A DNA stretch of 44,255 nt from a virus. Where the stretch lies: IMG/VR virus record IMGVR_UViG_3300032397_000026, positions 1 through 44,255 of that record. One strand, 5' to 3'. Position numbers and translations under genes: made by a program. Below the pieces are notes generated by a model. That model had not been told where the DNA came from, did no database searches, and saw nothing but the letters and a program-made list of their open reading frames with translations. Below are positions 1 to 44,255 of the stretch, one piece after another (positions within the stretch are counted from its first letter, which is position 1; each line of letters begins with the position of its first letter).

Positions 1-2558
1 ATTCTGGTTATTCTGGTTATTCTGGTATAAGTGGATATTCGAGTAGTGGATATTCAGGCAAAAGTGGATATTCAGGTTATGGTTCTTCGGGATATTCTGG
101 TTACGGTTTTTCAGGATATTCAGGTATAAGTGGTTTAGGAATATCAGGTTATTCTGGACTCGGAACAAGTGGTTATTCTGGAAAATCTGGCTATTCAGGA
201 TCAGGTATAAGTGGATATTCCGGGAAATCAGGTTATTCTGGTTATTCTGGATTAGGTATTTCAGGTTATAGTGGAAAATCTGGTTATTTAGGAATTTCGG
301 GATATAGTGGTTATTCAGGGTTAGATGGTATAGCAAGTTCTTCAGGATATTCTGGTGTTTCTGGGTACTCAGGATTAGCGGGATCTGCCCCTGGTTCATT
401 TGTATTTACACAGTCAACACCTTCGGATACTTGGGTAGTAATACATGGTTTTGGCATAAGAGAAGTTATAGTTCAAACTTATGTTCCATTGGGTGATAAT
501 CCAGAACAAATAATTCCAGATTTAATTACTTTAGACACGGTTGATGCCTGTACTATTGTATTTTCTACTAATAGGACTGGATATGCTGTTATATCTTCAG
601 GAACAGGACTTTCAGGTTATTCTGGTATTGGGATTTCTGGTTATTCTGGAATTTTGGGATACAGTGGGTATTCATCCTATAGTGGTTTATCGGGTTATTC
701 CGGGAGGGGTTATTCAGGTTACTCTGGGTCTGGTGTTTCTGGTTATTCAGGTTTAGGATATAGTGGTTATTCAGGTACTAGTGGATATAGTTCTAAATCG
801 GGATATTCAGGGTATAGTTCTAAATCAGGATATTCAGGATATTCGGCAGAAAGTCCTGGTGAATCTGGTTACTCTGGTATAAGTGGTTATAGTTCTAAAT
901 CTGGATATTCAGGATATTCTGCAGAAAGTCCTGGGCCCTCTGGTTATTCAGGTTATAGTTCTGATTCCGGTTATTCAGGCTTAAGCGGATATAGTTCAGA
1001 TTCTGGTTATTCTGGCATAAGTGGTTATTTAGGAATTTCTGGTTATTCAGGTTTAGGTATTTCTGGTTATTCTGGGAAAAGTGGTTACTCGGGAGTTTCT
1101 GGATATTCTGGTAAAAGTGGTTATTCAGGAATTTCTGGTTATTCCTCAATCGGAACTTCCGGGTATTCAGGGGTTGGATATTCTGGGATTGGGATTTCTG
1201 GATATTCAGGAAGTGGGATTTCAGGATATTCAGGGTTATCGGGTTATTCTGGTAAAAGTGGATACAGTGGTTACTCAGGAATTTCTGGCTACTCAGGAGA
1301 AGGTATCTCGGGTTATGGTGGAATTTCGGGTTATTCTGGAATAAGTGGATATTCTGGAATTTCAGGTTTTTCTAGTAGAAGCGGATACAGCGGAATTTCC
1401 GGTTATTCAGGAATTTCCGGTTATTCAGGAATTTCTGGTTATTCAGGAATTTCCGGTTATTCAGGAATAAGTGGTTATTCAGGATGGTCTGGTAAAAGTG
1501 GATACAGTGGAATTTCCGGTTACTCAGGAATTTCTGGCTATAGTTCTAAATCAGGATACTCAGGAATTTCAGGTTATTCAGGAATTTCAGGTTATTCAGG
1601 AATTTCTGGTTATTCAGGATGGTCTGGTAAAAGTGGATATAGTGGAATTTCTGGATATTCGGGAGTTGCTCCTGGTTTTTATATATTTACACAATCAAGT
1701 ATATCAAAAATTTGGGTTGTTAATCACAATCTTGGTATAAGAGAAGTTATCGTACAAATTTACGCACCAGAGGGAGTTGGTAGCACTTATCAAATAATTG
1801 CAGAGTCTATTGTTTTAAATACTATAAATCAATGTACTATTACACTTTTTACTGCTAGAACTGGTTATGCTGTTATATCCTGTGGAACAGCAGGTGTAAC
1901 AGGACAATCAGGACAATCAGGATATTCTAGTATAGGTACATCCGGTTATTCAGGAAAATCTGGTTATTCAGGACAGAATCCTGGAGTATCAGGATATTCT
2001 GGTTATTCAGGAGTTGGATTTTCTGGTTTAGGTATAAGTGGTTATTCCGGAAAATCAGGATATTCCAGTTTGGGGGGCTCAGGCTATTCTGGAAAATCTG
2101 GTTATTCAGGAGTTGGATTTTCTGGTTTAGGTATAAGTGGTTATTCCGGAAAATCAGGATATTCCAGTTTGGGTGGATCAGGTTATTCTGGAAAATCTGG
2201 ATATTCTGGAGTTGGATTTTCTGGTTTAGGTATAAGCGGTTATTCCGGAAAATCTGGATATTCTGGCGCCGCGGGTAGTGGTGGAGTAAGTAATGCTGTT
2301 GATGAAATAACAGCGGCTGATACAATAGTTATAACGAATCATGTGGTACGTTTAAGCGGATCCACAAGAATTAATACAATAAATTTTTCAACCCCTTTAG
2401 TTGGTGATTCATTTCAACTTATTCTTGTACCTACAGTAGCTGTACCAACAGGAACAGCCGGAAATATACAACAGGCTTCGGTTATGGCAGCAAATAGAGG
2501 ATATTTATTAATATATTTAGTTTTAACTGCTAAATGGCATTTTGTTGGATTAATTTAA
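1..2558 (+). CDS. Collagen-like tail fibre protein, 5' end outside the window
   Basis: The reading frame (codons starting at base 3) is open from the window edge to TAA at 2556-2558, so the true start lies upstream. Most of the protein is Gly-X-Y triplets, typically GYS/GIS/GKS, with Ser in the Y position, as in collagen-like phage fibres; two- to three-residue interruptions break the phase. Two copies of a globular beta domain interrupt the helix (about bases 390-606 and 1665-1890). They share the pattern WVV-H-GIREVIVQ ... CTI-F-RTGYAVIS, a fold seen in phage fibre proteins. The C-terminal 95 residues form a separate beta-rich tip ending in KWHFVGLI. It is probably a trimeric host-binding fibre on the baseplate. 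The next gene is also collagen-like and starts 9 bases downstream. Class assignment is confident; receptor and exact position are unknown. Confidence 0.85.
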   Translation, partial: SGYSGYSGISGYSSSGYSGKSGYSGYGSSGYSGYGFSGYSGISGLGISGYSGLGTSGYSGKSGYSGSGISGYSGKSGYSGYSGLGISGYSGKSGYLGISGYSGYSGLDGIASSSGYSGVSGYSGLAGSAPGSFVFTQSTPSDTWVVIHGFGIREVIVQTYVPLGDNPEQIIPDLITLDTVDACTIVFSTNRTGYAVISSGTGLSGYSGIGISGYSGILGYSGYSSYSGLSGYSGRGYSGYSGSGVSGYSGLGYSGYSGTSGYSSKSGYSGYSSKSGYSGYSAESPGESGYSGISGYSSKSGYSGYSAESPGPSGYSGYSSDSGYSGLSGYSSDSGYSGISGYLGISGYSGLGISGYSGKSGYSGVSGYSGKSGYSGISGYSSIGTSGYSGVGYSGIGISGYSGSGISGYSGLSGYSGKSGYSGYSGISGYSGEGISGYGGISGYSGISGYSGISGFSSRSGYSGISGYSGISGYSGISGYSGISGYSGISGYSGWSGKSGYSGISGYSGISGYSSKSGYSGISGYSGISGYSGISGYSGWSGKSGYSGISGYSGVAPGFYIFTQSSISKIWVVNHNLGIREVIVQIYAPEGVGSTYQIIAESIVLNTINQCTITLFTARTGYAVISCGTAGVTGQSGQSGYSSIGTSGYSGKSGYSGQNPGVSGYSGYSGVGFSGLGISGYSGKSGYSSLGGSGYSGKSGYSGVGFSGLGISGYSGKSGYSSLGGSGYSGKSGYSGVGFSGLGISGYSGKSGYSGAAGSGGVSNAVDEITAADTIVITNHVVRLSGSTRINTINFSTPLVGDSFQLILVPTVAVPTGTAGNIQQASVMAANRGYLLIYLVLTAKWHFVGLI
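2011..2262 (+). repeat. 99-base tandem repeat inside the collagen-like fibre gene
   Basis: Near-identical units begin at about 2011, 2110 and 2209, each 99 bases or 33 codons, giving two full copies and a partial third. Each encodes a GVGFSGLGISGYSGKS-type block. The near-identity at synonymous sites, compared with the freely varying codons in the rest of the triplet region, points to recent tandem duplication. Confidence 0.8.
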
Positions 2559-2567
2559 GGAGATAAA

Positions 2568-5135
2568 TTGGATATAGAGGGAAAATTAAAATTTTATAAC
2601 TCAGATGGATCCGGATTTTATACTACTTTATCTAGAGAACTAGCTATTGCTTCTAGTTTTGCTATCTATTTTCCTAATTTAAGCGGAATTTTAGCAATTA
2701 CAGAGGGGTCTCAGGCTTTTACGGGGAAGACAGGATATAATGGATTAGTTATTACTCCAAATACCGGGGCAATTACTACGGGGTCCTGGCATGGAACAAC
2801 CATTGATCCTACACATGGTGGAACAGGAATTGCTAATAATGTTTTATCTACTCTTACAATTTCTGGATCTTATCCTACTATTTTTACGGTAACGGCATCT
2901 ACTAATGTTACTTTTCCTATAACAGGTAAATTAGCGACATTAGCAGGAACAGAAATTTTTACGAATAAAACTTTCGATACTGCTGGAACAGGGAATGTTT
3001 TTAGAATAAATGGTAATCAAATTACGGCAGTTACTGGGACTGGAAATACAGCAGTATTGTCAACTTCTCCTACTATATCTGGAAATGTCGGTTTTTCAGC
3101 CGGTGCTGGACGTACTGTATATTTGAAAGCATCAGAGATTTCTAATACTTATACATTAACTCTTCCATCTGAGGTAGGTAGTTCAGGGACTTATCTTAAA
3201 AACACGGGAAGTGGTGTACTAGCTTGGGATACTTCTACTAGCGTACCAGGATACTCAGGATACTCAGGATACTCAGGATACTCAGGTGTTGGTATTCGGG
3301 GTGTATCAGGATACTCGGGTATTGGCGGAGGTGGAATATCAGGTTATTCTGGAAAATCTGGATATTCTGGAATTGGTATATCAGGATACTCAGGTATTGG
3401 CGGAGGTGGAATATCAGGTTATTCTGGAAAATCTGGATATTCTGGAATTGGTATATCAGGATACTCAGGTAGTGGGGGAGGTGGAATTGGTGGCACAGGA
3501 ATTAAAACTCAAGGTGGTACTATTATAAATCCTACAGGTGCTATAAATGTAATTGTATGGTATGCACCTTATGTATGTACGGTAACTAATGTAAGAGGTT
3601 ATAGAATTGGTGGTACTGCAGCTATAATTAATGCTCGAAAAAATGGTACAAGCAATCATTTAGCAACGGCTTTGTCTTTATCTTCAGCTGATACGTGGAT
3701 GGATGGGAGTACGGTTGAACCAACTACTGCAACTTATGCAATAGGTGATAAATTAGAAATTATGGTTATATCCCAAACGGGGAATCCTACTCAGGTATCT
3801 ATTCAGGTTGACTTTAACGTTTCAGGTTTAGGCGGAGTATCCGGTTATTCTGGGTACTCAGGAGGTGGTGGAGGCGGATTATCCGGTTATTCTGGAATTC
3901 GGGGTATATCAGGATACTCAGGTAGTGGTGGAGGCGGATTATCCGGTTATTCTGGGTACTCAGGAGGTGGGGGAGGGGGTATATCCGGTTATTCTGGAAT
4001 TCGGGGTATATCAGGATACTCAGGTAGTGGTGGAGGCGGATTATACGGTTGGGCTGATGTCAGATCTTACGGAGCAACTACTGATAATTTAACAACGGGA
4101 TTTAATGCTGCAATTACAGCTGGGGAGAAGTTTATTTACATACCATCAGGAATATGGACGAGTACTGGACAACTGTTAACTGCTAGCGGATTACACATTG
4201 GTGCGGCAGGAAAAGACCAAACAATTATTAATTCAACTTATCCAGGGGTTGTTTTTCAAGGTTATGGAGTAAATAGATCAAACATTACAATTTCAGATTT
4301 AGCTGTAAATTGTAATAGCATAGCAGGTAGTATGGTAACTTATTTTGAAAATGCAATCTATGATAATATCACTATAAAAGACTGTCATTTTTATGGCGCA
4401 AAGTCAACTCTTCTTTTTATAGCAGGATCAAATCATAAAATTTTAGATAATATAGTAGATGGTCTGACTCAGGCTGCATTTTCTTGTGGTATATGGATTC
4501 GTAATGGTTCTTATAATTTAGTTCGTGGAAATACAGTAAAAAATGTGGCTAATAATGGAATTGCCCTTATGGGCACACTAAGTTATTCAATAGTCGATGG
4601 TAACATATTGTATGGTAATCATAGACTTGACAGTGGTCCACCTGCGTATGCTGAGGGTGGTCAATTAGCGATTTACGATGAAAGTGGTCTTACTTATTCT
4701 AATATAATTAGTAATAATAATATATCAGATGGTGGAGCTTATGCAGCGGGTATGGAGATAGATGGATATAACTCTATAATAACAGGAAACATTGTTCATA
4801 GTAATGAGCATTCAGGAATTTCATACCATCAGGCAGGGGGTTCTGCGAATTCTACACATAGTATTATTAGTAATAATATAGTTTATAATAACGGTAAATT
4901 GGGGCAGATTCGTCCAGGAATATGGGTATGGGGGAATCCTACTTATTTTATACTTAATGGAAATATTTGCTATGATACAAGAAATGTAGGCAGTAAAACT
5001 CAAAGTTACGGGATACTAGTTGATGCTGGTAGTAATTACTATGTTGTAACAAATAATGTATTAACAGGAAATGCTACTGGATCGTTAGATGATAATGGTG
5101 GAATAAATAAGCAGGTAGCTCATAATATAGTGTAA
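2568..5135 (+). CDS. Collagen-like tail fibre/tailspike with C-terminal parallel beta-helix
   Basis: An 855-residue protein starting at TTG 2568, preceded by AAGGAGAT. Residues 1-225 are a phage-fibre head region with phrases such as GGTGIANN and TNKTFDTAGTGN, typical of fibre repeats. Three GYSG-rich, Gly-rich collagen-like blocks (about 228-310, 420-445 and 450-495) surround a beta-sandwich module (about 312-420). From about residue 498 the sequence becomes a right-handed beta-helix: it opens with the DVRSYGAT signature of pectate-lyase-3 proteins and has many short N-I-I-S-N-N turns. That fold is used by tailspike depolymerases, so a polysaccharide-binding or -cleaving role is likely, but no catalytic residues can be assigned by eye. 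It sits between another collagen-like fibre and a glycosidase-like protein, so the cluster is host-recognition gear. Confidence 0.8.
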   Translation: MDIEGKLKFYNSDGSGFYTTLSRELAIASSFAIYFPNLSGILAITEGSQAFTGKTGYNGLVITPNTGAITTGSWHGTTIDPTHGGTGIANNVLSTLTISGSYPTIFTVTASTNVTFPITGKLATLAGTEIFTNKTFDTAGTGNVFRINGNQITAVTGTGNTAVLSTSPTISGNVGFSAGAGRTVYLKASEISNTYTLTLPSEVGSSGTYLKNTGSGVLAWDTSTSVPGYSGYSGYSGYSGVGIRGVSGYSGIGGGGISGYSGKSGYSGIGISGYSGIGGGGISGYSGKSGYSGIGISGYSGSGGGGIGGTGIKTQGGTIINPTGAINVIVWYAPYVCTVTNVRGYRIGGTAAIINARKNGTSNHLATALSLSSADTWMDGSTVEPTTATYAIGDKLEIMVISQTGNPTQVSIQVDFNVSGLGGVSGYSGYSGGGGGGLSGYSGIRGISGYSGSGGGGLSGYSGYSGGGGGGISGYSGIRGISGYSGSGGGGLYGWADVRSYGATTDNLTTGFNAAITAGEKFIYIPSGIWTSTGQLLTASGLHIGAAGKDQTIINSTYPGVVFQGYGVNRSNITISDLAVNCNSIAGSMVTYFENAIYDNITIKDCHFYGAKSTLLFIAGSNHKILDNIVDGLTQAAFSCGIWIRNGSYNLVRGNTVKNVANNGIALMGTLSYSIVDGNILYGNHRLDSGPPAYAEGGQLAIYDESGLTYSNIISNNNISDGGAYAAGMEIDGYNSIITGNIVHSNEHSGISYHQAGGSANSTHSIISNNIVYNNGKLGQIRPGIWVWGNPTYFILNGNICYDTRNVGSKTQSYGILVDAGSNYYVVTNNVLTGNATGSLDDNGGINKQVAHNIV
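3321..3470 (+). repeat. 75-base tandem repeat in fibre gene
   Basis: Two almost identical 75-base units (3321-3395 and 3396-3470) encode IGGGGISGYSGKSGYSGIG-like 25-residue blocks. They are in-frame length-variable repeats of the second fibre gene. Confidence 0.75.
3885..4042 (+). repeat. 102-base direct repeat in fibre gene
   Basis: The stretch starting GGTTATTCTGGAATTCGG at 3885 recurs at 3987, an offset of 102 bases or 34 codons. It again ends in a Gly-rich GSGGGG linker, just before the beta-helix domain. In-frame duplication. Confidence 0.7.
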
Positions 5136-5182
5136 TTGGAAAGTTAAAAAGAGTACTATTTTTTCAGGTCATAATGGGACGG

Positions 5183-5212
5183 TTGACAGGATATAAATAG
5201 AAAATCTATAAC
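5183..5212 (+). promoter_or_regulatory. Candidate sigma-70 promoter in the fibre cluster
   Basis: TTGACA (5183-5188), an 18-base spacer, and TATAAC (5207-5212) give a near-consensus promoter in one of the few long gaps of the late region. Transcripts would carry a leader of about 130 bases before the 1119-residue protein. It is inferred from sequence only. A small inverted repeat (ATAGA-AAA-TCTAT, 5197-5209) overlaps the -10 box. Confidence 0.45.
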
Positions 5213-5347
5213 GTTAAGTCGTGCTACGGAGCTGTAACTAACTACCAGACTTTGGATAGGAAATAATGAAACTACCTATAGAAACTACAAATCTAGACTA
5301 ACTGATAAAGTCCCTGTAAACACTAACTTAAAGGAGAAGGTGTAACT
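5213..5347 (+). other. Untranslated leader with small hairpins
   Basis: No credible ORF is present between 5136 and 5347. Small stem-loops are visible: ATAGG (5256-5260) with CCTAT (5275-5279), and GACT (5296-5299) with AGTC (5309-5312). The gap ends in AAGGAGAAGGTGTAAC directly before the TTG start at 5348. It could be a 5' leader that tunes translation, or merely a recombination scar between fibre genes. No known riboswitch or intron core was recognised. Confidence 0.3.
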
Positions 5348-8300
5348 TTGAATTGGAATAATATTGAATATGTAAATCTTGAAACATTACCCCCTATTAA
5401 ATTAATTACTTCATATTTTATTGTAGTCTATGACAGTAGATATACTGGACCTAATCTTACAAATATAAATATAGATACTACATGGTTTTCTGAACATGGT
5501 GTAGCAAGTACCACACTACAAGCAAATGTTATTATACCTAATCATTGGGTTACTCCTACTGAAGTAACTAAGACAGAAATGGATATAGCGGAAGCCCTTG
5601 TTACTTCTCATAAAAGCAAAAATCTATACTATGCGTTAGGGTTGCCTGGCCCTGAGTTAGCTACAACACAGGATTTTTTTAATGAGTTCGTAGCACGTGG
5701 GATGCTTCCAGGAATTAATGATAGTTATCTTTTTTATATACAAGAAGAAGTAGGCCCTGATTGGTTAAGTGATGATAGTTGGGGAGGTGTTACCTATTAT
5801 AATGATACGTTAACTCGCTTTTCCAATATTATCAATTGGGTAAAGACACAAGTTGGTGATCATCCAATGATATTTTTTATGTCACCAGTATTATCAAATA
5901 TAGGTTATGGACTACCCCTATCTCCTACAAACTTTTCTACTCATTATAAAGCTTGGTTAGATGATTTGGGTGATGCAGTTGGTGTCAGTGCTATTCCAAC
6001 AGATTTAATAACGTCTGTGTTTTTAGTGGATTATGGTTATTCTGGAGCGAATGATCCTCAGATCAGTATTGATGCTAAGTGGTTCTCAGAACACGGCATA
6101 GCAAGTTTAGTAAATACTTCTAACATGCTAACGCAACAGGATAATTCTCAGTCCAGATTAGATATAATAGCTGCAACTGCTACTGCACATCGTAATTATA
6201 ATTTATATTATGCAACAAGTTTAGCTTCTCAAGCAGGCCAATCTTATGATGGAGAATGGTTTGGTTGTAGTGTTGGCAACTGGCCTACCGTTAGAACAAA
6301 TATGAAGAATCATGCTCGTGAATCTTATGACTTATATATCGCTCAAAGTATACTCCCAGGGATTAACGGAAGTTATCATGTATATATTGATCTTGAGTTT
6401 TGGTTAGATGGTTTTGGCACAGCCTCATATTATGATAGGACATTAGATTTATGGACTGTTATTATTAATGAACTTTATCCTCTAATGCCCAACCCAGGTA
6501 CTAATAAAATGGTAGTGTTTTTCTCCCCCTTTATAGGTAGTGTTAGTGGTAGTACGACGGTTCTTACTACATATTATCGTAATTGGTTAGAGGCTTTAGG
6601 TACAGCAGTAAATTTATCGTCGAGGTCGCCGAATTTAAAGTTGGTATCTATGTTACAAGATGGAGTAGGAGTGAATCCTTCGAGGAGACCTGGTGAATCT
6701 TCATATACAGCAATGCAAAACTTTATGCACGCTCATTATACAGCATGTTCTACTACATTTGGGTCAGATATTGTTGGTAAGGTAAATATGGAACTATTTA
6801 GAATAGATGATGGAGTTTATACTCACGCTTCTATTGATAGTATCTCTACTTTACTTTTAGTTCATGCTCCGCATTCAGTGGATAATGTGGGAGCTGCTTT
6901 TGCGTGGCATCCTTATACTGGAAAGGCAGACTTTATAAATGGTTATCATTTATATTACTCGGGCCCTGCCGATTTAAAATTAGTATCAGCAGTACAAGAT
7001 GGTGTTGGAAGTTGGACATATCTATCTACAGGTAATCAATATAGTGATGTTCTCGCTTATTTATCAGCTCATTATACTGCTTGTTCAACTACAAAACATG
7101 GTACTAATATAATTGGCAGAGTAAACCCTGAAATATTTAGAGCTGTTTTTACTACTATGCCAGCTACATCTTGTATTAAAGATGGACATTATCAAATACT
7201 TACTCTTGGGGAAACTCCACAATTTACTACATTTGGGTCAGCTACTTCAAATACAGTTGCTCTTCCGTTTATATCCTATACATCAGGAAGTGGTACTGGA
7301 ACGGTCAGAGATATAACAGATTTTATAACTGCAGAATTTGACACAGGTATACAAACACCTGTGAAAGATCAACTGATTGCAGAGGCTGCTTATACAGATA
7401 ATATATTTGGACCTTCTTGGGCTTGGTTTGACTGGCATGGTCTTACTACCTTTATGGATTCTTATCATACATACTACAGTGGGGGCAGTGGATTAGTGGG
7501 TTATGCTTTTGGATGTGCTAAAGATGATTACTTATATCTGGCTCCTTGTTATAATGCGGATTATTCTAGCGTTCACGGTAATTTTGTAAGGTATAGAATT
7601 AGCGGTTCAATAGATGATCCTAGTTCATGGGAATTTTTTGATGGTAATATTAATCCTCTTTATGCTAAAGGCTTTCATGGATCGGTAGCAGCAGGAGATT
7701 ATATTTATTATGCCCCTTTATGGAGCAATAAAAGTACAAATACAGTTAGTGGTAATGTGGCGAGATATAATACAACAACTGCTTTTACTTCTGCTTCAAG
7801 TTGGGAGGTTGTAGATATATCTACTTTTCCTGGAAGATCAGATTGGAAAGGGTTTATAGGAAATGTTTATGACGGAAGATATGTTTATTTTGTTCCCTAT
7901 GGTGTTGCAGTTGTAGCTGAAGAGTTACAGCATGGAAAAACAGCAAGATATGATACGACTTCTATTTATCCATTTACAGATGTTCGTTCTTGGCAGTTTT
8001 TTGATCTTACTTCAATAGTTCATCATTCTCCTCCCATAATAAGTAATAATTTAAAAGGTTATCAGTTAGGTTGCTATGATGGCAGTAGGTATATTTATTA
8101 TGCTCCAAATTCCAACTCTCCGTTTATATATCATGGTAATGTAGTAAGGTATGATACCACCCTTTCGTTTGATTCTGAACTTTCTTGGGATGTAATTAAT
8201 CTACGTAGTATTAATTTAGAATATGCTGGTTTTTGTGGTTGTGTCAAGGGAGGTAACTATATATACTTTGTTCAGAATTATAATGGAACTGGATCTAATT

Positions 8301-8707
8301 TAGTTGCTCGTTATAATACTTTAAGTGATTTTACAAACCCGGCATCTTGGCAATTTATAGATATAAGTACTCTTGGGTCTTTTGGAGGCTATGCCGGTAT
8401 AGCTTATGATGGAATTTCCTGTGTATATTTGGCTCCTGATTTTAATTTATCCTTACCCGATCCTTATATGAATAGTATTGTAGCAAAGCATGATGTTAAC
8501 TTTGATATTGATGAAGGATGGGAGTTTATGGATATGGCTAATAAAGATTCTCATTTAGTGGGGCATTATGGCGTAGTTTATGAGGATGAAAAATTATTTT
8601 TTATTAGTGTTCATCAGCATACATCTGTGGCAAGCGGGTGGATTTCAAGATATAATTTAAGTGAAATACCAGTACTTGTTATGAGTTTTATGATGAGTAA
8701 TAACTAA
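5348..8707 (+). CDS. Large tail protein: duplicated DUF4434-like glycosidase halves plus seven-repeat beta-propeller
   Basis: A 1119-residue protein starting at TTG 5348 behind GGAGAAGGTGTAAC. Two related N-half modules (about 15-205 and 219-428) share WFSEHG(V/I)AS, LYYA, LPGIN-SY and FFSP/FFMSP patterns. Two C-half modules follow (about 429-540 and 541-714), each opening with LKLVS-QDGVG and ending in YH-YYSG. QDGVG is typical of DUF4434-type TIM-barrel proteins, so the order is a-a'-b-b'. From about 716 to 1115 there are seven repeats built on G-(A/F)-(G)-...-YDG-YIY-AP ... ARYDT ... SWEFxD, fitting a seven-bladed beta-propeller. The role is inferred: carbohydrate binding or hydrolysis at the cell surface, next to two fibre genes. 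The glycosidase relation is moderate; the propeller count is read directly. Confidence 0.65.
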   Translation: MNWNNIEYVNLETLPPIKLITSYFIVVYDSRYTGPNLTNINIDTTWFSEHGVASTTLQANVIIPNHWVTPTEVTKTEMDIAEALVTSHKSKNLYYALGLPGPELATTQDFFNEFVARGMLPGINDSYLFYIQEEVGPDWLSDDSWGGVTYYNDTLTRFSNIINWVKTQVGDHPMIFFMSPVLSNIGYGLPLSPTNFSTHYKAWLDDLGDAVGVSAIPTDLITSVFLVDYGYSGANDPQISIDAKWFSEHGIASLVNTSNMLTQQDNSQSRLDIIAATATAHRNYNLYYATSLASQAGQSYDGEWFGCSVGNWPTVRTNMKNHARESYDLYIAQSILPGINGSYHVYIDLEFWLDGFGTASYYDRTLDLWTVIINELYPLMPNPGTNKMVVFFSPFIGSVSGSTTVLTTYYRNWLEALGTAVNLSSRSPNLKLVSMLQDGVGVNPSRRPGESSYTAMQNFMHAHYTACSTTFGSDIVGKVNMELFRIDDGVYTHASIDSISTLLLVHAPHSVDNVGAAFAWHPYTGKADFINGYHLYYSGPADLKLVSAVQDGVGSWTYLSTGNQYSDVLAYLSAHYTACSTTKHGTNIIGRVNPEIFRAVFTTMPATSCIKDGHYQILTLGETPQFTTFGSATSNTVALPFISYTSGSGTGTVRDITDFITAEFDTGIQTPVKDQLIAEAAYTDNIFGPSWAWFDWHGLTTFMDSYHTYYSGGSGLVGYAFGCAKDDYLYLAPCYNADYSSVHGNFVRYRISGSIDDPSSWEFFDGNINPLYAKGFHGSVAAGDYIYYAPLWSNKSTNTVSGNVARYNTTTAFTSASSWEVVDISTFPGRSDWKGFIGNVYDGRYVYFVPYGVAVVAEELQHGKTARYDTTSIYPFTDVRSWQFFDLTSIVHHSPPIISNNLKGYQLGCYDGSRYIYYAPNSNSPFIYHGNVVRYDTTLSFDSELSWDVINLRSINLEYAGFCGCVKGGNYIYFVQNYNGTGSNLVARYNTLSDFTNPASWQFIDISTLGSFGGYAGIAYDGISCVYLAPDFNLSLPDPYMNSIVAKHDVNFDIDEGWEFMDMANKDSHLVGHYGVVYEDEKLFFISVHQHTSVASGWISRYNLSEIPVLVMSFMMSNN

Positions 8708-8714
8708 GGAGACT

Positions 8715-9200
8715 ATGGCAAATTTTAAAACCATTTATTTACCATATAATAAAACAGGAGAAACAGGATTATATGGCAGAATAATTCAGTTAGCTACTGG
8801 ATTTTTGTTAGATAATATCGATGGCATATTTAGAGCAGTTCCTGTATTATTTGATATTCCTACTATAGAAATTATTCAGGCTCCATCAGTTTATATGATT
8901 AGTGAGAACAGAACAGTTTGGGCAGATGGAGAATATCAGGCTTATGGATATGATAGTATAAACTATTTATTTGCAGGTGCTACTATATTTATTTTAAATG
9001 ATATTGAAGTTTCTCAGGCAACTTTACTCCAATATATGGAAATACTAAAAAAGATAGAGGAAGGCAACTGGGAATTAGTAGGAAATAAATGGATTTATTA
9101 CGATACAAATGGATCGACAGTTTTGATGGAATTTAATGTTAAAGATTCTGTAGGTAATCCTTCTATGACGAGTATCTTTAAGAGAGAAAGGATAATTTAG
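8715..9200 (+). CDS. Fibre-associated structural protein of unknown function
   Basis: 161 residues, ATG with AGGAG eight bases upstream. The C-terminal part (about 115-160) has the form WELVGNKWIYYDTNGSTVL then a phenylalanine- and lysine-rich ending (SIFKRERII). That arrangement is familiar from small phage tail proteins encoded next to fibres. The N-terminal half has no motif I can name. The stop codon overlaps the GTG of the next small gene, so the two are likely translated together. Probably a tail or fibre attachment component; function not established. Confidence 0.65.
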   Translation: MANFKTIYLPYNKTGETGLYGRIIQLATGFLLDNIDGIFRAVPVLFDIPTIEIIQAPSVYMISENRTVWADGEYQAYGYDSINYLFAGATIFILNDIEVSQATLLQYMEILKKIEEGNWELVGNKWIYYDTNGSTVLMEFNVKDSVGNPSMTSIFKRERII

Positions 9201-9361
9201 TGTCTTCTGTTCTGGTTAAGGGATTTGGAGTGGATAGTGCTATTCTGGTAAAGGGGTTTGGTAGACTCGGTGAAGTGCTAGGTGGACTTATTGTTAAAGT
9301 AGTGTATGTTTTTAGCTTAATTACAAGATTTTTAAATCTCAAAAGTCAACCACCATCATAG
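9200..9361 (+). CDS. Small tail-region protein with duplicated VLVKGFG motif
   Basis: A 53-codon frame starts at GTG 9200, sharing its G with the TAG stop of the preceding gene, and ends at TAG 9359-9361. The N terminus carries a tandem motif, VLVKGFGVDS then ILVKGFGR, followed by a short hydrophobic stretch and a basic tail. Short proteins with repeated L-V-x-G-(F/L)-G motifs occur beside fibre genes of other phages. AGAGAAAGGA upstream can serve as ribosome binding site. No function is known. Confidence 0.6.
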   Translation: MSSVLVKGFGVDSAILVKGFGRLGEVLGGLIVKVVYVFSLITRFLNLKSQPPS

Positions 9362-9376
9362 AAGGGAAGATGTAAT

Positions 9377-9712
9377 TTGAACATTGAAACTGAGGAATCT
9401 AAACTATTAAAAATTATTGAGGCAAAGGCAGATGAGCTTGAAATTAGAATGGAGAAACGCACTTCATTTAGTGAATGTGGTTTATGTAGTGACTGTAGAA
9501 ATTTAATTGCAATATGTACTAAATTTGGAAAAGTAGTTGCAAAATGTTTTGAAACTTATCAAATATTAAATTCTTCAGATCCCGTTGAACATTGTACTAG
9601 ATATAATAAATTAACTATGTTATCTATTTTTGATATGAAAGATATGGCTATTTTAATAGAATTGAAGAAACCAATAGGTTTTTTGAATGAGGATTTGAGA
9701 AAGGAGGAGTAG
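9377..9712 (+). CDS. Cysteine-rich small protein, unknown function
   Basis: 111 residues, TTG start preceded by GAAGGGAAGATG. The middle holds CGLCSDC with further cysteines at ICTKF, KCFE and HCTRY. The spacing suggests a bound zinc or iron-sulphur centre, although I cannot match a named family. It precedes, with a one-base gap, a second cysteine-rich protein, so the pair may act together. Located between fibre genes and the connector gene. Confidence 0.6.
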   Translation: MNIETEESKLLKIIEAKADELEIRMEKRTSFSECGLCSDCRNLIAICTKFGKVVAKCFETYQILNSSDPVEHCTRYNKLTMLSIFDMKDMAILIELKKPIGFLNEDLRKEE

Positions 9713-9713
9713 A

Positions 9714-9998
9714 TTGAAGATTACTAAAATGATTTTTGAAATGCAGTTGGGTATTATGAAAAGTATTTTGAGGCTTATGGAATTCAAATTTGGAGGCAGA
9801 GATTCTGATCAGTATAAATACATAAAGGAACAGTTAATGAATTACATTTTTGATGCTACTAAAAAGTTTTTTCAACAAGGATTAATAGAGGGTATCTTTG
9901 AAAAGTGTAAATGTTCAGCAAATTTAAGACAAGGTTGGAAGGAATGTAGTCTTTGTAGCGGATCAGGATTTTGCGATAAGGTAGAAAGGGAAGGGTGA
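9714..9998 (+). CDS. Small protein with DnaJ-like zinc motif
   Basis: 94 residues, TTG start one base after the previous stop; the AAAGGAGGAG inside the end of that gene is its ribosome binding site. The C terminus has CKC ... CSLCSGSGFC, resembling the CxxCxGxG zinc repeats of DnaJ and of several phage structural proteins; another copy of this style occurs at 14021. The N-terminal half is predicted helical. Function unknown; possibly an assembly factor. Confidence 0.6.
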   Translation: MKITKMIFEMQLGIMKSILRLMEFKFGGRDSDQYKYIKEQLMNYIFDATKKFFQQGLIEGIFEKCKCSANLRQGWKECSLCSGSGFCDKVEREG

Positions 9999-10001
9999 TT
10001 T

Positions 10002-10364
10002 ATGTCTGCAGGACGATATGATATAAAAATTGATCAGGGCAGTTCTCTTGATATACGGGTAACAATGACCAACGTGGATAATTCACCATTTGATTTGACA
10101 GAATGGACTCCGAGAGGACAGATTAGAAAAACACATCATCATCCTGTTGTAGATGCAAATTTTACATTTTTAATTACAAGTGCAACTTTAGGTAAAATGA
10201 GTATACAACTATCAGCAGCAGAGACAGATGCAATTTCGGCAGGAGAAACTATAGAGGATGATAAAAGTCAGTATGTTTATGATATAGAATTGGAACATAC
10301 CGATGGGACTATCAAAAGAATTTTAGATGGAATTGTATATGTAAGTGCTTCTGTAACTCACTAA
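10002..10364 (+). CDS. Ig-like beta-sandwich virion protein
   Basis: 120 residues, ATG with GGGAAGGGTGATTT upstream. The sequence begins YDIKIDQGSSLDIRV, then SPFDLTEWTPRGQIRKT, then YDIELEHTDGTIKRILDGIVYVS. This is the pattern of a widespread family of phage beta-sandwich proteins encoded near the head-tail joint or baseplate. Probably a structural or decoration protein. It lies 10 bases before the connector gene. Confidence 0.65.
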   Translation: MSAGRYDIKIDQGSSLDIRVTMTNVDNSPFDLTEWTPRGQIRKTHHHPVVDANFTFLITSATLGKMSIQLSAAETDAISAGETIEDDKSQYVYDIELEHTDGTIKRILDGIVYVSASVTH

Positions 10365-10374
10365 GGAGGAAAAT

Positions 10375-11937
10375 TTGAGAACTATTAATATACCGTTTCC
10401 TGATATTACTTATATGGAAAAGTCTAGATTAGTTACTAAAATAGCAAAAGATACTTTAATTCCGAAAGATAGCAGTAGAATATATGTTAGAAATCCTACA
10501 GGAATTTCTGCAGGAGATTTCTTAGTATTGGAAGCATTTGAATCTGATAATGCTGAAATAGTGCAAGTAACGCATGTTGATACAATATATCATGCATTAG
10601 ATTTGGTTACTCCTACTTTATTGGATCATCTTTCGGGAGTAATTATTCTTAGTACTCCTTTTGATATGGTTAAAGTATACATAGGAACTAGTGCTGACAT
10701 AACTACGCATGTAGATTTATCTACTAATTTATTAAGACCAGATAGTGCATATACCTATGTAATAGATCAAACAGGAACATCTTTAGATTATTATTCTTAT
10801 AGATATTTTAATTCTCAGACAGGGTATGTAGGAACTCATACATTATATACTGTATGTATCTACGATGCTGTTTTGACGGTAGATAATCTTAAACGATGGT
10901 TTATGTTTGGATTAGATTTAACTGATGATGACGGATATCCATTTCCTATGTCTATGTTTGAATTTGCAATAAGAGCGGCAGTGGATAATTTAGAAAAAGT
11001 AATTCAAGTAAAGTTAAAACCAACAACAGTCTTAGATGAACGTCATGATTATTTTAGAAATGATTATATAGATTTTGCGTATATTCAGTTAAATAATTGG
11101 CCAGTGATTTCTGTAGAAAGAATTGCACTAAAATATCCTACTGCACAGGCTGAGATATCTTTTCCAATAGAGTGGGCGCAGCTTAGAAAAACAAGAGGTC
11201 AGATACATTTAATACCGACTACTGGTTCGTTGAGTCAAATAATGATTGGAACTGGTGGTGACTATTTAAATTTTGTCTGGAGAGGAATGGATTTTATGCC
11301 TGACCTTTGGAGGATAGACTATACTGCTGGATTTGGAACAGGTTTATGTCCTAATGATGTAGTTGGTATAGTTGGAAAGCTGGCGTGTTTTTATCCTTTA
11401 AATTTGGCTGGAGATCTTGTAGGTGGAATAGCCATAGCGTCAAAAAGTATTGGAATAGATGGACTTAGCCAGAGTGTGAACACAACTTCATGCTTACATC
11501 CAGATGTTTTGGTTTTAGCTAACAATGAGTATAGAAAAATTTCTGAAGTAGGAAGCCCCACTATTTTGTGGGACGGTAATCTGAAAAAGATATTTGTTGA
11601 TAATATTGAAACTCCATTAATGATTACGCCAAATCATTTGATACTAACTAATAATGGATGGAAACGTTCTGAAACTATTTCTATTTTTGACAAAATAGAT
11701 CAAGGAAATGGAAAATTTAAATCTATTAGTTGTATTGATGATTTTTATTTTAAGGGACAGCTATATGATTTATTAAATCAACCAGAGCAACGATTTAAAA
11801 CTATTACAGGAATAGTCCACAATTCGCCGGAGAATGCTGGTTATTCTGCTCGTCTGCGTCAATATGAAAAAGAACTAAAGCTCGAAATTCCCAGATTAGT
11901 TGCTTATTATAAATCTTTTAGAATGGCCGTTTGTTAG
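10375..11937 (+). CDS. Head-tail adaptor/connector protein containing a mini-intein
   Basis: 520 codons starting at TTG 10375 with AAGGAGG. The host protein is read as a neck adaptor because of its region about 195-372: FEFAIRAAVDNLEKVI, then WRIDYTAGFG, then ASKSIGIDGLSQS. It resumes after the insertion with NAGYSARLRQYEKELK, the conserved C-terminal segment of such adaptors. Residues 373-483 interrupt that segment and have intein features (separate entry). Removal would leave a 409-residue protein. The N-terminal 190 residues are a beta-rich extra domain of unknown role. A homing endonuclease gene follows 36 bases downstream. Confidence 0.75.
   Translation: MRTINIPFPDITYMEKSRLVTKIAKDTLIPKDSSRIYVRNPTGISAGDFLVLEAFESDNAEIVQVTHVDTIYHALDLVTPTLLDHLSGVIILSTPFDMVKVYIGTSADITTHVDLSTNLLRPDSAYTYVIDQTGTSLDYYSYRYFNSQTGYVGTHTLYTVCIYDAVLTVDNLKRWFMFGLDLTDDDGYPFPMSMFEFAIRAAVDNLEKVIQVKLKPTTVLDERHDYFRNDYIDFAYIQLNNWPVISVERIALKYPTAQAEISFPIEWAQLRKTRGQIHLIPTTGSLSQIMIGTGGDYLNFVWRGMDFMPDLWRIDYTAGFGTGLCPNDVVGIVGKLACFYPLNLAGDLVGGIAIASKSIGIDGLSQSVNTTSCLHPDVLVLANNEYRKISEVGSPTILWDGNLKKIFVDNIETPLMITPNHLILTNNGWKRSETISIFDKIDQGNGKFKSISCIDDFYFKGQLYDLLNQPEQRFKTITGIVHNSPENAGYSARLRQYEKELKLEIPRLVAYYKSFRMAVC
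11491..11823 (+). other. Mini-intein (111 residues) inside the adaptor gene
   Basis: The inserted segment starts with Cys (CLHPDVLVL, block A). It has a TPNH motif at residues 46-49 (block B), a block F of the form LYDLLNQPEQRF near 91-102, and ends GIVHN with penultimate His and terminal Asn. The +1 residue of the C-extein is Ser. These are the residues needed for Hint-fold protein splicing. At 111 residues it has no endonuclease domain and is shorter than the natural mini-inteins I know of (roughly 125-135). Splicing activity is inferred, not shown. The flanking extein reads through smoothly once the segment is removed. Confidence 0.8.
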
Positions 11938-11973
11938 GTTTATTATTTAATATAGATGTAGGGATGAGGTTTC

Positions 11974-12993
11974 ATGAAACGTGCTAAAAATATTAAACGA
12001 GTTTCTAAAAAAATTAATACATGTGGTTGTGAGTGTGGTGGATACTGTCTTGGCAAGTACATTAATGGTCATGCTAACAAAAATAAGAGACAGTCTGTTG
12101 AGTGGAAAAGAAAAAGATTTGAAAATCTGAATACAGTTAAAAGCTGGTTTAAAAAAGGTGATAAATCCTGGAACAGTAATCTGACTAAAGATATAGATGA
12201 CAGAGTTAAACGTAATGCAGAAAAATGTAGAAAACTTAAGAGAGTAAAAGAGATAGAAATAATAGATGGGAAGATTGTAGAACATAAATATACTAAAGAA
12301 GTCCGCGATAGATTGGGAGAAAATAGAAAGGGAGAAAACAATAACTTTTACAATAAACATCATACGGAAAAATCTAAACAGAAATATAGTGAAACAGTGA
12401 AAAGTAGACCAGAAGAATGGCATGCAGCTAAAAGTGAAAGATTTAGTAAAACTATTTCTGAAAAATCAAAAGAATGGCATTATAAAAAGTGGGAAAAATT
12501 CAGGGAAACAAGAAAAAAGAATGCAAAACCAGCTTGGAATAAGAATAAGGAACTTTCTGAAACTCATGTACGACACATCTTTGAAGCCAATGCAATGGTA
12601 CCAAATAAAACTGAGATATTGATAGATAATGATATTCAGAAGAGCTTTCTTGATATCTTTAAGTTTGTAGTTGGTGATAATAAAACATTTGTAGGTGGTA
12701 GATCTCCAGACTGGATTTGTAAATCTAAAAAACTAATAATTGAGATGTTTGGGAATTATTTTCATGGTCAGAAATTAACAGGTCGAACCAAAGAACAGGA
12801 AGAGAAACAAAGAACAGATCATTTTGCTAAATATGGTTATAAAACATTAATTATCTGGGAATCAGAATTGAAAGATATGGAAGCAGTCAGATTCAAAATT
12901 CAGAGTTTTCTGGAATCCGAAGGCATTTTATTTAATATAGATGAAGTAAAATCTGAAATTGAGAAGGAGCTGAATAATGAAAAAGAAACTTGA
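11974..12993 (+). CDS. Free-standing EDxHD (Vsr-like) homing endonuclease with NUMOD3-type DNA-binding motif
   Basis: 339 residues, ATG 11974 after AGGGATGAGG. The N terminus has CGCECGGYC ... GHANK, a cysteine-rich motif common on phage homing enzymes. About residues 115-140 contain GENNNFYNKHH-TEKSKQKYSE, a NUMOD3 DNA-binding motif. The region about 210-310 has SPDW, LIIEMFGNYFHG, then KYGYKTLIIWESEL, the core of the Vsr-like EDxHD nuclease fold used by I-Bth0305I-type enzymes. It is highly basic, unlike its structural neighbours, and overlaps the next gene by 17 bases. Its place right after the intein-bearing adaptor gene suggests that it cuts an intein-less allele nearby; that target is inferred. 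Confidence 0.85.
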   Translation: MKRAKNIKRVSKKINTCGCECGGYCLGKYINGHANKNKRQSVEWKRKRFENLNTVKSWFKKGDKSWNSNLTKDIDDRVKRNAEKCRKLKRVKEIEIIDGKIVEHKYTKEVRDRLGENRKGENNNFYNKHHTEKSKQKYSETVKSRPEEWHAAKSERFSKTISEKSKEWHYKKWEKFRETRKKNAKPAWNKNKELSETHVRHIFEANAMVPNKTEILIDNDIQKSFLDIFKFVVGDNKTFVGGRSPDWICKSKKLIIEMFGNYFHGQKLTGRTKEQEEKQRTDHFAKYGYKTLIIWESELKDMEAVRFKIQSFLESEGILFNIDEVKSEIEKELNNEKET

Positions 12994-13468
12994 AGAACAA
13001 GAGCGCGTAACAGAACAAAAGAAATCAGAAAAAATGAAATCACCTGAGAAGAATTCAGTTCGTCAGTATGCACGTGATAATCCAGACTTTTCACAAAAAG
13101 TTCCAATTACTGAAATTGCTGAGTTTCTTAACTATTTTGGGTATGAACTACATGATTTTAAAGAAACAGATAATTGGATTTCTGGAGATTTCTTTTTTAT
13201 AGATTTTACTACAGACGGAGAACAGACGATTAGTTTTTCAGTTGATGCTTCTCCGGATGCAGTTTCGATTTTATCGCAAAGACTTTCTGAGGAATTTGGT
13301 CAGTTTTTGGTATTAGAATCTTTTTATTACAATGCTAACGATGATGAAGTTCATTTTGGAGATGATGCAAGTCAGTGTCACTTTAATGACATGGCTGACG
13401 GGATTGCCCAGAAAGTAGAAGCTAGTTGGTTGATTCCGCCTAGTGACTTTATTTCAGCTAGGGCTTAG
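12977..13468 (+). CDS. Neck-region protein, unknown function
   Basis: 163 residues from ATG 12977, with AAGGAG (12963-12968) inside the end of the endonuclease gene. The first 25 residues are strongly charged (KKKLEEQERVTEQKK); the rest is an acidic globular protein with FLNYFGYELHDF and SGDFFFIDF patches. No family was recognised. Its position between adaptor and head-closure-like genes suggests a virion or assembly protein; the upstream endonuclease probably inserted between two originally adjacent genes. Confidence 0.65.
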   Translation: MKKKLEEQERVTEQKKSEKMKSPEKNSVRQYARDNPDFSQKVPITEIAEFLNYFGYELHDFKETDNWISGDFFFIDFTTDGEQTISFSVDASPDAVSILSQRLSEEFGQFLVLESFYYNANDDEVHFGDDASQCHFNDMADGIAQKVEASWLIPPSDFISARA

Positions 13469-13500
13469 GAGAATCAAAAAAGTGCGAGCGAGGTGTTATT

Positions 13501-14013
13501 CTGAAACTTGTAAAAAATAAACCAAAATTAGAGCTAGTTAAAAACAAGACTCCAGATAAAAAATTAGATTATAAAGATGTGAAGTATATTTATTCTGGTG
13601 AAATTATTAAATGTTATGAATTGGGAGATTTTGTATATTTTGATGTGTTTGGCTTAAAGATTCCTATTCCAAAAGATTACTGGGGATATTTTAAGCAGGA
13701 ACTTTCTGAGATTAATATTACCGATAGCATAGAAGCTAATATTACTAATTTAAAAAATCAAATAGAATTGGAATCGAATATTGGTTCAAATCTTTATTCT
13801 TATAGTTTACAAAGTGTAGATCAACCTAAGAAAGTAATAAAGTTACTTAGTAGAAAACGACATGTTATTGATGATGAAGAAACAGTTATAGCACATTTCA
13901 AAAAATATGGAGTAGAGTGTTTAGTCATTTGGGATTATGAGTTAGAACATCCATTATCTATTGCAGCTAAATGGAAATATTTTTTAAAGTTTGGGAATTT
14001 AGTACAGGCATAG
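13501..14013 (+). CDS. Unknown protein whose C terminus looks like a homing-endonuclease remnant
   Basis: The safest start is GTG 13579 (144 residues), but it lacks a ribosome binding site. The frame continues upstream to CTG 13501 (or ATT 13498), which follows GAGGTG by 5 bases and gives the natural-looking N terminus KLVKNKPKLELVK; I favour that start. The N-terminal domain (YSGEIIKCYELGDFVYFDVFGLKIPIP) is unrecognised. The last 40 residues, HFKKYGVECLVIWDYELEHP, match the C-terminal strand-helix of the Vsr-like nuclease at 11974 (HFAKYGYKTLIIWESELKD). The catalytic Asp and Glu region is absent, so this tail is probably a decayed or captured fragment without activity. Confidence 0.6.
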   Translation: MKLVKNKPKLELVKNKTPDKKLDYKDVKYIYSGEIIKCYELGDFVYFDVFGLKIPIPKDYWGYFKQELSEINITDSIEANITNLKNQIELESNIGSNLYSYSLQSVDQPKKVIKLLSRKRHVIDDEETVIAHFKKYGVECLVIWDYELEHPLSIAAKWKYFLKFGNLVQA

Positions 14014-14020
14014 GAGATTT

Positions 14021-14710
14021 ATGAGTTTTGAACGGCAAAGAACAGATTTTCAAACAATAGAATTTACTAGAGCCATTAAAAATTATGGTTATTGGATGGT
14101 GTGGACTAAAGCTACAATTTGTAGTTGCGTAACTTTAGATAAAAATGGTCAGCCAGATTTTAACTGCCCTGCCTGTTTAGGAAAGGGAAAGATCTGGTAC
14201 GATTCAAGAGATATTCAGGGCATTATGGTTGGTTTTAGCGAACTAGAAAGATTTCAGTACAGTGAAAAATTTGGAGAACTATTATCAGGTACTACTTATT
14301 TTACTACATTTCCAGAAAATAGACTTGGATTTTGGGATAGACTTGTTCACGACCACAGCACCATAAGATATTCAGAAATAATTAAAAAGGGAGATTATGG
14401 GAAATCTGATAAATTTAGATTTAATCCAGTAGAAATATCCCTTGTTAGGACGGTTCCTAAAGTGTATACAGAGGGAATTGATTTTACTTTTGACTATAAG
14501 TTAGGACTTTTAAATTGGATTCCAACGGGGTACGAACCAATGACGGGTGATCAGTATTCAGTAGATTATTTTATGCATCCATCTTGGATTGTAATAGATA
14601 TTCCAAATGTTATAAGAGATACTATGGTTAAAAGAAAACAACCAGGAATTTCACATACTCAGTTGCCGATGAAAGCAATTGTTAGATTAGAATATTTTGT
14701 TTTGCCATAG
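14021..14710 (+). CDS. Neck/head-closure-type protein with zinc motif
   Basis: 229 residues, ATG with AGGAG upstream. The N-terminal third holds CSC ... CPACLGKGKIWY, a DnaJ-like zinc knuckle; the rest is beta-rich and ends in LPMKAIVRLEYFVLP. Proteins of this size with a CPAC-GKG motif occur between connector and tail-completion genes in other myoviruses. A structural joint role is inferred from that context. Confidence 0.65.
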   Translation: MSFERQRTDFQTIEFTRAIKNYGYWMVWTKATICSCVTLDKNGQPDFNCPACLGKGKIWYDSRDIQGIMVGFSELERFQYSEKFGELLSGTTYFTTFPENRLGFWDRLVHDHSTIRYSEIIKKGDYGKSDKFRFNPVEISLVRTVPKVYTEGIDFTFDYKLGLLNWIPTGYEPMTGDQYSVDYFMHPSWIVIDIPNVIRDTMVKRKQPGISHTQLPMKAIVRLEYFVLP

Positions 14711-14719
14711 GAGACGAAA

Positions 14720-14920
14720 ATGGATCAAAATGGACATGGTGATTATAGGGCACTTTTTTGGATATTTATTGTTGCTTTAGTTACTGTAGTAGCAGTAGAG
14801 GGTGTTTTTGTAACTTTTGTAGCTATTTTTTGGGATAATCTTTTTTTGAGAATTCTATTTTCTATTTTAGCTTTAAGCTGGATAGCAGTTATTATATTAT
14901 ATGTCTGGGATAGTTTATGA
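14720..14920 (+). CDS. Small two-helix membrane protein
   Basis: 66 residues from ATG, preceded by AGGAG. Two hydrophobic segments (about 12-35 and 41-62) follow a short polar N terminus. No signal peptide or named family. It lies between neck genes and could be a lysis or superinfection-exclusion membrane protein, but nothing in the sequence decides this. Confidence 0.6.
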   Translation: MDQNGHGDYRALFWIFIVALVTVVAVEGVFVTFVAIFWDNLFLRILFSILALSWIAVIILYVWDSL

Positions 14921-14948
14921 ATGTAAGAGGGAATCTCGGCGAAAGTCT

Positions 14949-15665
14949 ATGAAAAGTTCTTTAAAAGTTACAGCTGAAAGAAAGGGTTTACTACCAAATC
15001 TTAGAAGACTGGGGTCTGCTATTTTGGGTCAGGTGGGTGAGGTTGCCCGTTATGAGTGGGCAAAAGCTGCAAAAAGCAAACTAAAGTCTACCACGGGTTT
15101 GTATATTTCTAGTTTAAGTCCGGTAGAAGTCAAAAGAAATACAGCTACAATTACTCTTCGAGGAAGTCTTCCTAACATGATAGAACAAGGTTGTTCTGCT
15201 TATGATTTAAAGATAGGGCTTTTAAAAAGTTCTAAAGTTAAAAAAACAAAAACAGGAAAACCTTATATTACAGTTCCGTTTAGTCATACGGCTCCTGGTG
15301 GTGGGAATAGAGGATCATTAACAATGCCGAGACCAGTTTATAGATTAGCTTCTCAGCTAAATGTTGGAGGTTCTAGTTTAAATCTTCCTGTTAAGTTGAG
15401 CGGACATGGAATGCGATCTAAGCTTTCACAAGATTTGTCTAAATTTGGCAACTATACTTGGAAATCATCTCCGTATTCGGGTATGGTGAAAGTTCAGAAA
15501 GGTAGAAGAGCGGGTTTTATGACATTTAGAAGAGTATCGAAAAATAGTAATACTTCAAGTTGGATACACCCAGGATTTCCTGGAATATTTGCTTCTGAAA
15601 CGGCAGTTAATAAAATTCAAAACCAAGTGTCTATTATTGCAGAAAGGATTTTGACCTCAAATTGA
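14949..15665 (+). CDS. HK97 gp10-like neck/tail-completion protein
   Basis: The frame is open from ATG 14901, inside the preceding gene, but ATG 14949 gives a better N terminus (KSSLKVTAERKGLLPN) of a 238-residue product; the ribosome binding site is weak for both. It is basic, with helix-rich start, TLRGSLPNMIEQGCS in the middle, and TFRRVSKN ... SWIHPGFPG near the end. The last pattern is typical of gp10-like tail-completion proteins. Expected to sit at the neck between connector and tail terminator. Confidence 0.65.
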   Translation: MKSSLKVTAERKGLLPNLRRLGSAILGQVGEVARYEWAKAAKSKLKSTTGLYISSLSPVEVKRNTATITLRGSLPNMIEQGCSAYDLKIGLLKSSKVKKTKTGKPYITVPFSHTAPGGGNRGSLTMPRPVYRLASQLNVGGSSLNLPVKLSGHGMRSKLSQDLSKFGNYTWKSSPYSGMVKVQKGRRAGFMTFRRVSKNSNTSSWIHPGFPGIFASETAVNKIQNQVSIIAERILTSN

Positions 15666-16774
15666 CAAACATCGACGAAGTTTTACACTCGTTTCTTGAT
15701 GATAAGATAGCTGAAATTAAATCTGATCCATCTATTTTAGATCAGATTTTTGAAGGTAAAACGGCAGAGAAAATTGAAAGTATAAAACAGTTTATTTCTA
15801 ATTCTGATATTAGGACTGTTTATCATTTTCCAAGGGATGCAACTGATCTCCCATGTTATGCGATTTCTTTGGATAGCTCTACAGAATCTGAGCAGATTAT
15901 AGGTTCTAGTGGAGATCTTTATGATGAAGTTTATATTTCTAATATGGAAGATGGATGGCTTTCGTCCGATAGTAGTATTTTTCGTTGGAATGAAATGGAT
16001 TTACCACCTGATCTTCCGTTTGATGTTAAACAGTTTTATAGTTCTATGGTAGTCAAAGATGGGAGACGTTCATGCCATGTAATAGGTGAAGTTAGAGAAC
16101 AATCAGAATATCATTCAAATAAAGGAATTTGGATAGATTTTCAGAATAGTGTACTTGAGGGTGGCTATGTCAGCCTAGTAGATAAAGGTGTAGTTGATGT
16201 ATGGATTAAAAGTAATAGAATTGGTAATTTTCTTGAATTTGGTTTTGGTGAAAAAGCTCATAGAGAGCAGGTGTTTAACTTTCCAGTAACTGTTAAAAAT
16301 TTATGGGAAAAAATTAGAATAGATATTAAAAAAGTGGCTAATAGAGATAAAGAAAGAATTAGATATATGAGTTTTTTAATTACAGATTCAACTCAATATG
16401 TAGATATTTACATAGATGCTTTACGGGGTGAAAGATCTGCTTTTGGAACTTATGAAGAAACCTTTTTTGATAACAGACATAAAATAGAATGTTGGACTAA
16501 TAATGCTGAATTAACTTTGATTATGTATGATATAGTAAAGTGGTTTTTACTTAAGTATCGTACTTATCTAGAGACATCTTGGGGGTTTATGGAACAAAGG
16601 TTAGATGGAGGAGACATTATTCCTCAACCTGAATTTTATCCTGAATTTGCTTACATTAGAGCATTGGGTTACAACTGTAAAACTATTGAGATAGTTCCGA
16701 GAGAGTATGAGTTAACTGCGCTGGAAGTTAAAATAGGGCGTCAAGATTGGGGAGTGGGGATGTCATCTAATTAA
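15662..16774 (+). CDS. Neck/tail-terminator-region protein, unknown fold
   Basis: 370 residues beginning at TTG 15662, overlapping the TGA of the upstream gene (TTGA). The N terminus is helical and acidic; the middle (about 120-270) is beta-rich with paired RHN-like turns; the C-terminal region has WFLLKYRTYLE and IRALGYNCKTIEIVPREYELTALEVKI. Gene order (after gp10-like, before sheath) is the usual place of the tail terminator, though it is longer than common terminators. Role inferred from position only. Confidence 0.55.
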   Translation: MTNIDEVLHSFLDDKIAEIKSDPSILDQIFEGKTAEKIESIKQFISNSDIRTVYHFPRDATDLPCYAISLDSSTESEQIIGSSGDLYDEVYISNMEDGWLSSDSSIFRWNEMDLPPDLPFDVKQFYSSMVVKDGRRSCHVIGEVREQSEYHSNKGIWIDFQNSVLEGGYVSLVDKGVVDVWIKSNRIGNFLEFGFGEKAHREQVFNFPVTVKNLWEKIRIDIKKVANRDKERIRYMSFLITDSTQYVDIYIDALRGERSAFGTYEETFFDNRHKIECWTNNAELTLIMYDIVKWFLLKYRTYLETSWGFMEQRLDGGDIIPQPEFYPEFAYIRALGYNCKTIEIVPREYELTALEVKIGRQDWGVGMSSN

Positions 16775-16808
16775 TTTTTTATATAAATATAGTATATGGG
16801 ATTAAAAA

Positions 16809-16988
16809 ATGGAAAATTTTGCGCCTAGATTTGGATTTAATGAATTTTTAAATTCGCTTAAGGGCAAGTATCTTATTGAAACTATTGGTGGTTTTTCTAA
16901 CTGGATGAAAAGATACGGTATACCAAAATCTTTAAATGAGACTCAGTGGAAAGATAAACTTGATGAATTTATGAACAGAAAAGTCTAA
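16809..16988 (+). CDS. Small protein before the sheath gene
   Basis: A 59-codon frame runs from ATG 16809 to TAA 16986-16988 in the gap before the sheath gene. The product (MENFAPRFGFNEFLNSLKG ... NWMKRYGIPKSL) is globular-looking with aromatic and basic residues. Upstream, TATGGGATT is only a weak ribosome binding site. Unknown function; gene-like composition and fit in the gap support it. Confidence 0.5.
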   Translation: MENFAPRFGFNEFLNSLKGKYLIETIGGFSNWMKRYGIPKSLNETQWKDKLDEFMNRKV

Positions 16989-17012
16989 AAATCTAAATGG
17001 AGGTAGTATAAA

Positions 17013-19631
17013 ATGGCAGTTGGGATCTATTTTGCAGGAAAAAGACTTATTCGTCCTCAAAGTTTTACTCAGATCAACGATGAGGGCATGTATGCACGTG
17101 GTCTTGGTGGAGCTAATAATTTAGCTATTATAGGAGAATGCACAGGTGGGGAACCGAATCATGTTTACTGGTTTTCAGATCCATCCTATGCTAAATCTAT
17201 TTTAAAGTCAGGACCTCTTCTACAAGCAGTTCAGAGAGCTTATGATCCTAGTGCGGAAACATCTGGAGCTTATCTTATTGCAGCTATAAGGGTTAATCCG
17301 GCATTGATGAGTCAGTTAACACTTACAGATGCAGTTCAGAGTCCGCTGATTTTTCTTAAATCAGTTGACTATGGATTGTGGAATAACCAGATTAAGGCAA
17401 GGGTTGAAACAGGTACTAATTCTGGAACTAAAAAAATTACTATTACCTATGGAACTTCTTATGATCAGGGAAATAACTTAGAAAGAAAATCTATTTATCT
17501 GGCATGTACTGATACAAAGGCAAGATCTGCAACCTGCACTATTTCTAAATCTACTGATAAACTTACAACAACTGTCATTTCAAATGTTCAGTCTATTAAA
17601 ACTTATGTAGATAGTACAGGTTTATATGATGATGTTTATGATGAAGCAGAGGAGGATGATTCTTCATATTTTATTATTCCTGAACTTGCCGTTGATTTTC
17701 TTTACGCTGGTAGTGATCAGATGTTTGGAACGATAACATATAAACCAGGTGATGTGGTTCAAGATGTTGCTGCGGTTATGAGTGGCCAGTACTGGAATGG
17801 AACTGCATGGACAGCTCTTTCAGCATTTACGGATGGAACAAGTGGAGGAGTAGGAAAACCGTTTTCAACATTAGGAAACATTACCTATACAATTCCTACA
17901 AACTGGACTAAAACCATAGTAGATTCTTCCAGTCAGTATTGGGTGAGGTTAAAAACTTCAACGAGTTTAACATCTGGTGCCAATGGAAATTATATTTGGT
18001 TAGGCAGAGGATTAGATGTAACATTATCTGGTTATGCTACGGTTCAACAATTAACAGACTATTTAGATGCTCAACCTCATTATGAAGCTTATCCGGCAAC
18101 ATTAGCCCCTAATACAGAATTACCAACAGATTTAGATGATTTATCCGCAGGAAATGTAATGACGGGTAATACGTATTTAGTGGCGGCATATACCAGTGGA
18201 ACTACATTATCAGTATTTTCAGCAGCAGGATATGCTATAGGAGATTATGTAGTAGTTTCTTCTATACCAGTAGCACCAAACTGGATATCTTCAGAAGAAA
18301 TGAGAAAAGTAACTAATGTTTCTACTTCTGCAAATACTATAGTTATAGATAGCGCATTGTCTTCAACTTATATTGGAACTGGTGATGTTGTAACTAGAGC
18401 AAAAGTTAGAAAGGCTTTAATATTAAAATCTGATCTTCAGGCTGTTATAGATTGGGTAAATGCTGGAAATACTGGATTTGTTACAGCTCAGTATGGTCCT
18501 TCTACATGGGAAGCTTCAAAATATTATACTGTAGGTGATTTATGTGTTCCTACTTCTTCAAATGGATATTGGTATCGTGTGAGTCAAACAGGAACTAGTG
18601 CAACATCAGAATCCACCTGGCCTATTGTAGTTGGCACTACAGTAACAAATGGAACAGTGGTATTTGATTGTGGAGGTTTGTTAGGAAGGTCTGCATTAAA
18701 AAATGTTGTAGATACATATTTTACGGGTGGTTCTGAGGGGACAACTTTACAAACACATTGGGATACAGCAATTGAATTACTTCAAAATGAAGATACCCCA
18801 TTGATTACCTGTGTATCCTATGATCCTGCTGTTTGGGCTTCGTTGAGTTCTCATTGTAGTTATATGTCTGGTATAGGAAAGATGGAACGAATAGGATTTT
18901 GTGGTGGATTTGCCGCAGCAGATGGTTATACAGCAGGATTAGGAAAATGGGCAAGTACAACTGTTGCTTTGAATTCTATAGACCAAATGTTAACTTATGC
19001 GGAATCTTTAAATTCGGATAGAATGGTATATGTAGGTCCTGGATTTAAAGCTTATGATGATAATGGATTAATGATAACATATCCTGGAAGTATTTCTGCA
19101 GCATTAGTAGCAGGTATGGCAGCAGGAGTAGATGTAGCTGAGGCTTTAACTCACGATTCGATAAAAGTCATAGGATTAGAATATAATTTTAGATGGGCTG
19201 ATTTAGATAGACTGTTATTAGGAGGGGTATTACCATTAGAATATGATCCTGGTTTTGGTTATAGAGTTTGTCAGTCCATTACTACCTGGTTAAGAAGTGA
19301 TAAGTATAATCGAAGAGAGGTTAGTGTTAGGAGAACAGCTGACTATGTAGCAAAACAGGTTAGAGAAAGACTAGACAGAGATTTCGTAGGTAGAAAAGGA
19401 ACAATAACGACTCTAATAAGCATAAAAAATGCTACAGCGTCGGTATTACAACAATGTTACAGATTAGAACTTTTAGCAGGAGATGCAACAAATCCTGCAT
19501 ACAAAAATATCCAATGTCGTTTAGAGGGGGATACCTGTTACGTAGAATTCGAGTGTTCACCGGTTATTCCGATTAACTACGTTGCTATTTCAGTAAATCT
19601 TACTGTATATAGCGCTACTGTAGTTGCTTAA
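17013..19631 (+). CDS. Contractile tail sheath protein with two inserted domains
   Basis: 872 residues, ATG behind ATGGAGGTAG. The N terminus (IRPQSFTQINDEGMYARG, then NNLAIIGECTGG) and C-terminal third (LGKWASTTVALNSIDQ, then YRVCQSITTW, then RRTADYVAKQVRERLDRDFVG) are those of phage sheath subunits. It is longer than T4 gp18 because of two insertions. About residues 240-335 contain YWNGTAWTAL ... PTNWTK ... QYWVRLK. About 490-555 contain WEASKYYTVGDLCVP ... STWPIVVGTTVTNGTVVFDC, a surface-type beta module. Both probably decorate the outside of the sheath. The small tube protein follows two genes downstream. Confidence 0.92.
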   Translation: MAVGIYFAGKRLIRPQSFTQINDEGMYARGLGGANNLAIIGECTGGEPNHVYWFSDPSYAKSILKSGPLLQAVQRAYDPSAETSGAYLIAAIRVNPALMSQLTLTDAVQSPLIFLKSVDYGLWNNQIKARVETGTNSGTKKITITYGTSYDQGNNLERKSIYLACTDTKARSATCTISKSTDKLTTTVISNVQSIKTYVDSTGLYDDVYDEAEEDDSSYFIIPELAVDFLYAGSDQMFGTITYKPGDVVQDVAAVMSGQYWNGTAWTALSAFTDGTSGGVGKPFSTLGNITYTIPTNWTKTIVDSSSQYWVRLKTSTSLTSGANGNYIWLGRGLDVTLSGYATVQQLTDYLDAQPHYEAYPATLAPNTELPTDLDDLSAGNVMTGNTYLVAAYTSGTTLSVFSAAGYAIGDYVVVSSIPVAPNWISSEEMRKVTNVSTSANTIVIDSALSSTYIGTGDVVTRAKVRKALILKSDLQAVIDWVNAGNTGFVTAQYGPSTWEASKYYTVGDLCVPTSSNGYWYRVSQTGTSATSESTWPIVVGTTVTNGTVVFDCGGLLGRSALKNVVDTYFTGGSEGTTLQTHWDTAIELLQNEDTPLITCVSYDPAVWASLSSHCSYMSGIGKMERIGFCGGFAAADGYTAGLGKWASTTVALNSIDQMLTYAESLNSDRMVYVGPGFKAYDDNGLMITYPGSISAALVAGMAAGVDVAEALTHDSIKVIGLEYNFRWADLDRLLLGGVLPLEYDPGFGYRVCQSITTWLRSDKYNRREVSVRRTADYVAKQVRERLDRDFVGRKGTITTLISIKNATASVLQQCYRLELLAGDATNPAYKNIQCRLEGDTCYVEFECSPVIPINYVAISVNLTVYSATVVA

Positions 19632-19651
19632 TTTTAAAGGAGGTGAGTTTT

Positions 19652-19828
19652 TTGTCTACTGATATAAAATATATGATACTACATTATGGAATGCCCGTTT
19701 TGGTTATTTTAGCATGTATAGCTGGATATTTTTTACTTAAACTTCAGTGGCCGTCGATTTTAGTGGGATTTGGTGCTGGGTTTGTTTCGGGATGGTATCT
19801 TTTTTTAAAGAAAAAGACAGTGGTTTAA
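19652..19828 (+). CDS. Small membrane protein between sheath and tube
   Basis: TTG 19652 lies six bases after AAAGGAGGTG, which decides the start over the upstream GTG 19643 that overlaps the ribosome binding site. The product has about 58 residues: a short polar start, two hydrophobic segments (about 11-30 and 34-50) and a basic end (FLKKKT). Unknown role; membrane insertion is the only safe prediction. Confidence 0.55.
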   Translation: MSTDIKYMILHYGMPVLVILACIAGYFLLKLQWPSILVGFGAGFVSGWYLFLKKKTVV

Positions 19829-19858
19829 TAATTAACTATAGGGAGGTGAATACTTTAA

Positions 19859-20263
19859 ATGGCTAAGAGTACTTTAACTGGAAATCTAATTTTGCTGAAA
19901 ATTCAGGGAACAGAAATTGGAAGAGCACAAAATGTCACGGCCGATAGTGATTTCGGGATCGAAGACGCGAGTGGTATTGGTGACGTAGAAGTTCAAGAAC
20001 ATGTTAATACTAAAATTACGCATACTATTACCGTTGATAAGTTTATTATCAACAAATGGTCTCTTTTGGAATTAGGATTTGTTCCTGTTAGCGAGGATGT
20101 TCTAAATATGGGTGTAATTGATATAGAGATTCTTACTAAGGATGGAACTTTGATTAAAAAGTATGAATCTTGTTCTTGTGCAAATTATAGTATTAGAGTT
20201 CAGGCTCATGCGATTGTAGCGGAAAATGCGACTTGGAGATCACTTTCGGTTTCAGCAGGTTAG
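19859..20263 (+). CDS. Tail tube protein
   Basis: 134 residues, ATG with GGGAGGTGAA upstream. It is short and beta-rich (NLILLKIQGTEIGRAQNVTADSDFG, and an ending with WRSLSVS), matching in size and style the small tube proteins of contractile tails. Its place between sheath and tail-assembly chaperone is the standard one. It should polymerise as the inner tube through which DNA passes. Confidence 0.75.
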   Translation: MAKSTLTGNLILLKIQGTEIGRAQNVTADSDFGIEDASGIGDVEVQEHVNTKITHTITVDKFIINKWSLLELGFVPVSEDVLNMGVIDIEILTKDGTLIKKYESCSCANYSIRVQAHAIVAENATWRSLSVSAG

Positions 20264-20336
20264 GTAATAATCTTAAATATTTAATCTAATTCCTCTTACT
20301 TCCCACCTTGTTATCTATTAAAAATGAAAGGAGAAC

Positions 20337-20699
20337 ATGGAAAATAAATCTAATTCATTTACAATTGAACTTGATCTGAAACTGCTTCATGGAGAAGAAT
20401 TTATTGGTAAGTTCAAAATCCATAGACCAACTATTGGTGAGAGAATTAAGATTGGTGTTATTGAAGCTCGTGAAATAGAGGGTCTTAGTAATGTTGACAT
20501 TTTAACATCTAATTTAGCACACATGATTGCTACATTTGATGTGATTGTTGATGAGGCTCCTCTTTGGTGGAAACCAAGAGATCTAAGAGATTTGGAGGTG
20601 CTGCAGACGGTCTATCAGAAGTATGTAGACTGTCTGCAAACGTTTCAGAAAAAACCTGAATCTGAAAAAACTGGCGAAGGAACAGTCGAGCAGTCTTGA
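20337..20699 (+). CDS. Tail assembly chaperone, short form
   Basis: 120 residues, ATG with AAAGGAG upstream. The sequence FTIELDLKLLHGEEFIGKFKIHRPTIGERIKIG ... LWWKPRDLRDLEVLQTVYQKY is the tail-tube/tape-measure chaperone family (gpG-like). Translation in this frame ends at TGA 20697-20699. A second open frame (+1 relative) begins within the end of this gene and carries the T-like extension, so a frameshift is expected over the A-rich region at 20649-20670. Confidence 0.75.
   Translation: MENKSNSFTIELDLKLLHGEEFIGKFKIHRPTIGERIKIGVIEAREIEGLSNVDILTSNLAHMIATFDVIVDEAPLWWKPRDLRDLEVLQTVYQKYVDCLQTFQKKPESEKTGEGTVEQS
20649..20670 (+). promoter_or_regulatory. Candidate programmed frameshift site (two A6 runs)
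   Basis: AAAAAA occurs at 20649-20654 and 20665-20670. Moving +1 (or -2) here joins the short chaperone frame to the downstream frame ending at 20997. At the second run a lysine tRNA on AAA (20667-20669) can slip one base forward and still pair with AAA. Lambda-like phages use -1 and Mu-like phages -2 at this gene position; the exact direction here cannot be told from sequence. Confidence 0.6.
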
Positions 20700-20997
20700 G
20701 TATTGGTACAGACAGAAATATAATTTACCAGTAAAAGATCCTAGATTTTTGAATACTGAGCCCTGGGAAATGGAATTGGATTATGAGACAGATCAAATTA
20801 TTGCAGAAACGGCTAAAATTTCTAAAAATGTTTGTCCAAGGTGTGGAGACACTATAGCTGGAAGTGTGTGTCAAAAATGTGGAATTAAGGGTCTTTCTGA
20901 AAAATACTTTGACCCAGATTTTGATGAATATATGGAAGTTGTAGAAAACAAAAACAAAGATTTTGGCAAGAATCTAAATTGGGAAGAGGTTCCCTAG
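20650..20997 (+). CDS. Tail assembly chaperone, frameshift extension
   Basis: The frame is open from 20629 to TAG 20995-20997, but no start with a ribosome binding site precedes the conserved part; a TTG at 20749 comes too late. Coding character starts upstream of it: LEYWYRQKYNLPVKDPRFLNTE is a typical T-extension of myovirus chaperones. It continues with a zinc-ribbon-like CPRCGDTIAGSVCQKCG. The fused product would be about 220 residues and bind the tape measure protein. The coordinate given is the first codon after the likely shift site. Confidence 0.65.
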   Translation, partial: KNLNLKKLAKEQSSSLEYWYRQKYNLPVKDPRFLNTEPWEMELDYETDQIIAETAKISKNVCPRCGDTIAGSVCQKCGIKGLSEKYFDPDFDEYMEVVENKNKDFGKNLNWEEVP

Positions 20998-21194
20998 TGG
21001 ATAATCTTCTTTATGTTATTTTACAAAAAGGTTGGGTTAGTCCTCATACTAGATTGACTAGACACGGTATTTCTTGGGTTAGTGGATACGCTGGAAGATT
21101 TTTAAAGAAAATAAACAGAAAACCTTACTTTCAAATTCCATCAGTTTCAAAGAAAAGTCCTTCAAAAAGTGGTTTTCGTTGGGTAGGGAGATAA
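20997..21194 (+). CDS. Small basic protein between chaperone and tape measure
   Basis: GTG 20997 overlaps the preceding TAG by one base and is preceded by AGAGG at 8 bases. The 65-residue product is basic (WVSPHTRLTRHGISWVSGYAG, then FLKKINRKPYF). No family recognised. Its position in the chaperone-tape measure interval suggests tail assembly. Confidence 0.55.
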   Translation: MDNLLYVILQKGWVSPHTRLTRHGISWVSGYAGRFLKKINRKPYFQIPSVSKKSPSKSGFRWVGR

Positions 21195-21195
21195 A

Positions 21196-22947
21196 GTGGC
21201 GGGTCGAAACATTGAAACTAAGTTAATTTTTAAAAGTGATACTGATCAAGCGGCTAAGAATATAATTAAGCTTGAACAGGAAATGGATCGTCTTATTGCT
21301 AAGATGAAGACTGTTTCTGATACTCCATTTGCAGTGAGTGGGAGAGGCAGAGCGACAGGGGGAGCAGGCAGAGCAGGCAGAGCTGGTGGAGGAGTTACAG
21401 GTGGAGAAACTGTAGATGAAGAAGGTAATATAGGCGGGAGAAGAGTAAGGGCAACACGTGGATCTCCAAGAGGAGATAGTGCTCCAGCCACAACTCCCGT
21501 AATGCCACTTTCAACACCAGCACTATCACCATCATCTCCGATTTCTGTTAATAATCAATCAAGATTTAGAAACTTCATGCAAGGAGTTGGTTATGCTGGA
21601 GGTGTTGCGGGTGGAGTTATGGGTGCTGCTACAGGTTCAATGGTTCCTGCTGTTGGAGGTGCTTTAATGGCTGCAGGTGGCGCCGCAATGGGACTTAATA
21701 TATTTGGCGTACCTGTTGGTGCAGCAATTGGTCCTGCAATGATGGCTGCAGGTGGATTATTACAGATAGGAAATATAGCAGCTCAACCAGCTGCTCAGCA
21801 TTATGGGGCACTAGCTCCAACATATAGAAGATTGGGTGCAGAAAAATCAAAACGTGCACGAGATATAGCAGTAAAGACCGGTGCATACACTCCCTCAGAA
21901 GCTATTCAACTAGCAGGCAAGATGCAAGGATTTGGTGGTTTTGAGGGTATGGGTGTAATGGCTAGAATGAGATATGGTGGGTATGAAACAGAATTTATGC
22001 AACCCTCTTTTGAAAAGGCAACAAAAGTAGGGGCCTTTGGAAATCGTGTTGGTCAAACTTCTAAACAAGATTATGAGTTTTTAGGCAAGATTCTAGCAAC
22101 TGCCTTTGGAAAAGAAACTAAACTTGCTTCGATGGGACAGGCAATTGAAACTATGACAGGATTAATGGGTCTAAGTGAACAGCATTTAGCAGATTTAGGC
22201 CCTGAGGGAACTAAAACACTTGCAGGATTGACTAGATGGATGGAAATGGGAAATACGTCTGTTTTAAAGGGTCAACGAGGTGTTCAAACAATGGGTGGTA
22301 TTTATAATGCAATTGCAACTCCAGGAACTCCTGCAAAAGAAATGTTTATGTGGGGTGCACTGGGACAGGGTGGTAATTATTTTGATTTTCTTAGAAAACG
22401 TGGTGATCCAAAATCTATAATGCCAGTATTAGAACAACTATCACGATATGGACCTGAGTTTGGTGCTATGGCTTTATCTAATATTTCTAATATTCCATTT
22501 CTTCAAGCTGAAGCAGTTATGAAAGCGTATAAAGATAGAGAAAGTCCAGAAGCCATTCAGGCAAAGTTAGACAAAGGAAGTTCTGCTGTTGGTGGCACAA
22601 ATATAGATTTTAAACCAACTAAGGAACTATATGATAAACTAACTACATTAGACGCCACATTAGAAGCGAAGAAATTAGGCATTTCAGAAACAGTAGTTGC
22701 TACTGTTAAAGGTTTAGAAGTTTCGTTGACAAGTATGGCAGCATCGGCATTTGAATTAGCGAAAGTTCCAGATATATTACGCACTATGCAACAAGGAGTT
22801 GATAAAATGAATTCTATACTTTCTGGGACCGGGGATGTTCCAAAACCACCAGTAGAGTATGTGCAAGCTCAGCACGTAGGACTTGTTCCGGATTACTTAG
22901 TCTCTTTACTAAAAGGAGTTTTTTCGTCGGGAAAAACAAATCAATGA
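21196..22947 (+). CDS. Tape measure protein
   Basis: 583 residues, GTG 21196 after GGGAGATAAA. The first 45 residues are a charged helix (SDTDQAAKNIIKLEQEMDRLIAKM). A Gly/Arg/Pro-rich linker follows to about 130, then a Gly/Ala-rich hydrophobic stretch (about 135-195), then a long helical region. Hydrophobic patches within a helical protein directly after the chaperone genes define a tape measure. It is short for a myovirus; at about 1.5 angstroms per residue the tail would be of the order of 85-90 nm. Confidence 0.8.
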   Translation: MAGRNIETKLIFKSDTDQAAKNIIKLEQEMDRLIAKMKTVSDTPFAVSGRGRATGGAGRAGRAGGGVTGGETVDEEGNIGGRRVRATRGSPRGDSAPATTPVMPLSTPALSPSSPISVNNQSRFRNFMQGVGYAGGVAGGVMGAATGSMVPAVGGALMAAGGAAMGLNIFGVPVGAAIGPAMMAAGGLLQIGNIAAQPAAQHYGALAPTYRRLGAEKSKRARDIAVKTGAYTPSEAIQLAGKMQGFGGFEGMGVMARMRYGGYETEFMQPSFEKATKVGAFGNRVGQTSKQDYEFLGKILATAFGKETKLASMGQAIETMTGLMGLSEQHLADLGPEGTKTLAGLTRWMEMGNTSVLKGQRGVQTMGGIYNAIATPGTPAKEMFMWGALGQGGNYFDFLRKRGDPKSIMPVLEQLSRYGPEFGAMALSNISNIPFLQAEAVMKAYKDRESPEAIQAKLDKGSSAVGGTNIDFKPTKELYDKLTTLDATLEAKKLGISETVVATVKGLEVSLTSMAASAFELAKVPDILRTMQQGVDKMNSILSGTGDVPKPPVEYVQAQHVGLVPDYLVSLLKGVFSSGKTNQ

Positions 22948-22957
22948 GGTTTAAATC

Positions 22958-24619
22958 TTGATAACACAGGGTTCTCCAACATCTAAGGTTACGATTTATA
23001 CAGATGAAATGAAATTCAATTTTGTTTCAGCGATTGGAGATTCTAATTCTGATATTTTGTCTATAAGTACCAACAAAAGTTTGATGAATCCAGCAGGCAG
23101 CTTTACAATAACATTTGTACCAAATTTAGATTCAAAGGGAAGAACCTGGTTTAATAAGTTAGATGCACATGATTACGTAGAAATAGAGTTTAATGGAATT
23201 AACAATACTGAAAGTAAAGTTGTAATGAGAGGGCTTATTGATTCCGTAACAAAACAAGAAAGTTTTGAAAATAATGAACCTCAGAGAACTATAACAATTA
23301 ATGGTTCTGATTTAGGATCGTTGTTAACGAAGCATAATATTTACTATATCCCAGAAATGGGACAGGATGATGCTTTAGCTGCAATTTTAACTGTTTTAGC
23401 CTGGAAGCGTGATTTTCCAGTATCGGTAGATGCAGCAGGGGCTTTTGATTTTATTTCGGATAGATTTAAGGAATGTGTAGATGTTACCTTTAATGGAGTT
23501 CCATTAAGGACTAAACTTGGTTTTGCCGCTGATAGTATGTATCCTGAAGATAAAACGAATTTGTTTCATCTTATGGGATACGAGGGCACTTTCTGGAATT
23601 CTTTTCAACAGTATTTAGATAAGCCATTTCATGAGTTATTTGTATATGATGGGCTTGATATGTCATGGTTAGTTCTCAGGCCTTCTAGATTAAAAGACGC
23701 AAAAGGAAATTATCACAAATCGGTTGAAACCTTTCTTCAGGACAGTATTTTTTATCCAAAATCTTTAGAAATTTCAAATAATGATCTTGTATCAATTAAT
23801 GTAGCTAAAAATCAGGATGAAATTTTTAATTACTATATTACAATGCCGACATTAGCGCTTCTATCTAAGGAGAGTTTTAGAGGGGTATGTTTAAGTACTA
23901 ATCGAGGCCAACCTCAAGACAGTGAAAATCCATTTTTTCAGATTGATCCGACATTACCTGCTTATATTGGAAAATATGGATTTAGAAAACTTGAGATGAC
24001 TACTACCTTTGTAAATTTAGACTATGGTCAGCGCAATTCTAGAGGAAAAAATTATGAAAAAGAAGTTCTGGTTCCAGCCTTTGTTCAACATGGAATAGAA
24101 CGAAATAGAACTGCTGTAGCATGGTTTTTGCATAACGAACATCTATTAACTGGAAGTATGGATATATTAGGAAATAATGAAGCTATTATAGGTATTTATG
24201 TTGTAAATAAGGACGATGGTATGGAGTATTATATAGAAAATGTTTCCCATAGTTACGTTACATTGCAAAGTTTCAGAACAACTCTTGGAATAAAAAGAGG
24301 TCAACCAACAAAAGAAAAAGGTGGTTTAGTCGGCACAGAAGAAATTTCGGCATATAATGATTGGGAACATCCCGTATCAGAGAGATTAAATAGGTATTAT
24401 TTTGGCGGAATAGGGAGATCAGATGTAAGCGCTCTTGTTACTATGAAATCAAGACCTAGTATTATGGCAGATCCTAAGGATATAACCCAAATAACTAAAA
24501 AGACTAAAACTACAAATACAACCTTATCTAAGTCTAAACCTACTTGGGTAAAGCATAAAAAAGGTAACGCAACAGGTAATGTAGGTGAGGCAACAGGTAG
24601 AATATCAGCAACTAGGTGA
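22958..24619 (+). CDS. Baseplate hub protein (gp27/XkdQ-like)
   Basis: 553 residues, TTG start 10 bases after the tape measure stop. The N-terminal domain has ILSISTNKSLMNPAGSFTITFVP, then VVMRGLIDSV, a pattern shared by hub proteins of contractile tails. The middle holds FHELFVYDGLDMSWLVLRPS and the C-terminal part YYIENVSHSYVTLQSFRTTLGIKRG. It should form the hub ring on which the spike protein (next gene) sits. The last 80 residues are a Lys/Thr-rich tail. Confidence 0.75.
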   Translation: MITQGSPTSKVTIYTDEMKFNFVSAIGDSNSDILSISTNKSLMNPAGSFTITFVPNLDSKGRTWFNKLDAHDYVEIEFNGINNTESKVVMRGLIDSVTKQESFENNEPQRTITINGSDLGSLLTKHNIYYIPEMGQDDALAAILTVLAWKRDFPVSVDAAGAFDFISDRFKECVDVTFNGVPLRTKLGFAADSMYPEDKTNLFHLMGYEGTFWNSFQQYLDKPFHELFVYDGLDMSWLVLRPSRLKDAKGNYHKSVETFLQDSIFYPKSLEISNNDLVSINVAKNQDEIFNYYITMPTLALLSKESFRGVCLSTNRGQPQDSENPFFQIDPTLPAYIGKYGFRKLEMTTTFVNLDYGQRNSRGKNYEKEVLVPAFVQHGIERNRTAVAWFLHNEHLLTGSMDILGNNEAIIGIYVVNKDDGMEYYIENVSHSYVTLQSFRTTLGIKRGQPTKEKGGLVGTEEISAYNDWEHPVSERLNRYYFGGIGRSDVSALVTMKSRPSIMADPKDITQITKKTKTTNTTLSKSKPTWVKHKKGNATGNVGEATGRISATR

Positions 24620-24627
24620 AATAATCC

Positions 24628-25425
24628 TTGGTACAAACAGCACTTACTTATACAGAGTTTAATAGATTTAGTGGCCTTACAATGGGTAAGGTTTATGATG
24701 TTCATTCGGAAGCAAATATGGTGGATGTATTACTTATGGATGGTTCTAAATTGACAGACGTTCAAGTATTGACTCCTTATGCAAGTTCATCCCATGGCAT
24801 CACAAACTTACCAATTTCTAAATATGCTAAAAATATGCTTGATAAAGATTTACCTTCATCCTCCGCAAGGCAAGATGAATGGGATGTATTTGCTGTTGTT
24901 GGATTTTTAGGTGGATCTATTTTAAGACCAGTTGTTTTGGGATTTTTATTTCCAGAAGAAAATGAATTGCTTTGTGGAAGAGATGACCAGCCAGGTAATA
25001 AAGATGGAAGTCAGTATTTGTTTAAGCATAAGTCAAATGTTTATTCTAGAATAGATCAGGATGGACAGATAGAAATTAGTCATCCTAGTGGTTTATTTAT
25101 TAAAATTGGAAAAGATTGTGATTTAACAACTATCACAAATTGGGATACTAAGCTTAGACCATTTAATAGATTTAATCCTGTTAGTAAAGAAGCAGATCCT
25201 GCTCCATACGTTTACATTTCACATCCTTCAGGAAATACTCTTATGGTAAATCCAGATGGAGATGTTACTGAGCATATTGTTGGGAATGTTGTTAGAACTA
25301 TTCATGGAAATCTTACCGAAACTATTGATGGAGATATTGTGAGAGATGTAGGTGGAGACGAAACGAATACAATTGTTGGAATTTTAACAGATAAAGCAAA
25401 AAAGATTGTTCATACGGGGAGTTAA
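24628..25425 (+). CDS. Baseplate central spike (gpV/gp5-like)
   Basis: 265 residues, TTG start. The N-terminal domain (GKVYDVHSEANMVDVLLMDGS ... WDVFAVVGFLGGSILRPVVLGFLFP) is the OB-fold of phage spike proteins. From about 205 the sequence is a short-period beta-prism: TEHIVGNVVRTIHGNLTET-type repeats, typical of membrane-piercing spikes. No lysozyme domain is visible. Stop and next start overlap (TAATG). Confidence 0.8.
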   Translation: MVQTALTYTEFNRFSGLTMGKVYDVHSEANMVDVLLMDGSKLTDVQVLTPYASSSHGITNLPISKYAKNMLDKDLPSSSARQDEWDVFAVVGFLGGSILRPVVLGFLFPEENELLCGRDDQPGNKDGSQYLFKHKSNVYSRIDQDGQIEISHPSGLFIKIGKDCDLTTITNWDTKLRPFNRFNPVSKEADPAPYVYISHPSGNTLMVNPDGDVTEHIVGNVVRTIHGNLTETIDGDIVRDVGGDETNTIVGILTDKAKKIVHTGS

Positions 25426-26345
25426 TGGCACTTTCTACTGGAGAACTTAATACACATTTACAAACATTAAGCGCAAGAGTCAAAACTTTAGAGTCAGAAA
25501 CAGCTTCGTTAGCTTCTTGTTTAAGTTCGCTTGCTAAAGATGTTGTATCTATGAATATTTTAATGAAAGCTAAAATCTTATCTATTCCAAAATTGTTGGA
25601 TATTTATACAGGAGCCTCCAATTTTCAAAATTTACTGGATGTTACAGGTGTTGCTTTAGATTTTAAAAACATAGGATTGAAAAAGGCTATGGAATCTCTT
25701 TCAGCAATTCCATTTAATTCTACGGTTATAACAGATGCATTAAGTTCAGTAACAACTGTTTTGACAGATGCTCAAACAGTTCTTAATAATGCAGTGGCGG
25801 GATTTGATCCAACCGGTGCTACCGGTAGATTAGTTAGTGGAATGGATTCTATTCAGTCTGTTTCTAATAATGTGCAATCTTTATTAACTACTGTAAATTC
25901 TACTGATAATCTTGTTACTATTTCTGCTTCTCTGGCTGCTGGAGAAATTACGGCATTGGCGAATGAAGTATCTGCACAAGCGTTATATGATTCGGCTGTT
26001 ATAGCAGGTGATCCAGCTTATATACTGACACAACTTCAAGAAGGTATTGCCGTGGTATCAAGTGATCTGGCTAATATTCAGGCCGCAGAACTTTTAACAA
26101 TTCCAGATGATATTTCTACACTTCTTCAAACAGGAGTTGATACGGTTACTATTAGTTTAGATAATGCGCAGTCTTTGGTTGATAGTACATTAATAGCTTT
26201 AGATGCTAGTCTTGAAGCTTTATTTGATGATGTTTTAACTGCTCAGTCTTCAATTAATGACGCGGCAGGATTTTTAGATTCTGCCAGTAGAGCAGCACAA
26301 GGAAAAATAAAAAGTTCTATTCATGCAAAAAATGCTATTTTTTAG
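25425..26345 (+). CDS. Helical baseplate-region protein, unknown function
   Basis: 306 residues, ATG overlapping the spike stop. Almost entirely Ala/Ser/Leu/Thr-rich amphipathic helix, with an N-terminal coiled coil (LQTLSARVKTLESETASLASCLSSL). Poor in aromatic and basic residues until a basic C terminus. It may be a trimeric coiled-coil attached to the hub or spike; no family named. Confidence 0.6.
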   Translation: MALSTGELNTHLQTLSARVKTLESETASLASCLSSLAKDVVSMNILMKAKILSIPKLLDIYTGASNFQNLLDVTGVALDFKNIGLKKAMESLSAIPFNSTVITDALSSVTTVLTDAQTVLNNAVAGFDPTGATGRLVSGMDSIQSVSNNVQSLLTTVNSTDNLVTISASLAAGEITALANEVSAQALYDSAVIAGDPAYILTQLQEGIAVVSSDLANIQAAELLTIPDDISTLLQTGVDTVTISLDNAQSLVDSTLIALDASLEALFDDVLTAQSSINDAAGFLDSASRAAQGKIKSSIHAKNAIF

Positions 26346-26356
26346 GAGAATTTTAA

Positions 26357-27037
26357 TTGGATTACGTCGAACTTAAAAAAACACTAAGTAAACATTTTAT
26401 GTTTGTTTATGATCAGGTTAGTGCAGGTTCTAGAAAAGAAGTAGAGCTGTTTATAAATCCGGAAGAATTTTCTCAGACGGAACCAACAAGAATATCTGTA
26501 ACCCAAACTAAAGGTGGTGCTTTTGTAGATTATTTTGGTCAGGGCATAAGAACTATATCCATAAAAGGCATTACTGGATTTAAAAGTAGAAAAGTAGGTA
26601 GTGAAGAATTATCTGGACATGATCAATTTTTGAACTTAAGAACGTTAATCAGAGATTGGACAACCAATAGTAAGATTGATCCAAAAGATCATATTTTGTA
26701 TTTGTTTAACTTTGCTGATTCTGAATTTTATGAAATAATTGTTAATAATTTTCAATTACTGAGATCTGTTGGACGATCTTTGCTTTATCAGTTTAATATT
26801 GCTATTACCTGTATTAGAGAGTGTGGAACAAAAGGTTCAAATTTAGTACTAGATCAGAATCAAATTAAGATGGATAATGCACTATTAAATCCAGAAGAAA
26901 GAGTTATGGATATTGCAACAGCAACAGAGTATGAATTAGACTCTATGGAAATTCAACCTGAAACCGAAGAACAGTATCAAATGATGTTAGAAGAAAGAAG
27001 CATGGGCGACGAAAAATATAAATACATTCCAATGTAA
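26357..27037 (+). CDS. Baseplate hub/tube-initiator-type protein
   Basis: 226 residues, TTG start with TTAGGAG upstream. Contains FINPEEFSQTEPTRISVTQT, then KGGAFVDYFGQGIRTISIKG, then LRTLIRDW, a recognisable layout of baseplate proteins in phages of Gram-positive and other bacteria, where the domain precedes LysM proteins. It probably links the tube base to the wedge. The next gene indeed carries a LysM-like segment. Confidence 0.65.
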   Translation: MDYVELKKTLSKHFMFVYDQVSAGSRKEVELFINPEEFSQTEPTRISVTQTKGGAFVDYFGQGIRTISIKGITGFKSRKVGSEELSGHDQFLNLRTLIRDWTTNSKIDPKDHILYLFNFADSEFYEIIVNNFQLLRSVGRSLLYQFNIAITCIRECGTKGSNLVLDQNQIKMDNALLNPEERVMDIATATEYELDSMEIQPETEEQYQMMLEERSMGDEKYKYIPM

Positions 27038-27049
27038 TGGAGGTCATTG

Positions 27050-28585
27050 TTGAATTTTTACGATTCAGTTTCAGAATCAAACATATCTGCAAAATCAGTG
27101 GTTTTACAAATTAGAAGTTTAATCGATGCTCTTAGAGAGTATTCTAATAAAACTTCTTCTTTTGTGCCATATTCTTATAGTAATGCTAGAAATTTGACTA
27201 TAACAATGAGTGATATGATAGATACTCTATGTTCATTTAGATATCCTCCTCATGCACTAGTTCGATCATTTAGAAATATTTTGTGTGGGTTTAAAGCACT
27301 TCCTAGTGCAGTATTTAAGGGATTTACAAATCCTGATTTATTTGATGGAGCTAGTAACTGCGGAACGACTTTAGGTGTTTTACCAGCTTCTGTCGCAGAT
27401 ACTAATAATAGTTTTACAGCTACGGCACAGCTTCCTATAGAAAGATTTTCAATGCAATCTTTTTCCGTTCCACAGACTTCCTTATTAATAAGAGAAGAAC
27501 CAACTAGAGTTTCTGGTGTTTACCTATCTACTGATATAGCTCGTTTAGGTCTTAACTATTTAAAATCTTATTCTGGAAGAACAGTTTTTTTGACATCTGT
27601 TCCTAATGATGCAGTTGTAATAGATTACTATGTTAAGTCAAGTTCAGTTCAGAATACTATAAGATTGTATGCTGCTGTTGGTAGAACAGTTAAATCTGAT
27701 GATAATTTGGAAAGAATAGCATTAGATGTTTATGGAAAAGCTTCTCAATGGAAATTAATTGCTCTATATAATGAATTAGAATATCCATTTTTTGTATCTG
27801 AGGAATTTGAAAAAGAGGTAAAAGCTACCGGATTCGTTAGATTTTATAGAAATTTGTCCTATTTACCTGATATTGTTATAACGGTTGGAAGAGAAGTTTG
27901 GGTTCCTGAATTTCAAGGAACAAGACAAATAGATTTTAAAACTACTGCAACTACTACTTTATCCATAGGTAAGGAATATGTTGATGTTCCGGTTAGAGCT
28001 GTTCTTTCAGGAGAAATTGGAAATGTAGGTGTAGGTTCTATTGTGGGAATAGATTCAGATTTGACTGGAAAGATAACGAAAATTTCTAATATTTCAAATA
28101 CTTCTGGCGGTAAAAATTGGAAAGTAGCAAAACCTGGTGATATTATAATGGTTCCTAAAACTGAAAGTATGACTGTATCAACGGTAGTTAACGCAAAAAA
28201 AGACTATGAAGCATTGTTTGGTATTGACTTATACATTAAAGACGGAGAATTGGATTCCAGTAGTGAACAAGGTTTAGATTTAAAACGAACTTTTGGTATT
28301 CATAATCTAGTTCAGGCATTAGGAAATAGAATAGTTACTAATAAACGTTTTTACACATATCATCCTGAATATGGAACTTATTTATACGCATATATTGGCA
28401 AAAAAAGTTCTAAAACTTGGCAAGATGTGATTAAGGTAGATATTAAAGATGCATGTTTATTGGATCCAAGGATTGCATCCATTAAATCTTTTTTAATGGA
28501 AATTTCAGGCGATATGATTGGTCTTAGTTTTGATGCAATTCCGGTTAATCAATCGAGCTCAGTTCCAGTTTCACTAGTAGTTTAA
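27050..28585 (+). CDS. Multi-domain baseplate protein: LysM-like, J-like and gp25-like
   Basis: About 511 residues; TTG 27050 is six bases after TGGAGG (27047 TTG is also possible). Residues about 217-260 read DNLERIALDVYGKASQWKLIALYN, a LysM. About 305-350 carry VDVPVRAVLSGEIGNVGVGSI, then TSGGKNW, resembling the beta domain of baseplate J. The C terminus (about 405-500), DLKRTFGIHNLVQALGNRIVT then LDPRIASIKSF, is gp25/W-like. In other phages the gp25-type part is a separate gene; here it is fused. It should tie the hub to the wedge. Confidence 0.7.
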   Translation: MNFYDSVSESNISAKSVVLQIRSLIDALREYSNKTSSFVPYSYSNARNLTITMSDMIDTLCSFRYPPHALVRSFRNILCGFKALPSAVFKGFTNPDLFDGASNCGTTLGVLPASVADTNNSFTATAQLPIERFSMQSFSVPQTSLLIREEPTRVSGVYLSTDIARLGLNYLKSYSGRTVFLTSVPNDAVVIDYYVKSSSVQNTIRLYAAVGRTVKSDDNLERIALDVYGKASQWKLIALYNELEYPFFVSEEFEKEVKATGFVRFYRNLSYLPDIVITVGREVWVPEFQGTRQIDFKTTATTTLSIGKEYVDVPVRAVLSGEIGNVGVGSIVGIDSDLTGKITKISNISNTSGGKNWKVAKPGDIIMVPKTESMTVSTVVNAKKDYEALFGIDLYIKDGELDSSSEQGLDLKRTFGIHNLVQALGNRIVTNKRFYTYHPEYGTYLYAYIGKKSSKTWQDVIKVDIKDACLLDPRIASIKSFLMEISGDMIGLSFDAIPVNQSSSVPVSLVV

Positions 28586-28594
28586 GGAGATTCT

Positions 28595-30334
28595 ATGTCA
28601 TTTCAAACCAAAAAGTTTTCCAGTATAGTAGCTTCAATGATTTCTTGGTGCTCTTCTGCTACAGATAAGGTAACGGATTTTAATGTGGGTTCAGTTATTA
28701 GAACATTAATAGAATCTGTAGCTTTGGAGTTGGAAGAGTTGTATTATCAACTTTTAAAAGCAGTCGAAGAGGCTATTGAAGAGGCAATTTATAGAGCATT
28801 CAACTTTCCAAGAAATCCAGCAGAAAAGTCAACCGGTAATGTAAGATTTACTAGGCAAACAGGGTCTGAAGTTGAGGTAACAATTTCTTCGGGGGTTCTG
28901 ATTTCTACGGATACAGAACCTTCGATTTTATTTGAGACTCAAGCTGATGATGTGATTCCAATTTTTTCTTCTCATGTAGATGTTTCCGGTTCTGCAATTC
29001 ATTTACAAACACATGATAACTTTGTAACTATTGGAATTGTAGTGGGTTCTGTTATAAAGAAAACTAGTGAGGCTCCTCTTGGAGAATCTGTTGTAACTTC
29101 AATTACTACTACAACACTTCCTAATGATACTCTTAATTTTGCAGCCTTAACAAATAGTGCTACTTTTGTAGCTGGAGGTGATTTTTTAGCGATTGCTTTA
29201 TATAAAGATATTCCTGTTAGAGCTTTAGCCGCAGGAATAGGGGGAAATGTAGCAGCTGATTCTGTTATTTTACTAAAGTCTAATACACCAAATATTATTA
29301 GTGTTACTAATCCGGCGGCTTTTTCTGATGGTAGAGAAGAGGAAACAGATTTTGAGAGAAAAGAACGATTTGCAAAATACATAGGTTCTTTAACTAGAGC
29401 AACTAGAAATGCTTTAGAATATGCAGCTCTAACAATTCCAGAAATAGTTTCTGCTAAGGCTATAGATGATATTCGTGCAACATGTCTAGTGTATCAGGCA
29501 GGGACATCAAAGTACACTGATATTTCTTTAGGCATGCGAAATCCAGGGGATTCTGCTGTTAATTTATTTCCACCGGCTGATGTAAATGGAGATATGTTAT
29601 ATATTGGAGCAGAGGATATTTTTACGTATATAAATTTTCATTTGATTACACCTGGAGTACTATCCGTAGATCCTGGAGTTGGAACACAGTATTGGAATGG
29701 TGCATGGACTGAGTTAACTGGTATTGTAGATGAAACTAATGTTTTTACTCAAAGTGGGTGTTTTTCATTCACTCCACCTACTGATTGGACTATGTGTAGT
29801 GTAAATGGTTTATTAAGATTTTGGTTACGAAGATATATTGATACTCATTCTTTTGATACGACTCCAACGGGTGATTGGTGTAGTCTTCCTCCTGGTTTTG
29901 GATATGTATATTTATATTGTCATGATGGAAGTGGTGATTTAAGTTCTTCGCTAAAAACGATGGTAGAGAGTGCAGTAGAGTTATACCGAGCTTGTGGAAT
30001 TAGTGTTATAGTATCCGCACCAACAAAAATGCAACCGGTTATTACAGTCACTTTATTCGTATATGAAAATTATGATGCTACAGATATATCTTCAAAAGTT
30101 CAGCAAAATATTATTGATTTTTTGAATACTAAAAAACTGGGCGAAGATTTATATGTTGCTGAGTTATATCAGTTTATAATGGGAACTTATGATTTAGCAA
30201 TAGCAAATTGCACTATTTCTGCTTTATACATGGGAGCAGTTCCGGGAGTAGGTGATATTTATGTTCCTGGTGGATCTGTAATTAGACCAGATTTGTTAAA
30301 AACGACAGTTACGGCTACTTCTATTAGTGTTTAG
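28595..30334 (+). CDS. Baseplate wedge J-like protein with inserted YWNG domain
   Basis: 579 residues, ATG with AAGGAG. The N terminus (DFNVGSVIRTLIESVALELEELYYQ), RFTRQTGSEVEVTISSGV, PVRALAAGIGGNVAADSV, then DGREEETDFERKERFAKYI are the diagnostic segments of baseplate J family proteins. Residues about 355-440 are an insertion (YWNGAWTEL ... FTPPTDW ... FWLRRYI) related to those in the sheath and in the next protein. The J-type C-terminal part resumes with SSLKTMVESAVELYRACG. It forms the wedge periphery. Confidence 0.85.
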   Translation: MSFQTKKFSSIVASMISWCSSATDKVTDFNVGSVIRTLIESVALELEELYYQLLKAVEEAIEEAIYRAFNFPRNPAEKSTGNVRFTRQTGSEVEVTISSGVLISTDTEPSILFETQADDVIPIFSSHVDVSGSAIHLQTHDNFVTIGIVVGSVIKKTSEAPLGESVVTSITTTTLPNDTLNFAALTNSATFVAGGDFLAIALYKDIPVRALAAGIGGNVAADSVILLKSNTPNIISVTNPAAFSDGREEETDFERKERFAKYIGSLTRATRNALEYAALTIPEIVSAKAIDDIRATCLVYQAGTSKYTDISLGMRNPGDSAVNLFPPADVNGDMLYIGAEDIFTYINFHLITPGVLSVDPGVGTQYWNGAWTELTGIVDETNVFTQSGCFSFTPPTDWTMCSVNGLLRFWLRRYIDTHSFDTTPTGDWCSLPPGFGYVYLYCHDGSGDLSSSLKTMVESAVELYRACGISVIVSAPTKMQPVITVTLFVYENYDATDISSKVQQNIIDFLNTKKLGEDLYVAELYQFIMGTYDLAIANCTISALYMGAVPGVGDIYVPGGSVIRPDLLKTTVTATSISV

Positions 30335-30343
30335 GGGGGTTTT

Positions 30344-32017
30344 GTGAACCTATTTCAGAAGATAGTAAAAGGATTGGCACAACAAGTATTTAAACCTGTG
30401 CCTTTAGGTTTATTGTATACTATACTTCAATGTGTTTCTAGAGAGATATCGGGAGATTGTCCTTGGGATAATGGAACTGAATGTGATAGGTGGAAAAAAG
30501 ATACAGATGAATATGTGGGATTAGCTCCAGGATTAGGTTATTTGTCAGAACCTTATGTTTCTAATTGGCAATCGGGGGGATGTAGAAATTCATTATGTCC
30601 AGGCTATTTATATCCAACGGGGTTAATTTCGTACACGTCGAGATCTCCGACAGTTACAGGATCAGTACTTGCTTCATCATTTGATAATGTTTTTGATTAC
30701 TCATCGTTTAGACAGTATAGTTCTTTAATAGATTCTATCACAGGTTTAAGAATAGATGAGGTTCCTGTAGGGACTTATGGAGCAAAAATTAAAATAAATT
30801 TTGATATATCTGGAAGGAATGTTAAAATAGGCGACAAATGGACTATAGCTTGTATTTCTTCTACGGGAGTTGTAGGCAATCCAGTAGCAGATGCTGCAAA
30901 TTCTGGAACTTATGGTATTGTGGAATCTATCGGTACATATACAGGAAAATTCGATACAGTTTACACTGTAACAATAACTGATTTTTGGGGATATAGTCAA
31001 AACTATAATAATGCAATATTGCAAATATGCCTTCTTACGGCTACTGATTATTGGTTAGATTATTGGGGATCTTATTTTGGAATTCCTAGAATTTTACTTT
31101 TTGCTGGGTATGAAAGTGACGATGTTTATCGAGCTAGAATAATGAAAGAAATAACATTGCCTAGAACTACAAAGGCTGTTTTATTACAACTATCAAAAGA
31201 TTATTTAGAATCAGATAAAACAACCATTACTGAATATGAATATCCTGCGGCACCAGGTTGGGATGCTCAAAATTCAAATGGATTAATGCCGTATGAGTTT
31301 TATGTTAATATGCCTTATCAAGATCGTCCAAGTAGTTTGTTTGTAAAAGCTGGAACTACTAATTTTTTAATTGCGGGAAGTAAATGTTATTCTTTTGATG
31401 TTGCCACATCTGTTTTTACCCCGTTAAATTCAGTTGGATTAGGTTCTATTTTTCCAGCAGTACCAGAAACAGGTGATGCTTTTTTAGTCGGGAATACCTG
31501 TCAATTTAGCGGTATTAAATCAATTTTATCAGTAAAGGGAACTGCTGGAGGCGATTTCATTTTTGAATATTGGAACGGAACAACATGGATTGCATTTACT
31601 CCCAATGATCTAACTTCAGCTTTTTCTTTAGATGGTTCAATACATTGGTCAATTTATAATAATTGGGATGACTGGGTTTTAGACGATGATAAAACGGATA
31701 ATATTCCAAATTCAGGGACTAACTTGTACTGGATAAGAATTAGGATTGTTACACCACCCGCACCTTATACTAATTTACCAGTAGCAACCAGTACAAGCAT
31801 AATTTATGCAGGAGCAACTTGCAGAGGTCATTATTGCGGATCCTGGTCAACATACGATCCTACTAAAAGAGATATTATTGATTCATTGCCGATTTATGAA
31901 AATAACTGTTACGTTTATGATACCAGTGTGTTTGCTAATCAAGGACAGTATTCAGGACTTCAACAAATTATAGATCGAAATAAAGCTGCAGGAACTATCT
32001 GTATAATTAATGTCTAA
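30344..32017 (+). CDS. Baseplate I-like tail protein with YWNG domain
   Basis: 557 residues, GTG start after TAGGGGGG. About residues 235-290, TDYWLDYWGSYFGIPR ... SDDVYRARIMKEITLPRTTKAVLL, match the P2 gpI/XkdT-adjacent tail protein family that follows baseplate J. A decoration-type domain occupies about 395-490 (FEYWNGTTWIAF ... NLYWIRIRIVT). Cysteine-containing stretches near the N terminus (SGDCPWDNGTECDRW, then GGCRNSLCPGY) are unusual. The C-terminal YSGLQQIIDRNKAAGTICIIN is conserved-looking. Confidence 0.75.
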   Translation: MNLFQKIVKGLAQQVFKPVPLGLLYTILQCVSREISGDCPWDNGTECDRWKKDTDEYVGLAPGLGYLSEPYVSNWQSGGCRNSLCPGYLYPTGLISYTSRSPTVTGSVLASSFDNVFDYSSFRQYSSLIDSITGLRIDEVPVGTYGAKIKINFDISGRNVKIGDKWTIACISSTGVVGNPVADAANSGTYGIVESIGTYTGKFDTVYTVTITDFWGYSQNYNNAILQICLLTATDYWLDYWGSYFGIPRILLFAGYESDDVYRARIMKEITLPRTTKAVLLQLSKDYLESDKTTITEYEYPAAPGWDAQNSNGLMPYEFYVNMPYQDRPSSLFVKAGTTNFLIAGSKCYSFDVATSVFTPLNSVGLGSIFPAVPETGDAFLVGNTCQFSGIKSILSVKGTAGGDFIFEYWNGTTWIAFTPNDLTSAFSLDGSIHWSIYNNWDDWVLDDDKTDNIPNSGTNLYWIRIRIVTPPAPYTNLPVATSTSIIYAGATCRGHYCGSWSTYDPTKRDIIDSLPIYENNCYVYDTSVFANQGQYSGLQQIIDRNKAAGTICIINV

Positions 32018-32035
32018 AAAAAAGGAGGAACTAAA

Positions 32036-32539
32036 ATGTGGAAGGGTAAATGGAAGGAATCAGAAAAAGAAGTTTTTAAAGAACCAGAAAGAGGTAAATT
32101 TGTGTTTAAAAAACCAGAACTAAAAATAGAAATTGCTAAGGAATCAGAAATTGCTAAGGAAATAGTTGAATTAAAAGAAGATAAAGTAGAGAAAATAGAG
32201 AAAAAAGTAATTAAACCTATTTTTACTAACATAAATACTCTTCATATCGAGGATAACCCTACGAAGTCTATGATATTTGTTTTAGAAGATGAAAAGCATA
32301 TTAACTCAGTTAAAACATATCATTGTGGAGGGGTCAATCCAGTTGGTACTTTAGAATTAGTAGATTTAAAGGGAACATCTTATGGAATATGGGATGCTGT
32401 AATTGTTGATAAACTTTTTTGGGAATGCTATCCAAACATTGATTTACAAGCAGGAAGTTATAAAGTTATAGATTCAAATCCAACAACCTGGTCATGGAAT
32501 GGTCTATCTTTAGGTGTAGGATTTACAGAAATTAAGTAA
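32036..32539 (+). CDS. Distal tail protein with charged N terminus, unknown function
   Basis: 167 residues, ATG with AAAGGAGG upstream. The first 60 residues are Lys/Glu-rich helix. The rest is a small beta domain ending IDLQAGSYKVIDSNPTTWSWN ... GVGF, a pattern I have seen in surface and tail-associated proteins but cannot tie to a function. It sits between baseplate I and a putative distal fibre. Confidence 0.6.
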   Translation: MWKGKWKESEKEVFKEPERGKFVFKKPELKIEIAKESEIAKEIVELKEDKVEKIEKKVIKPIFTNINTLHIEDNPTKSMIFVLEDEKHINSVKTYHCGGVNPVGTLELVDLKGTSYGIWDAVIVDKLFWECYPNIDLQAGSYKVIDSNPTTWSWNGLSLGVGFTEIK

Positions 32540-32556
32540 TTTTAATAGGAGGTATT

Positions 32557-33804
32557 ATGGCGCTTGATGTTGCGAATTGGACAGACAAACAATTAGTCGA
32601 GCTTTTAGACTTAAATAAATCTGCTGATCATTCAAATGTTGCTAATTTTATTGGTGAAAATTGGCTTTGTTTGAGTCCTCTTAATCAAGGACGAATAATG
32701 GATGATTCTACCCAAACTACACTAAGGGTAACAGGGGCGGCAAAAACCGTTAGTTTAAGTGCGGGTGTTCTTCAGTTTGCACAAAAGGTAGTGCAGGTAG
32801 ATGCTGCAGAAACTATTAGTATTTTTACTGGTGGTTCTGGAACATGGCCTCTTAGTGGAACGGGATTAGAAGCATCTCCAGTAGCAGGAAACACTCGTTG
32901 GGTATCAATTTGTATAAAGCAGACTGATTTACCAAAAGAAGCGGGGAGTCGCTGGTTTGTAGATGATACAGTGAGTCCAAATACTTATGCAACTGCATCT
33001 GTAAATACTTTGCTAAATAAAGCTTATTTTGATATAGTAATAGCATATTCAGCACTTAATGCACTTAATGCTCCCAATGCTCCAGCTGGTTATTGGGCTA
33101 TTGCAGAAATTCAGTATAATGGAACTACAGGACTTCTAACTATTATAGATACAACAGGAACTTCATCTGCAGCAGTTCCTAATTGGACTTCAACGACAAG
33201 AGTCCAAAGGTTAGAATTTTGGTCAACATTGTTTGGAACAGATCATCATTTAACTGGAGTTAACGCCGGTCATCATAAAGAAGGTTTATGGCAAATAGGG
33301 GCAACCCCTATATCAACAACAGGTGCAGAAATTAATCAGGCATTAGATGGCATAGATAGCCATGTTACTGCTGCTAATTTAAATACATTAACTCATGGAC
33401 CGACTTCTAATGCAGAAACTTTGCATTGTCATGGGTCTGTAGGAACTTTTGGATCTTCTTCAGTAGATAGCTATGCACTTATAAACGGTTTTTCTGATAC
33501 AGGTTTAGAAGTTACAATAAGTTTATCATCACCAAGATCTGTTTTGCTCATGTGCTCAGCTCAACCTTCAGATACTGTAGGGTATGCACATCGTATGAAA
33601 TTTACGGGTGGGGGCATAGAAAGAGAATGGCGTTTCGGAGGTTTGGCAGTGGGGGGAGGTGCAGGTAACTGGTCTACGTGTAATACAGTTCAAGAGGTTG
33701 TGTCTTTAGCCGCAGGTTTACATACAATAAAAGTTCAGGCTACACGTTATGCTTTGTATCCTATAACATGGTCATGGGCTAATCTAACTGTTATAGCCTT
33801 GTGA
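32557..33804 (+). CDS. Probable distal tail/fibre structural protein
   Basis: 415 residues, ATG with AGGAGG. The middle has WVSICIKQTDLPKEAGSRWFVDD and VQRLEFWSTLFGTDHHLTGVN, followed by HKEGLW. These fit phage fibre or baseplate proteins. The C-terminal third (about 290-415) is a beta-sandwich with SSPRSVLLMCSAQPSD and EVVSLAAGLHTIKVQATR. It closes the tail operon and is followed by 224 bases without a gene. Confidence 0.65.
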   Translation: MALDVANWTDKQLVELLDLNKSADHSNVANFIGENWLCLSPLNQGRIMDDSTQTTLRVTGAAKTVSLSAGVLQFAQKVVQVDAAETISIFTGGSGTWPLSGTGLEASPVAGNTRWVSICIKQTDLPKEAGSRWFVDDTVSPNTYATASVNTLLNKAYFDIVIAYSALNALNAPNAPAGYWAIAEIQYNGTTGLLTIIDTTGTSSAAVPNWTSTTRVQRLEFWSTLFGTDHHLTGVNAGHHKEGLWQIGATPISTTGAEINQALDGIDSHVTAANLNTLTHGPTSNAETLHCHGSVGTFGSSSVDSYALINGFSDTGLEVTISLSSPRSVLLMCSAQPSDTVGYAHRMKFTGGGIEREWRFGGLAVGGGAGNWSTCNTVQEVVSLAAGLHTIKVQATRYALYPITWSWANLTVIAL

Positions 33805-34028
33805 AAGATAATTTAAGAAGGATGATGTCAAAAACGGTCGGCAATCTGAAAAATAACATAGTTAAACCTATATAGAATGATAAATAACCTATATAGAACA
33901 GCATTAAATGATGTGTTTTTTGCTATGTATAATAAATTATATGTTTTTTAAGCAAATAGGTTTAAACTCATCCTGGAGCTTATTTTAGAATTCTAGTTTA
34001 AATTTAAAAAATTTTATTTAATACTGGC
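33805..34028 (+). promoter_or_regulatory. Intergenic region with operator-like repeats
   Basis: No gene seen. AACCTATATAGAA is repeated directly at 33865-33877 and 33886-33898, a 21-base spacing equal to two helical turns. TTAAACCTAT (33862-33871) has a perfect inverted partner ATAGGTTTAA at 33956-33965. A TATAAT box at 33928-33933 lies between the arms but has no good -35. This suggests a binding site for a regulator at the boundary between tail and following genes. Confidence 0.4.
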
Positions 34029-34430
34029 ATGAAACTAACTAAAAACAATTTACTTCTGAGTTTGGCAGTAATTGGTCTGGTGTTTGTAGCTTTGTTCTTT
34101 CTAAAAGATTGTAGCAACGTTAGTAAATTTGAGAAAGAAGTTCAAGAACTTAGATCTATTAATATAAAATTAAAAGAAGATGCAAAAAAACAGGAATCTG
34201 ATTTTAAGTTTAATCTCGATATTTTGAGTAAAAAATCGGTAGAAGTCAGTAAAAAATTAGATTTACTTAAACGTAAAAATGATGAGTTGGTGAAAGTTAA
34301 CAAAGAACTTTCTGGGAAAAGTTTAGAGTTGGAGAAAAACTATGCAAAATTGGAAGAAGAACTTGCCAAGATTAAAGTTCCTGTTAGTCTTGTTGATCGT
34401 GCCAATTTGTTTCGTAAGTTTGGTTACTAA
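34029..34430 (+). CDS. Membrane-anchored coiled-coil protein (i-spanin-like candidate)
   Basis: 133 residues from ATG 34029. A short basic start, one membrane segment (about 8-24) and then an almost uninterrupted Lys/Glu coiled coil to about 120. The next gene starts inside its 3' end in another frame. One membrane helix plus periplasmic coiled coil, overlapping a second exported protein, is the layout of inner-membrane spanins, but no endolysin or holin is identified nearby. Confidence 0.55.
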   Translation: MKLTKNNLLLSLAVIGLVFVALFFLKDCSNVSKFEKEVQELRSINIKLKEDAKKQESDFKFNLDILSKKSVEVSKKLDLLKRKNDELVKVNKELSGKSLELEKNYAKLEEELAKIKVPVSLVDRANLFRKFGY

Positions 34431-34869
34431 GTCGTTTAGTGCTGATGTTCTTGAAAAAGACAAGGTAGCTCCCTATGATGGAATAATTTTTGATTATGAA
34501 AAAAGTGAGCTACTTTTGTTTAATACACAAAAGTTGGCAGTTATTGAAGAACAATGCTCTAATCTTACAGATCAGGTTTCTGTTTTAAAGCAATCTAGTA
34601 CGAATCTAATTTCTCAAAATGAAAATCTTAATCGGCAGTTAGAACTAACTAATCAGCTTCTTGAAATAGAAAAATCTCGTAGTAAACTTGAAAGAGAACG
34701 AGCTGAGTTTTTTAAAGAGCAGAATTTGGTAAAGGATAAAATTTTAGACCAAACAAATCAACTAAATGAAAAGTTAATAATTGAAGCTAAGAAAAAGTCT
34801 TGGTGGAAGTCAATGGCAATTGCTGAGTTATTTGTTGTGATAGGTGTTGTAATTGGATTAGCTCTTTAG
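34342..34869 (+). CDS. Exported coiled-coil protein with C-terminal membrane anchor
   Basis: 175 residues, ATG 34342 with GGAG 7 bases upstream, overlapping the previous gene by 89 bases. An N-terminal signal sequence (KFLLVLLIVPICFVSL, no canonical lipobox) is followed by KDKVAPYDGIIFDYEKSELL. Small phage membrane proteins of unknown function share that segment. A coiled coil to about 145 and a C-terminal membrane helix (AIAELFVVIGVVIGLAL) complete it. It may pair with the upstream protein in lysis or envelope work; not proven. Confidence 0.6.
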   Translation: MQNWKKNLPRLKFLLVLLIVPICFVSLVTKSFSADVLEKDKVAPYDGIIFDYEKSELLLFNTQKLAVIEEQCSNLTDQVSVLKQSSTNLISQNENLNRQLELTNQLLEIEKSRSKLERERAEFFKEQNLVKDKILDQTNQLNEKLIIEAKKKSWWKSMAIAELFVVIGVVIGLAL

Positions 34870-34893
34870 TTTTTTTATTTAATAGGATAGAGG

Positions 34894-35157
34894 ATGATGA
34901 TGAATATGACTATTTCTAAGGCATGTTCTGTGCCGAAAAAAGAGTTACAAGATTTAGCTTTATCAGCTTTTTTAATAATCAGTGGAAATCCTCTCCTTGA
35001 ATCTCCTTCTAAAATCAATGGTAAAAAGTTAGTTTTTGTTTTTGAATCAACTTCTAAACTTGAGATTGACATTCTTTCATTCTACAATCGAACAGCTAAA
35101 GTAGATCCTCTTACATTTTCAGAAACGTTTAGAAATCTTAAAGCATTGACTTTTTAG
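34894..35157 (+). CDS. Small DUF5659-like protein
   Basis: 87 residues from ATG 34894 (a run of ATGs makes the start uncertain). Layout LALSAFLIISGNPLL ... NGKKLVFVFESTSKLEIDILSFYN resembles DUF5659-type small phage proteins. Function unknown. It directly precedes the helicase gene. Confidence 0.55.
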   Translation: MMMNMTISKACSVPKKELQDLALSAFLIISGNPLLESPSKINGKKLVFVFESTSKLEIDILSFYNRTAKVDPLTFSETFRNLKALTF

Positions 35158-35164
35158 GTGAAAC

Positions 35165-37699
35165 TTGTTACATTTTCATATTGACAATCTTTATACTAGA
35201 GTAGATAAAAAATTAGCTACAAAAGAAGAGCTAGAACAGATTCACAAAATTCTATCTGTTCGTGTCCCAGGTTATTTCTATAGTCCTCATTTTAGACGAG
35301 GATTGTGGGATGGTTATAGAAGATTTTTTAATTTATTAACAAGTACATTTTATACAGGATTAATTGGGTATGTAACATCTAAAATTGAATTTCCTTACGA
35401 AATCATAGATGATCGTGTTTTAGTTGAGCATAAAAATAATATACTCTCTTTAAATGGAATTGAATTAAGAGATTATCAGATTAAAATGATTAACGAAGCG
35501 GTATCTACAAAAAGAGGAATAATTTCTGCTCCACCAAATGCTGGAAAAACAGAAGTAGCTTGTGGTATTATACAAGTACTAGGTTTACCTACTAATTTTT
35601 TTACTCATAGAATTACACTTATGAAGCAAACTAAAGCTAGAATGGAACAGCGTTTAGGTGTTAAAATTGGTATGATCGGTGCCGGTATAAAAGAAATAGA
35701 AGATATTAATGTTTTATCTGTTCCGTCAATAGCTAAAAATCTTAATGATTCAGAAATTAAAGAAATGCTTAGTAGGTCTAAAGTTGTAATATCGGATGAG
35801 TGTTTGCCATATAATAGTCAAGTATTAGTTGATATCGATAAAACTGTAGAAATTGGTAATATTGTTGAAAATTCAATTAATAATTTATTTAAAGTTGAAT
35901 ATGTAATTAGTTATAATTTAGAACTTAAAAAATATGAAAAAAAGAAAATTGTAAGATATATAAAAATTTTAGGTAGTAATCCTTGGTATAAAATTTTTTT
36001 TAATAAAAATAATAAAGAAGTTTCTTTTAAATGTACTGGAAATCATAAAATTTATGTTAAAAATCGAGGTTATATTAAAACTAAAGACTTATGTGTTGGT
36101 GATGAAATAATTTTTAATGAATCTAATTCTAAAAAGATTTTTTTATGTAAGTTTTGTGGAAAAGAATTTTTAACAGGATCTAGTTTGGGAGGTCATCATT
36201 CTCAACATAATTTTAATAAGAATTATTTTTTACTGGGAAAATGGTTAAAAGAGCATGGTTATCCTATACAAGATCCTAAAATTAAAAAACGTATTTTTTG
36301 TAAGAGAAGTAAAAATGCTAAATATAGAAAATATTTAAGTGATAGAATGAAAATTAGTAATCCATCTTTTGATCGATTAACTGTTGAAAAATCTAGAAAT
36401 TCTAATAGATTGTTTTACGAAAATAATCCTGATAAACTTCTAGAACGAAAGAAGAATTTTATTAGTGCACATAGAAAAAGAAAATTTCCAACTAGACCAG
36501 AAGCTATTATAAAAAATTTAAAAATTGAAAAATTAAAATATACTGGAGATGGAGTATATTGGATTGAGTTTAAAATAGGATCTTATAGTTTTCGGCCTAA
36601 ACAAAGACATAAATGTCCAGATTTTATAGTCGAAGGACAAAAAAAAGTTATAGAAATAGGGAATACTTCATATTGGTATTCAAAAGAAAAAATTGAAAGT
36701 TTGATTGAAGCTTATAGAACGAATGGGTATCAATGTTTATTTATCGGTGATGATGAACTTAGTGATATTGAAAATATTAAAGAAAAAATTTTTGCTTTTA
36801 TGTTTAATCATACATATAAAGTTACAAAAATAAAGGAAAGAGCAAATAATAGAATACCAAAGTATATTTATAATCTTGAAGTTGAAGATAATCATAATTT
36901 TTTTGCAGATAATATATTAGTATCTAATTGCCACCATATTTCGAGTAAAACTTTTGAATCCTGTTTAAAGGCCTGTAATACATCATATTATAGATACGGA
37001 TTGTCGGCTACAGCTTTACGTAAGGATGAAATTTCTAATCTAATAGTTAGAGGATTAACAGGAGATGAGATTGTTTCTGTAACTAATAGAGAGTTGATTG
37101 ATGCAGGAATTTCTGCTTCACCTACTGCATATTTACACTATGTTAGTGAACCAAAAATTCCGGGACATTATACGTTTGATCAGGCGTACGAAAAGGGAAT
37201 ACTAAATAATCTAGAAAGAAATAGATTTATTGTTATGTCAGCTAAAAGATTTGTGGAGCAAGGAAAGTCTGTTTTTATATTAGTATGGCGTATTGCTCAT
37301 GGAGAAGTAATTTTAAAAATGGTAGAAGATATAGGATTAGAAGTTGAGTTTATAAGTGGTGGGAGAGATAATGTCCAGGATGCTCTGGATAAGTTTAAGA
37401 AAAAGAAATTAAGATGTTTAATATCTTCAACCATTAGTGACGAAGGGTTGGATGTTCCTGCTATGGATGTATTAATTATGGGAGTTGGTTTTAAAGCACC
37501 GTTAAAAACTATTCAGAGAGTAGGAAGAGCATTAAGAAAAAAATCAGGCGAAAATGTAGTAACTATTGTAGATTTTGTTGATGCTCATAATAAAAAATAT
37601 CTTTATAAGCATAGTGAAGATAGAGTGAAAGAGTATCTAAATATGGGAATGGAAATTTTTGAAGTTGATGAAACTTGGGAAAGGATTATTACTGTTTGA
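35165..37699 (+). CDS. SF2 DNA helicase (UvsW-like) interrupted by an intein
   Basis: 844 codons from TTG 35165. Motif I is SAPPNAGKTE. Motif II is split: VVISDE, then the intein, then CHHIS, so the spliced protein has DECHH. Motif III GLSAT, motif V ISSTISDEGLDVPA and motif VI QRVGRALRKK follow. Removal of residues 213-588 leaves a 468-residue helicase of the size and style of phage UvsW-like enzymes, which remodel branched DNA. Without splicing the ATPase site would be broken. The gene heads the replication module. Confidence 0.88.
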   Translation: MLHFHIDNLYTRVDKKLATKEELEQIHKILSVRVPGYFYSPHFRRGLWDGYRRFFNLLTSTFYTGLIGYVTSKIEFPYEIIDDRVLVEHKNNILSLNGIELRDYQIKMINEAVSTKRGIISAPPNAGKTEVACGIIQVLGLPTNFFTHRITLMKQTKARMEQRLGVKIGMIGAGIKEIEDINVLSVPSIAKNLNDSEIKEMLSRSKVVISDECLPYNSQVLVDIDKTVEIGNIVENSINNLFKVEYVISYNLELKKYEKKKIVRYIKILGSNPWYKIFFNKNNKEVSFKCTGNHKIYVKNRGYIKTKDLCVGDEIIFNESNSKKIFLCKFCGKEFLTGSSLGGHHSQHNFNKNYFLLGKWLKEHGYPIQDPKIKKRIFCKRSKNAKYRKYLSDRMKISNPSFDRLTVEKSRNSNRLFYENNPDKLLERKKNFISAHRKRKFPTRPEAIIKNLKIEKLKYTGDGVYWIEFKIGSYSFRPKQRHKCPDFIVEGQKKVIEIGNTSYWYSKEKIESLIEAYRTNGYQCLFIGDDELSDIENIKEKIFAFMFNHTYKVTKIKERANNRIPKYIYNLEVEDNHNFFADNILVSNCHHISSKTFESCLKACNTSYYRYGLSATALRKDEISNLIVRGLTGDEIVSVTNRELIDAGISASPTAYLHYVSEPKIPGHYTFDQAYEKGILNNLERNRFIVMSAKRFVEQGKSVFILVWRIAHGEVILKMVEDIGLEVEFISGGRDNVQDALDKFKKKKLRCLISSTISDEGLDVPAMDVLIMGVGFKAPLKTIQRVGRALRKKSGENVVTIVDFVDAHNKKYLYKHSEDRVKEYLNMGMEIFEVDETWERIITV
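35801..36928 (+). other. 376-residue intein with Vsr-like (EDxHD) endonuclease and C2H2 zinc finger
   Basis: The intein begins with Cys (CLPYNSQVLV). It has TGNH at residues 79-82 as block B, block F IYNLEVEDNHNFFADN, and ends NILVSN before extein Cys. Terminal Asn is present; the usual penultimate His is Ser. The inserted domain has no LAGLIDADG motif. It has a C2H2 finger (Cys116, Cys119, His132, His136) and a nuclease-like core: RPEAI (233-236), KCPDFIVEG, KKVIEIGN, then NGYQCLFIGDDEL. That is the Vsr/EDxHD pattern, as in the free-standing enzyme at 11974. The segment is visibly more AT-rich than the flanking helicase, fitting transfer. Confidence 0.85.
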
Positions 37700-38484
37700 A
37701 ACGAATTTCTAAAAATTTGTTGCTAATTTATGGTAGACAGTCTAAAAATTTTGGTTTATCTAAAGATGTAGACGCTGCTGTTTCTTCTTTTTTACAGCAG
37801 CTTTCAGGTTTTAAACGTAGAAAAAAGAGACAGTGGGTTATTGCTTTGCCAGTTTTACTTAAGGGTAAGACTAAACAAGTGTTTATACAATTAACAACTG
37901 CATTGGAAGATTTTAGGTGCGGTTTAGGTATGACTGTGACTATGTTTTATAGATTAGCGTCTGAATTTATATTAACACCTAGTGGTAGAAAGTATTATCC
38001 TATGAAGGAATTATTTTGTGAAGATAGTGTGGCATTAGAAGAATTTATAGGTAGACTTAATGATACGCTACCGTGGTTGGCTGATTTAGTTAGTATTGAT
38101 TTTTCTTCTGAGAGTGTAGATAATAAAATAGTTATGAATTTTGAACGTGAATTAGCAAAAAGAAAGATAAGTACAGACTTTGTTACTTTTGAGTCTAAAG
38201 ATTGGTTTTGTGTGTATGCAATAAAAATGATGGCCGATAAAAAGTGTTGGTCTGAAAAAGAATTACTGGATAGGGTAGCTAAGTTTTATAAAAGGAGAAT
38301 GAAAAAAGTAACTCCAGAAATGGTTTTAGGTGATTTGTCTCATGGTGAATTAGATAGAGTGGATTTAACTCAAAAGAATTTACCTAAAAAAATAAGTACT
38401 GTAGAAGCTATTACACAGGAAGATTGGTATCCAGAATGGCTGGAGAATTTAAAACTTAATAGTCGAGAAAGGGCATCTGTTTGA
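37696..38484 (+). CDS. Replication-module protein of unknown function
   Basis: TTG 37696 overlaps the helicase stop (TTGA) and follows GGGAAAGGA; an upstream in-frame TTG at 37675 is possible. About 262 residues, basic in the first 60 (FKRRKKRQW), then helical with WLADLVSIDF, DWFCVYAIKMM and a C-terminal EDWYPEWLENL. No catalytic motif. Located between helicase and helicase loader, it may be a replication initiator or loader accessory; this is inferred from position. Confidence 0.6.
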   Translation: MKRISKNLLLIYGRQSKNFGLSKDVDAAVSSFLQQLSGFKRRKKRQWVIALPVLLKGKTKQVFIQLTTALEDFRCGLGMTVTMFYRLASEFILTPSGRKYYPMKELFCEDSVALEEFIGRLNDTLPWLADLVSIDFSSESVDNKIVMNFERELAKRKISTDFVTFESKDWFCVYAIKMMADKKCWSEKELLDRVAKFYKRRMKKVTPEMVLGDLSHGELDRVDLTQKNLPKKISTVEAITQEDWYPEWLENLKLNSRERASV

Positions 38485-38487
38485 TAG

Positions 38488-39072
38488 ATGAAAAAATTTA
38501 GACACGCATCTTACTTTTATTATATTCCGATAGCCTATCAGCATTGCATGCTAGATAATTTTGAATTACTGGGTAAATATGAAAAGAAACTTCAGAATTT
38601 TCTTAATGAAACATCTTCTAAGCAGGGTTTATACTTATTTGGCGGTTTTGGTGTGGGTAAAACGCATCTTCTTGTTTCACTGTATCGTATTATAATGGCT
38701 AAAATCGAGGATAGTGACAGCGAATTAAATATTAATGATATTTTTTATACCTCATTTGAAAAAATTCTTAAGGAGTTGAAACAGATAAAAAAAGAGGAAG
38801 AATGTCAGGCATATTTAGATTATGTTTGTAATGTTAGGTGGTTATTTTTAGATGATATTTCTGCAGTACTGCTAAAAGATGTGTCGGCAGATACTTTGAG
38901 AACAATTATTAACAGTAGATTTGAGCAAAAGCTTCCAACTTGTTTTACTGCAAATGTTGATATTGTAGGATTAGTTTCTGTTGGTCTTCATTCACACGCA
39001 ATTAGTAGAATTCAAGGGATGTGTGAGCTGATTCATGTTACGGGTGAAGATAGAAGAGTGATTAATAGTTGA
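38488..39072 (+). CDS. DnaC/IstB-like AAA+ helicase loader
   Basis: 194 residues, ATG 38488. Walker A GGFGVGKT (52-59), Walker B WLFLDDIS (118-125), then a sensor-like TCFTANVD and arginine-rich SRIQGM ... GEDRR. This is the DnaC-type ATPase that places the replicative helicase on DNA. The DnaB-like helicase gene follows, supporting the assignment. Confidence 0.85.
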   Translation: MKKFRHASYFYYIPIAYQHCMLDNFELLGKYEKKLQNFLNETSSKQGLYLFGGFGVGKTHLLVSLYRIIMAKIEDSDSELNINDIFYTSFEKILKELKQIKKEEECQAYLDYVCNVRWLFLDDISAVLLKDVSADTLRTIINSRFEQKLPTCFTANVDIVGLVSVGLHSHAISRIQGMCELIHVTGEDRRVINS

Positions 39073-39095
39073 AAAGAAAAAGGAAGGTGTAACTT

Positions 39096-40403
39096 TTGGT
39101 AGAAACCTACGTATTTGATGAAGAGTTTGAATTAAAACTACTAGCATTTCTTGTTCGAGATAAAAGCTTTTACTTTAATTATAATGCTGTAGTAAAACTT
39201 CAATATTTTGAAAATCAGATGTATAGAGATATTTATTCTATAATTTCAGAGTATTACAAAAATTACGGCATTTCAATTACTAAGGATGTTTTAAAAACAG
39301 AAATTTTACGCACTTTAGATAAGTTAAAAAGTGAAGAGGTATATCAAGAAAGATGTTCTAGTTATGACGAGTTGCTAGAGTTGCTGTTTCTATGTGAACT
39401 ACCACCTGAATCCTATACTGCAGATGTTATTGTTAACCACGCTAAACGTCAGGAATTAAAAATACTGTTATTAGATATAGGTAAAAAGATAGGATCAGGA
39501 TCTGTTGTAGATATAAAGAATCTTACTATGTCTTTATCCGAGGTAGATTCTCTTGGATCTTCTATGAGTTTGGGTTATGATTATTTTTCTGATGTGGTAT
39601 CTAGGGTGTATTCCAGGGATGAAAAGGCAGATAATGTAGTTAGTACTGGATTTAAAAAATTAAACAGGTATCTTGGTGGCGGTTTATCTGGTGGAGAGTT
39701 GGGGTTAGTTGTGGGGCCTCCTAGTCGTGGTAAAACTGCTACACTTGTAAACATTTCTGTGGGCGCACTTTTGGGAAAAAGTAATGTGATATACTTTGTT
39801 CTGGAGGGTGGTGTAAATGATATAGCTATTAGGTTTGATATGAGGTTATCACGCTTAACTAAAGATGAGATTGTTTCTAAAGCATCACAGGTATGCGATA
39901 ATGTTACCTATTTTTCTAAACTGTTTAAATCAAGGTTAATTATTCAAATGTTTCCTACAGAGAGTGCATCTGTTAAAGAGATAGATGATTTTTTAACTCA
40001 TAAAGAGCTTTCAGATGGATTTATTCCGAATTTAATTGTAATCGATTATCTTAATCTTTGTAAAAGAAGTAATGCTAGAGAAGATATTTGGATAGGAAGA
40101 AATTATAGAGAGGGCAAGGCATTGGCTGTTAGAAGAAATAAGCCTGTGTGGTCTGCAGTGCAGGCAAAAATGGGTGCCTTAAAAAATGATGTGGTTACTG
40201 GTAAAGATATTGCTGAAGCTACAGGAAGAATTTGGGCAGATGCAGATGTTATTTTAGGACTATGTCAATCCGAAAGAGAGGAGCGTGAGGACATTCCTCA
40301 AATGCGATTTTATTTAGGTAAAAATCGTAACAGGGCGGCAAAAAAAGTTATACCAGTAATGTTTAATAATCATGTTATGCTGATTGAAGAACAAGTCCTA
40401 TGA
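39096..40403 (+). CDS. DnaB-like replicative helicase
   Basis: 435 residues from TTG 39096, behind GGAAGGTGTAAC. The N-terminal helical domain (EFELKLLAFLVRDKSFY) is DnaB-like. RecA-type core: TGFKKLNRYLGGGLSGGELGLV, Walker A GPPSRGKT (about 206-213), VIYFVLEGG, Walker B LIVIDYLNL (about 311-319), then FYLGKNRNR. It would unwind DNA ahead of the fork, loaded by the upstream ATPase and partnered by the downstream primase. Confidence 0.88.
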   Translation: MVETYVFDEEFELKLLAFLVRDKSFYFNYNAVVKLQYFENQMYRDIYSIISEYYKNYGISITKDVLKTEILRTLDKLKSEEVYQERCSSYDELLELLFLCELPPESYTADVIVNHAKRQELKILLLDIGKKIGSGSVVDIKNLTMSLSEVDSLGSSMSLGYDYFSDVVSRVYSRDEKADNVVSTGFKKLNRYLGGGLSGGELGLVVGPPSRGKTATLVNISVGALLGKSNVIYFVLEGGVNDIAIRFDMRLSRLTKDEIVSKASQVCDNVTYFSKLFKSRLIIQMFPTESASVKEIDDFLTHKELSDGFIPNLIVIDYLNLCKRSNAREDIWIGRNYREGKALAVRRNKPVWSAVQAKMGALKNDVVTGKDIAEATGRIWADADVILGLCQSEREEREDIPQMRFYLGKNRNRAAKKVIPVMFNNHVMLIEEQVL

Positions 40404-40435
40404 AAATTTTTTGTGGGCAGTTTAGGGTGTAACTT

Positions 40436-41371
40436 TTGGATAGTTTTAAGCGTTATGATCTTCTTTGTAGTATTTTTGGCGAAAAATATCCAGTTAGAAG
40501 CGGTCAATTTAAGATAGATTGTTTTAATCCAGAATGTGATGATACTACTGGAAATTTAGAAGTATCTTTAGATTTAGGTGTGTTTCATTGCTGGAAGTGC
40601 GATTATAAAGGATCATTAAAACGTCTTTTAAAAGATTTTTTGGGTTGGAGTCCAAATGAGGATGAGTATGTTTCAGCAGATAATTTAAAAAAATTTGATT
40701 TAGAATCTGAATTTAAGCGCAGCGGAGTAAAAAATCTTTTAGGATTTCCAAAAGAGTACATGTATTTGGCAGATGATGGTTTAAGTGCGGTGGGTAAAAA
40801 AGCGTTAAATTATGTGCTTTCTCGTATATCACTGGAAGACATTAAAACTTATAAAATTGGATATTGTGGTTTAGGAGTTTATAAGTGGCGTATTATTGTT
40901 CCTTTTTTTGTCGGGTCAAAAATAGTTTATTTTATTGCAAGGTCTTTTTTTAATGAGATTCCTAAGTATAAAAATCCTACTAGATCAGAGGTTTTAGTGG
41001 GAAAAGAAGAAGTAGTTTTTAATATAGACGGCGCTCATAAAGAAGGAGTTGCTGTTATTTGTGAGGGGGTGTTTGATGCTATAAAAGTAGGTTGCTCTGG
41101 AGTTGCCATATTGGGAACTTCGTTATCAGATATTCAGGCTTCATTATTGCTCGGCAGTGTTAAAAAGATTTATGTAATGTTAGACGCAGATGCCTTAAAC
41201 AAGGCAGTTAAGGTTGCTAAAAAGTTACTTTTTTTATCTCCTACACTTTTTGTTTCTCTTGTTAAGTTACCTCATGATGATCCTGCCAGTTTTTCTACTC
41301 CTGATTTAGAAAAGTTCATTTTGAATTCAAAAAGATTTGATTTTTTGGAAGAGTTAGGCTGTAGGTTTTAA
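40436..41371 (+). CDS. DNA primase (zinc finger and Toprim)
   Basis: 311 residues, TTG 40436 behind AGGGTGTAAC. Zinc ribbon Cys29, Cys34, Cys52, Cys55 (CFNPEC ... CWKC), then a linker and a Toprim domain with VICEGVFDAIKV, AILGTSLS and YVMLDADA, ending PHDDPASF. It makes primers for phage DNA synthesis. Last gene of the replication cluster; no DNA polymerase lies in this window. Confidence 0.88.
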   Translation: MDSFKRYDLLCSIFGEKYPVRSGQFKIDCFNPECDDTTGNLEVSLDLGVFHCWKCDYKGSLKRLLKDFLGWSPNEDEYVSADNLKKFDLESEFKRSGVKNLLGFPKEYMYLADDGLSAVGKKALNYVLSRISLEDIKTYKIGYCGLGVYKWRIIVPFFVGSKIVYFIARSFFNEIPKYKNPTRSEVLVGKEEVVFNIDGAHKEGVAVICEGVFDAIKVGCSGVAILGTSLSDIQASLLLGSVKKIYVMLDADALNKAVKVAKKLLFLSPTLFVSLVKLPHDDPASFSTPDLEKFILNSKRFDFLEELGCRF

Positions 41372-41445
41372 CAAAAATCATAACCTTTTTTATCTGTGAA
41401 AAACAGCCTAAAAAATAAAAAATAGCCTAAAAATTTCGAGTTTAT

Positions 41446-41478
41446 TATAGAAATGTCTATATTTCTATATTATTTTTG
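41446..41478 (+). terminator. Candidate AT-rich terminator after the replication genes
   Basis: TATAGAAAT (41446-41454) and ATTTCTATA (41461-41469) form a perfect 9-base stem with loop GTCTAT, followed by a T-rich tract. The stem is AT-only, so termination strength is uncertain. The surrounding 41372-41540 stretch is very AT-rich and has AGCCTAAAAA twice; an origin of replication near the primase gene is also possible, but no iteron array is seen. Confidence 0.4.
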
Positions 41479-41539
41479 TAACTATTTGATTTTATTGATG
41501 TATTTTTAGGTAAAAAACACGTTTTTAGCAATAATTTGC

Positions 41540-41568
41540 TTGACATTCTATGTCTTATACTATATAAT
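41540..41568 (+). promoter_or_regulatory. Consensus sigma-70 promoter
   Basis: TTGACA (41540-41545), exactly 17 bases, TATAAT (41563-41568): a perfect match to the primary sigma factor consensus, pointing rightward. Expected start of transcription is near 41575. It should fire without phage factors, so the genes to its right are probably expressed early. Confidence 0.8.
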
Positions 41569-41706
41569 TCATTTAGTTCATTGATAATTGAATAGGCGGT
41601 TGGTGAAAGGAAGAAAATCCCTTTTCCCTTAAAGCCTTAAGCTTCTTCCTCCTAATGCTCAGAAGAGTTCAATGGGAGGTTAGCATAAGTCCAAATAAAA
41701 GTCCTA

Positions 41707-42066
41707 ATGCCGAAAGGTAAGCAAGATACGGATTTTAATTTGGTTGCTGGACAAATTGGGAAGTGGCATTTTTTTTAAGAGGGTAGTATCACTGAGTAAC
41801 CAAACGTTCTATGGATATCCCAAGATAAAAAGAGTTCAGATGAAGTTATTCTTTATGATAAGGGATGGGTGGTAGCGGCACTCAGAAAAAACGCAGGTTT
41901 TAAATAACCGAACTCCAGTAGCAAGGTTAAGTCATTGGATTAAAGATGCTAATGCTAAGCACGGCTCGAAGAAATTTGAGAGTGTGACCCTTATGCCTAA
42001 CGGTTCGATGGGGATAGCTTTTGGAGGACAGAGACTTTTTGAAAATATTTTTTCTTTGGCGAAATA
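41707..42066 (+). pseudogene. Possible broken ORF or structured RNA downstream of the promoter
   Basis: No intact gene lies between 41575 and 42196. From ATG 41707 a protein-like reading (MPKGKQDTDFNLVAGQIGKW) can be followed to TAA 42064-42066 only by changing frame at three homopolymers: T8 near 41769-41776, A5 near 41826, A6 at 41885-41890. The joined reading has about 120 residues, ending SVTLMPNGSMGIAFGGQRLF. There is no ribosome binding site before 41707. Since other genes here are intact, this is decay or chance rather than general sequencing error. The alternative is a long structured RNA: stems such as GGAAGAA/TTCTTCC (41609-41650) and CTTAA/TTAAG are visible. Confidence 0.3.
41988..42014 (+). 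repeat. 27-base direct repeat, copy 1
   Basis: CCCTTATGCCTAACGGTTCG and the 7 bases after it recur exactly at 42074-42100, 86 bases apart. Read as protein, both copies give LMPNGSMG, but in different frames. Could be a duplicated gene end or a repeated RNA element. Confidence 0.85.
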
Positions 42067-42073
42067 AACTAAG

Positions 42074-42100
42074 CCCTTATGCCTAACGGTTCGATGGGGA
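42074..42100 (+). repeat. 27-base direct repeat, copy 2
   Basis: Exact second copy of the element at 41988-42014. Downstream of it a short frame continues for about 20 codons to TAA at 42169-42171, without a ribosome binding site. Confidence 0.85.
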
Positions 42101-42196
42101 GAACCAAAGAAAGAAAAAGATACAAAAACGAGTCCTCACGTAAGAAAGCGCTGGCACAATATAAACTTTAAATGAATGACTTGAAAGGAGTGATGA

Positions 42197-42316
42197 GTGT
42201 TTGAGCTTGGCCCGAATTACCCGAACATGAAAAATGTGGGGCTCATCAGAGAATTGCTACTTGCCGGGATGGAAACGATCAGGCAAAAGCAGCCAGGGCT
42301 GAAAAGAGCTGCATGA
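42197..42316 (+). CDS. Small protein, 39 residues
   Basis: GTG 42197 follows AAAGGAG (42184-42190) with a 6-base gap, the same arrangement as the small genes downstream. Product begins MFELGPNYPNMKNVGLIREL and ends GLKRAA; helical and basic. No homology recognised. Good ribosome binding site and gene-like composition, but the length leaves doubt. Confidence 0.45.
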   Translation: MFELGPNYPNMKNVGLIRELLLAGMETIRQKQPGLKRAA

Positions 42317-42345
42317 TAAACCTTAAAAAAATAGGTTAAAAATAA

Positions 42346-42365
42346 GATGATGAGATCATCTTTTT
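42346..42365 (+). terminator. Candidate intrinsic terminator
   Basis: GATGAT and ATCATC form a 6-base stem with loop GAG (42346-42360), followed by TTTTT. It lies after the 39-residue gene and before the next ribosome binding site. A 57-codon frame starting at ATG 42350 crosses it (ends 42523) and lacks a ribosome binding site, so I prefer the terminator reading. Confidence 0.35.
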
Positions 42366-42491
42366 CGTCGATGAACGAAACCCTTGTAAGGTTGACGAAC
42401 AACCTAATGGGGTTGGAACCAAAACGGAAGCCTCCACGATGGCGGTTCTGGTTAAAACTAATTCCGAAAAAGATTGAAAAGGAGATTATAT

Positions 42492-42677
42492 ATGATGAGG
42501 AAAGTTATGAAAAAGATGGCTAGAGAAATTGGTGTAAAGGTTGCTGCAAGCATTCACGGTTCTATGGTAATTGGTAAGTATCAAGGGAAAGCTAATGGAA
42601 AAAACTTGGTAGAGTATTGTGGAAAGGTTCATAAAGTTTCTCCTCAGCAGTGCCACTTTTCAGCAAATCATGGATAA
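42492..42677 (+). CDS. Small basic protein
   Basis: 61 residues from ATG 42492, seven bases after AAAAGGAG, which decides the start over an upstream in-frame TTG. Sequence MMRKVMKKMAREIGVKVAAS ... NGKNLVEYCGKVHKVSPQQC, basic with two cysteines. Its stop lies at the edge of the first copy of an 83-base repeat. Possibly DNA- or host-protein-binding; unknown. Confidence 0.6.
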   Translation: MMRKVMKKMAREIGVKVAASIHGSMVIGKYQGKANGKNLVEYCGKVHKVSPQQCHFSANHG

Positions 42678-42758
42678 AGATTTCTGTAAAGGAAGCTGAA
42701 AAACTTTTTCTTACAGAAAAGTACGGGGAAGACTATGGAGAAAAAGGAGAATAAAATG
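42676..42758 (+). repeat. 83-base direct repeat, copy 1 (orphan gene end plus ribosome binding site)
   Basis: Identical to 42860-42942. This copy holds the 3' end of the 42756-42938 gene (KISVKEAEKLF ... GEKGE) without the rest, plus the AAAAAGGAG and ATG. It now supplies the start signal of that gene. A recent duplication. Confidence 0.9.
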
Positions 42759-42938
42759 TTTCAAGATTCAGCAGATCATGGATATGTTCTTAGCGAAGAA
42801 GGTGTAGACGAAGGAATAAACGCAGAATGGATTAGAATAGTTGAATTATCTAAAAAAGAAAAGATTTCTGTAAAGGAAGCTGAAAAACTTTTTCTTACAG
42901 AAAAGTACGGGGAAGACTATGGAGAAAAAGGAGAATAA
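42756..42938 (+). CDS. Small acidic protein
   Basis: 60 residues from ATG 42756 behind AAAAAGGAGAATAAA; an in-frame ATG at 42735 belongs to the repeated gene end. Acidic, MFQDSADHGYVLSEEGVDEG ... EKISVKEAEKLFLTEKYGED. Its last 25 codons are the part duplicated at 42676. Unknown function, early-gene style. Confidence 0.6.
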   Translation: MFQDSADHGYVLSEEGVDEGINAEWIRIVELSKKEKISVKEAEKLFLTEKYGEDYGEKGE

Positions 42939-42942
42939 AATG
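42860..42942 (+). repeat. 83-base direct repeat, copy 2
   Basis: Second exact copy, 184 bases from the first. It covers the gene end, TAA, ribosome binding site and the ATG of the next small frame at 42940. Confidence 0.9.
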
Positions 42943-43056
42943 CAACAAAGAAAGGACTCTCAAGAGAAAGAAATGCCCCTATGGGGCAGAATAAAAAAGA
43001 AAGGAGACACGATGAATGGAAGAGTTAACTTTTTTAGAAACAGAATTTATTTATAA
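42940..43056 (+). CDS. Possible small protein, 38 residues
   Basis: ATG 42940 has the duplicated AAAAAGGAG; the frame ends at TAA 43054-43056. Product MQQRKDSQEKEMPLWGRIKK ... is very basic. A strong hairpin (TGCCCC/GGGGCA, loop TAT, 42974-42988) lies inside it and the next gene begins within it, so it may be only a leader. Confidence 0.35.
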   Translation: MQQRKDSQEKEMPLWGRIKKKGDTMNGRVNFFRNRIYL

Positions 43057-43180
43057 TGACAAAAAACAAGATTTCAAAAATATGGAATGGAATGAAGAAG
43101 ACGGAAGTTTAAATGAGGAAGAATCTTTCTGGCTTTTAAAAGAAACCGTAAAAAAAGAAGAAAGGAGATCAATGGCATGA
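43016..43180 (+). CDS. Small acidic protein, 54 residues
   Basis: ATG 43016 follows AAGGAG (43001-43006) by 9 bases; frame ends TGA 43178-43180, overlapping the next ATG. Sequence MEELTFLETEFIYNDKKQDF ... EERRSMA, rich in Glu. Typical of tiny early phage proteins; no function assigned. Confidence 0.55.
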   Translation: MEELTFLETEFIYNDKKQDFKNMEWNEEDGSLNEEESFWLLKETVKKEERRSMA

Positions 43181-43365
43181 ATGAGAATGAGACAATATTA
43201 ATTTCCAGGAAATTTTATGCGGAGAGAGTGAAAGGTGAATTGATTAAATTAGAAAAATACGCATGGGATATTCTTGATGTTAAAACCAGTGGGGAGAGGG
43301 AGGATTTAGCTCAAAAAATATTGAGCATAAAAGAGAATATTTCTCAATGGAAAATACGTTGCTAA
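43177..43365 (+). CDS. Small helical protein, 62 residues
   Basis: ATG 43177 overlaps the previous TGA (ATGA), with AAAGGAG at 43161-43167. Product MNENETILISRKFYAERVKG ... ENISQWKIRC is helical and charged. Translationally coupled to the previous gene. Unknown function. Confidence 0.6.
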   Translation: MNENETILISRKFYAERVKGELIKLEKYAWDILDVKTSGEREDLAQKILSIKENISQWKIRC

Positions 43366-43412
43366 GGATTAATAGGTAGAAACTTTACAAATAAAAATAA
43401 AAGGAGAAAACT

Positions 43413-44045
43413 ATGAAAGTAAAAACTGAACAAGTAAAAAAGAATTTGAGTAAAAATGAATTTTTTGAGGCAGTGACTGGAGTAACCACTTCAGCACCAT
43501 CAAATGCGAAAGCATCATCAATAATTACTATCAGTCCATCTGAACCGGTAAAAACTTTGGTGGATGAAATTGTAAAGTGGAAAAAGATAGAAAAAGAAGC
43601 TAAGGCTGAAAAAGAGTCTCGTGAGATAGTTGTGGTTGACTGGACTCAAAATTTTCAGGATGAAAAAGCTCTAAAAGGTCAATTTCAGAAAAGTTATAAA
43701 GTGGCAGGATTTAAAGAAAGCTTAACGTATGTATCTACGGATTATTTTTCTGCAATCAAAGAAGAAAGTATTCCAGATCTTCAAAAGATTTTTGGGGATT
43801 CTTTTGGGGAATTTATTCAGAAAAAAGTGACAGTATCTTTAAATGAAGAAGTGATGTCAAATCCAGATCTTCAAAAAGAGTTGATGACGTTTATCCCGGT
43901 AAAAAAGTTTAAAGAGTTTTTTACAGCTATTGCTGGTTATTCAACAGTGGATGGCTTTGATCAAAAGATTTTTAGTCTTAAAAAATCTGAAATTGAAAAA
44001 GTTAGAGAGCTGGTTAAACAGAAAAGGGCCTCTCTGAGAGGGTAA
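43413..44045 (+). CDS. Hypothetical protein, 210 residues
   Basis: ATG 43413 behind AAAAGGAG. Lys/Glu-rich, mostly helical: SSIITISPSEPVKTLVDEIV near 35-55, coiled-coil KKIEKEAKAEKESRE, then VVVDWTQNFQDEKALKGQFQ, and a C-terminal FFTAIAGYSTVDGF region. It recalls phage DNA-metabolism accessory proteins but no family can be named. Upstream and downstream genes are small and likely early. Confidence 0.65.
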   Translation: MKVKTEQVKKNLSKNEFFEAVTGVTTSAPSNAKASSIITISPSEPVKTLVDEIVKWKKIEKEAKAEKESREIVVVDWTQNFQDEKALKGQFQKSYKVAGFKESLTYVSTDYFSAIKEESIPDLQKIFGDSFGEFIQKKVTVSLNEEVMSNPDLQKELMTFIPVKKFKEFFTAIAGYSTVDGFDQKIFSLKKSEIEKVRELVKQKRASLRG

Positions 44046-44093
44046 TTTTTTTAAAAAACATTGACAGCTCGACAGAACGGGTATAGGGAGATA

Positions 44094-44132
44094 AATGGAA
44101 AAAAAATTTTTGAAGGGAGGTGAGTTAGGATG
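44094..44132 (+). CDS. Possible 12-codon leader peptide
   Basis: ATG 44094 after AGGGAG encodes MEKKFLKGGELG and ends TGA, overlapping the ATG of the next gene (ATGA). The codons for KGGE contain the next gene's ribosome binding site, so its translation could control that gene. A TTGACA at 44061 upstream lacks a well-spaced -10. Confidence 0.3.
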
Positions 44133-44255
44133 AAGGAAAAGAAGTGGTTTTACTGTCCAATCTGTAAACTCTTTCCAGATGAGATTGAAGAAGTTCTGGA
44201 GAGAGTAACAGAAACAAGAAGGTGGGATGGAGAGTGTTATGAGTTAGTAGAGACA
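44130..44255 (+). CDS. Cysteine-containing small protein, 3' end outside the window
   Basis: ATG 44130 with GGGAGG nine bases upstream; 42 codons are visible and the frame is open at the edge. WFYCPICKLFPDEIEEVLER ... RRWDGECYELVE has CxxC and a third Cys, suggesting a zinc-binding protein. Function unknown. Confidence 0.6.
   Translation, partial: MKEKKWFYCPICKLFPDEIEEVLERVTETRRWDGECYELVET

What the first reader, a model, noticed from the sequence alone, without database searches (positions are those of the whole stretch)
35801..36928. Intein splitting a helicase DECHH box and armed with a Vsr-like nuclease
Seen: the intein sits exactly between DE and CHH of motif II, has Hint blocks A, B and F, terminal Asn, extein Cys, and Ser instead of His before the Asn. 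Its central domain lacks LAGLIDADG and shows a C2H2 finger plus PD-F ... VIEIGN ... GYQCLFIGDDEL. Known: most large inteins carry LAGLIDADG or, less often, HNH enzymes; EDxHD enzymes are known as phage intron-type homing enzymes. Inference: a fusion of intein and EDxHD homing nuclease, a rare type, with the ATPase inactive until splicing.
Basis: partly seen in the sequence, partly recalled or inferred. Interest (0 to 1): 0.85.

Follow-up and report, generated by a model that had tools for sequence, protein, structure and literature searches.

The report
Phage helicase intein with Vsr-type nuclease
A phage DNA helicase gene is interrupted by a self-splicing protein insert (intein) that carries, in place of the usual LAGLIDADG homing enzyme, a zinc finger plus a relative of the rarer Vsr/EDxHD DNA-cutting enzymes, a combination so far known only as separate neighbouring genes; the cutter has lost a conserved active-site residue, so it may or may not still work.

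Summary
Confirmed: ORF 35165-37699 is a UvsW-type SF2 helicase with an in-frame 376-aa intein (35801-36928) exactly between DE and CHH of motif II. It has all splice-junction residues and no LAGLIDADG or HNH domain. A C2H2 finger and a ~110-aa nuclease core sit at the standard endonuclease position. By sequence alone the core's best PDB match is I-Bth0305I, the EDxHD/Vsr prototype (phmmer 5.6e-5; 28.8 bits vs 13.7 for the best of 20,000 shuffles). An AlphaFold model agrees, though I-Bth0305I was in its alignment. Corrections: the EDxHD signature is incomplete. Glu, Asp and a second Glu are kept, but the invariant His is Tyr and the conserved Lys segment is deleted, so activity is uncertain. 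The Ser-Asn end is ordinary: 9 of 26 inteins compared at DE|CHH have it. Other inteins there are LAGLIDADG, mini or split; only this one is EDxHD-type. The Hint domain groups with phage-G-like inteins while the helicase does not (p-AU 0.0008), and the intein is the most AT-rich 1,128 bp of the window: horizontal transfer. In the literature I could search, I found no contiguous intein-EDxHD fusion. New variant of a known kind.

The parts
35165..37699 (+). UvsW-type SF2 helicase ORF with in-frame intein (TTG start, AGGTGA upstream)
   Evidence: phrog_16 DNA helicase 4.5e-76
35165..35800 (+). N-extein: helicase N domain, Walker A (PPNAGKT) up to DE of motif II
35801..36928 (+). Intein, 376 aa, Cys1 to Asn376
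   Evidence: lowest-GC 1128-bp stretch of the window
35801..36112 (+). Hint N part (intein aa 1-104, includes blocks A and B)
   Evidence: alignment with mini-inteins L026/L036; AF2 and Foldseek to inteins
36146..36208 (+). C2H2 zinc finger C-x2-C-x12-H-x3-H (intein aa 116-136)
   Evidence: sequence; zf-C2H2_6 E 2e-4
36209..36484 (+). Basic, mostly helical linker of unassigned function (intein aa 137-228), presumed DNA-contacting
   Evidence: AF2 secondary structure; no Pfam match
36485..36814 (+). EDxHD/Vsr-like nuclease core (intein aa 229-338): Glu234, Asp274, Glu285 kept; Tyr293 where the family has His
36815..36928 (+). Hint C part (blocks F, G), ...NHNFFADNILVSN
36929..37699 (+). C-extein: +1 Cys-His-His of motif II to motif VI (QRVGRALR)
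11974..12993 (+). Free-standing NUMOD3 + DUF559 (EDxHD/Vsr) homing endonuclease gene in the same phage, distant relative of the intein nuclease

Best explanation
A class-1 intein of the phage-G/jumbo-phage lineage sits in motif II of this phage's UvsW-type helicase. Cys1, the block B His, Asn376 and Cys+1 are all present, so it should excise itself and rebuild the DECHH box, giving the active ATPase (inferred). Between its Hint halves it carries a homing-endonuclease domain related to the EDxHD/Vsr family (C2H2 finger, helical linker, PD-(D/E)XK-like core), probably gained by capture of a free-standing phage endonuclease gene (inferred). The intein entered this helicase by horizontal transfer at the conserved DE|CHH site (shown by tree conflict; composition agrees), as homing would do. 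Whether the present nuclease still cuts is open: two positions conserved in the family are changed or lost, so it may be past its active phase.
For: Intein. Nuclease kinship: single-sequence phmmer to 3r3p 5.6e-5 and 7.4e-6; native I-Bth0305I core vs 20,000 shuffles 28.8 vs 13.7 bits; Foldseek top PDB hit 3r3p, prob 1.00, TM 0.75 by target, with no LAGLIDADG or HNH structure among the listed hits. Same-phage free-standing EDxHD gene. Horizontal transfer: Hint groups with phage G, L026, L036, L037 (99/97), helicase data reject that grouping (p-AU 0.0008); intein GC 22.4%, GC3 8%, window GC 34.3%. Insertion at the usual endonuclease place between the N and C Hint parts, the conserved place for intein endonucleases (PMC6801210).
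Against: His conserved in 75/75 cores is Tyr and the segment with the Lys conserved in 74/75 is deleted, so the nuclease may be dead or not a typical EDxHD enzyme. A profile dominated by Hef-type EDxHD enzymes does not score the intein (E 1.3). The AlphaFold alignment contained I-Bth0305I, so the fold match is not fully independent. No intein-less close relative of this virus was found, so homing site and recency are indirect. The clade test was post hoc.
Confidence: 0.8

Rival explanations
1. The insert is a decayed endonuclease of the same family: the intein is now a splicing-only element, and the domain is kept only because it must stay in frame or helps Hint folding.
For: His to Tyr and loss of the Lys segment, both conserved in 75 family cores; long end branch of the window's Hint.
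Against: Glu, Asp and second Glu of the core and a complete C2H2 finger are intact; no stop or frame damage over 1.1 kb; composition and tree point to movement.
Confidence: 0.45
2. The core is a PD-(D/E)XK nuclease of another family (for example restriction-like or VRR-NUC) that only resembles I-Bth0305I, so the EDxHD label is wrong though the class is right.
For: Weak hits to VRR_NUC (4qbl) and Tox-REase-7; missing EDxHD His.
Against: phmmer and Foldseek both put 3r3p first by a wide margin.
Confidence: 0.15
3. The insert is a LAGLIDADG or HNH intein endonuclease, ordinary for inteins, too diverged to recognise.
For: Ten of 21 inteins at this site match LAGLIDADG_3.
Against: No Pfam match to either at E<=10; model topology and Foldseek top hit are Vsr-like.
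Confidence: 0.03
4. In-frame insertion that does not splice; the phage does without this helicase.
For: Splicing untested; a DnaB-like helicase is also present (39096-40403).
Against: Complete set of splice residues, exact DE|CHH site shared with many other inteins, helicase motifs intact on both sides.
Confidence: 0.05

Closest known systems
I-Bth0305I (EDxHD prototype, group I intron in recA of Bacillus phage 0305phi8-36; PDB 3r3p)
   Same: Nuclease core: Glu, Asp, IE(V/I), YW, GY..L.I.DDELxDI, helix and strand order
   Different: I-Bth0305I is intron-encoded and has YWHS and the Lys; here the domain lies inside an intein and has YWYS with a shorter loop
'Fractured gene' split inteins with free-standing EDxHD/Vsr genes between the halves (Dassa et al. 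2009; paper not held, known from memory and from citations in PMC10448857 and PMC12350094)
   Same: Phage intein combined with an EDxHD-family nuclease
   Different: There the intein is split and the nuclease is a separate gene; here one continuous reading frame
DE|CHH helicase inteins of phage G (split), L026 and L036 (mini), Bacillus phage KKP_4048 and L024/L038/L046 (LAGLIDADG), archaeal XPB-type inteins
   Same: Identical insertion point, Cys1, Asn end, +1 Cys
   Different: None seen with a C2H2 finger or EDxHD core
Free-standing phage endonucleases with finger/NUMOD3 + DUF559/Vsr core (window ORF 11974-12993; L116; BFVD A0A6J5NKI7)
   Same: DNA-binding module followed by a C-terminal Vsr-like core
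   Different: Free-standing genes; the His is kept in the window ORF and in L116

Membership tests
Inteins (class 1) | N-terminal Cys/Ser, block B TxxH, C-terminal Asn, +1 Cys/Ser/Thr, Hint fold | tested here: met
Inteins (class 1) | Protein splicing activity | not testable with these tools
   needs expression
Inteins (class 1) | Endonuclease inserted between N and C Hint parts at the conserved place | tested here: met
   site described in PMC6801210
EDxHD homing endonucleases | Sequence kinship to the I-Bth0305I catalytic domain | tested here: met
   but a broad Hef-type profile gives only E 1.3
EDxHD homing endonucleases | Vsr-like fold | tested here: met
   with the caveat that I-Bth0305I was in the alignment used for the model
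EDxHD homing endonucleases | Complete conserved active-site set including the His | tested here: not met
   Glu234, Asp274, Glu285 present; His position is Tyr293, Lys segment absent. Filed as a divergent relative, not a full member
EDxHD homing endonucleases | Site-specific double-strand cleavage of the intein-less allele | not testable with these tools
   needs biochemistry
LAGLIDADG or HNH intein endonucleases | LAGLIDADG or HNH motif/profile | tested here: not met
Fractured genes (split intein + separate EDxHD gene) | Gene broken into separate ORFs | tested here: not met
   single open frame 35165-37699
UvsW-type SF2 helicases | ResIII and Helicase_C domains, motifs I, II, VI | tested here: met

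The most novel reading that the evidence does not exclude
First contiguous intein whose homing enzyme is an active EDxHD/Vsr-type nuclease with a zinc finger, using an altered (His-less) active site, and which has homed between distant phage lineages at the helicase motif II site; it would be the fused counterpart of the fractured-gene arrangement.
Probability: 0.35. Interest if true: 0.75.

Novelty: new variant of a known kind. Interest (0 to 1): 0.57.

Why it matters
It indicates that EDxHD/Vsr nucleases, so far described free-standing, in introns, or as separate genes lodged in split inteins, can also be fused within a contiguous intein. The DE|CHH site now offers, in related phage helicases, empty, mini, LAGLIDADG, EDxHD-type and two kinds of split intein at the same residue: a natural series for testing how inteins gain, swap and lose endonucleases and how split genes arise.

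Tried and rejected
First pattern scan of viral contigs had a one-base spacing error and gave only a chance hit (repeated correctly). Alignment A2 was too diverse for a collection scan. Tblastn of the intein, of the nuclease core and of the free-standing endonuclease P0001 against 50,697 phage records found nothing. The GYxxLxIxDDEx scan returned mostly chance hits but also I-Bth0305I itself (L139) and L116. A search for EDxHD genes near other intein-bearing helicases (L230-L237) was negative. Rejected: LAGLIDADG/HNH reading; Ser-Asn as a splicing defect; assembly artefact. P0001 as direct donor of the intein nuclease: 32% identity over 73 residues, but one of 20,000 shuffles scored higher, so only distant kinship at most. 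Dassa 2009 and Taylor 2011 are not held in the library.

Full report
Observation. ORF 35165-37699 (+) encodes 844 aa; residues 213-588 (nt 35801-36928) are an intein between DE and CHH of helicase motif II. Pfam gives ResIII, Intein_splicing (1.1e-12) and Helicase_C; PHROGs call it a DNA helicase (4.5e-76). Intein-less phage relatives have DEAHH here. A second contig of the same virus is 99.9-100% identical over the shared 36.8 kb.

The site. A DNA pattern for the block F/G end followed by Cys-His-His found 29 viral and 57 genome stretches; many are true helicase inteins at the same DE|CHH point, in phages and in archaeal XPB-type helicases, the rest chance matches. They are LAGLIDADG type (10 of the 21 members scanned match LAGLIDADG_3), mini-inteins (L026 152 aa, L036 147 aa, L034, L035, L050), or split: in Bacillus phage G the N half is in gp221 and the C half in gp223, and in the 181.8-kb contig of L037 the halves lie 3.3 kb apart on opposite strands.

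The insert. Aligned to the mini-inteins, the window intein has about 230 extra residues after the N-terminal Hint part and before the C-terminal part, the known endonuclease place (PMC6801210). It begins with a complete C2H2 finger (C116, C119, H132, H136) and ends with a core that keeps Glu234, Asp274 and Glu285. Single-sequence phmmer against PDB gives 3r3p, the I-Bth0305I catalytic domain, at 5.6e-5 for the whole intein and 7.4e-6 for the core. The native I-Bth0305I core (read from L139, a 218,948-bp record that I take to be phage 0305phi8-36) scores the intein at 28.8 bits; the best of 20,000 shuffles reaches 13.7. AlphaFold (mean pLDDT 67, about 90 in most of the last third) gives helix, strands, helix, strand, helix; Foldseek's first PDB match is 3r3p (E 4.2e-4, probability 1.00, TM 0.75 by target), with no other protein below 0.1. 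I-Bth0305I was in that alignment, so the sequence test is the more independent one. In the full-intein model the Hint part matches inteins and the core again 3r3p.

Active site. In 75 aligned EDxHD cores, taken mainly from 80 viral loci, Asp, Glu and His are invariant and a Lys nearly so. The crystal 3r3p differs from the native sequence by D-to-A and H-to-A, which suggests that these two are catalytic and were changed on purpose. The intein has Tyr at the His position (YWYS for YWHS) and a deletion over the Lys segment. It is therefore a divergent relative that fails one defining feature of the family, and its activity cannot be assumed. A profile dominated by Hef-type enzymes does not recognise it (E 1.3), while a smaller nine-sequence profile does (E 0.0013, best shuffle 0.033).

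Mobility. The Hint tree places the window with phage G, L026, L036 and L037 (99/97). The helicase tree places those four together (100/99) and the window apart, near Herelleviridae-type helicases; holding them together is rejected (p-AU 0.0008), and on the Hint data a window-L025 grouping is rejected. The grouping was named after seeing the trees. The intein is the most AT-rich 1,128-bp stretch of the window (GC 22.4% against 34.3% for the window and 30-33% for the exteins; GC3 8%). Together: horizontal arrival at a conserved site, as homing would give. The same phage carries a free-standing NUMOD3 + DUF559 endonuclease at 11974-12993, so genes of this family are present in this genome.

Mechanism. 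Shown: anatomy, site, kinship of the core, conflict of the intein and helicase trees. Inferred: splicing restores the DECHH ATPase box; the finger and helical linker bind the uninterrupted helicase site and the core cuts it, with repair copying the intein in; the domain came from a captured free-standing gene. Open: whether the enzyme is still active.

Literature. Reviews list EDxHD as one of six homing families, typical of phage enzymes (PMC3943268; PMC6083498); intein surveys report mainly LAGLIDADG (PMC5050341, PMC5784728, PMC7765530); a split PolB intein with a separate HNH gene is known (PMC6892783); distant EDxHD/Vsr relatives occur in phage group II introns (PMC12350094). No paper found describes a contiguous intein with an EDxHD core; the two founding papers (Dassa 2009, Taylor 2011) could not be read here, so priority is not proven.

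Verdict. New variant of a known kind.

Noticed in passing
window 11974-12993 (+): Free-standing homing endonuclease gene, NUMOD3 (6e-7) plus DUF559/EDxHD core, between a tail-fibre gene and ORF 12977; no relative found apart from the overlapping contig of the same virus.
   Followed up: partly
L230 (contig IMGVR_UViG_3300010163_000005) 174-1148 (+) and 4458-5441 (-): Naturally split helicase intein at the same DE|CHH site whose two halves lie on opposite strands about 3.3 kb apart; would need trans-splicing of separately transcribed genes.
   Followed up: partly
L003 1489-4121 (Bacillus phage G gp221-gp223): Helicase split by an intein at DE|CHH with a 73-aa ORF between the halves; the record's annotation names no intein.
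   Followed up: yes
L014 707-1960 (Staphylococcus phage Twillingate) and L016 (Enterococcus phage phi EF14H1): Inteins at a second site of the same helicase family, in Walker A (GGK|T).
   Followed up: no
window 42676-42758 and 42860-42942: Two identical 83-nt direct repeats ending in a ribosome-binding-site-like GGAG and ATG, in a 2-kb stretch 41372-43412 without ORFs of 80 aa or more.
   Followed up: partly
L109 1-16548 (continuation of the same virus beyond the window's right end): Ligase-like, AAA-type, PAS-domain and radical-SAM-like ORFs by eye; not annotated here.
   Followed up: no
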